Assembly: GCF_002214185.1 (NCBI RefSeq)
Contig: NZ_CP022161.1
Coordinates: 9,307,486-9,371,485 of the forward strand
Direction of reading: 5' to 3'
Length of the DNA: 64,000 nt
Origin: Streptomyces capitiformicae
Lineage (GTDB): Bacteria > Actinomycetota > Actinomycetes > Streptomycetales > Streptomycetaceae
Shown: piece by piece, positions 1 through 64,000 of the stretch
Numbering within the stretch: position 1 is the first letter of the stretch
How the letters are laid out: every line of letters begins with the position of its first letter
The notes under the pieces: generated by a model
The model's input: the letters and a program-made list of their open reading frames with translations, nothing else
Database searches by the model: none
Told to the model about the DNA's origin: nothing
Position numbers and translations under genes: made by a program

Positions 1-814
1 CGACGCGCAGCTCGGGCATGGTCTCGTCGTTCGCCATGGTCTCGATGAGCCGAAGGGCGATCTCGGCGGCCACACCGGCGTCGTCGGTGGCGTACAGGAC
101 CTCGTCCCCCAGCGTCTTGATGAGCCGCCCGCCATTCGCCGCCACCAGATCCGCCGCGGTGGTCTCGAAGGCCTCGACGAGCTCGCCGAGCTCCTCCTCC
201 TCCATCCGCCGGGTGAGCCGGGTGAACCCGACCAGATCGGCGAAGCAGACGGCCAGCCGCCGGTCGACCATCTCCTCGTCATCGGCGGCCTGCACGACGC
301 GCCCGGTGGCCGCCGCGAGCTGCCGCCGCCACACATAGACGAGGAACTCCTCCAGCTCCGGCAGCAGCAGCTCGATCAGCGGGTACGTCACCTCGGTGCG
401 GGTCATCCCCGGCTCCGGCGGCTCGGTCAGGCCCTCCAGGAAGGAGTCGATCTGCCACTCGGCGAGCCGGGCCGTGGTCTGCCCCGTGGAGCGGGCCACC
501 TGCACGGCCATGGCCTCACTCAGCAGCCCCGCCTCGACAAGACCGGCGAGCCGCCGCAACGCCAGCACGTCGGCCTCGGTGAGCGCCTTGGCCTGCCCGA
601 TGTCCGCGAAGCCCATGGCCCGCCAGAAACGGGACGCCAGCTCCATGGACACGCCCGCGCTGCGCGCCGCCTGGAACGGGGTGTACCGGCGCTCGGCACC
701 GAGGATGAGCCCTTCGAGCCGCAGCGCCAGCGGGTCCTCCTCGCCGGCGTCCGCGCCCGGAAGGTCCACGCGGCCATGCGCGTCCGTCCCGGAGCCCGTG
801 TCCTCGACGCTCAC
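1..814 (-). CDS. cya: Class III adenylate/guanylate cyclase (5' part; runs off the left edge)
   Basis: The gene makes cAMP (or cGMP) from NTP in the cytoplasm. The reverse strand from GTG at 814 gives 271 codons with no stop before the window edge, so the C-terminal half of the cyclase domain is missing here. Residues ~1-150 are a helical N-terminal region with no membrane segment. The cyclase homology domain then starts with FADLVGFTRL, whose Asp is the metal ligand, and continues to the second metal-binding stretch LGDEVLY. Gene order (cyclase, birA, pccB) is that of the S. coelicolor cya neighbourhood as I recall it. It is transcribed in the same direction as birA's neighbour on the left and is separated from birA by a dispersed repeat. 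The family is clear; cAMP rather than cGMP as product is inferred from the Streptomyces orthologue. Confidence 0.9.
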   Translation of the reverse strand, partial: MSVEDTGSGTDAHGRVDLPGADAGEEDPLALRLEGLILGAERRYTPFQAARSAGVSMELASRFWRAMGFADIGQAKALTEADVLALRRLAGLVEAGLLSEAMAVQVARSTGQTTARLAEWQIDSFLEGLTEPPEPGMTRTEVTYPLIELLLPELEEFLVYVWRRQLAAATGRVVQAADDEEMVDRRLAVCFADLVGFTRLTRRMEEEELGELVEAFETTAADLVAANGGRLIKTLGDEVLYATDDAGVAAEIALRLIETMANDETMPELRV

Positions 815-913
815 GCCTGCTGCCCTTCCGATCTCCCACGGTCACGTACTCGACCGGCCTCAACTCTACGGCAGGTGTGCGCCAGCTCACTCCGGAAGGT
901 AGCCCGAGGGCGC

Positions 914-1087
914 CCGTAAGGGGCGCGGGGCTGTGACATATGCGGCTCCGCCGCGTGGGCGCGACAAGCCCCCACCCACCCGCACATGGGGTCGAAGGGG
1001 CGCAGCCCCTGGATGGGGGTCCCCCCGCTCGAGCGAAGCCGAGAGTGGGGGAGGGACGGGTAGGGGCGGCGGGGGCGAAACCCCCCG
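914..1087. repeat. Dispersed GC-rich Streptomyces intergenic repeat, copy 1
   Basis: The gap between the cyclase and birA holds a composite repeat: a block containing GGGGCGCGGGGCTGTGACAT, then CGGCTCCGCCGCG, then GTCGAAGGGGCGCAGCCCC, and a hairpin-rich block GGGGGTCCCCCC with CGAGCGAAGC. Parts recur at about 7765-7860, 11263-11365 and 13105-13290. It has no coding signal. Such repeats are common in Streptomyces intergenic regions and often act as transcript ends. Confidence 0.7.
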
Positions 1088-1942
1088 TCAAACGGCCCGC
1101 AGATGCACGATGTCCCCCGCCCCCACGGGCTCCTGCACCCCCTCCCCCGTGGCCAGCACCAACCGCCCGTCCCCATCCACGGCAACCGCCTCCCCCACCA
1201 CGGACCGCTCCCCGGGCAACTCGGCCCGCACCTTCCGCCCCAACGTCGCGCACCCCGCCGCATACGTCTCCTGCAGCCCGCTCAGCCCCGGATCACCCCC
1301 AGCCGACCGCCACCGCCCGTACCACTCCTCCAACGCCCGCAACACGGCCCGCAGCAACGGATCCCGATCCGTGTTCACGGCCCCCGCAAGCACCAGCGAC
1401 CCCGCCGTGGGCACCGGCAGCTCATCCGCCCGCAGACTCACATTCACGCCGATCCCCAGCACGACCCCATCGGCCCCGGCCCGCTCCGCGAGGATCCCCC
1501 CGGCCTTCCGCTCCTCGCCCCCCACGGTCACCAGCACATCGTTGGGCCATTTGAGTGACGTGTCGACCCCGGCGGCCCGGGACAACCCGGTCGCCACGGC
1601 TACCCCGGTGAGCAGCGGCAGCCACCCCCACCGCTCCACCGGCACCTCGACCGGCTTGAGCAGCACGGAGAAGAAGAGCCCCGACCGCGCCGGCGCCGTC
1701 CAGCTCCGTTCGAGCCGCCCCCGCCCGGCCCGCTGCTCCTCCGCGACGAGCACCGCCCCCTCGGGCAGCCGATCGGCGCGCCCCGCGAGGTCGGTGTTGG
1801 TGGACCCGATGACGGGCACCACGTCCAGCGAGCTCCACAGCCCGCCCTCCCGGACGAGGGCCCGGCGCAGGGCGTTCGCGTTCAGAGGAGGCCGTTCCAG
1901 ATCGGACCAGCGGCTGTCGTCTGCTGCATCTCGCGGCGTCAT
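1088..1942 (-). CDS. birA: Biotin--[acetyl-CoA-carboxylase] ligase
   Basis: Activates biotin with ATP and attaches it to the lysine of biotin carboxyl carrier domains. The 284-residue product has the class I ligase signature: GSTNTDL near residue 47, the biotinyl-AMP loop GRGR in EEQRAGRGRLERSW, then KWPNDVL, KAGGILAE with the catalytic Lys, and VLGIGVNV. A short C-terminal beta domain follows. There is no N-terminal helix-turn-helix, so unlike E. coli BirA it should not act as a repressor. It is divergent from pccB. Its position fits, because AccA2 encoded at 5.9 kb is a biotin protein, and the carboxylase at 53-56 kb would also need it. Confidence 0.95.
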   Translation of the reverse strand: MTPRDAADDSRWSDLERPPLNANALRRALVREGGLWSSLDVVPVIGSTNTDLAGRADRLPEGAVLVAEEQRAGRGRLERSWTAPARSGLFFSVLLKPVEVPVERWGWLPLLTGVAVATGLSRAAGVDTSLKWPNDVLVTVGGEERKAGGILAERAGADGVVLGIGVNVSLRADELPVPTAGSLVLAGAVNTDRDPLLRAVLRALEEWYGRWRSAGGDPGLSGLQETYAAGCATLGRKVRAELPGERSVVGEAVAVDGDGRLVLATGEGVQEPVGAGDIVHLRAV

Positions 1943-2120
1943 GCAACCACCCTAGGTGTGTTCAACGCCGCACTGCCGAACGGTAGGCGCCGCACTACTC
2001 TACGGATGAGTAACCGCCCCCACTTCTGAGCACGTACCACATGTACTGGGCAATCACTCAGCAAGCCACCCAGTAAGTCACTCTCACGTCCCCATTGAGC
2101 AGCCAGGGAGCCGCATCCCG

Positions 2121-3710
2121 ATGTCCGAGCCGGAAGAGATCGACATCCACACAACCACGGGGAAGCTCGCGGATCTCCAGCGCCGTGTCCACGAAGCGAC
2201 ACACGCCGGTTCGGAACGCGCGGTGGAAAAGCAGCACGCCAAGGGCAAACTGACAGCCCGTGAGCGGATCGAGCTGCTCCTCGACGAGGACTCCTTCGTC
2301 GAGTTCGACGAGTTCGCCCGCCACCGCTCCACCGACTTCGGCATGGAGAGCAACCGCCCGTACGGCGACGGCGTCGTCACCGGCTACGGCACGGTCGACG
2401 GCCGCCCGGTGGCGATCTTCTCCCAGGACTTCACGGTCCTCGGCGGCTCCCTCGGCGAGGTCTTCGGCCAGAAGATCATGAAGGCCATGGACTTCGCCCT
2501 CAAGACGGGCTGCCCGGTCATCGGCATCAACGACTCCGGCGGCGCCCGTATCCAGGAGGGCGTCATGGCCCTCGGCATGTACGGCGAGATCTTCCGCCGC
2601 AACACCCACGCCTCCGGCGTGATCCCCCAGATCTCCCTGGTCGTCGGCCCGTGCGCGGGCGGCGCGGTCTACTCCCCCGCGATCACCGACTTCACGGTCA
2701 TGGTCGACCAGACCTCGCACATGTTCATCACCGGCCCGGACGTCATCAAGACGGTCACGGGCGAGGACGTCGGCTTCGAGGAGCTGGGCGGCGCCCGCAC
2801 CCACAACGCCACATCCGGGGTCGCCCATCACATGGCGGGCGACGAGAAGGACGCCATCGACTACGTCAAGCAGCTCCTCTCCTACCTCCCGTCGAACAAC
2901 CTCAGCGAGCCCCCGTCGTTCCCCGAACAGGCGGACCTCACCCTCACCGACGAGGACCGCGAGCTCGACACGCTCGTCCCCGACAGCGCGAACCAGCCGT
3001 ACGACATGCACACGGTGATCGAACACGTCCTGGACGACGCCGAGTTCTTCGAGACACAAGCCCTCTTCGCCCCGAACATCCTCACCGGCTTCGGCCGCGT
3101 GGAGGGCCACCCGGTCGGCATCGTCGCCAACCAGCCCCTCCAGTTCGCCGGCTGCCTGGACATCGACGCCTCCGAGAAGGCGGCCCGCTTCGTCCGCACC
3201 TGCGACGCCTTCAACGTCCCGGTCCTGACCTTCGTGGACGTCCCCGGCTTCCTCCCGGGCGTGGGCCAGGAACACGAGGGCATCATCCGCCGAGGCGCCA
3301 AACTGATCTACGCCTACGCCGAAGCCACCGTCCCCCTGATCACGGTCATCACCCGCAAGGCCTTCGGCGGCGCCTACGACGTCATGGGCTCCAAGCACCT
3401 CGGCGCCGACCTCAACCTCGCCTGGCCCACCGCCCAGATCGCCGTCATGGGCGCCCAGGGCGCGGTCAACATCCTCCACCGCCGCACGATCGCCGCGGCC
3501 CCCGAATCCGAACGCGAAGAGGTCCGCACCCGCCTCATCCAGGAGTACGAGGACACCCTCCTCAACCCCTACACGGCGGCCGAACGCGGCTACGTCGACG
3601 CCGTGATCAGCCCTTCCGACACCCGCCGCCACCTCATCCGCGGCCTACGCCACCTCCGCACGAAGCGCGAGTCCCTCCCCCCGAAGAAGCACGGCAACAT
3701 CCCCCTGTAA
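2121..3710 (+). CDS. pccB: Acyl-CoA (propionyl-CoA) carboxylase beta subunit, carboxyltransferase
   Basis: Transfers carboxyl from carboxybiotin to propionyl-CoA to give methylmalonyl-CoA, the extender unit for polyketides and branched lipids. The 529-residue length is typical. The N-terminal carboxyltransferase half contains [10 protein letters not shown] and [12 protein letters not shown] (oxyanion-hole glycines), and the C-terminal half contains [10 protein letters not shown] and [12 protein letters not shown]. The ATG at 2121 gives the N-terminus seen in Streptomyces PccB. It is followed after 9 bp by the small epsilon subunit. The biotinylated partner AccA2 lies 2.2 kb downstream. In S. 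coelicolor this is SCO4926 as I recall. Confidence 0.95.
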
Positions 3711-3719
3711 GGAGCCGCT

Positions 3720-3929
3720 GTGACGATCAAGGTCGTACGGGGCAATCCCACCCCCGAGGAGTTGGCCGCCGCACTGGCGGTGGTCCGCGCCCGCGCCGCG
3801 GCGGCAGCCACCGAGCCGCCCGGCGCGCCCACCCCCCGGGACTCCTGGTCCGACCCGTCCCGCATCGCCGCCCACCGCCTCCCCGCCCCCGGCCCCACCA
3901 CCTGGAGCCGCACCTACTGGCCCACCTGA
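3720..3929 (+). CDS. pccE: Acyl-CoA carboxylase epsilon subunit
   Basis: A 69-residue small subunit that stimulates actinobacterial acyl-CoA carboxylase complexes. The start is GTG at 3720, preceded by AAGGAG inside the end of pccB (stop 3708-3710). The N-terminal half has the family's IKVVRGNPTPEELAA pattern, an Ala/Arg-rich helix follows, and the end DSWSDPSRIAAHRLP...WSRTYWP is the conserved C-terminal signature. Tight coupling to pccB supports a two-gene operon. The family is short and variable, but the position and C-terminal motif make the call secure. Confidence 0.9.
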   Translation: MTIKVVRGNPTPEELAAALAVVRARAAAAATEPPGAPTPRDSWSDPSRIAAHRLPAPGPTTWSRTYWPT

Positions 3930-4000
3930 GCGGAACGCCCGGCCCCATTTGAGTACGCGTACTCAGGCGCCCGCCCTCCGGCCCACCGCACCATCGGACC

Positions 4001-4129
4001 ATGCTCTGGTCCGACCCTGAGAACGAGCCGCCGAAGGAACTGCGCGACACGCAGGCCATGCTTCGGCGGCTCGGCATCCTCATGGCCTTGGCCATGGTCC
4101 TGGCGATGCTGGTACTGGGCATCCTCTAA
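4001..4129 (+). CDS. Predicted 42-residue single-pass membrane protein
   Basis: An ATG at 4001 opens a 42-codon frame ending at TAA 4127-4129. The first half is charged and hydrophilic ([18 protein letters not shown]), followed by LRRLG and then a C-terminal hydrophobic stretch (about residues 26-42) rich in Leu, Met, Ala and Val that fits one membrane span with the N-terminus inside. It lies 71 bp after pccE in the same direction. I do not recognise a function. Small proteins with this N-terminal pattern occur at the same place in other Streptomyces as far as I recall, which argues against chance. There is no strong ribosome binding site, so expression is not certain. Confidence 0.6.
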
Positions 4130-4138
4130 AAACAGCCA

Positions 4139-4252
4139 CCACGCCAACGGGGCGGCCGCAAGACGGCGTAAGGGGCCGTGCCGGTACGTCATGCCCGTCG
4201 CGTGGAGCGGCCCAGAGAACCCCAACCCATCAACCCCGAGCAGTAGGGCACC
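4139..4252. repeat. 114-bp repeat, copy A (second copy at 17788-17901)
   Basis: These 114 bases are identical to 17788-17901 except for one position (GCGTAAGG here, GCGGAAGG there). The flanks differ completely on both sides. In this copy the sequence forms the left arm and loop of a long inverted repeat that ends at 4277. The reverse strand reads as an open frame ([15 protein letters not shown]...), but the same frame at the second copy is simply fused to a peptidase gene, so I do not call it a protein. Confidence 0.85.
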
Positions 4253-4277
4253 AAGCGACGGGCAGACGTACCGGCAC
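4178..4277. repeat. Long imperfect inverted repeat (hairpin, ~27-bp arms)
   Basis: The left arm 4178-4205 starts GTGCCGGTACGTCATGCCCG and the right arm 4251-4277 ends GGCAGACGTACCGGCAC. They pair over about 27 bp with one mismatch and one bulged base, around a 45-base loop. It lies between the small membrane protein and maf and could end transcription from the pcc operon or be part of a small mobile element. Confidence 0.7.
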
Positions 4278-4279
4278 CA

Positions 4280-4449
4280 CCCCGCCCCACCACGCACCCC
4301 ACGCACCCCCGCCAACCACCAGAGACACCCCACACCAAGCCACGGACAGACACACCGACACCGACACCGACACCGCCCCGCCCCCCAACGCACCCCACGC
4401 ACCCCCGCCCAACCGCCGGAGGCACCCCGCTGTCGATACCCTGGGCCAC
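4280..4449. other. Low-complexity spacer with short tandem repeats
   Basis: C-rich DNA before maf with ACACCG hexamers in tandem (about 4351-4377) and two copies of CGCACCCCACGCACCCCCGCC (around 4294 and 4389). I see no gene or clear promoter here. Confidence 0.6.
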
Positions 4450-5070
4450 ATGACTGAACCGCAGCCCCGCCGCCTGGTGCTCGCCTCCAAGTCCCCCGCC
4501 CGCCTCAACTTGCTCCGCCAGGCCGGCCTGTCCCCCGAGGTGATCGTCAGCGGCGTGGACGAGGACGCCGTCACCGCCCCCACCCCCGCCGACCTCGCCC
4601 TGGCCCTGGCCGAGGCAAAGGCCTCCGTCGTGGCGGCGAAGCCCGAGGTCAAGGGCGCCCTGGTCATCGGCTGCGACTCGGTGCTCGACCTCGACGGCGA
4701 AGCCCTCGGCAAGCCCGCCGACGCCGAGGAGGCCACGGCCCGCTGGAAGTCGATGCGCGGCCGCGCGGGCACACTCCAGACCGGCCACTGCGTATGGGAC
4801 ACGGTCAGCGAACGCCACGTCTCCGCCGTCGCCTCCACGGTCGTCCACTTCGGCGACCCCACCGACGAGGAGATCGCCGCGTACGTGGCCTCCGGAGAGC
4901 CCCTCTACGTGGCAGGCGCGTTCACCCTGGACGGCCGCTCGGCCCCGTTCATCGACGGCATCGAGGGCGACAACGGCAACGTGATCGGCATCAGCCTGCC
5001 CCTGCTACGCCGCCTGCTGGCCCAACTGGACGTGGGGATCACGGAGTTGTGGACGCCCAGGAACAAGTGA
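4450..5070 (+). CDS. maf: Maf family nucleotide pyrophosphatase
   Basis: Hydrolyses non-canonical or excess nucleoside triphosphates to the monophosphate and pyrophosphate; Maf proteins are also linked to septum control. The 206-residue product opens with [18 protein letters not shown] (phosphate-binding Ser/Arg motif). It contains [17 protein letters not shown] with the catalytic Asp, and ends with [20 protein letters not shown], the family C-terminal signature. The ATG at 4450 is the start expected for the family. Its place between the pcc genes and accA2 is the usual one in Streptomyces. Confidence 0.93.
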
Positions 5071-5079
5071 CGTAAGGCG

Positions 5080-5580
5080 TCAGGACGGGCTCGGCGTCGA
5101 AGGCGAGGAGGGCATGACCGAGCCGTCACCCTTGCCACTCCCGGGCCGGTCGTACGTCATCAAGGTCAACACGACCAGCCCCAGCACCACCATCATGAAC
5201 ACGAACGCCCCCCACCCGACCAGCCCCACGGTGAGCGCGCCGAGCAGCCCGTGCACGACGGCGGCACTGATGAGCAGGATCCTCCCGAGCCCGGCGGCGG
5301 GCCGGTTGCGCAGCGCGACGAGCAGGGCGACGACGCCACAGAAGACGAAGTAGAGGCCGAAGAGAACACCCCCGGCCTTCGTCGACACGGACATCGCGTC
5401 GGGATCGAGCCCGGCGAGGGACATCTTCTGCCGGTCGACGACGGTGCCGAGGAACCACTGCAGCCCGGCGATCCCGAGCCCCTCCGCGAACAGCACGATC
5501 GCCGTGACCACCGCCACCGGTCTGCGGACCACCGGTCCCCACCCACTTCCGCCGTTACCCCAAGCACGTGTTCGAGCCAT
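5080..5580 (-). CDS. Conserved four-helix membrane protein of unknown function
   Basis: The start chosen is ATG at 5580 (MARTRAWGN), giving 166 residues; an upstream ATG at 5607 would only add nine. Four hydrophobic spans are visible: around residues 22-42 (VAVVTAIVLFAEGLGIAGL), 70-90 (GGVLFGLYFVFCGVVALLVAL), 97-115 and 120-142. The C-terminus is a Ser/Pro/Gly-rich tail. It is convergent with maf (9-bp gap) and divergent from accA2. It is conserved at this position in Streptomyces as I recall, but I know no function. Confidence 0.75.
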   Translation of the reverse strand: MARTRAWGNGGSGWGPVVRRPVAVVTAIVLFAEGLGIAGLQWFLGTVVDRQKMSLAGLDPDAMSVSTKAGGVLFGLYFVFCGVVALLVALRNRPAAGLGRILLISAAVVHGLLGALTVGLVGWGAFVFMMVVLGLVVLTLMTYDRPGSGKGDGSVMPSSPSTPSPS

Positions 5581-5887
5581 CGCGAACGCTACTAACGGGT
5601 AAACCACGGGACAAGGGTTCTCGCGAGAGCAAAGAATCGTTGGGCCATTAGTAGGGACTCCACAAAGAAACCCGACCGGCCGCAGCGCGGCCGAACAGAG
5701 ACCTTGACCACATGAGAGGGCTAGGGTTTTCGCGTGGTGTCCTGCGCCATGCTGTGCGACAAGGGATTTCGCCGTTCGAGCGAGCCTCGTCTCACGCTCC
5801 GTGTGGGCAAGCTCACCATTGAGGACGGGTCGAAACGCCGTGTCGGCAGTCCCTAAACTCGGCTTGTTTCAAGGAGAGGGAGCCATC
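5581..5887. other. Divergent promoter region before accA2
   Basis: 307 bp between the membrane protein and accA2. It contains the small inverted repeat TCTCGCGAGA near 5619 and a TTGACC hexamer near 5703, but I cannot place a convincing -10. AAGGAG at 5872 is the accA2 ribosome binding site. Confidence 0.45.
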
Positions 5888-7663
5888 GTGCGCAAGGTGT
5901 TGATCGCCAACCGAGGCGAAATCGCTGTCCGCGTCGCCCGGGCGTGCCGGGACGCCGGGATCGCGAGCGTGGCCGTGTACGCCGATCCGGACCGGGACGC
6001 GCTGCATGTGCGTGTCGCGGACGAGGCGTTCGCCCTGGGCGGTGACACCCCGGCGACCAGCTACCTGGACATCGCCAAGGTGCTGCAGGCCGCGAAGGAC
6101 TCCGGCGCGGACGCGATCCACCCGGGCTACGGCTTCCTCTCGGAGAACGCTGACTTCGCGCAGGCGGTCCTGGACGCGGGCCTGATCTGGATCGGTCCGC
6201 CCCCGCAGGCGATCCGCGACCTCGGCGACAAGGTGGCGGCTCGTCACATCGCGCAGCGCGCGGGCGCCCCGCTGGTCGCGGGCACGCCCGACCCGGTGTC
6301 CGGCGCGGACGAGGTCGTGGCGTTCGCCGAGCAGCACGGCCTGCCGATCGCCATCAAGGCGGCGTTCGGCGGCGGCGGCCGCGGCCTGAAGGTCGCCCGC
6401 ACCCTGGAAGAAGTGCCCGAGCTGTACGACTCGGCCGTCCGCGAGGCGGTCGCGGCCTTCGGCCGCGGCGAGTGCTTCGTCGAGCGCTACCTGGACAAGC
6501 CCCGCCACGTCGAGACCCAGTGCCTGGCCGACAGCCACGGCAACGTGGTCGTGGTCTCCACCCGTGACTGCTCCCTCCAGCGCCGCCACCAGAAGCTGGT
6601 GGAGGAGGCCCCGGCCCCGTTCCTCTCCGACGAGCAGAACGCCGAGCTGTACGCGGCCTCGAAGGCCATCCTCAAGGAGGCCGGTTACGTCGGCGCCGGC
6701 ACCGTCGAGTTCCTCGTCGGCCTGGACGGGACGATCTCCTTCCTGGAGGTCAACACCCGTCTCCAGGTGGAGCACCCGGTCACCGAGGAGGTCACCGGCA
6801 TCGACCTGGTCCGCGAGATGTTCCGTATCGCCGACGGCGAGGCACTCGGCTACGACGACCCGCCGCTGCGCGGCCATTCCTTCGAGTTCCGCATCAACGG
6901 CGAGGACCCGGGCCGGGGCTTCCTCCCGGCTCCCGGCACGGTCACGACGTTCGCCCCGCCGACGGGTCCCGGTGTCCGTCTGGACGCGGGTGTGGAGTCC
7001 GGCTCGGTCATCGGCCCGGCCTGGGACTCCCTCCTCGCGAAGCTGATCGTCACCGGCGCCACCCGCCAGCAGGCTCTCCAGCGCGCGGCCCGCGCCCTGG
7101 ACGAGTTCACGGTCGAGGGCATGGCCACGGCGATCCCGTTCCACCGCGCGGTGGTGAGGGACCCGGCGTTCGCCCCCGAACTCACCGACGGCACGGACCC
7201 CTTCACGGTCCACACCCGCTGGATCGAGACCGAGTTCGTCAACGACATCAAGCCCTTCGCGGCCCCCGCCGACACCGCCGAGGCCGAGGACGAGGCCGAC
7301 CGCGAGACGGTCGTCGTCGAGGTCGGCGGCAAGCGCCTGGAGGTCTCCCTCCCCGCTTCCCTCGGCATGACCCTGGCCCGCACCGGCCTCGCGGCAGGCG
7401 CCAGGCCGAAGCGCCGCGCGACAAAGAAGTCGGGCCCTGTGGCCTCCGGCGACACCCTCGCTTCCCCCATGCAGGGCACGATCGTCAAGGTCGCCGTCGA
7501 GGAGGGCCAGGAGGTCAAGGAAGGCGACCTCGTCGTCGTCCTGGAGGCCATGAAGATGGAACAGCCCCTCAACGCCCACCGCTCCGGCACCATCAAGGCC
7601 CTGTCGGCCGAGGTGGGCGCCTCGGTCACCTCAGGCGCGGTGATCTGCGAGATCAAGGACTGA
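5888..7663 (+). CDS. accA2: Acyl-CoA carboxylase alpha chain (biotin carboxylase plus biotin carrier)
   Basis: Carboxylates its own biotin using ATP and bicarbonate and serves the beta subunits for acetyl- or propionyl-CoA. GTG at 5888 with AAGGAG 11 bp upstream gives 591 residues; the frame is open further upstream but lacks a site. The biotin carboxylase domain (1-450) carries [14 protein letters not shown], the ATP-binding GGGGRGLK, and [15 protein letters not shown] linker with Ala/Lys-rich sequence leads to the carrier domain with EAMKMEQP; Lys556 is the biotinylation site. The sequence is close to S. coelicolor AccA2 (SCO4921) as I remember it. Confidence 0.96.
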
Positions 7664-7685
7664 CACAAGGCTCGTACGACGCTCA

Positions 7686-7725
7686 GAGCGCCCGGCGAAC
7701 TGGCTCAGCCAGCGGTCGGGCGCTC
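7686..7725 (+). terminator. accA2 transcript terminator
   Basis: GAGCGCCCG (7686-7694) pairs with CGGGCGCTC (7717-7725), and the loop itself contains CTGGC/GCCAG, giving a branched stem 22 bp after the accA2 stop. There is no T-run, as usual in Streptomyces. Confidence 0.7.
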
Positions 7726-7764
7726 GACCGTTCGGGCGGCAACTTGATACTCCCGGCCGGGGTC

Positions 7765-7860
7765 CGCGCCCCTTTAGGGGCGCGGGGCTGTATTGATATG
7801 CGGCTCCGCCGCGCGGGCGCGATCAACCCCGCCCACCCGCAGCCGCCAATCCACCCCCAC
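7765..7860. repeat. Dispersed intergenic repeat, copy 2
   Basis: Contains the GGGGCGCGGGGCTGT and ATGCGGCTCCGCCGCG blocks also seen at 914-960 and 11270-11305. It fills the gap between the accA2 terminator and the TetR gene. Confidence 0.65.
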
Positions 7861-7913
7861 TCACCCGAGCTCTTAGGCTGAAGACATGCCCAGCGAAGAG
7901 AGCAGGTGAACCC

Positions 7914-8525
7914 ATGGTGCGCACCAGCCCGGCTCAGCCTCCGGCAGGGGTTCGCCCCATGCGAGCAGACGCCCGCCGCAACCACGAGCGCCTCCTCGCA
8001 GAGGCCCGCCTCGTCTTCGCGGCCCAAGGAACAGCCGCCTCTCTCGAAGACATCGCCCGCCGCGCGAACGTAGGCATCGGCACCCTCTACCGCCACTTCC
8101 CCAACCGCCAAGCCCTACTGAGCGCGGTCTTCGAGGACGCGGTGGCTGACCTCCTGACCCGAGCCGAGGCCCACCTCGAAGCGGCCCAACCCTGCACCGC
8201 ACTCGTGGCCTGGCTGCGCGACATCATCACCCACGCGGGCGAATACCGAGGCCTGTCCCAGGCCTTGATGACGGTGTCGTACACCGCCACCCCCGGCCCC
8301 GAAGAGGACACCTCGGACCTGGCCCGTTGCTGCGCCCCCATCCGGGAGGCCGGCGAGGCCCTGCTGAAGCGGGCCCAGGCGGCGGCCGCCGTACGCGACG
8401 ACGTGTCCATCGGCGACCTGCTCCAGCTCACCAACGCCATCGCGCTGGCGGCCGAGGAAACCCCGGACGACCCGGAGTTGGCCGACCGCCTGCTGACGCT
8501 GACCGTGCGCGGCCTGAAACCGTAA
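7914..8525 (+). CDS. TetR/AcrR family transcriptional regulator
   Basis: A 203-residue one-component repressor-type protein. The N-terminal helix-turn-helix spans about residues 20-65 (RNHERLLAEARLVFAAQG, SLEDIARRANVGIGTLYRHF), with recognition helix VGIGTLYRHFPNR. The C-terminal half is the variable ligand-binding domain. ATG at 7914 follows AGCAGGTG; a start at the next codon is also possible. It is convergent with the DeoR gene, and its stop codon lies inside a 27-bp tandem repeat. No divergent partner gives a clue to its target. Confidence 0.88.
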   Translation: MVRTSPAQPPAGVRPMRADARRNHERLLAEARLVFAAQGTAASLEDIARRANVGIGTLYRHFPNRQALLSAVFEDAVADLLTRAEAHLEAAQPCTALVAWLRDIITHAGEYRGLSQALMTVSYTATPGPEEDTSDLARCCAPIREAGEALLKRAQAAAAVRDDVSIGDLLQLTNAIALAAEETPDDPELADRLLTLTVRGLKP

Positions 8526-8586
8526 CCGGCATTGACCGGCATGGGACCGTAACCGGCATTGACCGGCATGGGACCGTAACCGACAG
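8521..8586. repeat. 27-bp tandem repeat over the TetR stop codon
   Basis: Two full units (8521-8547 and 8548-8574) of CGTAACCGGCATTGACCGGC plus ATGGGAC, and the first ~8 bases of a third. The gene's TAA is in the first unit, so each unit carries a stop in that frame. Confidence 0.85.
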
Positions 8587-8621
8587 TGGCCCGATCCCGT
8601 GTGGCCGCCGGAGGCAGGAGG

Positions 8622-9638
8622 CTACCGGCGCCGCAGGTCCGCGACCCGGGCCGCCCGCTCCCTGTCCCGCTCACCGGCCGTCGGCTGGTCCCCGAGGACC
8701 GTGGCGCTGCGCAGCTGCGGTGCGGAGCCGTGGACCTGGTTGCGGCGCGGCCCGGGCAGGGGCACCTCCCGGCGTGACTGCGACGGGCGCGCCGGGACAG
8801 GATCGCCTCCCGTACCACCGCCGCCGCCCGACGCCCCGGCGACCGCGATCTGCACACCCTGGTCGGCCAGGGCCTGCAACTCGGTGACCGCACGGTCGTC
8901 GTGGCCGGGCGGGTCGTCCGTCACCAGCCGGGTGATCACATCGGTCGGCACCGTCTGGAACATCGTGTCGGTGCCGAGCTTGGTGTGATCGGCGAGGACG
9001 ACGACCTCGGCGGCGGCCTGGACCAGCGCGCGGTCGACGGACGCCGACAGCATGTTGGACGTGGACAGCCCGCGCTCGGCGGTCAGTCCGCTCCCGGAGA
9101 GGAAGGCCTTGGAGACACGCAGCCCCTGGAGGGACTGCTCGGCGCCGGAGCCGACCAGGGCGTAGTTGGAACCGCGCAGGGTGCCGCCGGTCATCACGAC
9201 CTCCACACGGTTGGCGTGGGCCAACGCCTGGGCCACCAACAGGGAGTTGGTGACGACGGTCAGCCCGGGGACCCGCGCGAGCCGGCGTGCCAGCTCCTGC
9301 GTGGTGGTCCCCGCCCCGACCACGATGGCCTCGCCCTCTTCGACGAGGCTCGCGGCGAGATCGGCGATGGCCGTCTTCTCGGCGGTCGCGAGATGAGATT
9401 TCTGCGGAAAGCCGGACTCCCGCGTGAACCCGCCCGGCAATACCGCACCGCCGTGCCGGCGGTCGAGGAGTCCTTCTGCCTCCAGAGCGCGCACGTCCCG
9501 CCGTACGGTCACTTCGGAGGTCTGGACGACGCGGGCGAGCTCACGGAGCGACACGGCTCCGTTGGCCCGCACCATTTCGAGGATCAATTGGCGACGTTCT
9601 GCAGCGAACACGAAACTGACAGTAACGCCAACGACCAT
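8622..9638 (-). CDS. DeoR family transcriptional regulator
   Basis: A 338-residue cytoplasmic regulator. The N-terminal DeoR-type helix-turn-helix covers about residues 10-65 (AERRQLILEMVRANGAVSLRELAR, SEVTVRRDVRALEAEGLLDRRHGGA). The sugar-phosphate sensor domain follows, with GAGTTTQELARRL, TNSLLVAQAL, MTGGTLR and DHTKLG. The last ~90 residues are a low-complexity Gly/Pro/Arg tail typical of the Streptomyces orthologue. Neighbours are lpdA-like on the same strand and, 2.6 kb away, purine nucleoside phosphorylase. DeoR proteins usually sense a phosphosugar, so control of nucleoside or sugar use is a reasonable inference, not shown by the sequence. Confidence 0.9.
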   Translation of the reverse strand: MVVGVTVSFVFAAERRQLILEMVRANGAVSLRELARVVQTSEVTVRRDVRALEAEGLLDRRHGGAVLPGGFTRESGFPQKSHLATAEKTAIADLAASLVEEGEAIVVGAGTTTQELARRLARVPGLTVVTNSLLVAQALAHANRVEVVMTGGTLRGSNYALVGSGAEQSLQGLRVSKAFLSGSGLTAERGLSTSNMLSASVDRALVQAAAEVVVLADHTKLGTDTMFQTVPTDVITRLVTDDPPGHDDRAVTELQALADQGVQIAVAGASGGGGGTGGDPVPARPSQSRREVPLPGPRRNQVHGSAPQLRSATVLGDQPTAGERDRERAARVADLRRR

Positions 9639-9740
9639 CTGCTTTCAGCAGTTTGCGCCGAATAACAGAAGTTGCACGTACAGCGGGTCGAGAAGTGATA
9701 TAGGGGCCAACCGGACAGAAACGCGACCGATCCGTCCTCG

Positions 9741-11180
9741 TCAGACGCCGCCACCGGACTTGCGCGTGTGCAACTGGCGCGCGACCTCGGCGATCGAACC
9801 CGACAGGGACGGGTACACGGTGAAGGCGTTCGCGATCTGCTCGACGGTCAGGTTGTTGTCGACCGCGATCGAGATGGGGTGGATCAGTTCCGAGGCGCGC
9901 GGGGAGACCACGACACCGCCGACGACGATCCCGGTGCCGGGCCGGCAGAAGATCTTGACGAAGCCGTCCCGGATGCCCTGCATCTTGGCGCGCGGGTTGC
10001 GCAGCAGCGGCAGCTTCACCCCGACGGCGTCGATGACTCCGGAGTCGAGGTCGGCCTGGGTGTAGCCGACGGTGGCGATCTCGGGGTCGGTGAAGACGTT
10101 GGAGGACACGGTCTTCAGGTTGAGCGGGGCCACCGCGTCGCCCAGGAAGTGGTACATGGCGATACGGCCCTGCATGGCGGCCACGGAAGCGAGGGCGAAG
10201 ACACCGGTGACGTCACCGGCGGCGTACACGCCCGGCGCGCTGGTGCGGGAGACCTTGTCGGTCCAGATGTGCCCGGAGTCCTTGAGCTTGACCCCGGCCT
10301 CCTCCAGTCCCATGCCCGCGCTGTTGGGGATGGCACCGACGGCCATCAGACAGTGCGTGCCGCTGATGACCCGCCCGTCGGCGAGCGTGACCTCGACCCG
10401 GTCCCCGACCCGCTTGGCGGACTGGGCCCGTGACCGCGCCATGACGTTCATGCCGCGCCGCCGGAACACGTCCTCCAGGACGGCGGCTGCGTCCGGGTCC
10501 TCACCGGGAAGCACCCGATCACGGCTGGACACGAGCGTGACCCGCGACCCGAGCGCCTGATAGGCACCGGCGAACTCGGCACCGGTCACACCCGACCCGA
10601 CCACGATCAGCTCTTCGGGCAGCTCGTCGAGGTCGTAGACCTGCGTCCAGTTGAGGATCCGCTCCCCGTCGGGCTGGGCGTCGGGCAGCTCGCGCGGATG
10701 TCCACCGGTGGCGATGAGCACGGCATCGGCGATCAGGATCTCCTCGGACCCGTCGGCGGCCCGCACCACGACCTTCCGCGACCCGTCCAGGTCCTGCTGG
10801 CCCTCCAGCCGCCCGCGCCCGCGCATGACCCGCGCGCCGGCGCGCGTCACAGACGCCGTGATGTCGTGCGACTGCGCCAGCGCGAGCCGCTTCACACGCC
10901 GGTTGACCTTGCCGAGGTCGACGCCCACGACACGCGCGGGCGTATCGATGTGCGGCGTGTCGTCCGCGACGATGATCCCGAGTTCCTCGTAGGAGGAGTC
11001 GAAGGTCGTCATCACCTCGGCGGTGGCGATGAGCGTCTTCGACGGCACGCAGTCGGTCAGCACCGACGCCCCGCCCAGACCGTCGCAGTCCACGACGGTC
11101 ACCTCCGCACCGAGCTGCGCGGCCACCAGCGCCGCCTCATAGCCGCCGGGTCCGCCACCGATGATCACGATCCGAGTCAC
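9741..11180 (-). CDS. lpdA: NAD(P)H-quinone dehydrogenase of the flavoprotein disulfide reductase family (LpdA type)
   Basis: A 479-residue FAD/NAD(P) enzyme that most likely reduces quinones. The FAD-binding GGGPGGYEAA is at the N-terminus, the NAD-binding VVGSGVTGAEFA is in the middle, AAGDVTG closes the FAD site, and the C-terminal dimerisation domain follows. The redox-active CxxxxC pair is broken: the site reads GGASVLTDCVPSKT, with only the second Cys, as in Mycobacterium LpdA (Rv3303c). It therefore cannot be a true lipoamide dehydrogenase. GTG at 11180 gives the family N-terminus (TRIVIIGGG); ATG at 11189 would add three residues. The adjacent DeoR gene lies downstream on the same strand. 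Confidence 0.88.
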   Translation of the reverse strand: MTRIVIIGGGPGGYEAALVAAQLGAEVTVVDCDGLGGASVLTDCVPSKTLIATAEVMTTFDSSYEELGIIVADDTPHIDTPARVVGVDLGKVNRRVKRLALAQSHDITASVTRAGARVMRGRGRLEGQQDLDGSRKVVVRAADGSEEILIADAVLIATGGHPRELPDAQPDGERILNWTQVYDLDELPEELIVVGSGVTGAEFAGAYQALGSRVTLVSSRDRVLPGEDPDAAAVLEDVFRRRGMNVMARSRAQSAKRVGDRVEVTLADGRVISGTHCLMAVGAIPNSAGMGLEEAGVKLKDSGHIWTDKVSRTSAPGVYAAGDVTGVFALASVAAMQGRIAMYHFLGDAVAPLNLKTVSSNVFTDPEIATVGYTQADLDSGVIDAVGVKLPLLRNPRAKMQGIRDGFVKIFCRPGTGIVVGGVVVSPRASELIHPISIAVDNNLTVEQIANAFTVYPSLSGSIAEVARQLHTRKSGGGV

Positions 11181-11262
11181 GTACCCCATTGTCCCGTACT
11201 ACGGGCCGTGCCACTGCGCCGGGGTACCGGGCGCCCCTTAAAGGCCGGGGCCCGCCCCCGCC

Positions 11263-11365
11263 TTAAGGGGCGCAGGGCTGTGACATATGCGGCTCCGCCG
11301 CGATGGGGGTCCCCCCGCTCGAGCGAAGCCGAGAGTGGGGGAGCGCTCAGCCCTCACCCACCCGC
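11263..11365. repeat. Dispersed intergenic repeat, copy 3
   Basis: Fusion of the ATGCGGCTCCGCCGCG block directly to the GGGGGTCCCCCCGCTCGAGC hairpin block, both also seen in copy 1 (914-1087) where a longer segment separates them. Confidence 0.7.
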
Positions 11366-11433
11366 ACCCGAAGCACAACCCGAGTTACCCGGCACTCCAA
11401 GCGGAGCGCTCCCGCTCCCGTACCCTCTCCCCC

Positions 11434-11871
11434 ATGTCGCTCTACGCCGCCTACGCCGGCAACATGGACGCCCGCCTGATGTCCCGCCGCGCCCCCCACT
11501 CCCCGCTGCGCGCAACCGGCTGGCTGAACGACTGGCGACTGACCTTCGGCGGCGAGCACATGGGCTGGGAGGGCGCCCTGGCGACGGTCGTCGAGGCCCC
11601 GCGTTCCCAGGTCTTCGTGGCGCTGTACGACATCGCCCCCATGGACGAGGACGCGATGGACCGCTGGGTCGGGGTGGGCCTCGACATATACCGCCGGATG
11701 CGGGTCCGCGTACACACCCTGGACGGCGAGGAACCGGCCTGGGTCTACGTCCTCAACAGCTACGAGGGCGGCCTGCCCTCGGCGCGCTACCTCGGCGAGA
11801 TCGCCGACGCCGCCGAGTCGGCGGGCGCACCACACGATTACGTGATGGAGCTGCGCAAGCGGCCTTGCTGA
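11434..11871 (+). CDS. Gamma-glutamylcyclotransferase family protein
   Basis: Predicted to release 5-oxoproline from gamma-glutamyl compounds. ATG at 11434 gives 145 residues. The N-terminal LYAAYAGNMD is the YxSN-like substrate loop of the family (YGSN in classical members, here AGNM), and VALYDIAPMDEDAMDRW and WVYVLNSYEGGLPSARYL fit the cyclotransferase beta-barrel. The longer open frame upstream runs through a dispersed repeat and is not coding. It is a stand-alone gene between lpdA-like and the phosphorylase. The substrate is unknown. Confidence 0.8.
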   Translation: MSLYAAYAGNMDARLMSRRAPHSPLRATGWLNDWRLTFGGEHMGWEGALATVVEAPRSQVFVALYDIAPMDEDAMDRWVGVGLDIYRRMRVRVHTLDGEEPAWVYVLNSYEGGLPSARYLGEIADAAESAGAPHDYVMELRKRPC

Positions 11872-12234
11872 GGGTGGCCGGCCCCAGGCTTGGCCGGACC
11901 GACGCACGACCCGCAGCAGCGTGCCGCGTTCGACAAGGGCATCACGATGCCGGCCCAGGACCCGTTCCCCGACCTGTCCCGGCCCATAAGCTCCACCGGA
12001 GACGAGACCGGACGATCCGGCTGACGCAGAGCACCCTCATCGAGTACACGGTCAGCGTGGGCCGCCTACTGATCTTCATTGTCGAGGTCTTCAACGACAA
12101 GGACATCTTCGTTCCGGGCGAGTGACCACCCGGCCGCCGCACGCATCCTTTGGTTGGAAACGACAAGACAACGATCCCAATCCCGTGAGCCTGATCATCT
12201 ACGCGCGTAGGCCAGGACCGGATACCCTCGTCGC
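11872..12234. other. Gap with no recognisable gene; possible decayed coding DNA
   Basis: 363 bp. A short forward frame ends in FNDKDIFVPGE at 12125 and has lower-GC codons than its neighbours, which may be a gene scrap, but I cannot assign it. The last 50 bp contain a palindrome before the phosphorylase gene. Confidence 0.4.
12199..12210. promoter_or_regulatory. Candidate operator: 12-bp perfect palindrome
   Basis: CTACGCGCGTAG lies 25-36 bp upstream of the purine nucleoside phosphorylase GTG. It is where a repressor would sit. The DeoR protein encoded at 8.6-9.6 kb is one candidate. No second copy was noticed to support this. Confidence 0.4.
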
Positions 12235-13059
12235 GTGAACGCTTCTCTTCTTCCGGACGACATCCAGGGCGACCCGTACGCCGCCGCCGACGCCGCCGCC
12301 GCGCGCCTGCGTGAGCTCACGGGCGCCGAGACCCACGACGTCGCCCTCGTGATGGGCTCCGGCTGGGCCCCGGCCGTGGACGCCCTTGGCGCCCCCGAGG
12401 CCGAGTTCCAGGTTACCGAGCTGCCCGGTTTCCCGCCGCCGGCGGTCGAGGGCCACGGCGGCAGGGTCCGCTCCTACAAGATCGGTGACAAGCGCGCGCT
12501 CGTCTTCCTGGGCCGCACGCACTACTACGAGGGCCGCGGTGTCGCCGCCGTCGCACACGGCGTCCGTACGGCCGTCGCCGCCGGCGTCAAGACCATCGTC
12601 CTCACCAACGGCTGCGGCGGTCTGCGCGAGGGTATGCGTCCCGGTCAGCCGGTCCTGATCAGCGACCATCTGAACCTGACGGCGACGTCGCCGATCGTGG
12701 GCGCGAACTTCGTGGACCTCACGGACCTCTACTCCCCGCGTCTGCGCGCCCTCTGCAAGGAGATCGACCCCTCCCTCGAAGAGGGCGTCTACGCGCAGTT
12801 CACCGGGCCGCACTACGAGACTCCGGCGGAGATCCGCATGGCCCGCGTCATCGGCGCGGACCTGGTCGGCATGTCGACGGTCCTGGAGGCCATCGCCGCG
12901 CGCGAGGCGGGCGCCGAGGTCCTGGGCATCTCCCTGGTGACGAACCTCGCCGCCGGTATGACGGGTGAGCCCCTCAACCACGAGGAGGTCCTCCAGGCCG
13001 GCCGCGACTCGGCGGCGCGCATGGGCGCCCTCCTGACCCAGGTCCTGGACCGGCTGTAA
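12235..13059 (+). CDS. Purine-nucleoside phosphorylase
   Basis: Cleaves purine (deoxy)nucleosides with phosphate in salvage. The 274-residue protein starts at GTG 12235 and has the trimeric PNP pattern: VMGSGWAP near residue 40 (phosphate loop), GRTHYYEG around residue 88, LTNGCGGL around 123, [14 protein letters not shown] around 190, and [16 protein letters not shown] with LVTNLAAG. It is followed after a repeat by phosphohexomutase, which fits a salvage route through ribose- or deoxyribose-1-phosphate. Substrate choice between guanosine/inosine and others cannot be read from the sequence. Confidence 0.93.
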
Positions 13060-13104
13060 CGGCGCGGCAGAGCTCGGACGTGCGGGTGGTGTGTGGTCGC
13101 TCGC

Positions 13105-13290
13105 ACAGTTCCCCGCGCCCCTGAGAAGCAGGGGTTGCGCCCCGTGCTTTTGTCTTTCAGGGGCGCGGGGAGCTGCGCGAACAATCCCCACCCACCCGCA
13201 CCCGCCACACCTACCGCATCCCCCGAGCTCTTCTGCGGGGGTCGAAGGGGCGCAGCCCCTGGGGGATGGGAAGGGTAGGGGCGGCGGGGG
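13105..13290. repeat. Dispersed intergenic repeat, copy 4
   Basis: CCCCGCGCCCCTG pairs with CAGGGGCGCGGGG around the loop at 13135-13155. It is followed by GGTCGAAGGGGCGCAGCCCC and GGGTAGGGGCGGCGGGGGCG, both shared with copy 1. It separates the phosphorylase and mutase genes. Confidence 0.7.
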
Positions 13291-13339
13291 CGAGAAAAAT
13301 CGACCCCACACACAAACAAAGGACGAGAGGTTGACCCCC

Positions 13340-14980
13340 GTGCACGACGACCTGATCGCCCGCGCCAAGGCGTGGCTGGCCGAGGACCCCGACCCGGAAA
13401 CCCGCGACGAACTCGCCAAGCTGATCGACGCCGGGGACACCGCGGAGCTCGCCGCACGCTTCAGCGGCACCCTCCAGTTCGGCACCGCCGGCCTCCGCGG
13501 TGAACTCGGCGCCGGCCCCATGCGCATGAACCGCTCGGTCGTCATCCGCGCCGCCGCCGGCCTCGCCGCGTACCTGAACAGGAAGGGCGCCACCGGCGGC
13601 CTCGTCGTCATCGGCTACGACGCCCGCCACAAGTCCGCCGACTTCGCCCGCGACACGGCCGCCGTGATGACCGGCGCCGGCCTCCGCGCGGCCGTCCTCC
13701 CCCGCCCCCTCCCCACGCCCGTCCTGGCCTTCGCCATAAGGCACCTGGGCGCGGTGGCCGGTGTGGAGGTCACGGCCAGCCACAACCCGCCCCGCGACAA
13801 CGGCTACAAGGTCTACCTGGGCGACGGCTCCCAGATCGTGCCCCCGGCGGACGCCGAGATCGCGGCGGAGATCGACGCCGTCCGGTCCCTGAACGACGTC
13901 CCCCGCCCGGACGCCGGCTGGGACACCCTCGACGACACCGTCCTGGACGCCTATCTGGCCCGTACTGACGCGGTCCTCGCCCCCGGCTCCCCCCGCACCG
14001 CCCGCACGGTGTACACGGCCATGCACGGCGTCGGCAAGGGCACCCTCCTCGCCGCCTTCGCCCGAGCCGGCTTCCCGGCGCCCGTGCTGGTCGCCGAGCA
14101 GGCGGAGCCGGACCCGGACTTCCCGACCGTCGCCTTCCCGAACCCGGAGGAGCCGGGCGCGATGGACCTCGCCTTCGCGAAGGCCCACGAGACCGACCCC
14201 GACCTGATCGTCGCCAACGACCCCGACGCCGACCGCTGCGCCGTGGCAGTCAAGGAGGGCAATCAAGGTGGGGCCTGGCGGATGCTGCGCGGTGACGAGG
14301 TCGGCGCGCTCCTCGCCACCCACCTGGTCCGGCGCGGCGCGCGCGGCACCTTCGCCGAGTCGATCGTCTCCTCCTCCCTCCTCGGCCGTATCGCCGAGAA
14401 GGCCGGCCTCCCCTACGAGGAGACCCTGACCGGCTTCAAGTGGATCGCCCGTGTCGAGGGCCTGCGCTACGGCTACGAGGAGGCGCTCGGCTACTGCGTC
14501 GACCCCGAGGGCGTACGCGACAAGGACGGCATCACCGCGGCCCTCGTCATCACCGAGCTGGCCTCGCAGCTGAAGGAGGAGGGCCGCACCCTGCTCGACC
14601 TCCTGGACGACATCGCCGTCGAGTACGGCCTGCACGCCACCGACCAGCTCTCGGTCCGCGTCCAGGACCTGTCGGTCATCGCCCGTGCCATGGAGCGGCT
14701 CCGTGAGCAGCCGCCGACCGCCCTCGCGGGCCTCACCATCACCAGGGCCGAGGACCTCACCCGGGGCACGGACGAGCTCCCGCCCACGGACGGCCTGCGC
14801 TACACGCTCGACGGCGCCCGTGTGATCGTCCGCCCCAGCGGCACGGAGCCCAAGCTCAAGTGCTACCTGGAGGTCGTCGTTCCGGTCGCCTCTCACGAGG
14901 GCCTGCCCGAGGCCCACGCCAAGGCGACGGACCTGCTGGCCGCCATCAAGCGGGATCTGTCGACAGCAGCGGGCATCTGA
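13340..14980 (+). CDS. Phosphohexomutase (phosphomannomutase / phosphopentomutase-like)
   Basis: Moves phosphate between C1 and C6 (or C5) of a sugar. The 546-residue alpha-D-phosphohexomutase has the phosphoserine loop VTASHNPPRDNGYKVY, the metal site NDPDADRCAVAV, the sugar-specificity loop around GYCVDP, and RPSGTEPKLKCYLE at the C-terminus. GTG at 13340 follows GAGAGG with a 9-bp gap; TTG at 13331 is an alternative. Linked to purine nucleoside phosphorylase, it may act on ribose-1-phosphate, as does the PGM2-like branch of this family, although it is usually annotated as phosphomannomutase. Confidence 0.9.
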   Translation: MHDDLIARAKAWLAEDPDPETRDELAKLIDAGDTAELAARFSGTLQFGTAGLRGELGAGPMRMNRSVVIRAAAGLAAYLNRKGATGGLVVIGYDARHKSADFARDTAAVMTGAGLRAAVLPRPLPTPVLAFAIRHLGAVAGVEVTASHNPPRDNGYKVYLGDGSQIVPPADAEIAAEIDAVRSLNDVPRPDAGWDTLDDTVLDAYLARTDAVLAPGSPRTARTVYTAMHGVGKGTLLAAFARAGFPAPVLVAEQAEPDPDFPTVAFPNPEEPGAMDLAFAKAHETDPDLIVANDPDADRCAVAVKEGNQGGAWRMLRGDEVGALLATHLVRRGARGTFAESIVSSSLLGRIAEKAGLPYEETLTGFKWIARVEGLRYGYEEALGYCVDPEGVRDKDGITAALVITELASQLKEEGRTLLDLLDDIAVEYGLHATDQLSVRVQDLSVIARAMERLREQPPTALAGLTITRAEDLTRGTDELPPTDGLRYTLDGARVIVRPSGTEPKLKCYLEVVVPVASHEGLPEAHAKATDLLAAIKRDLSTAAGI

Positions 14981-15006
14981 GCCAGAGCGCCAGACGCCCC
15001 ACGACG

Positions 15007-15244
15007 AAGCCCCGGCCGGACCACGGCGGATTCCAGGGGTCGTCGCAACACAAGTTGATCAACTGGCTGTGACCAGGAGCTTGGCGAGACGCTCGGCTGG
15101 GGTTTCCCAGCCGAGCGTTTTGCGTGGGCGGCCGTTGAGTTCGGCGGCGACGGTGTCCAGGTTCTCCCGGATCTTGAAGTCCATCGCACCCCTTGAGCTG
15201 GGGTGTTGCGACGACCACTGGAACCCAAGCACCGACCGGGGCTT
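15007..15244. terminator. Bidirectional terminator split by a small insertion
   Basis: AAGCCCCGGCCGG (15007-15019) pairs with CCGACCGGGGCTT (15232-15244) with one mismatch and lies between the convergent mutase and membrane-protein genes. The 199-bp element at 15028-15226 sits in what was the loop. Confidence 0.7.
15028..15226 (-). mobile_element. MITE-like remnant of an IS30-type element, with terminal inverted repeats
   Basis: The ends are a 24-bp inverted repeat. The left end (15028-15051) contains TTCCAGGGGTCGTCGCAACA. The right end (15203-15226) read in reverse contains TTCCAGTGGTCGTCGCAACA. They match at 22 of 24 positions. The interior on the minus strand encodes only the last ~40 residues of an IS30-family transposase (ENLDTVAAELNGRPRKTLGW, then ETPAERLAKLL), with the stop at 15059. 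With the rest of the gene gone, it could move only if a full copy elsewhere supplied transposase. Confidence 0.8.
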
Positions 15245-15263
15245 TCCCACACCCACCGCCCCG

Positions 15264-16961
15264 CTATGGCACCAGCACCAGTACCGCCACCCACAACACG
15301 GCGAGCACCACGCCCAGCGGCCACAGCACGCGGCCGCGCGCCCGCTCGGCGCTGACCTCGGTGGGCCGCAGCGCGGGGTCCTTCCACATGGCGGTGATCT
15401 CGGCGGCCACCCTCTCGTACGGGTGGATCAGCCCGAACCGCCGCTCCAGCCGGGCCCACCGCGGCGCATGCGTCGTCCACGGTGCCCCGAACCGCGCCCG
15501 GCGGCTGTCCACCTTCAGCTCGCCGCCCTCGCACTTCACGGTCATGACGTGGTCCCACTCGATGTGCCGAACCCGGCCCATGCCGTTGAACCAGAGCCCG
15601 TCCCGGTCGGCGGTGATCCACCAAGCGGCCATGCCGGGCAGGAGAAACGCGCCGCCGAGCCCGAGCAGGGCGCCCGGAATGTACCGCCACAACCCGCCCT
15701 CGGGCAGCACCATGAGAGCCGCCCACACCACGAGCACCGTACACACGGCCCAGTCCAGCCACCCGGCCCGCCACCGCCGTACCGCACCCGACCCCAGGTG
15801 CTCCGCCGTCACCGCCGCCGCGGCCTCCCGCCGGTCCGCATAGGCCGCGTTCCGCCTGACCCGGGCCTTCTCCGCCCCGACCCGACGCCGTACGGCCCGC
15901 TCGGACAGCGCCCGCACAGGCCCGGCGGAGGACTCCACGACGAGTTCCTCGTCCACGTCATCGAGGTCCTCGGGCGCACTGACGATCACGATCTCGCCAC
16001 CCTCGTACGGGGCCCCGTACAACACGGCATCACGCAACGCCCCGGCCTGCTCGTCGTCCCCCTCATCGTTCTCGAGCGAGTCGAGCAGCTCATCCATCTC
16101 CTCCTGACTGAGCCGCCGCTCCCCCTCGTCGTCATCCTCGTCCCCGTCGCCGTACCACTCCTCGGCGGCGACGGTGAACAACGGCCGCACCGCGTCCACG
16201 TCATCGGCGGCGAACACCTCGACGTCCCCGTTCGCGCCGTCACGCATGAGCACCCGCAGCACAGGCACAGGAGCCCCCCGCAACGCGGCGGCCCGCCGCC
16301 GGCCCAGCCAGCCGGAGAGCACCGAGGTGACCCCCAAGCCGACCACGAACCACCCGGCCAACGTCGCCTCGAGCCGATCGGCGGCAACGTCCAACCCGGA
16401 CCCGAAGAAGACCAGCACCCCACCGAGAACAGCCGGCACAAGCCCCAGCCCGACGAGGAACCGCCCACGCCGCAGCGGCCCGACCCCGTCCGGCAGAGAG
16501 GCCATCACCCCCTCGGCGGCCGCCAGGGCCCACTGCCGCTGTGTCCGCCGCGCACTCATCCGAATCTCGGCCATCGCCCAGGTCGCGGTCACGGCCAGAG
16601 TGGCCACCAGGGTCGCCACATCGCGCGATCCCCCGTACCAGGCCAGCACGAAGAACAACACGGGCGCGGACACCCGTACGACCTCGGGCCGCACCAGAGT
16701 CCACACCAACTGCAACGAGAACAGCGCGGCAGGACCAGGCGGCACATCAACGAGATTCGCCAGCCAGAGCCCGCACAACAGCCCGACCACGGCCACGGCA
16801 AGCACATGGATGGACCGCGTCCGCACCGGCACCCACACCGGAGGCTGAGCCTTGGCCCACGCCCGCACCCGCTCCCCGCCCCAGGAGTGACACCCCTCGG
16901 GCACGGCGGACTCGGGCAACCGCCGTGACGGCTGCCCCTGCAACTCGATATGCGCGCTCAT
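15264..16961 (-). CDS. Large integral membrane protein of unknown function
   Basis: ATG at 16961 gives 565 residues (the frame is open a further 28 codons upstream without a better start). There are about six to eight hydrophobic spans in two groups: four or more in residues ~45-215 (IHVLAVAVVGLLCGLWLANL, LFSLQLVW, APVLFFVLAWYGG, FLVGLGLVPAVLGGVLVFFG, WFVVGLGVTSVLSGWL), two at ~375-420, and one at the C-terminus. Between the groups is an acidic loop (DGDEDDDEGERRLSQEEMDELL). The C-terminal part (ADRDGLWFNGMGRVRHIEWDHV) resembles the PH-like fold of the neighbouring gene. It lies 99 bp downstream of that gene, probably in one operon. Function unknown. Confidence 0.75.
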   Translation of the reverse strand: MSAHIELQGQPSRRLPESAVPEGCHSWGGERVRAWAKAQPPVWVPVRTRSIHVLAVAVVGLLCGLWLANLVDVPPGPAALFSLQLVWTLVRPEVVRVSAPVLFFVLAWYGGSRDVATLVATLAVTATWAMAEIRMSARRTQRQWALAAAEGVMASLPDGVGPLRRGRFLVGLGLVPAVLGGVLVFFGSGLDVAADRLEATLAGWFVVGLGVTSVLSGWLGRRRAAALRGAPVPVLRVLMRDGANGDVEVFAADDVDAVRPLFTVAAEEWYGDGDEDDDEGERRLSQEEMDELLDSLENDEGDDEQAGALRDAVLYGAPYEGGEIVIVSAPEDLDDVDEELVVESSAGPVRALSERAVRRRVGAEKARVRRNAAYADRREAAAAVTAEHLGSGAVRRWRAGWLDWAVCTVLVVWAALMVLPEGGLWRYIPGALLGLGGAFLLPGMAAWWITADRDGLWFNGMGRVRHIEWDHVMTVKCEGGELKVDSRRARFGAPWTTHAPRWARLERRFGLIHPYERVAAEITAMWKDPALRPTEVSAERARGRVLWPLGVVLAVLWVAVLVLVP

Positions 16962-17060
16962 CGACACCCAGACACTCGGATCGTCACAGTGGTTTGCCAG
17001 CCATGGGTACGACCCGAACGCGAAGCCCGTTCGCAGGAACCCCAAGAGACCGCCGACCGG

Positions 17061-17714
17061 TCACCCCAACGCGATCAGAACCGCCAGCAGCACGGCCCCC
17101 GCCACCGCCGGCCCCATGATCTCCCAGGCCCACCGCACACTGGGCTCCCCCTGGGACCCGGTGGCCTTGGCCCGGGCCTCGCACAAATCCCTCAGATCGG
17201 CCATGATCTGATCGCCCTCGGACCGCATGGGCTGGTCGACCAGAGAGGTACGACCGCTGCTGTCCCCCCGCGCCTCACGGGCCTGCCGCCGAGCGGCCTT
17301 CTTCCGCGCCCGGAGCGAAACGGGAATGGCCCACAACTGGTACTTGGTCCCGGCCTCGTCGATCACCTCGTTCGAGAACCCCGAACGCAACGAGGCCACG
17401 CTCGCCCACGGCAACTCGATCACCCGGAACGGATTACGTACCCGCAGCCGATCATCATTGGCGAAAACAGCGGGCCGAAGCGAGAACGCCACCACCACCG
17501 GCACAGCACACAACATCGCCGCCAACGCCAACCAGGGCGTACGCCCCTCCCCCGAAACCACCGCATCGCCCCCGAGCCACCCGAAGATCCCGAGCAGCAT
17601 CACACCCCCCACCAGCCCAGCAGGCGACCGATAGACCCGATCCTTGTACACGGGCTTCGCGGCTGCTGCCGGCGTCGACTTCTGCTCGTTCGACGCCCGA
17701 TCCGGGTTGCTCAT
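17061..17714 (-). CDS. PH domain-containing membrane protein
   Basis: ATG at 17714 (MSNPDRASNEQK) gives 217 residues; the frame extends upstream without a good start. Two membrane spans occur near residues 30-50 (GLVGGVMLLGIFGWLGG) and 60-80, followed by a bacterial PH-like domain (RPAVFANDDRLRVRNPFRVIELPWASVASLR, then a Trp-rich strand). A basic helix (RARKKAARRQAREARG) and a final hydrophobic C-terminal span complete it. It precedes the larger membrane protein on the same strand. The role is unknown. The 114-bp repeat copy B lies 74 bp upstream of its start and may have replaced its native upstream region. Confidence 0.78.
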   Translation of the reverse strand: MSNPDRASNEQKSTPAAAAKPVYKDRVYRSPAGLVGGVMLLGIFGWLGGDAVVSGEGRTPWLALAAMLCAVPVVVAFSLRPAVFANDDRLRVRNPFRVIELPWASVASLRSGFSNEVIDEAGTKYQLWAIPVSLRARKKAARRQAREARGDSSGRTSLVDQPMRSEGDQIMADLRDLCEARAKATGSQGEPSVRWAWEIMGPAVAGAVLLAVLIALG

Positions 17715-17787
17715 ACCCCCGATTCTGCCCGACCCCCCAACCCCCACGGCGACCACCCCGCAACCCCAACGACGGGCCGCCCGCAAG

Positions 17788-17901
17788 CCACGCCAACGGG
17801 GCGGCCGCAAGACGGCGGAAGGGGCCGTGCCGGTACGTCATGCCCGTCGCGTGGAGCGGCCCAGAGAACCCCAACCCATCAACCCCGAGCAGTAGGGCAC
17901 C
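17788..17901. repeat. 114-bp repeat, copy B, at the core/accessory junction
   Basis: 113 of 114 bases match 4139-4252. It ends two bases into what is the right hairpin arm of copy A, and from 17902 the sequence is the interior of a peptidase gene. The repeat thus marks a sharp breakpoint between PH-domain core DNA and the accessory region. Confidence 0.85.
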
Positions 17902-19566
17902 GTCGGAGGCGTGGTTGCCGAGGTCGGCCCACCCGCGGCTGAACACGGTGTAGTCGACGGACTTCTTCTTTGCCCGCGTTGCCTTGAAGCAGGCGCTGTC
18001 CCGCTTGGTGCTGCTGCCCCAGCAGGTGCGGTTGGTGAGGGTGGTGATGCCCTCGGCCTTGTCGGCGTAGTCCCGGATGGTGGCGGGGCCGAGGTCGACG
18101 AGGACGGCGGACAGGTGGGCCGTCGAGGTGGTCGGGGTGGCGGTGACGGTGACCTTGGTGGAGCCGGACAGACGCAGGTCACGGGTGAGCGGCTTGGTCA
18201 GGAAGCCGGCCTTCTCGGGCGTCGTGCTGCCGATCCGTGCCGCCCAGTCGGTTTCGCTGCGCGCCCGGTTGTCAGTGAACCTCTCGGTGCCGGTGCCGGT
18301 GCCGGTGCCGGTGCCGGTGCCCTTGCTCAGGCCGAGGGTCCCTACGCCCGGCCGATTTCCGGTGGCCGGGTGAAGGGTGGTGGTGTGCGTGGCGTGCGGC
18401 GGCCACACATTCGAGGTGACCCACTGGTCGGGGTGGCGCTCGATGTCGGCCATGGGCTCACGGTCGATGCCGTTGTCGTAGCCGAGGAGTTCGTGGTCGA
18501 ACCAGCGGTGCAGGGTGCGGACCCAGTCGGCGCGCCGGAAGTCGAAGGGGTCGACGTGACCGGTCTGGGAGAGCCAGATCTTGCGTTCGGCGCCGTTCTT
18601 CGCGAGGGCTGCCCACCACTGCCCGAAGTGCTTGGCACGGACGTTGAGGTCCTGCGTCCCGTGCACGAGAAACACGCTCGCGCGTACCTTCGCCGCGTCC
18701 TTGACGTAGTCGCGCTCAGTCCACAGGGGCGTCCAGTCACCGCTGCGCGGGGCTCCGTCGATGAGCTTGCGCTCCGTGGCCGCACAGTGCCTGGAGGCGT
18801 TGTCGCTCTGCACTGCGAAGGACAGCCAGTCGGGGCCGAACTCGGAGAACGGGGCACCCTTGGCGAAGTAGTAGTCGTACCAGGAGGAGATCGCGCTGAT
18901 CGGAACGATCGTCTTCAGGCCCTTGACGCCGGTGGCGGCGACGCCGCCCGCGATGGTGCCGTCCCAGCTCTTGCCGATCATGCCCGTGCGGCCGTTGGTC
19001 CAGGTCGCCTTGACGGCGGTGCCGCCGCGGCGGCTGGTGTAGGCCCTGGCGCGGCCGTTCAGCCAGTCGATGACGGCCTTCGCGGACCGTATGTCGCTGC
19101 GGCCGCCGACGTCGACGCAACCGTCGGAGCGGTTGGTGCCGGCGAGGTCGACGCCGACGAAGGCGTAGCCGCGGGGAACGAAGTAGTTGTCGTAGAACAG
19201 CGGCATCCGGGCGACGCGACCGCGCGTGTCGTACGTCTTCTTCTGGTTTTCGTTGCCGCGCCCGCAGCAGGAGTAGTACGGGCTGGCGTCCATGATGACG
19301 GGGACCTTGCGGCCCTGCCGGGCGGGTTCGCGGGGCCGGACGATGTCGGCGGCGACGCGGTCGGTCCTCCCGTCGCCGTCGCCGTCGAGGCCGGTGTCCA
19401 CCCAGACGGACTCACGGACGGCATGGGCGTAGGAGTGGACCGGTTGGCTTTCCTTCGGGGCGGGGGCGGCCTGGGCCGCCGCCGGGGTGAGGAAGGCGGC
19501 CAGCAGGGCGGCGACGGACGCGGTCGCGTACGTTCTGTAGATCGTGAAGCGCGTGCGTTTCTGCAT
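17902..19566 (-). pseudogene. Xaa-Pro dipeptidyl-peptidase (S15 family), secreted, 3'-truncated
   Basis: ATG at 19566 begins a clear signal peptide (MQKRTRF, hydrophobic ATASVAALLAAFLTPAAAQA). The alpha/beta-hydrolase core follows, with the nucleophile in IGKSWDGTIAGG, the Asp in HGTQDLNVRAKH and the His in GHVDPF. The C-terminal jelly-roll is cut: homology stops at SRGWADLGNHAS, and the frame then runs through the 114-bp repeat and out of frame over the PH-domain gene to a stop at 17455. About 60 C-terminal residues of the normal domain are missing. Inside is a (GGTGCC)6 microsatellite at 18286-18321 coding for Gly-Thr repeats. The core active site is intact, so residual activity cannot be ruled out. 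Confidence 0.8.
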
Positions 19567-20044
19567 ACGCGGAGGCGGCCCAACGACCGTGGGCACGGTC
19601 ACGATGATCGCGTGCCGTGGAGGTGGCGTTTCGTGCGAGAACTCCGTCTGAGTCATGCGCACAACGTCGCCGGTCCCGACGCCTTGACGCGTCTGCCGAG
19701 CTTCCGGACCACCCCCGCCGAATGGCCAAGGACGCCGAGCCGATCGACCATCACCGGGAGCGACTCCGGTGTCGCAGCTGGAACCGAGATGCTCCTGCAT
19801 CGTGTCCCTGCAGCTCTCCGTCCGGGCCACGTTCTGCTTGAGGATCAAGAGGGCTGTCAAACGATTTACAGTCCCGCGGAACGGCATCTCCGGCCGGCCT
19901 CCCGGTCCGCGACCAGCACGGGCATGCCTATGCCAACCTCGAGACAGACGACAAGCCGGGCTTGTGCGACTGACCTCCCCATCCGTTTACGCGAGGCTGA
20001 TCCACAAGCGAGTGGCCAGCGGGCAGCGCAAGACGGCGCCGGCC
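19567..20044. other. Gap without a recognisable gene
   Basis: 478 bp upstream of the peptidase. Nearest the gene is a possible alternative start (GTG or ATG near 19656) with no better signal peptide. The rest has no frame with clear homology and GC bias is lost, as in decayed DNA. Confidence 0.5.
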
Positions 20045-20452
20045 TGACGGATCGCTGAGGCGCAGGCCGGCGCGGGCCTTGTAGCGGCGGTTCACCGAGA
20101 TCAGGTTGGCTACCGACACTCCACTTGCTGGGCGTTGCACAGTCGTCCGCCGTAGAGGCCGCGTGCGCCCGGGAGGCGTGAGGCGAGTGCCTGGACGGTG
20201 TCGGTGGCGGCGCGTTCGTCGTCCAGGACGAGTACGTCGGTGTCGATCTTCTCGATCTGCCGGTCTTCCAGAGTGACGGCGGAGAGAAGGTGAAACGCGG
20301 CGGTCACCCGGGAGTCCGGCAACAGGGCGGCAGCCTGCTGAGCGGCGCTGCCCTCCTCGGGCCTGAGTGCGGAGGCCCTTCTTGCCGAAGCCGAGCGGGT
20401 TGACGCAGTCGACCACGATCTTGCCGGCGAGTTCCTCGTCGAAAGTCGTCAT
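20045..20452 (-). pseudogene. F420-dependent NADP reductase (NPDG type), truncated and frameshifted
   Basis: Three blocks in different frames match the C-terminal half of F420:NADPH oxidoreductase: TFDEELAGKIVVDCVNPLGF (from 20452), then DSRVTAAFHLLSAVTLEDRQ...VLVLDDERAATDTVQALASRLPGARGLYGGR (20322-20120), then ANLISVNRRYKARAGLRL (to ~20047). At least two frameshifts separate them, and the Rossmann N-terminal half (about 130 residues) is absent. It lies downstream of the LLM oxidoreductase gene, as if it once recycled F420H2 for it. Confidence 0.8.
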
Positions 20453-20552
20453 GCTGCGGTCCTCGGCTCGTTCGGTTCGCTCTTCTGCGGCCAGGTGCCA
20501 TTCGTCGTCAGCGGACCGCTCGGGCCGCGATGCCGGACACCGAATCGCGCCG

Positions 20553-21491
20553 TCAGGCGGTCAGGGACTCCACGCGGCGCATCACCTCGCGGCAGAACGC
20601 GCCCACTCCGTTCGGGTCGTCGGTGAACTGCGAGGGCTTGATGCAGAAGGTGGTGAAGCCCTGGGCGATTTGCTCGGGGATGGGATCGAGAGCCTGTGCC
20701 AGGTCGGCGCAGGAGTTGTCGTCGGGGAACACGGCGCGGGTGCTGCCGATCATCTCCAGGTCGGCGATGTCGCGGCCCGCGGCGGCCATCGCGGTCTTCA
20801 GCGTCTTCATGTGCTCGGGCGTTACCTTGCCCAGCGGGTTGAAGGCGTGGCCGTACCGGACGATCCTGCGGACCATCGCGTCGTGCATGCCCGCGCCGCC
20901 GAAGCACAGTCGGGGGCCGTCCGGGCGGTATGCCTTGGGCTCGAAGTAGACGTCCTGGAAGGCGTAGTACTCGCTCTCGTGGGACGCGGGGGAGGGGCCC
21001 CACAGCTTCGCCCAGATGTCCAGGTGTTCGTCGAGGAGCTTGCCGCGCCGGGAGAACGGGACGTCGAGTGCGGCGTACTCGTCCCGGCTCCAGCTGACGT
21101 TGGGCAGCACGATCAGTCGGCCTTCGGAGAGAAGGTCGAGGGTGCCGAGCTCGCGGGCGAGGAGCAGGGGATGCCGCAGGGGAGCGATGACCGCCGAGGC
21201 GGCCAGGCGCAGGCGATCGGTGACAGCGGCGATCGCGCTGAGGAGCATGAGCGAGTTGGGCCATGGGGTGCGGGGGTCCTGGTTGCCCGGTAGGGCGTAG
21301 TCGCGGGGGTTGCCCATCACGCCGGCTGCTCCGGCGTCGGGGCCGAGCACGATGTGTTCGCTGATCATGACGGAGTCGAATCCGGCGTCCTCGGCCTCGC
21401 GGGCCCAGCGGATCACGGTCGGCAGGTCCGCGCGGCCGCCGGTCATGGTCCAGTTCTCGCTCAGGACGAGCTGCATGCGGGGAGTGGTCAT
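20553..21491 (-). CDS. F420-dependent LLM-class oxidoreductase
   Basis: A luciferase-like TIM-barrel enzyme of 312 residues that should use F420H2 (or less likely FMNH2). Start ATG 21491 (a second ATG directly precedes it) with GAGGA upstream. Family features: MQLVLSENWT at the N-terminus, REAEDAGFDSVMISEHIVLGP, AAVTDRLRLAASAVIAPLRHPLLLARELGTLDLLSEGRLIVLPNVSW, RRGKLLDEHLDIWAKLW and the C-terminal FCIKPSQF. It is the third gene of a leftward operon after the GS-like and P450 genes, 110 bp after the P450. Substrate unknown; the context suggests a step in the same amine or aromatic route. Confidence 0.87.
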   Translation of the reverse strand: MTTPRMQLVLSENWTMTGGRADLPTVIRWAREAEDAGFDSVMISEHIVLGPDAGAAGVMGNPRDYALPGNQDPRTPWPNSLMLLSAIAAVTDRLRLAASAVIAPLRHPLLLARELGTLDLLSEGRLIVLPNVSWSRDEYAALDVPFSRRGKLLDEHLDIWAKLWGPSPASHESEYYAFQDVYFEPKAYRPDGPRLCFGGAGMHDAMVRRIVRYGHAFNPLGKVTPEHMKTLKTAMAAAGRDIADLEMIGSTRAVFPDDNSCADLAQALDPIPEQIAQGFTTFCIKPSQFTDDPNGVGAFCREVMRRVESLTA

Positions 21492-21601
21492 CATGGCGAT
21501 CCTCGGGACGAGTGTGGTTGAGGTCAGGTGTGAGGGGCGACCGCTCGTGCGGGTCGGGGCGCCGCAGCGGCCGCAGCCGTCCGGACGGCTGCGGCAGGCG
21601 G

Positions 21602-22888
21602 TCAGGCGAGGGTGACCTCGACCGGCAGCTTCTTGATGCCGTTGACGAAGTTGGAGCGCACGCGGGGGACGTCGCCGGCGAGCTTGATGTCGGCGATGCG
21701 CGGGATGAGCTCCTCGAACATGATGCGGATCTCGGTGCGCGCGAGCAGGTTGCCCAGGCACAGGTGGGGGCTGCCCTTGCCGAATGTCACATGGTCGTTG
21801 TCGGCGCGGGCGACGTCGAAGTCGTAGGGGTTGCCGAAGACCTCCTCGTCGCGGTTGCCGGAGGCGTACCACATGACGACCTTGTCGCCCTCCTTGATCC
21901 GCTTGCCGCCCAGTTCCACGTCACGGGTCGCCGTGCGCCGGAAGTGGTAGACGGGCGACGCCCAGCGCAGGAACTCCTCCACCGCCGTCGGGATCAGGGA
22001 GGGGTCTTCCTGAAGCCGGGCCAGCTGCTCGGGGTGCTGGAGCAGGGCGAGCATGGAGTGGGTGATGGTGTGGCGGGTGGTCTCGTTGCCGGCCACGACG
22101 AGGAGCAGGAAGTAGTTGTCGAAGTCCTGCGGCGAGAGGGGCACACCGTCCTTCGGGGTGGTGTTCACCAGCTTCGACACCAGGTCGGTGCCGTCGCCGC
22201 CGCGCCGCTGCCGGGCCAGTTCACGGCCGTACTCGAAGACCTCCAGCGAGGCGGGCGAGCGGAACGGGAGGTGCCGGTACTGCTCGCTCTCCGCGCTGTC
22301 GAGCAGGACGTCGGCGTAGTCGGGGTCGGTGTTGCCGATGATGCGGTTGCCCCAGTCGATGAGCTGCTGGTTGTCCTCCGGGGGTACGTCGAGGAGGCGG
22401 GCGAGGACGTTGATGGGGAAGTCGGCGGAGACTTCCTTGACGAAGTCGAAGCTCCCCTTGGCGAGCGCCGCGTCCAGCGTGGTGGCGGTCAGGCCGCGCA
22501 GGAAGTCGGTGTAGCTGTTGATGACGCTCGCGCCGAACTGGCGCTGGAGCAGGCTGCGCATGGCGCGGTGGCGGACGCCGTCCAGTTCCAGGATGGAGGC
22601 ACGCGTCTTGATCTGGTCCTCGTCGACCTCTTCGAGGTTGACGAACTTCATCGAGGTGAAGGTCTCTGCGTCGCGGTCGACGCGGGCGATGTCGGCGTGC
22701 CGCGTCACCGCCCAGAAGCCGGAGTTGGGGGCCTCCTCGGGCTGCCAGTGCACCGGGTCCTGGTGGCGCAGGGTGTGGAACATACGCCATGGGGTGATGC
22801 CGTCGGTGAAGTTGTCCAGGTCGGCGAGGTTGACGTCCGCAAGCGGCATCGGCTCGTTCACGGCGGCGGTCGGGGTCTCGGTCGTCAT
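21602..22888 (-). CDS. Cytochrome P450 (P450-1)
   Basis: A soluble class I P450 of 428 residues. Start ATG 22888 follows GGGAG. Visible elements: the I-helix VVAGNETTRHTITHSM with the acid-alcohol pair, the ExxR motif in EEFLRW, and the heme loop FGKGSPHLCLGNLLAR with Cys377. The extra residue in the heme loop is like the CYP124/125/142 and terpene-hydroxylating P450 group. It sits 17 bp after the GS-like gene in one leftward operon. The ferredoxin and reductase on the other side of the divergent promoter (24.6-26.0 kb) are its likely electron donors. Substrate not readable from the sequence. Confidence 0.9.
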   Translation of the reverse strand: MTTETPTAAVNEPMPLADVNLADLDNFTDGITPWRMFHTLRHQDPVHWQPEEAPNSGFWAVTRHADIARVDRDAETFTSMKFVNLEEVDEDQIKTRASILELDGVRHRAMRSLLQRQFGASVINSYTDFLRGLTATTLDAALAKGSFDFVKEVSADFPINVLARLLDVPPEDNQQLIDWGNRIIGNTDPDYADVLLDSAESEQYRHLPFRSPASLEVFEYGRELARQRRGGDGTDLVSKLVNTTPKDGVPLSPQDFDNYFLLLVVAGNETTRHTITHSMLALLQHPEQLARLQEDPSLIPTAVEEFLRWASPVYHFRRTATRDVELGGKRIKEGDKVVMWYASGNRDEEVFGNPYDFDVARADNDHVTFGKGSPHLCLGNLLARTEIRIMFEELIPRIADIKLAGDVPRVRSNFVNGIKKLPVEVTLA

Positions 22889-22905
22889 CGCATGGCTCCC
22901 AGTCG

Positions 22906-24270
22906 TCACAGGTGGTAGGCGTACTCGGTGAACTCCCAGTCGGTGACGTGCCGTTGGAAGCGTTCGACCTCGTTGCGCTTGTAGGAGAGGTAGGAGGCGG
23001 TGAAGTCCTTGCCGAGGACGTCGGTCAGTTCCGTGTCCGCTTCCAGGGCGTCCAGCGCGGCCGGCAGGCTCATGGGCAGTACGGCTGCCTTGGCGGTGTC
23101 GTAGCCGTACCCCTCCAGTGGGGCGGGGGGCTCCTCGCCGGCCAGCACCCCGAGCAGCGCGGCGGCGACCGTGCCCGCGATCAGCAGGTACGGGTTGGCG
23201 CTGGCGTCACCGAGGCGCAGTTCGAACCGTGCGCCGGAGCCGCGCTCGGGCGGGATGCGGACCATGGCGCTGCGGTTGTCCAGGCCCCAGTCGATCAGCC
23301 AGGGCGCGAGGGTGTCGGGACCGAAACGCTTGTAGGAGTTCACGGTCGGGTTGGCCAGTGCGGCCAGGGCCGGGGCGTGGGCAAGGATGCCGGCGACGGC
23401 GTGGCGGGCGGTGGAGGACAGCCCGTACGGCCCGGCGGGATCGTCGAAGGCGTTACCGGCGCCTTCCTCGTCGGAGCTGTCGCATGACAGATGGAGGTGG
23501 AAACCGGAGCCTCCGGCGTCGTTGAACGGCTTGGCCATGAAGGTGGCGAGTTTCCCCTCCTTCCGGGCCAGCTCCTTGATCGCGGACTTGAAGCGGAAGG
23601 CGCGGTCCGCGGCGGACAGGGCGTCGGAGTGGGTGAGGTTGATCTCGAACTGCCCGCCGTCGAACTCGTGGTTGCCGCTGGTCACGCCGATGTTCATGTC
23701 CCGCAGCAGGCGCAGGGTGCGCAGCAGGTGGTTGTCGCCGTCGGCGCGCAGACCGGCGGTGTAGACGACGCCGGCGGCGCCCGAGTAACGCTTCCAGCCG
23801 CTCGGGGAGGCAGGGTTCTCGTCGCAGAGGAAGTACTCGAGCTCGGGGCCGACCACCGGACGCAGGCCGTGTTCGGCGCACCGGGCGAGGACGGTGCGCA
23901 GCAGATCGCGGGGCGACTCCGGTGCAACCAGGCCGGTGGCCGGGTCGGTGACGTCGGCGAGGCAGGACGCGACGCCGGGCTCCCAGGGGAGGGGGACCAG
24001 GCTGTCCAGGTCCGGTCGCACGGTGATGTCGGGCAGACCGGCGTCGAGGCCGCCGGAGACGGGGACCACGTCGCCCTGGGGGCTGGTGTGGTAAGCGGCC
24101 CGGCAGAAGGCCAGGCCGTGGTCGCAGGCCGACGGCAGGTGGTCCAGCAGGATGTCGCGTGCGCGGTCGGTGCCGATGAGATCGGGATAGGTCACGCGCA
24201 CCACGTCGATGCCCTCGGCGGCGAGCCGCTGCATGTGCTGACGGAGGCTGGGGGTTGGGACTGCGCTCAC
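22906..24270 (-). CDS. Glutamine-synthetase-like gamma-glutamyl-amine ligase
   Basis: Probably joins glutamate to an amine with ATP, as PuuA, IpuC or GlnA4 do, and not to ammonia. GTG 24270 with GAGGAG gives 454 residues. The N-terminal beta-grasp domain starts VVRVTYPDLIGTDRAR. The catalytic domain has GPELEYFL (metal Glu), GQFEINLTHSDALSAAD, GSGFHLHLS, NSYKRFGPDTLAPW and RFELRLGDASANPYL. The usual GS adenylylation Tyr region is absent. It is the first gene of the leftward operon (then P450-1 and LLM), with an operator-like palindrome 80 bp upstream. Co-occurrence with PuuC-, PuuD-, PuuB- and PuuP-like genes in this window supports an amine substrate. Confidence 0.85.
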   Translation of the reverse strand: MSAVPTPSLRQHMQRLAAEGIDVVRVTYPDLIGTDRARDILLDHLPSACDHGLAFCRAAYHTSPQGDVVPVSGGLDAGLPDITVRPDLDSLVPLPWEPGVASCLADVTDPATGLVAPESPRDLLRTVLARCAEHGLRPVVGPELEYFLCDENPASPSGWKRYSGAAGVVYTAGLRADGDNHLLRTLRLLRDMNIGVTSGNHEFDGGQFEINLTHSDALSAADRAFRFKSAIKELARKEGKLATFMAKPFNDAGGSGFHLHLSCDSSDEEGAGNAFDDPAGPYGLSSTARHAVAGILAHAPALAALANPTVNSYKRFGPDTLAPWLIDWGLDNRSAMVRIPPERGSGARFELRLGDASANPYLLIAGTVAAALLGVLAGEEPPAPLEGYGYDTAKAAVLPMSLPAALDALEADTELTDVLGKDFTASYLSYKRNEVERFQRHVTDWEFTEYAYHL

Positions 24271-24349
24271 CGATGTCTCCTCGGGCGCTTGGGGGTGTGG
24301 GTGGCGAGGGAAGTCAGAGGGCCGGTGCTGGTGGAGGCACAGGGGTGAC

Positions 24350-24367
24350 TTGTTTGGTGCCAAACGG
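24350..24367. promoter_or_regulatory. Operator-like palindrome TTGTTTGGTGCCAAACGG
   Basis: GTTTGG-TG-CCAAAC is a perfect 6-bp inverted repeat 80 bp upstream of the GS-like gene. Related sites occur at 24456-24473, 34842-34862 and 36429-36445. Confidence 0.6.
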
Positions 24368-24410
24368 TATGGGTGCTACGGGCGCCCCGCAAGAGGGGAT
24401 GGAAAAAAAT

Positions 24411-24424
24411 TATCCGCATGGATA
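24411..24424. promoter_or_regulatory. Operator-like palindrome TATCC-GCAT-GGATA
   Basis: A 5-bp inverted repeat with a 4-bp spacer in the divergent promoter. The same pattern recurs at 30857-30876 and 42657-42670. Two paralogous TetR regulators in the window are candidates for binding it. Confidence 0.65.
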
Positions 24425-24455
24425 GGTATTGACCAGGGCTGGGTTGCTTCCTATC

Positions 24456-24473
24456 TTGTTTGAAGCCAAATGA
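24456..24473. promoter_or_regulatory. Operator-like site TTGTTTGAAGCCAAATGA
   Basis: Matches the 24350-24367 palindrome at TTGTTTG and GCCAAA, about 117 bp before the ferredoxin gene, so both divergent operons have one copy. Confidence 0.5.
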
Positions 24474-24589
24474 GTAAGGGCTCGGTCAGTCGGCCGGGCC
24501 CTTGGCCGGGGCCCGGCCCACAGCGGTCGGGCCCCTCTTTCCTCCCCTCGCCCCCCGCCCCGACGCCCTCACTTTCAGGAGGACCGGCC

Positions 24590-24778
24590 ATGAAGGTCGT
24601 CGTCGACATGAACAAGTGCCAGGACCACGGTCAGTGCGTCTTCGCCGCCCCCGATGTCTTCTCCATGGACGACAGCGGCCACCTGGCGTACGTCTCCGAC
24701 CCCGACGACGCGCTGCGCGACGAGGTCGAGGAAGCCGCCGACGTGTGCCCGCTCCAGGCCATCCGTCTCGAGGGCTGA
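24590..24778 (+). CDS. [3Fe-4S] ferredoxin (ferredoxin-1)
   Basis: A 62-residue electron carrier for P450s. The start at ATG 24590 follows AGGAGG. The cluster motif is KCQDHGQC...ADVCPLQAI: three cysteines, with a non-Cys residue at the second ligand position, which marks the 3Fe-4S type found with actinobacterial P450s. It is the first gene of the rightward operon, its stop overlapping the reductase start (TGATG). It is closely similar to ferredoxin-2 at 32196. Partners should be P450-1, P450-2 or both. Confidence 0.92.
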   Translation: MKVVVDMNKCQDHGQCVFAAPDVFSMDDSGHLAYVSDPDDALRDEVEEAADVCPLQAIRLEG

Positions 24779-25989
24779 TGATGAACGCACGCATCGTCGT
24801 GGCCGGCGCCTCCATGGCCGGCCTGCGCGCGGCCGAGCAACTGCGGGCCGCCGGCTGGACCGGAGCCATCACGCTCGTCGGTGACGAGCCGCATATGCCC
24901 TACAACCGGCCACCCCTGTCCAAGGAGGTCCTGGCCGGCAAGGCACCCTTCGAGTCCCTCGCCTTCCGCCCGCGGGCGAGCGTGGCCGACGCGGAGTGGC
25001 GGCTGGGCACCAGGGTCGTCGCCGCGCGGCTCGCTGAGAACATCGTCGAGTTCGACGACGGCGAGGCACTCTCCTACGACGGACTGGTCGTCGCCACCGG
25101 AATGCGGCCCCGGCGCCTGCGCTGCCCCGGCCCGCTCGCGGGCCGGCACACGGTCCGCACCATCGACGACGCGCAGGGCCTGCGACAGGCCCTCACCAGG
25201 CCCGGAGCACGGGTGGTCGTCGTCGGAGGCGGCTTCATCGGCTGCGAGGTCGCCGCCACCGCCGTCGCTCTGGGCGCCCGCGAGGTGACCGTCGTCGACC
25301 CGCTGCCGCTGCCGATGGTCGGCCCCCTGGGTGAGCTCCTCGCCAGGGCCCTGCTGAAGCGCCACGAAGAACGCGGCGTGCGCTTCGCCCTCGGCACGGG
25401 CGTGACCGGCTTCACCGGCGACGACCACGTCACCGGCGTCGCCCTCGGCGACGGCACCGTCCTGCCCGCCGACGTGGTGGTCGAGTCGGTCGGCTCGGTC
25501 GCCAACACCGAGTGGCTGGACGGCAACGGCCTCGACCTGAGCGACGGCGTCCTCGCCGACGAGCACCTGCGCGTCGGCGGACGGCCCGACGTGGTGGCCG
25601 TCGGTGACGTCGCCCGTTTCCCCAACGCCCGCTACGACGGCGTACCGCGCCGTGTGGAGCACTGGTGCATCCCCACGGACACCGCCAAGCACGCCGCGAA
25701 GACCCTCGTCGCCGCGTTGACCGGCACCGGCCACGACCTGTCCCCGTTCGCGCCGCTGCCCACCTTCTGGAGCGACCAGCACGACTTCCGCCTGCAGTCC
25801 TTCGGGGCTCCGGTGCTCGGCAAGGAGGACGTGCGCGTGCTCGAAGGCGACCTCGACGGTGACGTCGTCGTCGGCTACCACGCCGGCGGCCGGTTGGCCG
25901 GTGTCGTCGCCCTCGGCGGTCAGGCCGCGGCGGCCCCCGCTTCCCGCTACCGCGCCGAACTGCTCAAGCAGCCCGCCCTCACCGCCTAA
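24778..25989 (+). CDS. NAD(P)H:ferredoxin reductase, FAD-dependent
   Basis: Passes electrons from NAD(P)H to the ferredoxins. 403 residues from ATG 24778 (ATG 24781 also possible), overlapping the ferredoxin stop by one base. FAD-binding GASMAGLRAAEQLR lies at the N-terminus, NAD-binding VVVGGGFIGCEVAATA near residue 145, and the FAD-closing VAVGDVARFPN near residue 275, followed by the reductase C-terminal domain with EHWCIPTDTAKHAAKTL. It is of the putidaredoxin-reductase type. It is the only ferredoxin reductase seen in the window and would serve both P450 systems. Confidence 0.92.
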   Translation: MMNARIVVAGASMAGLRAAEQLRAAGWTGAITLVGDEPHMPYNRPPLSKEVLAGKAPFESLAFRPRASVADAEWRLGTRVVAARLAENIVEFDDGEALSYDGLVVATGMRPRRLRCPGPLAGRHTVRTIDDAQGLRQALTRPGARVVVVGGGFIGCEVAATAVALGAREVTVVDPLPLPMVGPLGELLARALLKRHEERGVRFALGTGVTGFTGDDHVTGVALGDGTVLPADVVVESVGSVANTEWLDGNGLDLSDGVLADEHLRVGGRPDVVAVGDVARFPNARYDGVPRRVEHWCIPTDTAKHAAKTLVAALTGTGHDLSPFAPLPTFWSDQHDFRLQSFGAPVLGKEDVRVLEGDLDGDVVVGYHAGGRLAGVVALGGQAAAAPASRYRAELLKQPALTA

Positions 25990-26002
25990 GGACATTGCTG
26001 AC

Positions 26003-26809
26003 ATGACCACCGTCCGTGGATTCTTCTTCCCCAAGACGGCGAGCGGAGCCTCGTCGCTGATCCCCTCACCGCCCTACCGGTACTCCGGTGACCTGCTCAC
26101 CGTCGAGTACCGCACCGACCCGGCCCGCGTGCGGGAACTGCTTCCCGAGCCCCTGGAGCTCGCCGACGAGGACCCGGGCGCGGTCGCGCTGATCTGGGCC
26201 GACTGGCAGTCCTGCTCGGCGTCCGGCGAGGAACTGCTCGACCCGGTGCTCTCCCAGTACAAGGAGGCTTTCGCGGTCGTCCGCTGCAAGTACCGGGGAC
26301 AGACCTACTCGCGCTGCGTCTACATCTGGGTCGACAAGGACTTCGCCATCGCGCGCGGGCTGCACCAGGGCTACCCGAAGAAGCTCGGCTCGATCCACCA
26401 GACGCGCCCGCACCCGTACGGCCCCGCCCCGCGCATCGAGGCGGGGGCCCGTTTCGGCGCCACGCTCGCCGCCGCCGACCGGCGCCTGGCCCACACCGTG
26501 GTCACCCTGCGCGAGCCGTCGGAGACGAACGGCTTCGTCAACGCCCACCCCATGGCCCACCACCGCTGGCTGCCCTCCATCGAGAAGGGCAAGGGCCTCG
26601 CCCTGGACGAGCTGATCGAGTCGGGCGCCGCGTCCTTCGAGGCGGGACAGGCCTGGCGCGGCGACGCGGAGCTGGAGCTGTTCGAGGCGCCCACCGAAGA
26701 ACTGGCCCGCCTGGAGATCCGCGAGCCGATCGCCGCCTACTACCGCCAGGTCGGCGTCGTCTGGGACGGCGGCCGACTGCTGGAATCCGGCACCTCCGGC
26801 GCCGAGTAG
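26003..26809 (+). CDS. Acetoacetate decarboxylase superfamily protein
   Basis: 268 residues from ATG 26003. The segment HQGYPKKLGSIHQTR matches the family's active-site region, where the second Lys forms the Schiff base in acetoacetate decarboxylase; SLIPSPPYRYSGDLLTVEYRTDPARVRELLPEPL is the typical N-terminus. It lies 13 bp after the reductase and 34 bp before the HpaE-type dehydrogenase. Members of this superfamily also include hydratases, aldolases and decarboxylases acting on 2-oxo acids, so here it could act on a ring-fission product. The HpaF, HpaH and HpaI steps have no classical gene in the cluster. Function is inferred from position only. Confidence 0.75.
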   Translation: MTTVRGFFFPKTASGASSLIPSPPYRYSGDLLTVEYRTDPARVRELLPEPLELADEDPGAVALIWADWQSCSASGEELLDPVLSQYKEAFAVVRCKYRGQTYSRCVYIWVDKDFAIARGLHQGYPKKLGSIHQTRPHPYGPAPRIEAGARFGATLAAADRRLAHTVVTLREPSETNGFVNAHPMAHHRWLPSIEKGKGLALDELIESGAASFEAGQAWRGDAELELFEAPTEELARLEIREPIAAYYRQVGVVWDGGRLLESGTSGAE

Positions 26810-26843
26810 ACCCCACCACCTCGCGAGACCGGAGGAACAGAGC

Positions 26844-28307
26844 ATGAGCGAACACACCATCACCGTGGCCGGGGTCGCCGTCGACACCCGGCACTGGATC
26901 GGCGGCGAACGCGTCGCCTCTACACAGACGTTCGAGGACGTCTCGCCCATCGACGGCAGCACGATCGGCGACATCTCCCGGGGCACAGCCATGGAGGCGG
27001 CCGCCGCCGTGGCCGCCGCGAAGGCCGCGTTCCCCGCCTGGGCCGCCACCTCCCGCGCGGAACGCGCCCGCATCCTGCACGCGATCGCCGACGGGGTCGA
27101 GAAGCGGATCGAAGAGCTCGCCATCGTCGAGACCACCGACAACGGAGCCCTTCTGCGCTCCCACCGCCGTGGGGTGATGCCGCGGGTCGCCCACAACTTC
27201 CGTTTCTTCGCGGACTGGCTGCTTTCGCTGGAGCACGAGGACTTCGAGACACGCGGCCACAGCAACCACGTCAGCTGGGACCCGGCCGGGCCCTGCGTCC
27301 TGATCACCCCGTGGAACGCCCCGCTCATGCTGGCCACGTGGAAGGTCGCCCCGGCGCTGGCCGCCGGGAACACGGTGGTGCTGAAGCCGGCCGAGTGGTC
27401 GCCGCTGACCGCCTCCCTGCTGGCCGACATCGCCGCCGAGGCGGGGCTCCCGGCGGGTGTCCTGAACGTCGTCCAGGGCTACGGCTCCGAGATCGGCGAC
27501 GCGCTGACCTCGCACCCGGACGTGCGCCGCATCAGCTTCACCGGCTCGGTACCCACGGCCAAGCGCATCGCGGAGTCGGCGGCCGCGAACCTCACGCCCC
27601 TGAGTCTCGAACTGGGCGGCAAGTCGCCGCTGCTGGTGTTCGCCGACGCGGACCTGGACCTCGCCGTCGACCTGGCGGTGGAGCAGTACGACAACGCCGG
27701 CCAGGTGTGCCTGGCTGGTACCCGGCTGTTGGTCGAGGAGTCGGTCGCGGAGGAGTTCACGCGCCGGTTCGTCGAGAAGGCGAGCGCGCTGAAGCAGGGT
27801 GATCCGCGCGACGAGGCCACCGACATCGGGCCCAACATCCACCCCCGCCAGCTGGAGAAGATCGACGGGTTCGTGCAGCGGGCCGTGGCCGCCGGTGCCC
27901 GCGCCGTCATCGGCGGCCACCGGGGGGACGGCCAGTACTACGTGCCCACCCTGCTCACCGATGTAGCCCAGGACTCCGAGATCGTGCAGGAGGAGGTCTT
28001 CGGCCCTGTCCTGACGCTGCAGACCTTCACGGACGAGGAGGAGGCCGTCCGGCTCGCCAACGGCACCCGCTTCGGCCTGGCCGCCACCGTCTTCACGGGC
28101 GACCACGAGTGCGCCGAACGCGTCACCGCGCGGCTGGTCGCGGGCACGGTGTGGGTGAACTGCTTCTTCGTCCGCGACCTGCAGGCACCCTTCGGCGGCT
28201 CCCGGCTTTCCGGCGTCGGCCGCGAGGGCGGCACCTGGAGCTTCGACTTCTACTGCGACGTCAAGAACACCGTGACCGCCCCGAGCGGTTGGAGGAACCA
28301 TGGGTGA
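26844..28307 (+). CDS. hpaE: Aldehyde dehydrogenase, 5-carboxymethyl-2-hydroxymuconate-semialdehyde type
   Basis: NAD-dependent oxidation of the semialdehyde formed by ring cleavage of homoprotocatechuate. The 487-residue ALDH has the NAD-binding TPWNAPLMLATWK, the general base in LELGGKSP (Glu256), the nucleophile in NAGQVCLAGT (Cys289), and the late EEVFGPVLTLQTF. Start ATG 26844 has GGAGGAA upstream. It overlaps the HpaD-type gene by 8 bp, a pairing seen in hpa/hpc operons. The specific substrate rests on this neighbour pair; the ALDH fold itself is certain. Confidence 0.85.
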   Translation: MSEHTITVAGVAVDTRHWIGGERVASTQTFEDVSPIDGSTIGDISRGTAMEAAAAVAAAKAAFPAWAATSRAERARILHAIADGVEKRIEELAIVETTDNGALLRSHRRGVMPRVAHNFRFFADWLLSLEHEDFETRGHSNHVSWDPAGPCVLITPWNAPLMLATWKVAPALAAGNTVVLKPAEWSPLTASLLADIAAEAGLPAGVLNVVQGYGSEIGDALTSHPDVRRISFTGSVPTAKRIAESAAANLTPLSLELGGKSPLLVFADADLDLAVDLAVEQYDNAGQVCLAGTRLLVEESVAEEFTRRFVEKASALKQGDPRDEATDIGPNIHPRQLEKIDGFVQRAVAAGARAVIGGHRGDGQYYVPTLLTDVAQDSEIVQEEVFGPVLTLQTFTDEEEAVRLANGTRFGLAATVFTGDHECAERVTARLVAGTVWVNCFFVRDLQAPFGGSRLSGVGREGGTWSFDFYCDVKNTVTAPSGWRNHG

Positions 28308-29226
28308 GATCGTCGGGGCGGGCCTGCTCGCCCACGTCCCCACCATCGTGCTGCCCGAGGAGACCCGGCTGGAGCTCAACGGGGGCAAGGAGATCACCCT
28401 CGTCACCGGCCTGAACCAGCTCCGTCAGGACGTCTTCGCCCGCGACGACTACGACACCGTCGTCGTCCTGGACTCCCACTGGGCCACCACCGTCGAGTTC
28501 GTCGTCACCGCGCAAGCCCGCCGCGCCGGCCTGTTCACCTCCGAGGAACTGCCACGCGGCATGTGCCGGATGCCGTACGACTTCCCCGGTGATCCCGAAC
28601 TGGCCGGGAACATTGAGAAGTTCGCCGACCGGCACGGCACCTGGATCACCGCGATCGACGACGACCACCTGCCGATCTACTACGCCACCATCAACCTGTG
28701 GAAGTTCCTCGGCGAGGGGCTGCCCGACAAGCGGTGGGTGACCATCGGCGTCTGCCAGACCGGCGACATGGAGGACCACCTGCGCCTCGGCCGCGCCCTG
28801 GCCGACGGCATCGCCGCCACTCCGGGGCGACGCGTGCTGCTGATCGCCTCCGGTGCCCTCTCGCACACTTTCTGGCCGTTGCGTGAGCTGCGCGACCACG
28901 AGTCCAGCGACCCGGTGCACATCTTCACGCCCGAGGCCCGCGAGGCGGACTTCGAGCGGATCGCCTGGTTCAAGGAGGGCCGTCACGACAAGGTCCTCGA
29001 CACGATGGACGCGTTCTGGAAGTACAAGCCGGAGGCGAAGTTCTTCCACTACCTGATGATGGCCGGTGCCCTCGGCGAGCGCGCCTGCGTCGCCACGGCC
29101 CGCCAGTACGGCGAGTACGAGAACTCGATCGGCACCGGCCAGGTCCACCTCTGGTTCGACCGCCCCGCCGACGGCTGGACCGGAACCGGCCTGCCCACCC
29201 CGCGCACCCCCCACAGCCGTATCTAG
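28300..29226 (+). CDS. hpaD: 3,4-dihydroxyphenylacetate 2,3-dioxygenase (class III extradiol)
   Basis: Opens the catechol ring next to the hydroxyls (meta cleavage) with Fe(II) and O2. The 308-residue LigB-fold protein parallels E. coli HpaD block by block: LLAHVPTI (metal His), VVLDSHW (second His), LFTSEELPRGMCRMPYDFPGDPEL, LLIASGALSHTF (catalytic His) and NSIGTGQVHLWF. ATG 28300 lies inside the end of the dehydrogenase gene. HpaG type follows 11 bp later. A related catechol with other side chain or a methoxy group is possible; the fold and order point to homoprotocatechuate. Confidence 0.88.
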   Translation: MGEIVGAGLLAHVPTIVLPEETRLELNGGKEITLVTGLNQLRQDVFARDDYDTVVVLDSHWATTVEFVVTAQARRAGLFTSEELPRGMCRMPYDFPGDPELAGNIEKFADRHGTWITAIDDDHLPIYYATINLWKFLGEGLPDKRWVTIGVCQTGDMEDHLRLGRALADGIAATPGRRVLLIASGALSHTFWPLRELRDHESSDPVHIFTPEAREADFERIAWFKEGRHDKVLDTMDAFWKYKPEAKFFHYLMMAGALGERACVATARQYGEYENSIGTGQVHLWFDRPADGWTGTGLPTPRTPHSRI

Positions 29227-29237
29227 GAGTCCGTGAC

Positions 29238-30083
29238 ATGCCCGAGTACCGCCGCATCCTCCTCGACGGCGCCGCCGTCCAGGTCACCGTCGACGGTGAC
29301 GAACTCGTCGCCGGGGACGGCCGCCGCGTGAAGACCGACGACGCGCAGCACCTGCCCCCGGTCGTCCCCTCCAAGGTCGTCGCCGTCCACCTCAACCACC
29401 GCAGCCGCGTCGACGAGTTCCAGATCGACCTCCCCGAGACGCCCACCTACTTCCACAAGCCGACCTCGGCCCTCAACTCCCACAAGGGCGCCATCGTCCG
29501 TCCCGAGGGCTGCAAGTGGCTCAACTACGAGGGCGAGGTCGCCATCGTCATCGGGAAGACCGCGCGCAACATCTCCCCGGCCGAAGCGGGCGAGTACATC
29601 GTCGGCTACACCATCGCCAACGACTACGGCCTGCACGACTTCCGCGACACCGACGCCGGCTCCATGCTCCGCGTCAAGGGCTCCGACACCCTCTGCCCCC
29701 TCGGCCCCGGCCTGGTCACCGATTGGGACTTCCACGGCAAGGCCCTGCGCACGTACGTCAACGGGGAGGTCGTCCAGGACGGTACGACGGACGAGATGAA
29801 GTGGGACATGCACTACCTCGTCGCCGACATCGCCCGCACGATCACCCTGTACCCGGGAGACGTACTGCTGTCCGGCACCCCGGCCAATTCCCGCCCCGTC
29901 CAGCCCGGAGACGTCGTCGAGGTCGAGGTGGAGGGCCTCGGCAGACTCACCAACCACATCGTCACCGGCCCCACTCCCGTCCGCACCGACGTCGGCGCCC
30001 AGCCCACCGAGTCGGAGGAAGTGCTGTCCACCGCGCTCGGCGGCGACTGGGAGTTCCGCGGCATCCGCCCGCCGAAGCGTTGA
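29238..30083 (+). CDS. hpaG: Fumarylacetoacetase-family isomerase/decarboxylase (HpaG/HpcE type)
   Basis: Predicted to decarboxylate and isomerise the open-chain product of homoprotocatechuate cleavage. 281 residues with an FAH catalytic domain from about residue 70: FHKPTSALNSHKGAIVRP, the metal-binding NYEGEVAIVIGK, IANDYGLHDFRDTD, and LLSGTPANSRPVQPGDVVEVEVEGLGRL. One FAH module is present where E. coli HpaG has two, so isomerase and decarboxylase activities may not both reside here. It is third in the hpaE-hpaD-hpaG series and 49 bp before a TetR gene. Confidence 0.83.
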   Translation: MPEYRRILLDGAAVQVTVDGDELVAGDGRRVKTDDAQHLPPVVPSKVVAVHLNHRSRVDEFQIDLPETPTYFHKPTSALNSHKGAIVRPEGCKWLNYEGEVAIVIGKTARNISPAEAGEYIVGYTIANDYGLHDFRDTDAGSMLRVKGSDTLCPLGPGLVTDWDFHGKALRTYVNGEVVQDGTTDEMKWDMHYLVADIARTITLYPGDVLLSGTPANSRPVQPGDVVEVEVEGLGRLTNHIVTGPTPVRTDVGAQPTESEEVLSTALGGDWEFRGIRPPKR

Positions 30084-30132
30084 CGCCCCTGCGACGGTCT
30101 GCCGGTCCCCGCATACGGGTAGGGTCGCGCTC

Positions 30133-30735
30133 ATGAGCGATTCCGCCGAGAAGCCAGCCGTCAGGCCCCGCAAGCGCGTGGACTACGGGACCGGCCGTGA
30201 GGCCCTGCTCAACGCGGCCGTGCGCGTGGTGGCCCGCGGCGGGCTGCGCAAGCTCACCTATCGCGCCGTCGCGGAGGAGGCGGGTGTCACGCACGGGCTC
30301 GTGGTGCACCACTTCGGCTCGCGGGACGCGCTGATCGAGGCAGCCCTCGAACACGCGGTGCGCACCAGCGCGAGTACGAGCTCCCTGGAACCCGGCACGG
30401 GCGACATCGCGGACTTCGCGGCGGGACTGGCGGACATGGTCACCCGCGAGCCGGCCATGCAGACGTTCCAGTACGAGCTCATGCTCGAATCCCGACGCAG
30501 GCCCGAGCTGCTGCCGCAGATCCGCGCGCTGTACGACGAGTACTTCCAGGCCACGGAGAGGGAGCTGTCCCGCAGCCTGCCCGACGGCACCAGCCCTGCC
30601 CTGACCCGGCTTGTCTTCGCCGCCCTGGAGGGTCTCGTGCTGCACCAGCTGGTCCTCGACGAGCCGGACGTCACCGAGGCCGCGCTGAAGGAACTGCGGT
30701 CATTGCTGACCCGGCAGCCGGGAGACGCAGAGTAG
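30133..30735 (+). CDS. TetR family regulator A (paralogue of that at 42729)
   Basis: 200 residues. The helix-turn-helix (about residues 17-65) reads GLRKLTYRAVAEEAGVTHGLVVHHFGSRDALIEAAL. The ligand domain contains FQYELMLESRRRPELLPQIRALYDEYF and LVFAALEGLVLHQL. The regulator at 42729 has almost the same recognition helix (AGVTHGLVAHHFGSRD) and the same FQYEL-LES-RRPEL pattern, so both probably bind the same operator, best candidate TATCC-N4-GGATA. It is the last gene of the rightward hpa operon and is followed by a strong terminator. Confidence 0.88.
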   Translation: MSDSAEKPAVRPRKRVDYGTGREALLNAAVRVVARGGLRKLTYRAVAEEAGVTHGLVVHHFGSRDALIEAALEHAVRTSASTSSLEPGTGDIADFAAGLADMVTREPAMQTFQYELMLESRRRPELLPQIRALYDEYFQATERELSRSLPDGTSPALTRLVFAALEGLVLHQLVLDEPDVTEAALKELRSLLTRQPGDAE

Positions 30736-30770
30736 TCGCCCCCTGCCAATCCCTGCATAACAGCAGGTCA

Positions 30771-30807
30771 GGACGAGCCCCCGTCGCCTGGCGACGGGGG
30801 CTCGTCC
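30771..30807 (+). terminator. Strong terminator after the hpa/tetR operon
   Basis: A perfect 18-bp inverted repeat, GGACGAGCCCCCGTCGCC paired with its complement 30790-30807 around one base, followed by GTTTCC. It separates the operon from the P450-2 promoter. Confidence 0.85.
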
Positions 30808-30856
30808 GTTTCCGGCGGCGTAAAGAGTTGATTACGTGCCCGCGAAGTATTGACGA

Positions 30857-30876
30857 AATTATCCGGCTGGATAATT
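30857..30876. promoter_or_regulatory. Operator AATTATCCGGCTGGATAATT, perfect 8-bp arms
   Basis: The best copy of the TATCC-N4-GGATA family, 91 bp before P450-2. TTGACG at 30850-30855 could be a -35 element, which would put the palindrome across the promoter spacer and -10, a repression site. Confidence 0.75.
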
Positions 30877-30966
30877 CTCGGCGGTACGGGGCCCTTGGTT
30901 CGCCCCTCCTTCTTCCACTCCCCAGCTCCCCCTCCGCCTCGCGCCCGATACGAGGAGTGCCACGCC

Positions 30967-32163
30967 GTGACCGTCACCACCGCAGGACCCGCGTCCGCCA
31001 CCGAGGACCTGCTGCCCTTCCGCGACCCAGGCTTCCGTGCGGACCCGTACCCGTACTACGCGCGGCTGCGGCAGGATCACCCTGTCTACCGGCATCCGGT
31101 CGGCCTGTACGTCGTCTCCCGCTACGAGGACGTCGCCCGGCTGATCCGCAACCCCAGCCTGAGCGTGGAGCAGCTCGACTTCGGGGTCGCCGACCCGATC
31201 CACCACACCATGCTCGGCAAGGACGCCCCCGACCACACGCGGCTGCGGCGGATCACCAACCGCTGGTTCACACCCAAGGCCGTCGAGGAGTGGTCCAAGG
31301 TGATGCGCGCCTCCGTGGAGGCCGTGCTCGACGAGGTCGAGAAGGGCGACGGCACCCTGGACGCGGCCGACGGCCTCTCCCTGAAGTGCACCTTCGAGAC
31401 CACCTGCCACATCTTCGGCATCGAGCCGACCGAGATGGACACCATCCAGCGCAAGACCTACGAGATCGGACTGAGCCTCGGCCCCGGCGGCAACGACGAG
31501 GAGGCCCGCGCCACGACGGAGGCGTTCGCCTGGTTCGCCGAGCACATCCGCCGGCTCGTGGCCGACAAGCGGGCACACCCCGGCGAGGGACTGATCGACG
31601 CCTTCATCGCCGCGCAGGACGAGGGCAAGATGACCGAGGAAGAGGTCGTCTACACCATCTTCCTGTTCTTCGCCGTGGGCCACCTCGACGTCAAGCACCT
31701 GATCAATCACGGCATCTGGCTGATGACGCAGCGGCCCGAGCTGTTCGCCGCCTACCGGGACGAGCCGGAGGCGCGGCCCGGCATCATCAACGAGATCCTG
31801 CGCATCGACACACCCGAGTCGATGGTGGTGCGCCTGACCACGCAGGACACGGTCATCGGCGACACCGCCGTACCGGCCGGAGAGGCGCTGGCCCTGCTCA
31901 TCGCCTCCGCCAACCGCGACCCCGAGGTCTTCACCGACCCCGACACCTTCGACCACACCCGCCCCCTCGCCGCCAGCCAGCACCTTGCCTTCGGCTCCGG
32001 CATGCACGGCTGCGCCGGCCAGGTCCTGGCCCGCGCCGAGGCCGACATCGTCTTCAGCTCGATCGTCAACCGGTTCTCCGGTGTCGAGTTGGCGGGTGAG
32101 CCCGCCTACGCCCACACCGAGTTCCTGCGCACCATCACCCACCTCCCCGTCCGTTTCCTCTGA
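30967..32163 (+). CDS. Cytochrome P450 with unusual I-helix (P450-2)
   Basis: A soluble 398-residue P450; GTG 30967 has GAGGAG 9 bp upstream. ExxR is present in NEILRIDTPE, and the heme loop is canonical FGSGMHGCAGQVLARAE with Cys349. The I-helix reads FLFFAVGHLDVKHLINH: where A-G-x-E/D-T-T is expected it has V-G-H-L-D-V, so the proton-relay acid-alcohol pair is missing or displaced. It heads an operon with ferredoxin-2 (32 bp) and a formate-dehydrogenase-like enzyme, under a TATCC operator. The coupling to C1-disposal genes suggests an O- or N-demethylase releasing formaldehyde. Confidence 0.9.
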   Translation: MTVTTAGPASATEDLLPFRDPGFRADPYPYYARLRQDHPVYRHPVGLYVVSRYEDVARLIRNPSLSVEQLDFGVADPIHHTMLGKDAPDHTRLRRITNRWFTPKAVEEWSKVMRASVEAVLDEVEKGDGTLDAADGLSLKCTFETTCHIFGIEPTEMDTIQRKTYEIGLSLGPGGNDEEARATTEAFAWFAEHIRRLVADKRAHPGEGLIDAFIAAQDEGKMTEEEVVYTIFLFFAVGHLDVKHLINHGIWLMTQRPELFAAYRDEPEARPGIINEILRIDTPESMVVRLTTQDTVIGDTAVPAGEALALLIASANRDPEVFTDPDTFDHTRPLAASQHLAFGSGMHGCAGQVLARAEADIVFSSIVNRFSGVELAGEPAYAHTEFLRTITHLPVRFL

Positions 32164-32195
32164 TCCCCCGACCCCTCCGAGAGACAGGAGCCGTC

Positions 32196-32408
32196 ATGAA
32201 GGTCGAAGTCGACCTCAACAAGTGCCAGGACCACGGCCAGTGCGTGTACGCCGCCCCCGACCTGTTCGCGCTGGACGACGAGGGACGCCTGTCCCTGCGA
32301 TCGCAGGCGACGGACGTCTACGTGGCCGACGTGGACGAGGCAAGCGCCGAGGAGCTGTACGAGGCCGCCGAGGTCTGTCCGCTCCAGGCCATCACGGTGC
32401 ACGAGTAG
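32196..32408 (+). CDS. [3Fe-4S] ferredoxin (ferredoxin-2)
   Basis: 70 residues from ATG 32196 with GACAGGAG upstream. KCQDHGQC and AEVCPLQAI are the cluster-binding sequences, as in ferredoxin-1, with which it shares nearly the whole first 20 residues; an acidic insert (VADVDEASAEELYEA) makes it eight residues longer. It lies between P450-2 and the molybdoenzyme and should feed P450-2. Confidence 0.92.
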   Translation: MKVEVDLNKCQDHGQCVYAAPDLFALDDEGRLSLRSQATDVYVADVDEASAEELYEAAEVCPLQAITVHE

Positions 32409-32421
32409 ACGGGAACGCGGC

Positions 32422-34752
<2,331 letters not shown>

Positions 34753-34841
34753 GTCACGGTCCTGTAAAGACCTCCGCGTCCGCAGAAGGATCTCACCGCA
34801 ACCCCTTGTCAAACGGATAGTTCCAGCTCACCATGGGGCAA

Positions 34842-34862
34842 CTCGTTTGGCCTAAAACAAAC
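34842..34862. promoter_or_regulatory. Weaker GTTTGG-type site before the permease
   Basis: CTCGTTTGGCCTAAAACAAA resembles the TTGTTTGGTGCCAAAC palindrome in its left half and has two imperfect right halves. It lies about 35-55 bp before the permease start. A GGATA half-site is at 34815. Confidence 0.4.
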
Positions 34863-34896
34863 TTCCGCCCTCCCCGTTCCCCGGCAGGTGATTCGA

Positions 34897-36354
34897 GTGG
34901 ACAGTCAGACCGCGGTCGCGACGCAGACCGCTGATGATGCATCCATAGCAGGCAGACTCAAGCCCAACTCTCTCGGTGTCCTCGGCATCCTCTTCTTCGT
35001 TCTCTCCGCCCAGGCGCCGCTGACCGGCATCGCCGGGGCCGTGCCCATCGCCATCGCCATCGGCAACGGCGCCGGCGCTCCGGCCGCCTACCTCGCGGCC
35101 GGCGTCATCATCCTGCTGTTCTCCGTCGGATTCGTCGCCATGGGCCGCCACGTCGTGGACGCCGGAGCCTTCTACACCTACATCGGCAAAGGGCTCGGCC
35201 GCTCGGCCGGCTCCGGCAGCGCCGCTGTCGCGCTCTTCGCCTACTGCGCCGTCCAGGCATGCATGTACGGGCTGTACGGAAGCATCATGAGCGGCCTTGT
35301 CGAGCAGTACACCGGGGCCCACGTGGCGTGGTGGGTCTGGGCGCTGGTCACCATGGCGATCGTGCAGGTTCTCGGCGCCTCCGGCATCGAGATGGGCGCC
35401 AAGATCCTCGCCGTCTTCGTGCTCGCCGAGTTCAGCATCCTGATCGCCTTCGCCCTCGTGACCCTCTTCACGGGTGGCGGCCCCGAGGGGCTCGGTCTCA
35501 CGGAGAGCTTCTCGCCGTCCGCCGCGCTGCAGGGCGCTCCCGGCGTGGCCCTGATGTTCGCCGTGGCGTCGATGTTCGGCTTCGAGGCCACCGCCATCTA
35601 TGGCGAGGAGGCCCGCGAACCCCGCAAGACCGTCCCCCGGGCCACCTACGTGTCCGTCGCGGTGATCACCGGCTTCTTCGCCTTCACCTCATGGATGCTG
35701 GTCTCCGCGCACGGTGCGTCCCAGGCCGCGGCCGAGGCGGGCAAGGCCCTGGAGAGCGGCGACGCCGCGGCCTTCGTCTTCGCGCCGATCGCCACCCAGT
35801 TCGGCGGCTGGGTCAACGACGTGCTGCCGATCCTGCTGGCCACCTCCCTGTTCGCCGGCCTCCTGGCCTTCCACAACTCCGCCAACCGCTACCTGTTCTC
35901 CCTCGGCCGCGAAGGGCTCCTGCCGCACGGTCTGACCGCCCTCAACCGGCGTCACTCGCCCTGGGTGGCGGGCACCGTGCAGACCGCGGTCGCGGTGCTG
36001 CTCGTGGTGCCGTTCGCGGTCCTGGGCAAGGACCCGGTGCTGACCCTCTTCTCCTGGTTCAGCGGGGTCGCGGTCCTCGGCATCATGCTGCTGTACTTCC
36101 TGACCTCGGTCTCGGTCGTCGTGTTCTTCCGCCGCTCAAGCGCCGACACCCGCCCCTGGAACACCCTGATCGCCCCCGTCCTGGGCGCCCTCGGCATCGC
36201 CGGTGCCATCTGGCTCATCATCGCCAACTTCACGACGCTGATCGGCGGTGACCAGACGACGGCCATATGGCTCCAGCTCACCGTTCCGGTGGTGCTGATC
36301 CTCGGCGTCGTCGCCGCCCGGCTGACGCGGTCCCGGACACAGACCGCCGACTGA
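34897..36354 (+). CDS. APC family amino acid/amine permease
   Basis: Proton-coupled uptake across the cell membrane. GTG 34897 (AGGTG upstream) gives 485 residues; GTG 34888 is an alternative start. The N-terminal LKPNSLGVLGILFFVLSAQAPLTG is the unwound TM1 substrate-binding segment, and about twelve hydrophobic spans follow. SMFGFEATAIYGEEAREPRKTVPRATY is the conserved TM6-loop. The cluster context (GS-like ligase, aldehyde dehydrogenase, PuuD-like hydrolase) is that of the E. coli puu genes, where PuuP is an APC importer. Substrate here is therefore likely an amine. Confidence 0.88.
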   Translation: MDSQTAVATQTADDASIAGRLKPNSLGVLGILFFVLSAQAPLTGIAGAVPIAIAIGNGAGAPAAYLAAGVIILLFSVGFVAMGRHVVDAGAFYTYIGKGLGRSAGSGSAAVALFAYCAVQACMYGLYGSIMSGLVEQYTGAHVAWWVWALVTMAIVQVLGASGIEMGAKILAVFVLAEFSILIAFALVTLFTGGGPEGLGLTESFSPSAALQGAPGVALMFAVASMFGFEATAIYGEEAREPRKTVPRATYVSVAVITGFFAFTSWMLVSAHGASQAAAEAGKALESGDAAAFVFAPIATQFGGWVNDVLPILLATSLFAGLLAFHNSANRYLFSLGREGLLPHGLTALNRRHSPWVAGTVQTAVAVLLVVPFAVLGKDPVLTLFSWFSGVAVLGIMLLYFLTSVSVVVFFRRSSADTRPWNTLIAPVLGALGIAGAIWLIIANFTTLIGGDQTTAIWLQLTVPVVLILGVVAARLTRSRTQTAD

Positions 36355-36372
36355 ACACCGCTTTGCCTCACC

Positions 36373-36404
36373 GATACGGCCGGAGCCTGCGCCCCGGCCG
36401 TATC
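36373..36404 (+). terminator. Terminator after the permease gene
   Basis: GATACGGCCGG (36373-36383) pairs with CCGGCCGTATC (36394-36404) across a 10-base loop, 18 bp after the permease stop. Confidence 0.75.
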
Positions 36405-36428
36405 CGGCCTTCTGCCGGAGCGCGTGAG

Positions 36429-36445
36429 TTGTTTTCGCCAAACGA
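36429..36445. promoter_or_regulatory. Operator-like site TTGTTTTCGCCAAACGA
   Basis: Shares TTGTTT and GCCAAACG with the palindrome at 24350-24367, one base shorter in the centre, 27 bp before the aldehyde dehydrogenase start. Confidence 0.5.
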
Positions 36446-36472
36446 AACGGATGAGACGGAGAGGGAGAGCGT

Positions 36473-37963
36473 GTGCTGAACGCCACCCACGAGGAACTGC
36501 TGCGCCGCGCCAAGGAACTCGACCTGCCCACGCAGCACCACATCGACGGCAGGAGCGAAGCCGGTGACGGTGGATCATTCGCCGTGATCTCCCCGCGCGA
36601 CGGCCAGAGCCTGGTCCAGGTCGCCGACGCGGGGGAGGCGGAGGTCGATCTCGCGGTCGCGGCGGCGCGCCGCGCCTTCGACACAGGGCCGTGGCCGCAC
36701 CTGGCGCCCGCCGAGCGCGGCCGGATCCTGCTGCGGATCGCCGAGCTGCTGGAGGAACGGCGCGAGGAACTGGCACTGACCGTGAGCCTGGAGATGGGCA
36801 AACCGATCACGGACGCGTACGCCATCGAGCTGCGCGCCGCGATCAACACCTTCCGCTGGTACGGGCAGCTCGCCGACAAGCTCACCGACGAGTCCCCGCA
36901 CACCGCACCGGACGCGCTCGCTCTCATCACCCGAGAGCCGACCGGTGTCGTCGGTGCCGTCGTGCCATGGAACTTCCCCCTCACCCTGGCGAGTTGGAAA
37001 GTCGCTCCCGCGCTCGCCGCCGGCTGCACGGTCGTCCTGAAGCCGTCGGAGTCCTCGCCGCTGTCCGCCCTCCTGCTCGGCCGCGCCGCCACCGACGCCG
37101 GACTGCCGCCGGGCGTCCTCAACGTCGTGACCGGTGACGGGCCGGTGGCTGGCCGGGCGCTCGGCCTTCACCCCGACGTCGATGTCCTGGCCTTCACCGG
37201 CTCCACCGCCGTCGGCCGCCACTTCCTGCGCTACGCCGCAGACTCCAACCTCAAGCGCGTCTGGCTCGAACTCGGAGGCAAGTCGCCGAACATCGTGCTG
37301 CCCGACGCCCCCGACCTGGAGAAGGCCGCGGCGACCGCGGCCTGGGGCATCTTCTTCAACCAGGGCGAGATGTGCACCGCCCCCTCCCGGCTGCTGGTCC
37401 ACTCCTCCATCGCCGAACAGGTCACCGAGGCCGTCGTGGCGCGGGCGCGCGAGCTGCGGGTGGGCGACCCGCTCGATCCGGCCACCGAGATGGGCGCACT
37501 GGTCGGCGACAGCCACCTCGGCAGGGTTCTGGAGCATGTCGCCTCCGGCCTGGACGAAGGCGCCCGGCTGCGCGTGGGCGGGGGCCGGACCCTGGCTGAG
37601 ACCGGCGGCAGCTACCTGCGGCCCACCGTGTTCGACCGGGTCGACCCCGGCATGCGGCTGGCCCGCGAGGAGATCTTCGGCCCGGTCCTGTCCGTCCTGG
37701 CCTTCGACGACCTCGACGAGGCGGTACGGCTCGCCAACGCCACCGAGTACGGCCTCGCCGCCGGCCTGTGGACCTCCGACCTGACCACCGCCCACAAGGT
37801 CTCGCGCGCGCTCAAGGCCGGGACGGTCTGGGTCAACTGCTACGAGGAGGGCGACCTGACCGTCCCCTTCGGCGGCATGAAGCAATCGGGCAACGGCCGC
37901 GACAAGTCCGCCCACGCCATCGAGAAGTACACCGAACTGAAGACCACCTGGATCCAGCTGTGA
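36473..37963 (+). CDS. Aldehyde dehydrogenase, PuuC/gamma-glutamyl-aminoaldehyde type
   Basis: 496 residues from GTG 36473. NAD site VVPWNFPLTLASWK, general base in WLELGGKSPN (Glu266), nucleophile in NQGEMCTAPSRL (Cys301), and FGGMKQSGNGRDKSAHAIEKYTELKTTWI at the C-terminus, which is the ending of PuuC/AldH-type enzymes. The stop overlaps the next gene's GTG (GTGA). It would oxidise the aldehyde left after oxidation of a gamma-glutamylated amine. A broad aryl- or amino-aldehyde role is possible. Confidence 0.88.
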   Translation: MLNATHEELLRRAKELDLPTQHHIDGRSEAGDGGSFAVISPRDGQSLVQVADAGEAEVDLAVAAARRAFDTGPWPHLAPAERGRILLRIAELLEERREELALTVSLEMGKPITDAYAIELRAAINTFRWYGQLADKLTDESPHTAPDALALITREPTGVVGAVVPWNFPLTLASWKVAPALAAGCTVVLKPSESSPLSALLLGRAATDAGLPPGVLNVVTGDGPVAGRALGLHPDVDVLAFTGSTAVGRHFLRYAADSNLKRVWLELGGKSPNIVLPDAPDLEKAAATAAWGIFFNQGEMCTAPSRLLVHSSIAEQVTEAVVARARELRVGDPLDPATEMGALVGDSHLGRVLEHVASGLDEGARLRVGGGRTLAETGGSYLRPTVFDRVDPGMRLAREEIFGPVLSVLAFDDLDEAVRLANATEYGLAAGLWTSDLTTAHKVSRALKAGTVWVNCYEEGDLTVPFGGMKQSGNGRDKSAHAIEKYTELKTTWIQL

Positions 37964-38682
37964 CCCGTACGCACCCGCGACCCCTGATCGCGATCCCGGC
38001 CCGGTTCGCCGCCACCACGTCCGCGCTCCGTTACGCCGCCGAGGTCAACGCCCGCGCGCTGGTCGAGGCAGTGTGGCGGGCCGGGGGCGAGCCGGTGAGC
38101 ATCCACCCCGCCGATCCGGCCGCAGCCGACGTGGCCAAACGGCTCGCCCGCTTCGACGGCGTGCTGCTTCCGGGCGGCGGGGACCTGGCCCCGCACCGCT
38201 ACGGCGCCACCGACACCCATGACAGCGTCTATGACGTCGACGACCTCCAGGACGTGTTCGACCTCGAAGTCGCCCGCCGGACACTGGACTTGGGACTGCC
38301 CCTGCTCGCGATCTGCCGCGGCCTGCAGGTGGTGAACGTCGCCCTCGGCGGCAGCCTGGAACAGGACATGGGCGGCGCGGACCGCGAGCACCGGCATATC
38401 GTGCACCCGGTCGCGATCCAGCGCGGCACCCTGCTCGCACAGGCCACCGGCGCCGAGAAGACGGAGGTCTCCTGCTACCACCATCAGCGAGTCGACCGCA
38501 TCGGCGTCGGGCTCACGGTCACCGCGCGGGCCGCCGACGGCACGGTGGAGGGACTCGAACTGCCCGGACACCCGGGGTGGTTCGCGGCGGTGCAGTGGCA
38601 CCCCGAGGACACCGCGGACCAGGACCCGGCCCAGCAGGTCCTGTTCGACGCACTGGTTGACGCCGCCCACCACGGACACTGA
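37960..38682 (+). CDS. Class I glutamine amidotransferase-like gamma-glutamyl hydrolase (PuuD type)
   Basis: Predicted to cut glutamate off a gamma-glutamyl compound. 240 residues from GTG 37960, which overlaps the dehydrogenase stop. The triad is visible: LLAICRGLQVVN (Cys119) and QWHPED (His214, Glu216); LLPGGGDLAPHRYG and LEQDMGG fit PuuD and peptidase C26. It has no synthetase partner domain, so it acts alone. It is cotranscribed with the PuuC-like gene, and the GS-like ligase at 22.9-24.3 kb would make its substrate. Confidence 0.88.
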   Translation: MTRTHPRPLIAIPARFAATTSALRYAAEVNARALVEAVWRAGGEPVSIHPADPAAADVAKRLARFDGVLLPGGGDLAPHRYGATDTHDSVYDVDDLQDVFDLEVARRTLDLGLPLLAICRGLQVVNVALGGSLEQDMGGADREHRHIVHPVAIQRGTLLAQATGAEKTEVSCYHHQRVDRIGVGLTVTARAADGTVEGLELPGHPGWFAAVQWHPEDTADQDPAQQVLFDALVDAAHHGH

Positions 38683-38689
38683 CGAGGAC

Positions 38690-39580
38690 ATGGCTCTCTT
38701 CGGCCCCAAGCGACAGGCACCCCGCCTCGCCCCCGAACTCGACGACGTTCCGCTGGGCCGCGTGCTGAGAGGCATCGTCGCCGCCCGCGGACCAGGACCG
38801 CAGGACCTCGCCATCGCCCAGATGGAGCGGCTCCTGCGGAACACCGGTGACGACTGGGACCGCCGCTGCCACCGGGTCGGGGTCCTCGCGCAGGCCGCGC
38901 CCGCGCTGGCCCGGACCTGGCGCGAACGCCGGCCCCGCGACCCCGACGCCCTGGTACTGGCCACCTGGTCCGAACTGGCGACCGATCCGCGGGGCGCCCT
39001 GGCGATCTGCCGCGCTGCCACCGAGGCCGCCCCGGCAGATCCGACCCCGTGGGTGGCCGCGCTGGCGGCGCTGCGACTTCTGGGCCGGCCGAGCTCTGAG
39101 CTTTCTCCCGTCTGGCGGGAGATACACGCCCGTGATCTTTGGCACCGGGAGGCGTACCTGCAGATCCTGGGACATCTGTCTCCGGAGGAGCAGGGCAGCC
39201 AGGCCGCGCTGCGGGACTTTCTCGACGATGCCGTCGCGGTCATGCCCTGGGACGCGCCGACGGCATGCCTGCCCCTGACTGCGGCTGTGCGGCAGTACCA
39301 CCGCGAAAGAAGCAGCGGCGGTATCCAGGCGCTGGGGGTGAGCCGGTACTGGTCGCAGCCGCACACCGCACGACTGCTGGACCACGGCATGGCCCACTGG
39401 CTGCAACCTGGTCACCTGCGTCACGCGGCCGCCGTCGCGGACCTGGGAACGCTCGCCTACGCCCTGGTCCGCGCGGGCCGCAGCGGCGATGCGGACCCGG
39501 TCTTCTCCGCGGTCGGCGTGCTGGTGACGCCGTGGCCCTGGAACTACGAGGGGGACCCGGTGGAACAATTCGCCCGCTGA
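38690..39580 (+). CDS. Hypothetical soluble protein, helical (TPR-like)
   Basis: 296 residues from ATG 38690, 7 bp after the PuuD-like stop with GAGGA upstream. I do not recognise a family. The sequence is helix-rich with Ala/Leu/Arg repeats (VLATWSELATDPRGALAICRAATEAAPADPTPWVAALAALRLLG) that look like tetratricopeptide-type pairs, then a Trp/His-rich part (WREIHARDLWHREAYLQIL, LDHGMAHWLQPGHLRH). There is no signal or membrane segment. GC falls slightly toward the end. Being at the end of the ALDH/PuuD operon may be accidental. Confidence 0.65.
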   Translation: MALFGPKRQAPRLAPELDDVPLGRVLRGIVAARGPGPQDLAIAQMERLLRNTGDDWDRRCHRVGVLAQAAPALARTWRERRPRDPDALVLATWSELATDPRGALAICRAATEAAPADPTPWVAALAALRLLGRPSSELSPVWREIHARDLWHREAYLQILGHLSPEEQGSQAALRDFLDDAVAVMPWDAPTACLPLTAAVRQYHRERSSGGIQALGVSRYWSQPHTARLLDHGMAHWLQPGHLRHAAAVADLGTLAYALVRAGRSGDADPVFSAVGVLVTPWPWNYEGDPVEQFAR

Positions 39581-39710
39581 TGCCGCCCTCGGGGGCCTGG
39601 TTCACCATGCCGACAGGTCGCGCGGCGGATGGTTTCGCGCGAGCAGGCGGACGACAGGGTCAGTTGCGGGCATCCTGATCGGAGCGCAGGTGCTGCGGCT
39701 CGGGTACGCC

Positions 39711-39742
39711 GGGGCCGGTACCGCTTGAGCGGTACCGGCCCC
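39711..39742. terminator. Bidirectional terminator
   Basis: GGGGCCGGTACCGCT (39711-39725) pairs perfectly with 39728-39742 around TG. It lies between the convergent hypothetical gene and folD. Confidence 0.85.
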
Positions 39743-39754
39743 GAGCCGTGTACG

Positions 39755-40603
39755 TCAGCCGCGCTCGGCCGCCTCGACGATGTTGGTCAGCAGCATGGCC
39801 CGGGTCATCGGCCCCACTCCGCCGACCGGCGGCGCGAAGGAGCCGGCGATTTGGTCGACGTCCGGGTGGACGTCTCCGAGGATGCCTTCGACGGTCCGGG
39901 TGATGCCCACGGACAGGACGGTGGCGCCCGGCTTGATCCAGTCGGGCTTGACCAGATGTGCCACGCCGGCCGCGGCCACGACCACGTCGGCGACGCGGGC
40001 GTGGGCAGCGATGTCCTGGGTGGCCTCGTGGCACAGGGTCACCGTGGCGTGCTCGGTGCTGCGGGTCAGCATCAGGCCGAGCGGGCGGCCGACGGTGAGT
40101 CCGCAGCCGATGACGCAGAACTGCTGTCCGGTGATGGGCACGTGGTTGCGCCGCAGCAGGTCGATGATGCCGCGTGGGGTGCAGGGCAGTGGCCCCGGCA
40201 TGCCCAGCACGAGTCGGCCCAGGTTGGCGGGGTGGAGCCCGTCGGCGTCCTTGGCCGGGTCGATGAGCTCCAGCACGGCGTGGGTGTCGATGTGGGCCGG
40301 CAGCGGCAGCTGGACGATGAAACCGGTGCAGGCCGGGTCGGCGTTGAGCTTGAGCACGGCGGCCTCGACGTCGGCCTGGGTGGCCGTGCCGGGCAGCTCC
40401 ACCCGGATCGACGCGATGCCGACCTGGGCGCAGTCGCGGTGCTTGCCGCCGACGTAGGAGTGGCTGGCGGGGTCGTCGCCGACCAGGATGGTGCCCAGCC
40501 CCGGAGCGATGCCCCGGCTCTTCAGTATCTCCACCCGTTCGGCGAGTTCACGTTTGGTGTCGGCTGCCGCGGCCTTCCCGTCGAGCAGCGTTGCGGTGGT
40601 CAT
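39755..40603 (-). CDS. folD: Methylene-THF dehydrogenase / methenyl-THF cyclohydrolase
   Basis: Converts 5,10-methylene-THF to 10-formyl-THF with NADP. 282 residues from ATG 40603: [16 protein letters not shown] (catalytic Lys in the YVxxK region), [32 protein letters not shown] and [14 protein letters not shown]. The NAD(P) site reads [12 protein letters not shown] where VIGRSxxVGxP is usual. It is last in the leftward GcvT-like/PurU/FolD operon. A housekeeping folD is expected elsewhere, so this copy is probably dedicated to C1 units released in this pathway. Confidence 0.93.
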
Positions 40604-40626
40604 GTCGTACGGGCCTCTCGGTGCTG

Positions 40627-41472
<846 letters not shown>

Positions 41473-41490
41473 GTCAGGATCTCCGTCGGG

Positions 41491-42612
41491 TCAGGCCCGC
41501 ACGCGGGCGCGCTCGGGGTCGTACACGGGGGTGGGCCGGACCGTGGCGTCGGCCTTGGAGCCGTCGGCGGCGACGGCGGTCAGCGCGGTGCCGGACTTCA
41601 CTGCGTCGCGGTGCACTCGGGCCAGGCCGAGGGTGGCGCCGTCGAGGGCGGGTGAGGGCAGCGCCATCGTCACGTGGCCGATGTCCCGGCCGTCCAGCTC
41701 CAGCCGGGCGCCCTCGGCGGCCTCCGGCGCGGCGTCGACGACGACGCTGACGACGCGGCCGGTGACGCTGTCCTTCTTGGCCAGCAGCGCGTCCCGGCCC
41801 TGGAAGGGGCCTTTGTCGAAGTCGAGCGCCCAGCCCATCCGACACTCGAACGGGGTGACGGTGTGGTCGTACTCCAGCTCCCCCATGATCATTCCGGCCT
41901 CGGTGCGGCAGGTCAGCAGGGCGATCGCGCCGAAGGCCCTGATACCCAGGTCGGCGCCGGCCTCGAAGACCGCGTCCCATAGCTCGAGCGCGCGCTCCCG
42001 CGGGACCTGGATCTCGTAGCCGAGCTCGGCGGTGAACCCGAGCCGACTGACCTGTGCGGGAATGCCCGCGATGAGGGCGTCGTGCAGGAAGGTGTAGTAG
42101 GGGAACGCGGCGTTGGACACGTCGACGTGGGTGAGGCGCTGGAGGACATCGCGGCTGCGCGGGCCCTGCAAGGTCAGGACGGCGGACTCGTCGCGGCGCT
42201 CGGTGACCGTGGTCCCGGCGGGGGCGTGCGCGGCCAGCGACTGCTGGGTGGCCGGGTTGCCGCCGGTGACGACGACGTGGTCGGGCGCGAGGACGGCCAC
42301 GGTCACGTCGTCCAGCATCATCCCGTCGTCGTCGACCACGACCCCGTAGGCGATGCGTCCGGCACCCAGCCCCTTGACGCTGCGCGAGAAGACGGCGTCC
42401 ACGGTGGCGACCGCCTCCTCACCCTCGACGTGCCACTTGTAGAGCATCGAGTACTCCGAGGCCCCGACAGCGGTGCGGATGGCCTCGTACTCCTCGGCCG
42501 GATCACCAATGGCCAGCGGTACGGCGTTGCCATAGACGTCGATCCACTCCTCGACGTGGTCCGCGTAGCGGGGAGCGAACGGGGTGGTGCTCAGTCCTTC
42601 GGGGATGGCCAT
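41491..42612 (-). CDS. GcvT-like THF-dependent demethylase (aminomethyltransferase fold)
   Basis: 373 residues from ATG 42612. The T-protein fold is clear: FAPRYADHVEEWIDVYGNAVPLAIGDPAEEYEAIRTAVGASEYSML at the N-terminus, LTLQGPRSRDVLQRL, SRLGFTAELGYEIQVPRERALELWD (folate-binding Glu region) and CRTEAGMIMGELEYDHTVTPFECRMGWALDFDK. The glycine cleavage partners P and H are not in the window, and the first gene of a folate-C1 operon is where O-demethylases (LigM, DesA) or N-demethylases of methylated amines occur. Its substrate cannot be decided from the sequence. A TATCC operator is 45-75 bp upstream. Confidence 0.82.
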   Translation of the reverse strand: MAIPEGLSTTPFAPRYADHVEEWIDVYGNAVPLAIGDPAEEYEAIRTAVGASEYSMLYKWHVEGEEAVATVDAVFSRSVKGLGAGRIAYGVVVDDDGMMLDDVTVAVLAPDHVVVTGGNPATQQSLAAHAPAGTTVTERRDESAVLTLQGPRSRDVLQRLTHVDVSNAAFPYYTFLHDALIAGIPAQVSRLGFTAELGYEIQVPRERALELWDAVFEAGADLGIRAFGAIALLTCRTEAGMIMGELEYDHTVTPFECRMGWALDFDKGPFQGRDALLAKKDSVTGRVVSVVVDAAPEAAEGARLELDGRDIGHVTMALPSPALDGATLGLARVHRDAVKSGTALTAVAADGSKADATVRPTPVYDPERARVRA

Positions 42613-42652
42613 GGGAACTCCAGTGGAGAGGGGAGACGTGCGCTGCAGCGAG

Positions 42653-42690
42653 AATCTATCCATCTGGATAACTTGTCAATAGGATAGATT
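42653..42690. promoter_or_regulatory. Compound operator with three TATCC/GGATA half-sites
   Basis: TATCC-ATCT-GGATA (42657-42670) is the same pattern as at 24411 and 30857. In addition AATCTATCC (42653-42661) and GGATAGATT (42682-42690) form a wider 9-bp inverted repeat. It lies between the divergent GcvT-like and TetR-B genes, so it likely controls both. Confidence 0.72.
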
Positions 42691-42728
42691 GCCTCGGGGG
42701 ACGGTCAGACAGGGGGCGGGGAGGGCGA

Positions 42729-43412
42729 GTGACTGCCGAGGCGGAAACAGACGGAGAAATCGGCCAGGAGGCCCGGCCCGGTTACGGCGAAGGGCGGGGG
42801 GCCCTCCTGGAAGCGGCGGTCAGGGTGGTGGCCCGTGGCGGCCTGCGGAAACTGACCTACCGTGCCGTCGCAGCCGAGGCCGGTGTCACGCACGGACTGG
42901 TCGCCCACCACTTCGGTTCGCGCGACACGCTGCTCGAAGAGGCGCTGCGGTGGTGCGTCACCCGGAGCATCGAGACCTCCTCGCTGGTGCCCGCCAGCGG
43001 AAGGCTCGAGGACTTCGCCGCGACCCTCGCCGACTTCATCGCGGCCGACCCCGACGTCCAGGCCTTCCAGTACGAGCTGAAGCTCGAATCCAGCCGGCGG
43101 CCGGAGCTGCGCCACCACGTCGACCTGCTCTACGACGCCTACCGCGATGCCGTCCGCGAGGCACTGGCCTGCTTCGACGTGTCGCAGGAGATGACGGAGA
43201 TCGTCTTCGCGGCCCTGGAAGGCATGGTCTTCCACCAGGTCACGTCCGGGGCCCGGGAGCGCACCGAGGAGAGCCTCGACGCCTTGCGCCGGCTCCTCGC
43301 TGCCCATCGCGCGCAGGCGTCATCGAGGGCGACCGGCGGTACATTGAATGAGCCGAAGCTCTCCTGCACCCACTTCAGGAGCGGCGATGACGAGCATTTT
43401 CAAAGGGCGTGA
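42729..43412 (+). CDS. TetR family regulator B (paralogue of that at 30133)
   Basis: 227 residues from GTG 42729. HTH GLRKLTYRAVAAEAGVTHGLVAHHFGSRDTLLEEAL and ligand-domain FQYELKLESSRRPELRHHVDLLYDAYRD are close to regulator A. The C-terminal ~30 residues are unlike regulator A, and they overlap the next gene's start by 26 bp, so the functional end may be earlier. It is divergent from the GcvT-like operon across the compound TATCC operator, the classic arrangement for an autoregulated repressor. Confidence 0.88.
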   Translation: MTAEAETDGEIGQEARPGYGEGRGALLEAAVRVVARGGLRKLTYRAVAAEAGVTHGLVAHHFGSRDTLLEEALRWCVTRSIETSSLVPASGRLEDFAATLADFIAADPDVQAFQYELKLESSRRPELRHHVDLLYDAYRDAVREALACFDVSQEMTEIVFAALEGMVFHQVTSGARERTEESLDALRRLLAAHRAQASSRATGGTLNEPKLSCTHFRSGDDEHFQRA

Positions 43413-45804
43413 CCAGCCAGTCCAGCCGCACGGCAGGTTTTCCTCGGCTGTCCCGACGCCCGTCGGCGCGACCGCGGTGCTGGACCAGCACCTGCGGTTC
43501 ACCGGGTGGAGCCGGGAAGCCGAGGCACTGTTCGGCCTGGCGTCCGAAGAAGTCCTCGGCCGGTCCGCCGACGCCGTCCTGGCCGATACCGAGACGGGTG
43601 TCGGCGTCTCGGCCGCCGGTGGCGGTGGTGCGGCATGGTCGCTCGGCCCTCGGCGGGTCCGCCGCGGTGACGGCAGCCCGGTGTCCGTCTCCTTGTCTCT
43701 CACCCCGCTCGTCCTGGGGGCGGGCGCGACCGGGTGGCTGCTGACGGCCATGGACGCCGAGCTGGCGCATCGGGAGGCCGTCGGTCGAGCCATGCTCGAA
43801 GGACTCGACCGGGAAGCGCCCGTCCAGTTGGTGGTCTACGACACGGACGCCCGGGTGCGCTGGATCAACACCGCGATCGAAAGGCAGTTCGGAACCCCGC
43901 TGGAGGACGCTGCCGACAGGTTCCTGAAGGACATCCTGCCGCAGGGTGAGGTGTTGGAGGAGGGGGAGGGGACAGCCACGAGCGTCGAAGAGATCGTCCA
44001 GAGCGTAGCCCGCACCGGCGCACCCGTGATCGACGTCCGCTACCGCAGCACCACTCACCTGGACCCCCATCATGAACGCGTCTGGTCGTGTTCCTACTTC
44101 CGGCTTCAGGACGAGGACGGCCGGCCGCTCGGAGTCTGTGAGGCCAGCCTCGATATCACCGACCGCTATGTGGCGCGCCGGCGTCTCGCCTTGCTCAGCC
44201 GGGCGAGCGGCAGTATCGGAAGGACCCTGGACATCCGGCGCACGGCCGGCGATTTGGCGGAACTTGTGGTCCCTGAGTTCGCCGAGGCCGTCACCGTGGA
44301 CGTCTTCGAACCGGTCCTGGACGGGCAGGAACCGCAGCGCGCCGGCACCCGCCCCGCTCTGTGCCGGGTGGCCCGCGCCGATCCCGCCGCAGCCGAGGAC
44401 ACCGCGTACGTTGCGCTGGATGCCGTCCGCCTGCGGTGCCTGGCCGAGAACGCGCCGGCCACCGACGCGGCCACCCATGCGCTCGCCCTTCCCCTCAAGG
44501 CCCGTGGCGCCACCCTGGGCGTCGTGGTCTTCGCACGCTCCCGACACGCCGACCCCTTCGAGCACGAGGAGATCCAGCTCGCCGAAGAGCTCGTCTCCCG
44601 CACCGCGGTCTGCCTGGACAACGCCCGCCGCTACACCCGAGAACATGCGACCGCGCTCACGCTCCAGCGTGATCTACTCCCGCGCGCCCTGCCCCAGCAG
44701 CCGGGTGTGGAGGTCGCTCACCGCTATCTGCCCGCGGCCGGGCCCGCCGGCGTCGGAGGGGACTGGTACGACGTCATCCCCCTCTCCGGGGCACGCGTCG
44801 GGCTGGTGGTGGGGGACGTCGCCGGACACGGCACGGGCGCGGCCGCCACCATGGGCCGGGTGCGCACCACCGTCGCGGCGCTCGCGGCGCTCGACCTCGC
44901 GCCGGACGAACTGCTCGCCCGTCTCGACGACCTCGTGGCACGGACCGGCGCCCCGCCTTCCGGGCCCGCCGAGGGCGAGGACCAGGCGCTGGGCGTCACC
45001 TGCCTGTACGCGATCTATGATCCGGTCTCCCGGCACTGCGTCATGGCGCGGGCGGGCCACCTGCCGCCCGTGCTCGTCACCCCCGACGGACACGCCGAGC
45101 TGGTGAACCTTCCCGCCGGACCGCCCCTCGGCCTTGGCGGCCTGCCGTTCGAATGCGCCGACATCGAGCTGCCGGAAGGCGCCACGCTCGCTCTCTACAC
45201 CGACGGACTCGTCGAAAACCGTCAGACGGACATCGACGCGGGAGTTCGCGCTCTGTGCACCGCACTCGCCGGGCCCGCGGACGGCCAACTGGACAAGACA
45301 TGCGACAGGGTCATGACCAGACTCCTGCCCCAGCCCCCCGAGGACGACGCCGCACTGCTGCTGCTCCGCGTCCACGCCCTGGCCGACAGTCTGGTGGCGA
45401 TGTGGGATGTGGCCTCCGACCCAGGAGAAGTCGCACGAGCGCGGTCGCTGGCCTGCAACCAGCTGGCCGTGTGGGGAGTCGACGAAGCCGCGTCGTTCGT
45501 CGTCGAGCTCGTCGTCAGCGAACTGGTCACCAACGCCATCCGCTACGGCGGCGCTCCGGTGTGTCTCCGGCTCATTCGGGAACGTGGCCTCATCGTCGAG
45601 GTCTCCGACGGCGGCCACACCTCGCCCCACCTGCGGCGGGCCGCGATGGAGGACGAGGGCGGCCGAGGACTGTTCCTGGTCGCGCAACTCACGCAGCGGT
45701 GGGGAACCCGGTACACGCCAACGGGCAAGATCATCTGGACCGAGGTGTCGCCGGTGCCGCCCCAGCTGCCTGGTGCCTTCGCAGACGAGCAATTCGAGCT
45801 GTAG
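43387..45804 (+). CDS. PAS-GAF-SpoIIE phosphatase-ATPase sensor protein
   Basis: 805 residues from ATG 43387 (AGGAG upstream). Domains in order: PAS (~25-125), PAS (~145-262; ends VCEASLDITDRYVARRRL), GAF (~270-420), PP2C-type SpoIIE phosphatase (~430-655; metal sites GGDWYDV and GDVAGHG), and an anti-sigma-factor-type ATPase (~680-785; VVSELVTNAIRYG, DEGGRGLFLV). Such Streptomyces proteins act in partner-switching control of sigma factors through anti-anti-sigma phosphorylation. No membrane segment, so it senses a cytosolic cue. Its overlap with regulator B suggests cotranscription, but a link to catabolism is not shown. Confidence 0.88.
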   Translation: MTSIFKGRDQPVQPHGRFSSAVPTPVGATAVLDQHLRFTGWSREAEALFGLASEEVLGRSADAVLADTETGVGVSAAGGGGAAWSLGPRRVRRGDGSPVSVSLSLTPLVLGAGATGWLLTAMDAELAHREAVGRAMLEGLDREAPVQLVVYDTDARVRWINTAIERQFGTPLEDAADRFLKDILPQGEVLEEGEGTATSVEEIVQSVARTGAPVIDVRYRSTTHLDPHHERVWSCSYFRLQDEDGRPLGVCEASLDITDRYVARRRLALLSRASGSIGRTLDIRRTAGDLAELVVPEFAEAVTVDVFEPVLDGQEPQRAGTRPALCRVARADPAAAEDTAYVALDAVRLRCLAENAPATDAATHALALPLKARGATLGVVVFARSRHADPFEHEEIQLAEELVSRTAVCLDNARRYTREHATALTLQRDLLPRALPQQPGVEVAHRYLPAAGPAGVGGDWYDVIPLSGARVGLVVGDVAGHGTGAAATMGRVRTTVAALAALDLAPDELLARLDDLVARTGAPPSGPAEGEDQALGVTCLYAIYDPVSRHCVMARAGHLPPVLVTPDGHAELVNLPAGPPLGLGGLPFECADIELPEGATLALYTDGLVENRQTDIDAGVRALCTALAGPADGQLDKTCDRVMTRLLPQPPEDDAALLLLRVHALADSLVAMWDVASDPGEVARARSLACNQLAVWGVDEAASFVVELVVSELVTNAIRYGGAPVCLRLIRERGLIVEVSDGGHTSPHLRRAAMEDEGGRGLFLVAQLTQRWGTRYTPTGKIIWTEVSPVPPQLPGAFADEQFEL

Positions 45805-45837
45805 CGAGCCGGGCTCCCTCGTCCGGGCTGTCGCGGC

Positions 45838-46407
45838 TCAGGCCTTGCGGCGGCCGCTGCGGCGTGGCGCGGGGGCGGCACCGCCCAACAGATCCTGACG
45901 GCGCTTCTCGCCGTTCTCCTCCACCTGCAGCACCACCCGGCGCAGTCCGTCGGCGACGGTCTGGCAGTCCGCGTCGCTGAGCCGCCCGGTGACGAAGGAT
46001 TCCTCCTCGTTGAACGCCGGAAAGAGGCGCTGCATCAGCTCCGCCCCTTCGGCGGTCAGACTCAGGAGCACCAGCCTCCCGTCGGTGGGATGGTCTGCTC
46101 GCTGCACAAGCCCTCGTCTTTCCAACGTCCGGGCAACCCCCGTGAGCGTGCCCTTGGAAATCCCGGCTTCTTCGGCCACGTGCCGCGTCTCCGGCTCGCC
46201 CCAGATCCAGACGACCCAGAGCACCACGAAGGCGGTCCAGGTCAGGTCGACTCCGCGCAGCACGGAGTTCTCCAGGTGCTGCCGCACCGCCGAGGCGGCG
46301 CGATAGATGTTGGCGACAACTGCCATCTGGTCATGCCGGACGGGGATACCGCCGAGCCTGGCCGCTGCCAGTTTCTCGACTTCGGCGATGGATCGATGGC
46401 CGGGCAT
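45838..46407 (-). CDS. MarR family transcriptional regulator
   Basis: 189 residues from ATG 46407, chosen because AAGGAG lies 8 bp upstream (ATG 46440 would add eleven). Winged helix about residues 60-125: WTAFVVLWVVWIWGEPETRHVAEEAGISKGTLTGVARTLERRGLVQRADHPTDGRLVLLSLT, including the DxR wing. It has an extended N-terminal helix for dimerisation and a basic C-terminal tail (PAPRRSGRRKA). It is convergent with the SpoIIE-type gene. Target unknown; it is one candidate for the GTTTGG-CCAAAC sites, since MarR proteins bind short palindromes. Confidence 0.85.
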   Translation of the reverse strand: MPGHRSIAEVEKLAAARLGGIPVRHDQMAVVANIYRAASAVRQHLENSVLRGVDLTWTAFVVLWVVWIWGEPETRHVAEEAGISKGTLTGVARTLERRGLVQRADHPTDGRLVLLSLTAEGAELMQRLFPAFNEEESFVTGRLSDADCQTVADGLRRVVLQVEENGEKRRQDLLGGAAPAPRRSGRRKA

Positions 46408-46582
46408 GAGCACGCTCCTTCGGGCCGCCTGAGAAGCCATGAGACATCAGAATGGTTCGGGCCCAAAATATACGGTGCCTCGTTGCCCTCGACCTCATGA
46501 GGGTCAACCCCTCCGGGCCCAGGGCGCTGCATGCTCGCACCCCACGCGGACAGCTTCCTCTGGCCTCGGACCTCCTGCGGAC

Positions 46583-46840
46583 CTACCGCAACCTGATCCC
46601 GTAGGCGCGCTCCACGATCCACCGTTTGGGGATCGGCACGAACCCGGTCCGGGCCGGGTTCCGCTCGACAATCTCCACCTCGATGCCCACCTTCTGCCCG
46701 TGCGCGACGACGGCGTTCTCGGAGCCTTGGTCGACCAGGGCCTTCTGCGTGGTGTCGGTGTCGGCGGGGACCTTGTCCAGCAGGGCGATGTCTGCGGAGT
46801 TGTCGTGCACGGACGCGGCGAGCACCACCACGGCGATCAC
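46583..46840 (-). pseudogene. IS5-type transposase C-terminal fragment
   Basis: Reverse frame with ASVHDNSADIALLDKVPADT, KALVDQGSENAVVAHGQKVGIEVEIVERNP and FVPIPKRWIVERAYG, which is the DDE-domain end of IS5-family transposases (ERNP...F.P.PKRW.VE). It stops early at 46583 and lacks the N-terminal two thirds. Confidence 0.7.
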
Positions 46841-46954
46841 CAGGCCCGTGTTTCTGGAGCGCCGAGGTCAGCGAGCGGCACGAGGATCTGATACGACGCT
46901 CGGTCGAGCGGGCGCGGACCTGCGGCGAGATCGGGGACGACTGCCCGTGACAGG

Positions 46955-47140
46955 GTGCTGCTGCTGTTCGGTGCGCAGCAGCGGATCGACATCGCCGCCC
47001 GGCTGCTCGCAGACCCGGTCCAGACGGGCCGGAGTGTCACGGACATCGTCTGCGCGGTCGGCTTCAAGGACGCCTCACACTTCGCCCGCGCCTTCAAGAG
47101 CCGCCACTGCGTCAGCCCGCGTGAGTATCACAGGGATCAC
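46955..47140 (+). pseudogene. AraC family regulator, C-terminal HTH fragment
   Basis: The forward frame reads QQRIDIAARLLADPVQTGRSVTDIVCAVGFKDASHFARAFKSR plus SPREYHRDH, the second half of an AraC-type DNA-binding domain. The first HTH and the sensor domain are missing, and the frame continues into unrelated sequence. It abuts the IS5 scrap. Confidence 0.72.
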
Positions 47141-47225
47141 TCGGCTGCTCCACAGGGGCCTGGCGCAGAGCCTTTCCGGTGGCTGGTGGAGACTGGAAGA
47201 CGGCGTATGGTCTTTTTCCTTGTCT

Positions 47226-48038
47226 TCAGATCTCGTCGCCGCCGGGCCCGTGTCGTTGCGGGACGGCCGCCGAAGCCCGCTCTTCGATCCGGTGCACCGC
47301 GGCCCGCAGGTCGTCCAGGTGGCGCCGCGCCACTTCCTGCGCGGACATGACCGTCTTGCGCCAGGTCACGTTGACGCATCCCAGGACCTCCCCGTGCAGG
47401 CGGATGGGCACGGCGATCGAGTTGCGACCGTCGAAGTCGTACTCCGGTGCGCGCACGCTGTATCCACGGGACCGGGTGGTCGCCAGCAGACGCCGCAGCC
47501 AGCCCGGATCGTGGGCGTACGCGTTGCCCGGAGCGTCGTGCTCGCGCAGGCGGCGCAGGACCGCCTCCCGCTCCCGCTCGGCGCAGAAGGCGATGTAGGC
47601 CCGGCCCGAGGCGCCGAGCAGCATGTGCGAACGGAAACCGATGGGCGCCACGGGGACCACCTCGTCGAAATACGCCTTGGGGCTGTTCGTGTCGATCGTC
47701 TCCATGTAGTCCAACCGGGGCACGGTCAGCACCGACGGCCACATCACGCGCTCGCACAGCTCTTCCAGGACCGACGACGCCAGCTCGCCAAGCCACTCGG
47801 CGTCGTTGTAGGGGGCCCGCTGCGGTCTGAGGCTCGCGACGAACGCCCCGTCGGCGAGCCGCTGCCAGACCAGGCCCTCCTGGTTGCAGGTGTGGAGGAT
47901 GCGGATCAGGGTGGCTTTGGGGATGCCGGTGACCTGGTGCAGGTCGTGCAGGCTGGCGGCACGCATCGCCTCCAGGGCCTTCAGCACCTGTAGGCCGCGC
48001 TCGAGAGAGCTGATCGTTTTCACCTGGTACTGCCGCAT
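47226..48038 (-). CDS. IclR family transcriptional regulator
   Basis: 270 residues. The N-terminal winged helix (SLERGLQVLKALEAMRAASLHDLHQVTGIPKATLIRILHTCNQEGLVWQ) and the IclR effector domain (LTVPRLDYMETIDTNSP, GFRSHMLLGASGRAYIAF, YDFDGRNSIAVPIRLHGEVLGCVNVTW) are clear. It is divergent from the CoA-ligase/kinase/carboxylase operon with a perfect 15-bp palindrome between them, so it very likely controls that operon and senses its substrate or an intermediate. IclR regulators of aromatic pathways are often activators. Confidence 0.92.
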   Translation of the reverse strand: MRQYQVKTISSLERGLQVLKALEAMRAASLHDLHQVTGIPKATLIRILHTCNQEGLVWQRLADGAFVASLRPQRAPYNDAEWLGELASSVLEELCERVMWPSVLTVPRLDYMETIDTNSPKAYFDEVVPVAPIGFRSHMLLGASGRAYIAFCAEREREAVLRRLREHDAPGNAYAHDPGWLRRLLATTRSRGYSVRAPEYDFDGRNSIAVPIRLHGEVLGCVNVTWRKTVMSAQEVARRHLDDLRAAVHRIEERASAAVPQRHGPGGDEI

Positions 48039-48072
48039 GAGACGACCCTCACCTGCGAAGATGGAGAGTGGA

Positions 48073-48087
48073 TTTCACTAGGTGAAA
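48073..48087. promoter_or_regulatory. Operator TTTCACTAGGTGAAA (IclR site)
   Basis: Perfect 6-bp arms TTTCAC/GTGAAA with a 3-bp centre, 35 bp from the iclR start and 72 bp from the CoA ligase start. A half-site TTTTCACC lies at the beginning of iclR. Confidence 0.75.
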
Positions 48088-48158
48088 AGCTAGCAGGGAA
48101 CTGTTGCTTGCGTCCCGGCTCGTCGGAGACCGTTCCTCCGATGACGCGAGGAGGCGAC

Positions 48159-50231
48159 ATGACCGTCGAGACAGCAGGGGGCTTCCCTGCCACTGGTCGG
48201 GCACACGGCGCAGCCGGCAGGGCCGCCGTGGTGGCCGAAGGCGAGCTGCTGTGGACGCCCGGCCCGCGGCGGGTCGCGGAGGCCAATGTCACGCGGTTCG
48301 CGGACTGGCTGTCCCGGGAACGGGGGCTGCGGTTCGACGGCTACGACGAGCTGTGGAACTGGTCCGTCACCGACCTGGAGGGATTCTGGGGCGCCCTGTG
48401 GGACTACTTCGGCATCCGGTCGACGACCCCGTACTCCTCGGTGCTCGACGGCCGGGACATGCCGGGGGCGCGGTGGTTTCCCGGGGCGCGGCTGAACTAC
48501 GCCGAGCACGTACTGCGAAACGAACGGTCGGGCACCGACGCCGTGGTGTTCGGCTCCGAGAGCGCCGCTCCCGTCGGCCTTCCGTGGGAGGACTTCGCGG
48601 GCCGGGTGCGCGTCCTGGCGACCCGGTTGCGGGCGCTCGGCGTACGCCCCGGCGACCGGGTCTGCGGATATCTGCCGAACGTGCCTCAGGCCGCGATCGC
48701 GATGCTCGCGACGACGGCCATCGGGGCCGTATGGGCGAGCGCTTCCCCCGACTTCGGGTCGCGAGGCGTCATCGACCGGTTCGGCCAGCTCAGGCCGAAG
48801 GTCCTCTTCTGCGTCGACGGCTACCGCTACGGCGGAAAGACCTTCGACCGCCGGGACGAGGTGCGCCGCATCGCCGACGCGCTTCCCGGCCTGGAGCACG
48901 TGATCCACCTCCCCGTCCTCGACGACGGGGACGAGCCGCCGGCCGTCGGCGGCCTGCGCTGGGACGAGGTCCTCGACCACCCGCCCGTTCCCGCCGAAGA
49001 CTTCGAATTCGAGCACGTCCCCTTCGACCACCCGCTGTGGGTGCTCTTCTCCTCCGGTACGACCGGACTGCCCAAGGCGATCGTCCACGGGCACGGCGGC
49101 ATCCTGCTGGAGCAGCTGAAGCTGCAGACCTTCCACATGGACCTGCGCGAGGGCGACCGGCCGCTCTTCTTCACCACCACCGGCTGGATGATGTGGAACT
49201 TCCTGATCAGCTCCCTGCTGGTCGGCGCCTGCCCGGTGCTCTACGACGGCAACCCCGCCCACCCGGAGCCGGACGTGCTGTGGCGGATCGCGCAGGACAC
49301 CCGGACCACCTTCTTCGGCGCCAGCCCCGCCTACGTCGACCTCATGACCAAGGCCGGCATCGTCCCTGGCGAACGGTATGACCTGTCCGCCCTGCGCACG
49401 GTCATGCCCGCCGGCTCACCGGTGTCGCCCCAGTGCACCGCCTGGTTCTACGGCAACGTCAAGGCGGACCTGTGGATCGCCACCGGCAGCGGCGGCACCG
49501 ACTGCTGCACCGGCTTCGTCGGCGGTGTGCCCACCCTGCCCGTTTACGCCGGCGAGATGCAGGCACGCTCGCTGGGGGTCGCCGCGTACGCCTACGACGA
49601 GCACGGCCGCCAGGTCGTGGACGAGGTCGGCGAGCTGGTGATCACGGAGCCGCTGCCGTCCATGCCGGTCACGTTCTGGGGCCCGGACGGCGACGAGCGG
49701 TACCGCCGTACGTACTTCGAGGACTTCCCGGGCGCCTGGCGACACGGCGACTTCTTCAAGGTCAACGCTCGCGGCGGCTGCTTCGTACTCGGCCGCGCCG
49801 ACGCCACCCTCAACCGGCAGGGCGTGCGCATCGGCACCGCGGAGATCTACCGGGTCGTCGAAGCCCTCGAGCAGGTCACGGGAGCCCTGGTGGTCAGCCT
49901 CGACCTGCCGGACGAGAAGTTCTTCATGCCGCTGTTCGTCGCCCTGACCGACGGTGTCACCCTCGACGCCGGCCTCCGGCAGACGATCCGGGACCGACTC
50001 CGCCGCGAGTACAGCCCCCGCCACGTACCGGACCGCATCATCCAGGTCCCGGCCGTCCCGACCACCCTGACCGGCAAGAAGCTCGAGGTGCCGGCGCGCC
50101 GCATCCTGCTCGGCACCCCCGTCGAACAGGCGGCCGACCCGAGCGCGGTCGCCGACCCGCGCGCGCTCGACGCCCTCGCCCGCTACGCCCGTACCCAGCG
50201 CGACTACCCCTTGGCCACCGCCACCGTCTGA
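48159..50231 (+). CDS. Acetoacetyl-CoA synthetase-type beta-keto acid:CoA ligase
   Basis: ATP-dependent CoA activation of a beta-keto acid. The 690-residue protein starts at ATG 48159 (GAGGAGG upstream). The ANL-family core has FSSGTTGLPKAIVHGHGG (AMP-binding P-loop), TTTGWMMWN, GSGGTDCCTGFVG, the hinge HGDFFKV, and TGKKLEVPARR with the catalytic Lys. N-terminal LNYAEHVL is the ACAS signature. In this operon the substrate is more likely an aroylacetate made by the carboxylase than acetoacetate; thiolysis would then give aroyl-CoA and acetyl-CoA. A thiolase gene is not seen nearby. Confidence 0.88.
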   Translation: MTVETAGGFPATGRAHGAAGRAAVVAEGELLWTPGPRRVAEANVTRFADWLSRERGLRFDGYDELWNWSVTDLEGFWGALWDYFGIRSTTPYSSVLDGRDMPGARWFPGARLNYAEHVLRNERSGTDAVVFGSESAAPVGLPWEDFAGRVRVLATRLRALGVRPGDRVCGYLPNVPQAAIAMLATTAIGAVWASASPDFGSRGVIDRFGQLRPKVLFCVDGYRYGGKTFDRRDEVRRIADALPGLEHVIHLPVLDDGDEPPAVGGLRWDEVLDHPPVPAEDFEFEHVPFDHPLWVLFSSGTTGLPKAIVHGHGGILLEQLKLQTFHMDLREGDRPLFFTTTGWMMWNFLISSLLVGACPVLYDGNPAHPEPDVLWRIAQDTRTTFFGASPAYVDLMTKAGIVPGERYDLSALRTVMPAGSPVSPQCTAWFYGNVKADLWIATGSGGTDCCTGFVGGVPTLPVYAGEMQARSLGVAAYAYDEHGRQVVDEVGELVITEPLPSMPVTFWGPDGDERYRRTYFEDFPGAWRHGDFFKVNARGGCFVLGRADATLNRQGVRIGTAEIYRVVEALEQVTGALVVSLDLPDEKFFMPLFVALTDGVTLDAGLRQTIRDRLRREYSPRHVPDRIIQVPAVPTTLTGKKLEVPARRILLGTPVEQAADPSAVADPRALDALARYARTQRDYPLATATV

Positions 50232-50291
50232 GCCGCACCACCCTCGGAACCCCGCTCCCTACCGCCTGAGCCGCACACCCTGGAGAGCCCC

Positions 50292-52112
50292 GTGAACGAT
50301 GACAGAACCGCCCCCCGCTTCCCACTGCCCTCGGAACTGACCGATGTCGCGGGCGCCGAAGGCTGGGCGTCGATGTACCCGTACTACACCCGGTTCCAGC
50401 CCGGGGACGACCAGCGGTTCTGGTTCTACAACGCGATGCACTTCCCCGAGCCGATGCCCGCGTTCGACGCCATCACTGCCGAGGCGCCCTACACCGCTAT
50501 CGGCGCGAACACCGCGCGCATGTTCGTCTTCCCCACCACGCTCGGCATCGAGCACCGCATCGTCAACGGCCGGGTCTACATCACCGCCAACCCGGTCACC
50601 GACCCCGAGGAGATCCAGCACAGGCTCGCGGAGTTCAGCGAGCGGGCTGGGTACTACTACGAGAACTGGGACGACCTCTACCAGGGCTGGGTCGCCCGCA
50701 TCACCGCGCTGATCGACGAGGTGCAACGGATCGAGGTGCCCCGGCTGCCCGAGTTCGAGGACCCGGAGGTCGTGTTCCAGGCCAAGGGCGTGGCCCAGAA
50801 CCACTACGTCCGGGAGAACTACCACCGGCTGATCGACCTGTACTCCAAGATGTGGCACCACCACTCCGAGTTTCTGATGCTCGGCTACGGCGCCTACGTC
50901 GTGTTCTTCGAGTTCTGCAAGACGTCGTTCCCGGAGATCCCCGACCAGGACGTGGCCCGCATGGTCGCGGGGATCGACGTCATCCTCTACCGCCCGGACG
51001 ACGAGCTGAAGAAGCTGGCGAAGCTGGCGGTCGAGTACGGCGTCGACGATCTCTTCGTCGAGGGCTGCGAGCCCGACAAGGTGCTGGCCGCGCTCGCCGC
51101 CCGCGGGGACGGCGGCCGGAGCTGGCTGGAGGCGATGGACGCCGTGCGCGAGCCGTGGTTCAACATGTCGACCGGCGCCGGTTTCTACCATCACCACCGC
51201 AGCTGGAACGACGACCTCACGGTGCCGTTCGCGGCGCTGCCCGGCTATGTCGACCAGGCCAGGAGGGGCGAGCTGCTCGACCGCCCCACCGAACAGCTCA
51301 CGGCCGAGCGCGAGCGCATCGCCCAGGAGTATCGCTCCCTGCTGGCCGGAGAGGAGGAGCAGGCCGCCTTCGACCAGATGCTGGGCCTGGCCCGGGTGGT
51401 CTTCCCCTTCGTCGAGGACCACAACTTCTACTGCGAGCACTACTTCACCACCAAGTTCTTCGCCAAGGTCCGCGAGTTCGGTGAGCTGCTCCATGACCAC
51501 GGGGTCCTGGCCGACGCCGAGGACGTCTTCCAGCTGAACCACACCGAGGTCGGCCAGGCCCTGACCGACGTGATGCTCGCCTGGGCGGCCGGGAGCAAGC
51601 CGGTGGGCTCGGCACACGTGCGCGAGACGGTCGCTGAGCGCAAGCGGATGCTGGAAGCCCTCGCGGGCTGGTCCCCGCCGCCCGCGCTGGGACCGGTCCC
51701 CGAGGTACTCAACGACCCGGCGGTCCGCATGCTGTGGGGCATCACCGCCGAGACCATCCAGGCCTGGTCCACACCGACCGCGGACGGCGATCACGAGGTG
51801 CGCGGCTTCGCCGCCTCGCCGGGCGTCGTCGAGGGCACCGCCCGGGTGCTGCTCAGCGCCAACGACATCGGCCAGGTACGGGAGGGCGAGGTGCTGGTTT
51901 GTCCGGTGACCGCGCCCAGCTGGGGCCCGGTCTTCGGCAAGATCGCGGCCGCCGTCTCGGACATCGGCGGCACCATGTCGCACGCGGCGATCGTGGCCCG
52001 TGAGTACGGGCTGCCCGCCGTCGTCGGCACAGGCCACGCCACCAAGCGGATCACCACCGGCCAGCGGCTGCGCGTGGACGGCGACCGCGGCATCGTCACC
52101 ATCCTCGACTGA
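50292..52112 (+). CDS. Phenol-phosphorylating synthase, large subunit (PEP-synthase-like swivelling His domain)
   Basis: 606 residues from GTG 50292. The C-terminal ~90 residues are the PEP-utilising mobile domain, GFAASPGVVEGTARVLLSANDIG...DIGGTMSHAAIVAREYGLPAVVGTG, with His564 as phosphocarrier. The N-terminal ~500 residues are the substrate-binding part seen in the 70-kDa subunit of phenylphosphate synthase (PpsA of Thauera) and in HpeH/AcvA-type kinases. The ATP-grasp half is the separate next gene. This split is normal for aryl-phosphate synthases and not a frameshift: the genes are in order and each has its own ribosome binding site. Expected reaction: phenolic substrate plus ATP gives aryl phosphate, AMP and phosphate. 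Confidence 0.83.
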   Translation: MNDDRTAPRFPLPSELTDVAGAEGWASMYPYYTRFQPGDDQRFWFYNAMHFPEPMPAFDAITAEAPYTAIGANTARMFVFPTTLGIEHRIVNGRVYITANPVTDPEEIQHRLAEFSERAGYYYENWDDLYQGWVARITALIDEVQRIEVPRLPEFEDPEVVFQAKGVAQNHYVRENYHRLIDLYSKMWHHHSEFLMLGYGAYVVFFEFCKTSFPEIPDQDVARMVAGIDVILYRPDDELKKLAKLAVEYGVDDLFVEGCEPDKVLAALAARGDGGRSWLEAMDAVREPWFNMSTGAGFYHHHRSWNDDLTVPFAALPGYVDQARRGELLDRPTEQLTAERERIAQEYRSLLAGEEEQAAFDQMLGLARVVFPFVEDHNFYCEHYFTTKFFAKVREFGELLHDHGVLADAEDVFQLNHTEVGQALTDVMLAWAAGSKPVGSAHVRETVAERKRMLEALAGWSPPPALGPVPEVLNDPAVRMLWGITAETIQAWSTPTADGDHEVRGFAASPGVVEGTARVLLSANDIGQVREGEVLVCPVTAPSWGPVFGKIAAAVSDIGGTMSHAAIVAREYGLPAVVGTGHATKRITTGQRLRVDGDRGIVTILD

Positions 52113-52129
52113 GCGTGGGGAGCACGACA

Positions 52130-53230
52130 ATGAACACCTCACCTCATGTCCGCCGGTTCGCGGAACTGCGGCTGACGGACCGGCCCACGGTCGGCGGCAA
52201 GGGCGCGAGCCTCGGCGAACTCACCTTCGCCGGCGCCCCCGTACCGCCCGGCTACGTCGTCACCACCACGGCCTTCGATGCCTTCCTCGGCGCCCTCGAC
52301 CCGGACGGCGAGATCCGCACCGCCATCGAGGCGCTGGACTCCGAGGACACCGAGGCGATCACCCGCGTGGTCACACCCGTCAGGGAGCGCATCGAGGCGG
52401 CCGAACTGCCCGAAGAGGTGGCGGCGGCGATCCGCGGCCACTACCGCGACCTGGACAGCGAGTCCGACACCCCGGGTGAGCCCGCCCCCGTCGCCGTACG
52501 CTCCAGCGCCACCAGCGAAGACGCGGAGGACGCCAGCTTCGCCGGCCTCCAGGACACCTACCTGTGGGTGCGCGGCGAGGACGCCCTTGTCGAGAACGTC
52601 CGCCGCTGCTGGGCCAGCCTCTACAGCGTCGAGTCGGTCAGCTACCGGCGTCGCCTCGGCCTGCCGGAACACGACCTCGCCATGGCCGTCGTCGTCCAGC
52701 GCATGATCGACCCGCGCTGCGCCGGCGTCATGTTCACCCGCAGCCCGCTCACCGGCGACCGCTCGGTCGTCGCCCTGGAAGCGTCCTGGGGCCTGGGGTC
52801 CGCTCTCGTCAGCGGTGACGTGACACCCGACAAGTACGTGGTCGGCAAGGTCACCGGAGACATCTGCTCCCGCACCGTCTCGGCCAAGCTGCGACAGCAC
52901 CGGATGGACCCGAGCGGCTCCGGGGTGCTGGAGGAGGACGTACCGGAATACCTCCGGGACGAACCCTGTCTGTCCGACGAGGAGATCCACGAACTCGTGA
53001 CGCTCGGCCGGCAGGTCGAGTCCCACTACGGGGCACCACAGGACATCGAGTGGGCGATCTCCCGCAACCTCGCCCCCGGCCACAACATCTACCTGCTCCA
53101 AAGCCGCCCCGAAACCGTCTGGGCGAGCCGGGAGAAGGCCCCGACGGCCTCGCCGAAGGCCAGGGCGTTCGACCACGTGCTGTCGCTGCTCGGCGGCGCG
53201 GGCTCCGGCCCCGGTGGGAGTACGAAGTGA
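52130..53230 (+). CDS. Phenol-phosphorylating synthase, ATP-binding subunit
   Basis: 366 residues from ATG 52130 (GGGGAG upstream; GTG 52115 possible). It is the PPDK/PEP-synthase N-terminal ATP-grasp alone: VGGKGASLGELTFAGAPVPPGYV, VAVRSSATSEDAEDASFAGLQDTYL, RCAGVMFTRSPLTGD, EASWGLGSALVSGDVTPD and the closing IEWAI...IYLLQSRPE. It transfers the beta-phosphate of ATP to the His of the larger subunit. It matches the ~40-kDa PpsB-like subunit in size and order. Its stop overlaps the biotin-carrier gene start (GTGA). Confidence 0.85.
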   Translation: MNTSPHVRRFAELRLTDRPTVGGKGASLGELTFAGAPVPPGYVVTTTAFDAFLGALDPDGEIRTAIEALDSEDTEAITRVVTPVRERIEAAELPEEVAAAIRGHYRDLDSESDTPGEPAPVAVRSSATSEDAEDASFAGLQDTYLWVRGEDALVENVRRCWASLYSVESVSYRRRLGLPEHDLAMAVVVQRMIDPRCAGVMFTRSPLTGDRSVVALEASWGLGSALVSGDVTPDKYVVGKVTGDICSRTVSAKLRQHRMDPSGSGVLEEDVPEYLRDEPCLSDEEIHELVTLGRQVESHYGAPQDIEWAISRNLAPGHNIYLLQSRPETVWASREKAPTASPKARAFDHVLSLLGGAGSGPGGSTK

Positions 53231-53717
53231 ACCTGACCGGCGAGGACGTCCAGGACATCCTGCGGATCATCGACGGCATGGAGGTCGACCGCCTCCATCT
53301 GCGTACGGGTCGGTTCGAACTGTCGCTTTGCCGTGGCGACGACGGCGCGTGGACACAGTCCGCACGCACGACAGCCGAACCGGTGCTGGTCGATGACCGA
53401 CAAGTACCCGCGGTCCAGGGCGTGGCAGCTGCGGACAGGCAGACTGAGCCCGCCCGCGAGGGCCTGACCGGGGTCCGTACACCTCTGCCCGGTGCTTTCT
53501 ACCGGGCGCCGAAACCCGGCGCGGCACCCTTCGTCGAGATCGGGGACGAGGTCACCGAGACCACGGTCGTCGGGATCGTCGAGACGATGAAACTGATGAA
53601 CTCCGTGTACGCGGAGGCCTCCGGCACAGTGGCCGAAATCGTCTTGGGGGACGGCGAGTTCGCCGAGCAGGGTGCCGTGCTCATGTTCATCGACCCACTG
53701 GCGACAGGGGTGGCGCC

Positions 53718-53721
<4 letters not shown>
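53227..53721 (+). CDS. Biotin carboxyl carrier protein
   Basis: 164 residues from GTG 53227, overlapping the previous stop by 4 bp. N-terminal DVQDILRIIDGMEVDRLHLRTGRFELSL is the assembly segment, followed by a Pro/Ala linker and the lipoyl-like domain with VGIVETMKLMNSVYAEASG, where Lys122 is the biotin site. It differs from the AccA2 fused carrier and from lone AccB by its short linker. It forms one carboxylase with the next two genes. Confidence 0.9.
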
Positions 53722-55074
<1,353 letters not shown>

Positions 55075-55082
<8 letters not shown>

Positions 55083-56550
55083 CATCCAGCTCGTCGACGT
55101 GTCGCTGCGCGACGGCAACCAGAGCCTGTGGAGCGCCACCGGACTCGACACCGGCAAGATCCTCCAGATCGCGCCGGTCCTGGACCGGGTCGGCTTCCGC
55201 GCCCTCGACTACACCTCCAGCACCCACATGGGCATGGCGGTGCGCACCCACCGCGAGGACCCGTGGGAGCGGATACGGCTGACGCACCGCGCCATGCCGA
55301 ACACCCCTCTGCAGTTCATCGGCACCGGGCTGCGCTTCATCTCCTGGGAAGTCGCCCACCCCGAGTTCATGCAACTGGTCTACGACCGGCTGGTGGCCAA
55401 CGGGGTCACCCGGTACGTCGTCCTGGACCCCATGCACGACATGGACGCCGTACGCGAGTCCGCGCGCATGATCCGAGCAGCTGGGGCCACCGAGATCGTC
55501 GGAGCACTGACCTTCACTGTCAGCGACGTCCACGACGACGCCCACTACGCCTCGCTCGCGGCGCAGATGGCCGCCTGCCCGGACATCGACCGGGTCTACA
55601 TCAAGGATCCTGGCGGGCTGCTGACGTCGGAACGCGCCGCCACACTGATCCCGGCCGTCCTGGGCAAGCTCGTCGGCACACCGCTGGAGCTGCACTCCCA
55701 CTGCACGATCGGTCTGCCGGGCCTGACCTACCTCAAGGCTGCCGACCTGGGCGTACAGGCCCTGCAGGTAGCCTGCGGGGCTCTTGCTGGCGGCACGTCC
55801 CTGCCCAACGCCCAGCAGGTCGTGGCCAATCTGCGCGAAATCGGCCACACCGTGGACGTCGACGACCGGCTGCTGGGCGTGGTCGCCGACTACTTCGACG
55901 GCATGGCGGCGGCCGAGGGGCTGCCCGTCGGCGGTCCCCGGGACTACGACGCCGCGTTCATGCGCCACCAGGTCGCAGGCGGGGTCATGACCACCCTGCA
56001 CCGGCAGCTCGACGAACTCGGTTTCAGCGACCGCTTCGACGCGGTCATCGAGGAGGTGACCCGCGTCCGCGCCGAACTCGGCCACCCCATCATGGTCACC
56101 CCCTTCCCGCAGATGGTGTGCACCCAGGCCCTCTACAACGTGATCGGCACCGAACGCTACGAGAACGTCTCCGACCCGGTGATCCGGTACGTGCTGGGCA
56201 GCTTCGGCCGCCCCACCGCCCCCGTGGACCCGCAGGTCGCCGACCGCATCCTGGGACGGCCCCGGGCGAAGGAACTCGCCGCCGAACCGCCCCCGCCCAC
56301 CGTCGCCGAACTGCGTCGGCGCCTCCCGCGCGGCATCAGCGACGAAGAACTGCTGCTGCGGGCCACCATGCCCGCCGAGCAGGTGGACGCCATGGTGGCC
56401 GCCGGTCCGGCCCGACGGCACTACAACCCCGACGTCAAACCGGTGCTCGACCTGCTCCAAGGCCTACGGACACGCCCGGCGACACCCGAACTGATCCTCG
56501 ACCGGCCCGACTTCCGACTGGAGCTGCACCGTGACCGCCGACCCGTCTGA
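55075..56550 (+). CDS. Carboxyltransferase subunit of the HMGL/pyruvate-carboxylase type
   Basis: 491 residues from GTG 55075 (GGAGG upstream; overlaps the biotin carboxylase by 8 bp). TIM-barrel DRE-type domain: VDVSLRDGNQSLWSA (metal Asp), RVYIKDPGGLL with Lys177 that would be carboxylated, and LELHSHCTIGLPG with the metal-binding His207 and His209. The C-terminal part resembles the oxaloacetate-decarboxylase/pyruvate-carboxylase tail (VTPFPQMVCTQALYNV). Carboxyltransferases of this class act on a ketone alpha carbon, which fits carboxylation of an acetophenone methyl group. Pyruvate as substrate is the main alternative. Confidence 0.85.
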
Positions 56551-57463
56551 CGAGGCTGCCGCCCGCGTGACCGCCGAAACGGCTGATGAGACCGACGACC
56601 TGACTGGCCGTCTGCGGGCCGTCCGGGGCGTCGTCTTCGACATGGACGGCACGCTCGTCCTGGGCGACCGACGCAACCACGGGCTCACCCCCCTCCCTGG
56701 AGCCCTGGAACTCACGGCCGACCTCACCGCCCGCGGCCTGCCCTGGGTCACCTTCACCAACGGCACCGCCCGCACCCCGGAGGCCTACGCCGAGACGCTG
56801 CGCCGCATCGGTTTCGACCTGCCGGACGACGCCATGCTCACTCCGGCGACCAGCGCCGTCGACCACTTCCTGGCCATGGGACACCGCAGCGCGCTGGTGC
56901 TCGGCGGCGACGGCCTGAAGGAGCCGCTTCGCCAAGCCGGCATCGAGATCGTCGAGCCCAAGGGCAAGCCGGAAGCCGACGCCGTGCTCGTCGGCTGGTA
57001 CCGCGAGTTCACGATGGACGACCTGGAAGCCGCCTGCCACGCCGTCTTCGGAGGCGCCACCCTGTACAGCAGCTCACAGTCGGTGTTCTTCGCCAGCGCC
57101 GACGGTCGAGCACTGGGCACATCCCGGGCCATCTGCGCCATGGTCAGCAGTGTCACGGGCGTCACCGAACAGGTCGTGGGCAAGCCCTCACTCACCGGCC
57201 TGCGCTGCGCCGCGCGCCGACTGGGCGTCGCCCCGCAACACCTCGCCGTCGTTGGAGACGACCCGGAACTGGAGATGGCGATGGCCCGGCGTGCCGGGGC
57301 TATCGGCATCGCGGTGACCACCGGCATCCACGCGGCGAACCACTTCACCACACTGTCCTCGGAGCAGCGCCCGCATCTCACCGTCGAGGGCGTGGGCGGG
57401 CTGATCACCCTGTTGCCCGCCCCGCGCTCCCACCCCACCGAGAACGGATCCGTACCGACATGA
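56531..57463 (+). CDS. HAD-superfamily (IIA, NagD-like) phosphatase
   Basis: 310 residues from GTG 56531, overlapping the previous gene by 20 bp. Motif I VVFDMDGTLVLGD (Asp37 nucleophile, Asp39 acid), motif II TFTNGTAR, motif III VVGKPS, motif IV VVGDDPELEMAMA. The NagD-type cap lies between motifs II and III. In this operon it would remove phosphate from the carboxylated aryl phosphate, the HpeD/AcvF step. HAD-IIA enzymes are often promiscuous phosphatases, so the sequence alone does not fix the substrate. Confidence 0.87.
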   Translation: MTADPSDEAAARVTAETADETDDLTGRLRAVRGVVFDMDGTLVLGDRRNHGLTPLPGALELTADLTARGLPWVTFTNGTARTPEAYAETLRRIGFDLPDDAMLTPATSAVDHFLAMGHRSALVLGGDGLKEPLRQAGIEIVEPKGKPEADAVLVGWYREFTMDDLEAACHAVFGGATLYSSSQSVFFASADGRALGTSRAICAMVSSVTGVTEQVVGKPSLTGLRCAARRLGVAPQHLAVVGDDPELEMAMARRAGAIGIAVTTGIHAANHFTTLSSEQRPHLTVEGVGGLITLLPAPRSHPTENGSVPT

Positions 57464-58068
57464 CCACCACGACCGCCTCCCTGCGACCGAGCGCCCATCC
57501 CGGAGTCCTTGCCGACCTAGTCCCCGGATCCGCCCTCCTGCGGGACGCTCTTCTCGTCGTCGGCGGCGCGGGCCTCACCGGCCTCTGCGCCCAGGTCTCC
57601 CTGCACACACCGCTCAGCCCCGTGCCCTTCACCCTCCAGACCCTCGCGGTCCTGCTGGTCGGCACCGCGCTCGGTGCCGTTCGCGGGGCGTCGGCCATGC
57701 TGCTCTATCTCGCCGCTGGCGCCGCCGGAGTGCCCTGGTTCGCCAACCACACCCATGGTCTGGGCGGCCCCAGCTTCGGCTATGTCGTCGGTTTCGTCCT
57801 CGCCGCCGCCCTCGTCGGCGAACTCGCCCGCCGCGGCATCGACCGCGGCGTCCTGGGAACCGCCGGGCTGATGACGTTGGGCAATGCAGTCATCTACCTG
57901 GCGGGAATCGTGGGGCTGGCCATGGACCTGAACCTCGGCGCCCAACAGGCCATCGCTTTGGGAGTCACCCCGTTCCTCATCACCGACGCGCTCAAGACCG
58001 CCCTGGCGGCAGGACTGCTGCCACTCGTCTGGCGAGGCGTGGCGTCGACAGCGGCCCCTGAAGAGTGA
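57460..58068 (+). CDS. bioY: Biotin transporter, BioY family
   Basis: 202 residues from ATG 57460 (ATGA overlap with the phosphatase). Six hydrophobic spans. The substrate-binding stretch SPVPFTLQTLAVLLVGTALG and the LYLAAGAAGVPWFANHTHGLGGPSFGYVVGFVLAAALVGELA segment are BioY hallmarks. It is the S-component of an ECF importer, though BioY can work alone. Its place at the end of a biotin-carboxylase operon suggests uptake of biotin to meet demand when the carboxylase is induced. Confidence 0.93.
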   Translation: MTTTTASLRPSAHPGVLADLVPGSALLRDALLVVGGAGLTGLCAQVSLHTPLSPVPFTLQTLAVLLVGTALGAVRGASAMLLYLAAGAAGVPWFANHTHGLGGPSFGYVVGFVLAAALVGELARRGIDRGVLGTAGLMTLGNAVIYLAGIVGLAMDLNLGAQQAIALGVTPFLITDALKTALAAGLLPLVWRGVASTAAPEE

Positions 58069-58285
58069 AAACGCCGGTGCTCTTGCGAGGTTCCTGGCGC
58101 GGCCGGAGCCGCGGCCGCCGCGCGCTGCGCAAGACGCCTGGCCGGTTCCGGCCGGTGGTCAGCGGGTGTGGCGGCGGACCGCGTCCAGGAGTTGGGGCAT
58201 CCAGCAGGCTGAAGCTTCCCCTTGATCGTGGACACCTGGAGACTGGGATCTAGAGGTTCCAGAGGAAGTAGCACCAGGTGGGAAG

Positions 58286-58714
58286 CAAGTATCGCCGATC
58301 GCGGTGCTGATCCTGATCGCGACCCTGCGCGGCATCGACGAACGCCTGGAGGACGCCGCGGCCAGCATGGGCGCGGGCCGGCTCACGATCGCCCGGCGCA
58401 TCACCTTCCCCCTGGCCGCACCCGGCATGATCGCAGCGGCGATCTTCTCCTTCATCACCAGCTTCGACGAGTTCTACATCTCCCAGTTCCTCTCCTCCGT
58501 CGACACGGTCACCCTGCCGGTGCGGGTCTACAACTCCCTCACCTTCGAGATCGACCCCAGCGTCACCGCGGTCAGCGCGCTCCTCACCGCCTTCGCCATC
58601 CTCGCCCTCGGCCTGGTGGCCCTGGTCCGCTGGATCGGCTCCGGACGACAGGGCTCCCTGCTCTCGGTCGAGAACACGGCAGGGGTCGCCAACCCTGGAG
58701 GCGAGACGGTATGA
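58286..58714 (+). pseudogene. PotC-type ABC transporter permease, C-terminal half only
   Basis: The frame gives about 140 residues: ATLRGIDERLEDAAASMGA (the EAA motif of permeases), RITFPLAAPGMIAAAIFSF and FDEFYISQFLS, as in spermidine/putrescine PotC. A full protein is ~265 residues; the first three or four membrane spans are missing, and nothing homologous is found in the 217 bp between bioY and here. It is probably a relic of a polyamine importer. Confidence 0.75.
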
Positions 58715-58985
58715 CCACCGCCGCCACCGCTCAGCGGCACCTGCTGCACATGACCGCCAACGGCTCGCTCGGCCCGGAAGGCGAGGACCTCCTCGTCGTC
58801 CGGCGGGGGAGGGTCCCCGCGCCGATGACGCCGACGGCAGGCGCACGACGGCCTGCGGGGGCCGGCCCGCGTCGGCCTGGTCGTCGACCTGATCCCGCGC
58901 CCACTGCGCGAGGCCGGCCCTCCTGGCCCGCGTCCCGCAACCGCTTTGTGCCGCTGATCGGATCGAGCCCCCGCTGATCAGCGAC
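58711..58985 (+). pseudogene. Class III aminotransferase remnant (internal deletion)
   Basis: ATG 58711 overlaps the permease stop (ATGA). The N-terminal RHLLHMTANGSLGPEGEDLLVVRRG, then in another frame GEGPRADDADGRR, matches the start of class III aminotransferases. The tail near 58960-58985 (PPLISD) resembles their C-terminus. Most of the protein is deleted. With the PotC relic and the oxidase that follows, it looks like a collapsed polyamine-use operon. Confidence 0.55.
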
Positions 58986-59064
58986 CGCGGCCCCGTCGCC
59001 GGGCTTCTGGTGGTGCCCGGCCGCGCCCCGCCCCCTCTTCGAAACTCCCCGCTAAGGACCCGAC

Positions 59065-60345
59065 ATGAAAACGATTCCCTACTGGATAGAAACCGCTGGG
59101 GCGTTTCCCGACCGGTCCGGCAAGCCGCTGACCGAGGACACCGACCTGGTGGTCGTCGGCGCCGGCCTGACGGGTCTGTCCACCGCTCTGCACTCCGCCC
59201 GCAAGGGCGCCCGTGTCACCCTCGTCGAGAAGGGACAGATCGGCTCCGGTGCCTCCGCCCGCAACGGCGGCATGGCCAACCTGGGCTTCACCATCGGCGT
59301 GGGCCAGGCCATCCGCCGGTACGGCCCCGAGCGGGCCCGCGAGATCTACAACTCCTACGGCGAGGCCGTGGACACCGTCGAGCGGCTCGTGAACGAGGAG
59401 TCCATCGACTGCCAGTTCCGTCGCGTCGGACGCCTGGGCGTGGCCTCCCGCCCCGCGCACTTCGAGAGCAAGAAGGCCCAGCAGCGCGACCTGGCGAAGT
59501 ACTTCGGACACGAGACGACGCTGATCGGCAAGTCCGAGCTGCGTTCCGAGATCGGCTCCGACGCCTACCACGGCGGCCTGCTCGACCCGTTCAGCGCCGC
59601 ACTGCACGTGGGCCGCTTCGTGCGCGGTATGGCCGAGGCGTGCGAGCGCACCGGTGTCGAGATCCACGAGCGCAACGCGGCCATCGGCGTGCGGCGTACC
59701 GCCGCCGGCCGGTTCGAGGTCAGCACCGAGCGCGGTGTGATCCGTGCCGGGCAGGTCATGATGGCCACCGACGCCTACACCGACAAGAACTTCCCCCGGC
59801 TGCGCCGCCAGCAGGTCTGCGTGGGCAGCTTCATCATCGTCACCGAGCCGCTGGGCGAGGAGCTCGCCCGGGACATCATCCCCAAGGCCCGCCTCATCGT
59901 CGACTCCAACAAGGTCTGCCACTACTTCCGGCTCACCCCGGACAACCGGCTGCTGTTCGGCGGCCGCGCACGCTTCGCACCCTCCGACCCCACCTCGGAC
60001 AAAAAGAGCGGACAGGTTCTGTTCCGTGAGATGTGCGAGATCTTCCCCCAGCTCTCCCGCACGAAGATCGAGTACGTGTGGGGCGGCTCCGTCGGCTTCG
60101 CCATGGACCGCATCGTGCACGCCGGGCAGAGCGAGGACGGCGTCTACTACTCCATGGGATACGCCGGCCACGGCGTGCAGATGGCCACCCACATGGGCCA
60201 CGTCATGGCCGAGGTGATGGACGGCCACCCCGAGGCCAGCCCCGTCCGCGACATCGCCCCGCCCCGCATCCCCCTCTACAACGGCACCGCCTGGTTCCTG
60301 CCCTTCGCCGGCGCCTACTACAAGACGCTGGACCGCATCCGCTGA
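59065..60345 (+). CDS. FAD-dependent amine oxidoreductase (DAO fold, PuuB-like)
   Basis: 426 residues from ATG 59065. FAD site DLVVVGAGLTGLSTALHSARKGARVTLVEKGQIGSGASARNGGMANLGF, whose SARNGG matches the glycine/amine oxidase DAO family. ATDAYTD, LLFGGRARF and YSMGYAGHGVQMATHMGHVMAEVMDG fit gamma-glutamylputrescine oxidase PuuB. It would oxidise a primary or gamma-glutamylated amine to the aldehyde with peroxide release. It completes a Puu-like set with the ligase (22.9 kb), dehydrogenase (36.5 kb) and hydrolase (38.0 kb), though it is 20 kb away and lacks their operator. Confidence 0.87.
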   Translation: MKTIPYWIETAGAFPDRSGKPLTEDTDLVVVGAGLTGLSTALHSARKGARVTLVEKGQIGSGASARNGGMANLGFTIGVGQAIRRYGPERAREIYNSYGEAVDTVERLVNEESIDCQFRRVGRLGVASRPAHFESKKAQQRDLAKYFGHETTLIGKSELRSEIGSDAYHGGLLDPFSAALHVGRFVRGMAEACERTGVEIHERNAAIGVRRTAAGRFEVSTERGVIRAGQVMMATDAYTDKNFPRLRRQQVCVGSFIIVTEPLGEELARDIIPKARLIVDSNKVCHYFRLTPDNRLLFGGRARFAPSDPTSDKKSGQVLFREMCEIFPQLSRTKIEYVWGGSVGFAMDRIVHAGQSEDGVYYSMGYAGHGVQMATHMGHVMAEVMDGHPEASPVRDIAPPRIPLYNGTAWFLPFAGAYYKTLDRIR

Positions 60346-60597
60346 CCCGACAGCCGGCCTGGGCAGCACCGGAAGCCAAGGAGGTCCCCGCCGCCGACCG
60401 CGCGTGGCCCAACTGCTCAGCACACAGGCCTGCTGCGTGCCGGGAGGCTCGCCGACCTGCTGCGCGCCGTGACCGTGGAGCGCAGCCGTCAGGCCCTGCT
60501 CCCAGATGCACGTTCAGCCGGGTCGAACTCGACCCGGTGACGCCTGGTATGCCCGTTCTCGATTCGCATAGCTCCCGACACCAACAGAGGAAAAAGC

Positions 60598-60951
60598 ATG
60601 TCGCTCCTGAAGACCATCGACACCGATCCCTCCTTCGCACCCAGCGAGTCCGGCCCGCTGCCGGAACGCCTGATCTCCGGCGACCCGACGTACAAGACCT
60701 GGGCCCAGGACACCGCCCGTGAGGGAACGATCAACACGGGTGTCTGGGAAGCCACACCCGGCGAGACGCGCTCGGTCAAGGGCGAGACCTTCGAGTTCTG
60801 CCACATCCTTTCCGGCGTCGCCGAACTCACGCCGGAAGGCGGCGAGCCGGTGATCTACAAGGCAGGCGACAGCTTTGTCATGAAGCCGGGCTACGTCGGT
60901 GTCTGGAAGACCATCGAAACCGTGCGCAAGATCTACCTGACCGTGTCGTAA
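60598..60951 (+). CDS. Cupin-domain protein (DUF861/EutQ-like)
   Basis: 117 residues from ATG 60598. A single small beta-barrel with ETFEFCHILSGVAELTPEGGEPVIYKAGDSFVMKPGYVGVWKTIETVRKIYL, the layout of the ethanolamine-utilisation EutQ-like cupin. The metal-binding His pair of classical cupins is reduced to one His. It lies 252 bp after the PuuB-like oxidase in the same direction; similar cupins accompany PuuB-like genes in other bacteria as I recall. Function unknown. Confidence 0.82.
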   Translation: MSLLKTIDTDPSFAPSESGPLPERLISGDPTYKTWAQDTAREGTINTGVWEATPGETRSVKGETFEFCHILSGVAELTPEGGEPVIYKAGDSFVMKPGYVGVWKTIETVRKIYLTVS

Positions 60952-61080
60952 CGCCCACGCCGCAGGGCACGATCGGCGTCGGGACCTCTCGCGAGGGCAA
61001 CCTGCCCAGCAGACACATGTCCTCGATGCCCTGAGGACCACGCTGTGGCAGAAATGCGGCTCAGCGACGGGGTATGTGGC

Positions 61081-61111
61081 GATGGGACCGGCGGCTGCCG
61101 CCGGTCCCATC
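61081..61111. terminator. Perfect 15-bp inverted repeat with 1-base loop
   Basis: GATGGGACCGGCGGC (61081-61095), T, then its exact complement (61097-61111). It could be a terminator for the cupin transcript or an end of the degraded IS. Confidence 0.65.
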
Positions 61112-61439
61112 CGTACTGCTCGGCGTCGCCGCGTGGAAGGCAGGCGGGCGCACCAAGAGCCCCAGATCGAAGAGGGGCCCTCCGCGCGCCCGCGGCCCGC
61201 AGGCGGTGGGTGGCGAAGCGCACCGCCAGTTCTCCAGCGCCTCGCGCAGGCGGCAGCGGAACGTGGCGGCCGGCCCGACGGCATGGTCCGGCCGAGCGTG
61301 CGAAGCACCGTAAGGGCAACGGTGCGCACCACAAGCAGAAAGCCACCGGCAGCTTCGACCCTGGTGATCTCACTGCACGGGATCCATCCGCGACTGACAA
61401 GCCTGGAGAACCGCATCCGACTAGGCGCAAGAAGCCTTC

Positions 61440-61760
61440 GGCCATATCCGCGGTTGACCACAGAGAAGAGCGAAGCCAGCCGAATCCCGGTCGACCAGCC
61501 GCTCAGGTCGCGCAGGCCGGTCAACTCGGCGACCGGGTAAGAAACCATGTCGCCGCGGGTCCCTTGGTCGCGTGGACCTTGCCGTCCTGCCGCAGCGCGG
61601 CCGTCCACACCTTCGCCGGCAGCAGCGCGATGGCCTGCTCGACCGTGGCGTTGACGGCCCAGCCGGTCACCCAGCGCACCCGGCGCACCCGGCGCCGGCT
61701 CGGGGACAGCTGTTGGAGATGAGGCCAACCGACGTGCGCTGACCTGGTGAAACGCAGCCA
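61440..61760 (-). pseudogene. IS1380-type transposase remnant, frameshifted
   Basis: On the minus strand, AVNATVEQAIALLPAKVWTAALRQDGKV (about 61690-61600) and, in another frame, PVAELTGLRDLSGW (about 61525-61485) are successive pieces of IS1380-family transposases (AI..LP...W..A...DG...AELTGL..L..W). Both ends are lost. Confidence 0.6.
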
Positions 61761-62089
61761 CTGCGAGGTGACGATCCCGCGCAGAGGTGTGGAGATTCCC
61801 GCTGAACCGCCGTACGCCGACGTCGTCGGTACGGGTGGTCGCGGCCGGTTCCCGGAGTGGGAACCGGCTGGTGGCGAAGACTTCGAGTGTGATGGGGAAG
61901 ACCGTGAAGGTCGCGGGGATGTGACTGAGCGGAATGGTTGTCGCCTGGGCGCGGTGTCCGTCATCTGTGGCTGGCAGCCAGGTCTCGCGCGGGGTACTTC
62001 ATCATGCCGCGGTGGGTTCTGGTGGGCAGCAGCGCCTGTGCGCCGCCTTCCGTGGGGCAGCCAGGCTCGTCCACGAGGCGGAGAGCGGG

Positions 62090-62677
62090 CTACCGCACAG
62101 GTGAGGCGTCGAGCAGCGCGAGGGCGTTGTGGACGCCCTGGTCGAGGACGTCGTCGGCGAGCTTGGGGTCGGCCAGGGCGCGGGAGAGTTGCAGCGTCCC
62201 GACCATCATGGCGAAGACGCTGAGCGCCTGCGCGCGTGCCGAGGGAGGGTTGTCGGGTGCCAGCCGGGCTGCGATGTCGTCGATAACGGCCAGCATGCCC
62301 CCGGTGAACGCCTGCTTGGTCGCGTCCGTGCAGCGTCCGATCTCGTCGAGCAGGGCGGCGGTGGGGCAGCCGTTCTCGGGGTCGTCGCGGTGTCCGGGGG
62401 ACAGGTACGCGCGGACGAACTGTTCGAGCCCGGCGCGGCCATGCGCCAGCGTTTCAAGGCTGGCGTTCTGCATGCCCAACTGGTCGGCGACGGCGTTCGC
62501 GACGAGGTCCTCCTTGGAGGCGAAGTGGGCGTAGAAGGCGCCGTTGGTCAGCCCCGCGTCCGACATCAGCGTTGAGATCCCGGAACCGTCGATGCCGTCC
62601 TTCTTGAACCGGCGGCCGGCCGCGTCGATGATCCGCTGCCGCGTCGCCTGCTTGTGATCTTTCGTGTAGCGCGCCAC
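62090..62677 (-). CDS. TetR family regulator
   Basis: 195 residues from GTG 62677 (GAGGAG upstream). HTH: RYTKDHKQATRQRIIDAAGRRFKKDGIDGSGISTLMSDAGLTNGAFYAHFASKEDLV. The C-terminal domain GHRDDPENGCPTAALLDEIGRC...TGGMLAVIDDIAARL has the conserved GCP segment of the YcdC/RutR-like subgroup. It is divergent from an SDR gene across a palindrome, so it most likely represses that gene and itself, possibly sensing an aldehyde or ketone. Confidence 0.9.
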   Translation of the reverse strand: MARYTKDHKQATRQRIIDAAGRRFKKDGIDGSGISTLMSDAGLTNGAFYAHFASKEDLVANAVADQLGMQNASLETLAHGRAGLEQFVRAYLSPGHRDDPENGCPTAALLDEIGRCTDATKQAFTGGMLAVIDDIAARLAPDNPPSARAQALSVFAMMVGTLQLSRALADPKLADDVLDQGVHNALALLDASPVR

Positions 62678-62746
62678 GCACTCCTCCTCGTCGCTCCGCC
62701 CAGGGGGCCGCTTGCCGCTTGCAGACTCCCATCCTAGAGTAATTGC

Positions 62747-62760
62747 ATTACGGTCGTAAT
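62747..62760. promoter_or_regulatory. Operator ATTACG-GT-CGTAAT for the TetR/SDR pair
   Basis: Perfect 6-bp arms with a 2-bp spacer, 70 bp from the TetR start and 24 bp from the SDR start; position and symmetry fit TetR autoregulation. Confidence 0.7.
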
Positions 62761-62783
62761 CCAATCGCTGAGGAGACCCCAAC

Positions 62784-63599
62784 ATGACCACAAACCGGCC
62801 GGTAGCACTCGTGACCGGAGCATCGTCAGGCATCGGCAAGGCGGCCGCGCTCGCGCTCGTCGACGCAGGATTTGAGGTCGTCGGAACGAGCCGCCGAACC
62901 TCCGGGGAAGCCCACCGCGACGGCGTGACGTTCCTCGACCTCGACGTGGCCAGCGACACCTCGGTCGCCCGCGCGGTCGACCGCGTGATCGAGAAGTTCG
63001 GGCGGATCGACGTCCTGGTCAACAACGCCGGCATCGGCTCCGCCGGCGCCGGCGAGGAACGCTCCCTTACCCAGGACCAGCAGCTGTTCGACATCAACGT
63101 CTTCGGCCTGATCCGCATGACCAAGGCGGTCCTGCCGCACATGCGCGCCCAGGGCCGCGGCCGGATCATCAACATCTCGTCCGTCCTCGGGTTCGTCCCC
63201 GCGCCGTACATGGCCGCCTACGCCGCGTCCAAGCACGCCGTCGAGGGCTACTCCGAGTCCATGGATCACGAGGTCCGCCAGCACGGCGTCCGCGTACTGC
63301 TCGTCGAACCCGCCGTGACCAGGACCGCGTTCGAGGCCAACTCCCCACAACCCGCCACGCCTCTGCCGGTCTACGAGCAGCAGCGGCAGGTCTTCGAGGG
63401 CGTGATGGCCGCGGCGATGAAGGACGGCGACGATCCCGCTACCGTCGCCAAGGCGATCGTCGCCGCGGCGACCGACCCGAAGCCGAAGCTCCGCTACCCC
63501 GCCGGACCGACCGCCGGACGCGTCAGTGCCCTCCGCCGCCTTGTCCCCTCCCGGGCCTTCGACCGGCAGATCCGCAAGCTGAACCAGCTGCCGGCCTGA
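62784..63599 (+). CDS. Short-chain dehydrogenase/reductase
   Basis: NAD(P)-dependent oxidoreductase of 271 residues from ATG 62784. TGASSGIGKAAALAL is the cofactor glycine motif, NNAGIGSAG follows, Ser in NISSVLGF, and YAASKHAVEGYSES supplies the catalytic Tyr/Lys; SRR after strand 2 favours NADP. It has the longer C-terminus of the classical oxidoreductase group. It is divergent from TetR and followed by a broken SDR copy. Substrate unknown. Confidence 0.92.
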   Translation: MTTNRPVALVTGASSGIGKAAALALVDAGFEVVGTSRRTSGEAHRDGVTFLDLDVASDTSVARAVDRVIEKFGRIDVLVNNAGIGSAGAGEERSLTQDQQLFDINVFGLIRMTKAVLPHMRAQGRGRIINISSVLGFVPAPYMAAYAASKHAVEGYSESMDHEVRQHGVRVLLVEPAVTRTAFEANSPQPATPLPVYEQQRQVFEGVMAAAMKDGDDPATVAKAIVAAATDPKPKLRYPAGPTAGRVSALRRLVPSRAFDRQIRKLNQLPA

Positions 63600-63646
63600 C
63601 CGGCACCCCCATCCCCCGCCACCTCAACCTGCACCAGGAGCCTTCC

Positions 63647-63945
63647 GTGGACCTGCGCGCCAGCACCGCCCTCGTCACCGGAGCCAACCACATGGCCGCG
63701 CCCTCGCCGCCGAACTGCTCAGCCGCGGCGCTGCCGTCTACGCCGCAGCACGCAACCCCGACCAGGTCGAACTGCCTGGTGCCAAGCCGATCGCGCTCCA
63801 CATCACCGACCCAGCCTCCGTCGCCGCCGCTGTCCCGGCCACCGGCGACGTCGCTGTCCTGATCAACAACGCCGGCGTCTCTACCGGCGCCAACCTGCCC
63901 GCCAGCGACCAGGACGCCACCCGCCTGGGGATGGACACCCACTAG
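63647..63945 (+). pseudogene. Second SDR, frameshifted and truncated
   Basis: Starts DLRASTALVTGAN, loses the GxGR part of the glycine motif through a deletion/frameshift near 63690, then continues in another frame as RALAAELLSRGAAVYAAARNPDQVELPGAKPIAL...VLINNAGVSTGANL. It ends at an early TAG (63943-63945), where homologues continue past MDTH. No catalytic Tyr/Lys remain, so it is non-functional. Confidence 0.8.
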
Positions 63946-64000
63946 GCAGCACTCAACACGTTGCTACGGGTCAAAGACTCTGCCGCACGGGAGCGAGCCC

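Follow-up and report, generated by a model that had tools for sequence, protein, structure and literature searches.

The closest described systems for the breakdown of hydroxyphenyl methyl ketones are Hpe of Rhodococcus rhodochrous GD02 (hpeHICBADEF) and Acv of Sphingobium lignivorans SYK-6 (acvABCDEF), the biochemistry of which has been published (available sections of PMC9618137, PMC12167813, and PMC13101465). In the accessible text of PMC13101465, growth on such ketones is reported for four strains only, and the kinase and carboxylase genes are clustered in 52 of 836 cases. SYK-6 is described as having no homologues of HpeE or HpeF and as using the nonhomologous VceA and VceB instead (PMC9618137, in part). 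A related gene cluster resides on a plasmid of P. putida YC-AE1, a bisphenol A degrader (PMC9733184, in part).

We analyzed a 64,000-nucleotide stretch of the Streptomyces capitiformicae genome (contig NZ_CP022161.1), referred to here as the window. The ORF table and domain profile searches recovered, at matching coordinates, every gene that the earlier note had named. An IclR-family regulator gene (47226 to 48038, reverse strand; PF09339 and PF01614 above cutoff) is transcribed divergently from the operon, a placement that is the same in other loci. The operon, on the forward strand, begins with an AMP-forming, HpeE-like CoA ligase of the beta-keto-acid (acetoacetate) type (48159 to 50231, start codon ATG), which scored 917 bits against NF002937 (cutoff, 639). 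Two subunits of a dikinase follow. The HpeH/AcvA-like alpha subunit (50292 to 52112) is a PEP-utilizer/His protein with substrate and swivel-His domains, identified by NF006153 (804 bits; cutoff, 578), by the swivel His motif SDIGGTMSH, and by its position in the tree. The HpeI/AcvB-like beta subunit (52115 to 53230) is a separate PPDK_N, ATP-grasp protein (PF01326, 344 bits), the top PDB match of which is HpeI itself (9GOJ, 279.7 bits).

The carboxylase is encoded in three parts, consisting of an HpeC-like biotin carboxyl carrier protein (53227 to 53721; PF00364, biotin motif ETMKLM), a biotin carboxylase (53718 to 55082; PF00289, PF02786, and PF02785), and a carboxyltransferase of the PYC_OADA type (55075 to 56550; PF02436 above cutoff, signature RDGNQSLW). 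For the carrier and the carboxyltransferase, the printed ORF starts (53050 and 54943) lie upstream of the likely true starts. An HpeD-like HAD-IIA phosphatase (56531 to 57463; PF13344 and PF13242, DMDGT motif) and a BioY biotin transporter component (57460 to 58068; PF02632, 120.6 bits) complete the operon; among the loci compared, BioY occurs only in the window, Streptomyces sp. MA5143a, and S. torulosus. The gene overlaps previously noticed from 53.2 kb onward measure 4, 4, 8, 20, and 4 nucleotides, and the 20-nucleotide overlap vanishes if the phosphatase gene starts at an alternative in-frame GTG at 56567.

Alignment of the subunits with Acv-type and GD02-type proteins, as the earlier note had suggested, returned homologues for all six core subunits and for the HpeE-type ligase. 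For these comparisons, Rhodococcus sp. JS3073, which has a beta kinase subunit near-identical to PDB entry 9GOJ, stands in for GD02, and the Sphingobium anchor sequences are ones that we take to be Acv from gene order and chromosome length. The records do not include Xcc of Aromatoleum aromaticum EbN1, Hpe of A. macra, or GD02's own HpeH, HpeC, HpeB, and HpeA. Identities were higher to Acv-type than to GD02-type proteins for the alpha kinase subunit (55 versus 49%), beta kinase subunit (55 versus 43%), biotin carboxylase (63 versus 53%), carboxyltransferase (56 versus 45%), and phosphatase (43 versus 39%). The carrier showed the reverse (44 versus 51%), with the 51% covering just 49% of its length. 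By these alignments, the system in the window is closer to the Acv type than to GD02 Hpe, the carrier excepted. Like Acv, it encodes a kinase of two subunits, a carboxylase of three, and a phosphatase, in identical order; it differs by an additional HpeE-type ligase at the front, by BioY, and by the divergently transcribed IclR gene. The GD02 form has homologues of its kinase, carboxylase, phosphatase, and ligase subunits at 39 to 53% identity (ligase, 42%), and the window differs from this form in that its ligase gene comes first rather than seventh, its kinase and carboxylase fall in another subclade, and its operon has no hpeF-type hydrolase gene. Since SYK-6 is also reported to lack hpeF, this absence separates the window from the GD02 form and not from the family.

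The pathway is already known from Rhodococcus and Sphingobium, and the Streptomyces operon adds another member. Gene content, kinase clade, and carboxyltransferase clade agree with the earlier proposal that this Streptomyces would carry a version of the Hpe/Acv-like route, and we consider it very probable that the operon is a catabolic one for 4-hydroxyphenyl methyl ketones, namely, 4-hydroxyacetophenone, acetovanillone, and perhaps acetosyringone. Gene content, the motifs of four subunits, clade membership, candidate downstream genes, and recurrence of a putative regulatory site are established here; every reaction, substrate, and activity, as well as the regulation, we infer. The two-subunit dikinase would phosphorylate the ring hydroxyl via a phospho-His, and the three-subunit biotin enzyme would then carboxylate the acetyl methyl group of the phosphorylated ketone. 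Removal of the phosphate by the HAD enzyme would give an aroylacetate, which the ligase is predicted to convert to aroylacetyl-CoA.

The earlier note had remarked that a thiolase step is not encoded nearby. The last step is indeed not encoded in the operon; the step itself is better assigned to a CouO/HpeF-type beta-keto-CoA hydrolase than to a thiolase, and a candidate exists elsewhere in the genome. This CouO-type protein (64% identity) belongs to a cou-like cluster at 0.93 Mb, 8.4 Mb away, and could split aroylacetyl-CoA into acetyl-CoA and 4-hydroxybenzoate or vanillate. A CouO-type homologue (43 to 64% identity) was found in all 15 tested genomes carrying such an operon, including 5/5 Streptomyces. 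The gene is not operon specific, as it also occurs in 21 of 60 other relatives without the operon (12/36 among other Streptomyces). A BKACE or thiolase was considered for the last step, and a PF05853 search of the genome gave no BKACE; among the best 80 of 440 relatives, 4 loci have a BKACE-type gene, all of them Sphingomonadales records. Further breakdown would proceed through PobA for 4-hydroxybenzoate or VanAB for vanillate and then PcaGH. The PobA candidate lies above the NF006091 cutoff and below the stricter TIGR02360 cutoff (498 of 539 bits), PcaG is above its cutoff with a second match adjoining, and each of two VanA_C oxygenases adjoins a reductase-type gene.

The same chemistry might act mainly on another natural substrate, such as a hydroxyphenyl ketone with a longer alkyl chain, an acetophenone derived from a flavonoid, or a ketone released from a bisphenol-like compound. 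This is the least unlikely of the alternatives, and it overlaps the methyl ketone reading, so that the two are not mutually exclusive. In its favor, the carboxyltransferase is closer to that of YC-AE1 (68%) than to the Acv or GD02 types, and none of the identified rows in the kinase subclade of the window has been tested biochemically. The remaining YC-AE1 proteins are likewise similar (biotin carboxylase, 70%; ligase, 66%; phosphatase, 56%; carrier, 44%), and the cluster has the same type of IclR regulator (54%) and the same palindrome, described below, twice. It differs in having a Tm-1-like single protein in place of the two-subunit kinase and a hydrolase within the cluster. That YC-AE1 degrades bisphenol A points toward another substrate; however, its transcriptome paper counts an enzyme for 4-hydroxyacetophenone as one of the bisphenol genes (PMC9733184, in part), and bisphenol breakdown would thus itself supply the methyl ketone pathway. 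The tested kinases that flank the window in the tree (HpeHI and AcvAB) also use hydroxyacetophenones according to published work.

We note that the same paper gives the 4-hydroxyacetophenone step to a different enzyme, the "hydrolase" hah, and that its main text does not mention a carboxylase, acetoacetate, or an amidohydrolase (PMC9733184). YC-AE1 has the closest annotated cluster, and this assignment counts against the methyl ketone reading.

Within Streptomyces, the orthologue occurs in 4 of 392 genomes. The block common to the window and Streptomyces sp. MA5143a starts at 46937 and is 97.0% identical over 11.2 kb, and the flanks of the 10- to 11-kb block are mostly unlike between Streptomyces genomes. 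At its left edge lies an AraC-type helix-turn-helix fragment, a gene relic (46955 to 47131, forward strand; PF12833, 49.6 bits), near an ORF (46583 to 46840) that had no match in a Pfam search and is at most a possible transposase remnant. To the right is a relic of an ABC-transporter permease (58304 to 58714, forward strand; PF00528, 37.3 bits), covering profile positions 70 to 176 of 184. These fragments on either side would fit a silent cassette, horizontally acquired and without function in this genome, as would the decay of the S. caniscabiei operon, in which the ligase and alpha-kinase genes are gone and the phosphatase gene is broken; the related genome G272 has the same split phosphatase match. 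The S. caniscabiei decay also weighs against the catabolic reading. Such a silent state is improbable here, given that all nine frames, the IclR gene included, are open in the window, the block is 96 to 97% identical in three other species, and the operator-like site is retained.

A phenol or 4-cresol pathway, in which the kinase would yield phenylphosphate or cresyl phosphate, is more improbable still. The PpsAB phenylphosphate synthase and the CreHI 4-cresol kinase share the two-subunit dikinase superfamily and the His motif with the window, and its subunits are 47/44% identical to Pps and 44/41% to Cre-like proteins ("Cre" being, for two Rhodococcus clusters, our reading of their neighboring genes). 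Nevertheless, the kinase of the window falls outside both Pps and Cre in full and reduced trees. It shares a clade of 34 rows with the Acv-type kinases, supported at 100/99 in the complete tree and at 100/99 to 100/100 in the four reduced ones. HpeHI of the GD02 type lies outside this clade and does not group tightly with the window kinase. The branch placing it with the window side against Pps and Cre has support of 97/86 in the full tree and of 83/71 and 84/71 in reduced trees, and with Cre omitted, it pairs with Pps at 95/89 in one reduced tree. Its placement relative to Pps is unsure, and ketone and phenol use may not divide cleanly in this family. The partner genes also differ from those of the Azoarcus and Rhodococcus clusters: profile searches found none of the phenylphosphate carboxylase genes of the Azoarcus reference among the operon genes, nor does the operon have P450 or dehydrogenase genes. 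Phenol or cresol use would, moreover, leave the carboxylase, phosphatase, and ligase without a role.

The earlier note had proposed a carboxyltransferase tree as a refuting test, and the outcome does not refute its proposal. In that tree, the protein belongs to a 41-row clade with Hpe-type and Acv-type enzymes, from which pyruvate carboxylase and OadA are excluded (100/100). Among the 17 printed rows, the 8 in-clade sequences carry RDGNQ[SC]LW, and the 6 pyruvate carboxylase/OadA sequences carry RD[AG]HQSLx-ATR. The label "HMGL-type" held up less well, as PF00682 barely passes in hmmscan (32.6 bits; cutoff, 29) and the genome-wide search gave 7 places among the matches listed, none inside the window. 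The automatic domain labels (PYC_OADA, PEP-utilizers) might imply ordinary central metabolism, with an anaplerotic operon for pyruvate carboxylase or oxaloacetate decarboxylase and a partner resembling PEP synthase. This reading is scarcely credible given the carboxyltransferase tree, a score below the curated cutoff of every NCBIfam PYC/OadA model listed, and a PYC-like open frame of 1,156 amino acids at another locus of the genome.

Related loci were collected by scanning contigs with RDGNQSLW and A[ED]LG[YH]PIM as words, so that the recurrence of the former signature is partly a search outcome. Of 440 relatives, the best 80 by similarity to the query form the basis of the locus counts, which do not describe a random sample. 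Representatives of the carboxylase module were seen in Actinobacteria, Acidobacteria, Proteobacteria, and desulfuromonads. Streptosporangiales, Geodermatophilaceae, an Acidobacteria MAG, and Proteobacteria also share the gene order. Taken with the MA5143a block, this recurrence in distant bacteria indicates that the arrangement is not due to chance. Rhizobium leguminosarum BT01 and Rhodococcus JS3073 have the same gene set with ligase and hydrolase within the cluster. Among the best 80, 45 loci have a two-subunit kinase, 20 have a Tm-1-like protein, and none has both. The description of the pathway as rare needs qualification.

The intergenic region between the IclR gene and the operon contains an operator-like palindrome, TTTCAC-N3-GTGAAA (48073 to 48087), which is the sole match in the window and did not occur in 100 shuffles. 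With up to two mismatches, it adjoins the regulator in 26 of 29 related loci drawn from the best 80 of 440. This putative binding site for the regulator occurs next to operons of this kind even in distant bacteria, and the divergent IclR protein may control the operon through it. We suggest, tentatively and at somewhat less than even confidence, that the 10- to 11-kb block is a mobile cassette for plant-wound and lignin ketones that spreads among Streptomyces, several of which belong to species with plant-pathogenic members, with its last step borrowed from a resident cou-like hydroxycinnamate pathway. It would then belong to a module spanning phyla, in which a single IclR-operator pair and a single carboxylase/phosphatase core are kept together while the front kinase is exchanged, being a two-subunit dikinase in some loci and a Tm-1-like protein in others.

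The putative regulator site offers a handle for finding further members of this operon family, and the operon enzymes are candidates for lignin conversion. For the organisms themselves, the prediction is that some Streptomyces, including species with plant-pathogenic members, would consume plant phenolic ketones.

The genes and boundaries that the earlier note had assigned to the operon proved right when profile matches were inspected gene by gene. An IclR gene (47226-48038, minus strand) diverges from a series of genes for a CoA ligase (48159-50231; score of 917 bits for the acetoacetate-CoA ligase model, cutoff 639), an alpha kinase subunit (50292-52112; above the cutoff for the PRK08296 model), a second (beta) kinase subunit (52115-53230), a biotin carrier (53227-53721), a biotin carboxylase (BC; 53718-55082), a carboxyltransferase (CT; 55075-56550), a HAD-IIA phosphatase (start 56531 or 56567, end 57463), and BioY (57460-58068). 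From 53.2 kb onward, adjacent genes overlap by 4, 4, 8, up to 20, and 4 nt. The CT passes Pfam PYC_OADA, only just passes HMGL-like, and passes no pyruvate carboxylase (PYC) or oxaloacetate decarboxylase (OadA) model among the NCBIfam models listed. Of the seven places listed for HMGL-like genome-wide, none is in the window. The alpha kinase subunit carries the S-x-x-GG-x-x-x-H motif that PMC12167813 (section 8) describes for HpeH; ETMKLM is present in the carrier and DMDGT in the phosphatase. Judged from its sequence, the operon is real, with all frames open, and belongs to the Hpe/Acv kind, where it stands closer to Acv; its first gene encodes an HpeE-type ligase. A fused BC and carrier gene of the acyl-CoA-carboxylase alpha type lies separately, at 5801-7663.

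The closest solved structure to the window beta kinase subunit is 9GOJ, which is named as HpeI in PMC12167813. Because the beta subunit of Rhodococcus sp. JS3073 is near-identical to 9GOJ across 366 residues and its locus (L032) has the same gene set, L032 serves as a stand-in for the operon of Rhodococcus rhodochrous GD02; the remaining L032 genes are presumed equal to those of GD02. The order at L032 is carrier, BC, CT. The masses of HpeB (49.3 kDa) and HpeA (57.4 kDa) in PMC9618137 would fit HpeB as BC and HpeA as CT, the reverse of Table 1 of that paper as printed.

The earlier note had made its reading depend on the CT not grouping with pyruvate or oxaloacetate enzymes, and the reading withstood this comparison. 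In a 53-row tree, the window CT fell in a separate 41-row clade (support 100/100) that includes the Acv-type, JS3073, P. putida YC-AE1, and pBAR1 enzymes. Outside it were five PYC, three OadA, one row of 26% identity beside OadA, and three rows of ∼37% identity (L033, L117, and L189). The order of the JS3073, Rhizobium, and Acv-type enzymes within the clade received low supports (80/25 and 81/42). In the 17 printed rows, all eight from inside the clade carried RDGNQSLW or RDGNQCLW and all six PYC/OadA rows RD[AG]HQSLx-ATR, while two of the ∼37% rows carry RDAHQCLW-ATR, intermediate between both signatures. Since RDGNQSLW was a search word of the contig scan, independent evidence from this signature comes only from the plasmid and Sphingobium rows.

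With both subunits concatenated (39 rows), the window kinase lies with the Sphingobium kinases inside a 34-row clade (100/99), outside which are JS3073, a Thermomicrobium row, Azoarcus phenylphosphate synthase (Pps), and two Rhodococcus rows resembling 4-cresol kinase (Cre). The window-Sphingobium clade was kept at 100/99 to 100/100 across reduced trees, consisting of one smaller set and the same set minus Thermomicrobium, Pps, or Cre in turn. The branch uniting the JS3073 kinase with the window side, against Pps and Cre, had supports of 97/86 in the full tree and 83/71 and 84/71 in reduced trees; with Cre omitted, the JS3073 kinase paired with Pps (95/89). Single-subunit trees, from which the Sphingobium rows are absent, again set the window apart from JS3073, Pps, and Cre. 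A two-subunit kinase was found in 8 of 94 Sphingobium genomes, and the seven loci fetched of these eight are all ordered kinase-kinase-carrier-BC-CT-phosphatase. This is the gene order of acvABCDEF, which underlies the Acv-type label; the discussion in PMC9618137 describes acvABCDEF as syntenous to hpeHICBAD.

HpeF of GD02 is listed as 95% identical to CouO of RHA1 (PMC9618137, Table 1). No HpeF-type hydrolase is present in the window operon. When the genome was searched with the hydrolase of the YC-AE1 cluster, there was one match (64% identity, 931524-932387), neighbored by MarR, SDR, AMP-binding ligase, and MaoC genes, which we take to be the content of a cou hydroxycinnamate cluster. A CouO-type homologue (43 to 64% identity) was found in all 15 genomes tested, which were picked from among the compared loci. 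In the control set of relatives, 22 of 61 genomes, our own included, had such a homologue (E ≤ 1e-60), as did 12 of the 36 other Streptomyces in it at the same threshold. None of the 60 other genomes in this set has the operon CT (weaker matches occurred in 20, with a best per genome of 26 to 32%). Thus, the CouO-type gene is a resident gene, usable by the operon and no marker for it, and it is a candidate for a final hydrolase encoded away from the operon. The genome further encodes a PobA-type hydroxylase (above the NF006091 cutoff, below TIGR02360), a PcaG match with an adjoining second match that falls below cutoff, and two VanA_C oxygenases, each adjoining a ferredoxin-reductase-type gene.

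The contig scan found 440 relatives, and a fixed rule for counting the kinase type near the CT was applied to the best 80. Among these 80, a two-subunit kinase stood beside the CT in 45 and a Tm-1-like protein took its place in 20; no locus had both, and 15 had neither. Eleven of these 15 have <4 kb of contig upstream of the CT, one (L037) is decayed, and another (L059) was overlooked by the rule, as its top alpha-subunit match sits elsewhere in the locus. Both kinase subunits, carrier, BC, and phosphatase were all present in 39 of the best 80, the ligase in 29, and the hydrolase in 6. A single-component kinase, MarK, is described for Novosphingobium in PMC13101465; the Tm-1-like protein is a putative kinase and may be MarK-like. 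The present loci may well be among the 836 clusters surveyed in that paper.

In Geobacteraceae and Desulfuromonadaceae (L039, L040, and L042), which are anaerobe lineages, each carboxylase cluster has two Tm-1-like genes and perhaps represents an anaerobic form of the pathway. Near-identical clusters with a Tm-1-like protein and an in-cluster hydrolase are found on the YC-AE1 plasmid (L028), where an IS5 transposase gene follows the ketone cluster, and in Pseudomonas sp. ZH-FAD (L043). In bisphenol A breakdown, they are candidates for the branch that runs through 4-hydroxyacetophenone. The YC-AE1 transcriptome paper, however, assigns this step to another enzyme, a hydrolase for 4-hydroxyacetophenone listed with the bisphenol genes, and its main text is silent on a carboxylase, so it lends no support to the YC-AE1 cluster compared here. 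A more distant cluster on plasmid pRB98 of Rhodococcus oxybenzonivorans S2-17 (L189, 1139-11175; CT 37%) contains dikinase, carrier, BC, CT, OB-fold protein, thiolase, and tyrosine-phosphatase-type genes and is possibly an independent phosphorylate-carboxylate-dephosphorylate route with thiolase as its end step.

A putative regulator site recurs across these operons. The window has a single copy of the palindrome TTTCAC-N3-GTGAAA, in the interval that separates the regulator gene from the ligase gene (48073-48087); 100 shuffles yielded none. It was found exactly in 12 of 190 compared loci, each of which has a carboxylase operon of the Hpe/Acv kind (two-subunit kinase in five, Tm-1-like protein in seven), and likewise in two further Streptomyces loci. 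An IclR-like regulator was present in 29 loci, several of them near-copies and hence not 29 independent cases. In the 300 bases surrounding its start, the best site was exact in 11 of these loci, had one mismatch in 13, and had two in 2. The three with no site at ≤2 mismatches were L031, L052, and L055; L031, from Rhizobium, has the exact palindrome directly upstream of the operon rather than at the regulator. Random 300-base windows from the same loci averaged 4.2 to 5.5 mismatches, and 1 to 4.5% scored as well as the real site in the 26 loci; these are taken to be windows overlapping the sites themselves. The IclR loci span Streptomyces, Streptosporangiales, Geodermatophilaceae, Pseudomonas, Rhizobium, and Novosphingobium. 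A search of open-licence PMC text for acetovanillone and IclR turned up no paper that names a site of this kind.

Within Streptomyces, an orthologue of the operon CT (at least 93%) was present in 4 of 392 genomes, our own included, and a fifth had a 38% relative only. One of the four (G272; L115) has the same split phosphatase match as S. caniscabiei. The named carriers are MA5143a, torulosus, stelliscabiei, caniscabiei, and ipomoeae, the last three being species with plant-pathogenic members (PMC10711302). DNA identity across the shared block is 97.0% in MA5143a (window 46937-58150), 96.3% in torulosus, and 97.0% in stelliscabiei, where it ends at 57510; the remaining carriers match in pieces at 86 to 91%. 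The fetched flanks mostly lack a match to the window flanks, apart from part of the left flank in torulosus and one 72% match, close to the block, to window 40652-41217 in MA5143a. An AraC C-terminal fragment (46955-47131) and an ABC permease fragment (58304-58714) lie left and right of the block in the window. In each of the five named carriers, the cou-like genes share 91 to 92% identity with those of the window genome. Because the block in three genomes (96 to 97%) exceeds this single comparison locus, its identity suggests recent transfer among Streptomyces.

The 11.54 Mb contig G278:C1 (loci L114, L118, and L195) has the operon CT twice (316151-317617 and 11223216-11224682), mirrored at ∼316 kb from each end, as if within terminal inverted repeats. 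In S. caniscabiei, DNA matching window 47690-52096 is absent and the phosphatase gene is broken. The decayed copy in strain NE06-02D (L037, 6533-12309) has lost the ligase and alpha kinase genes, and a regulator fragment adjoins the beta kinase gene; the operon is dispensable in this strain.

Searches of open-licence PMC text found no paper combining Streptomyces, 4-hydroxyacetophenone, and carboxylase; in open-licence PMC text, none combined Streptomyces, vanAB, vanillate, and 4-hydroxyacetophenone, and nothing was on topic by title for acetosyringone degradation in a scab context. Streptomyces, acetovanillone, and catabolism did occur together in 12 papers. The Hpe/Acv kind is already known, and the window operon adds one more member to it. 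A second look is merited by the broader module, by the site that recurs across these operons, and by what appears to be transfer among Streptomyces.
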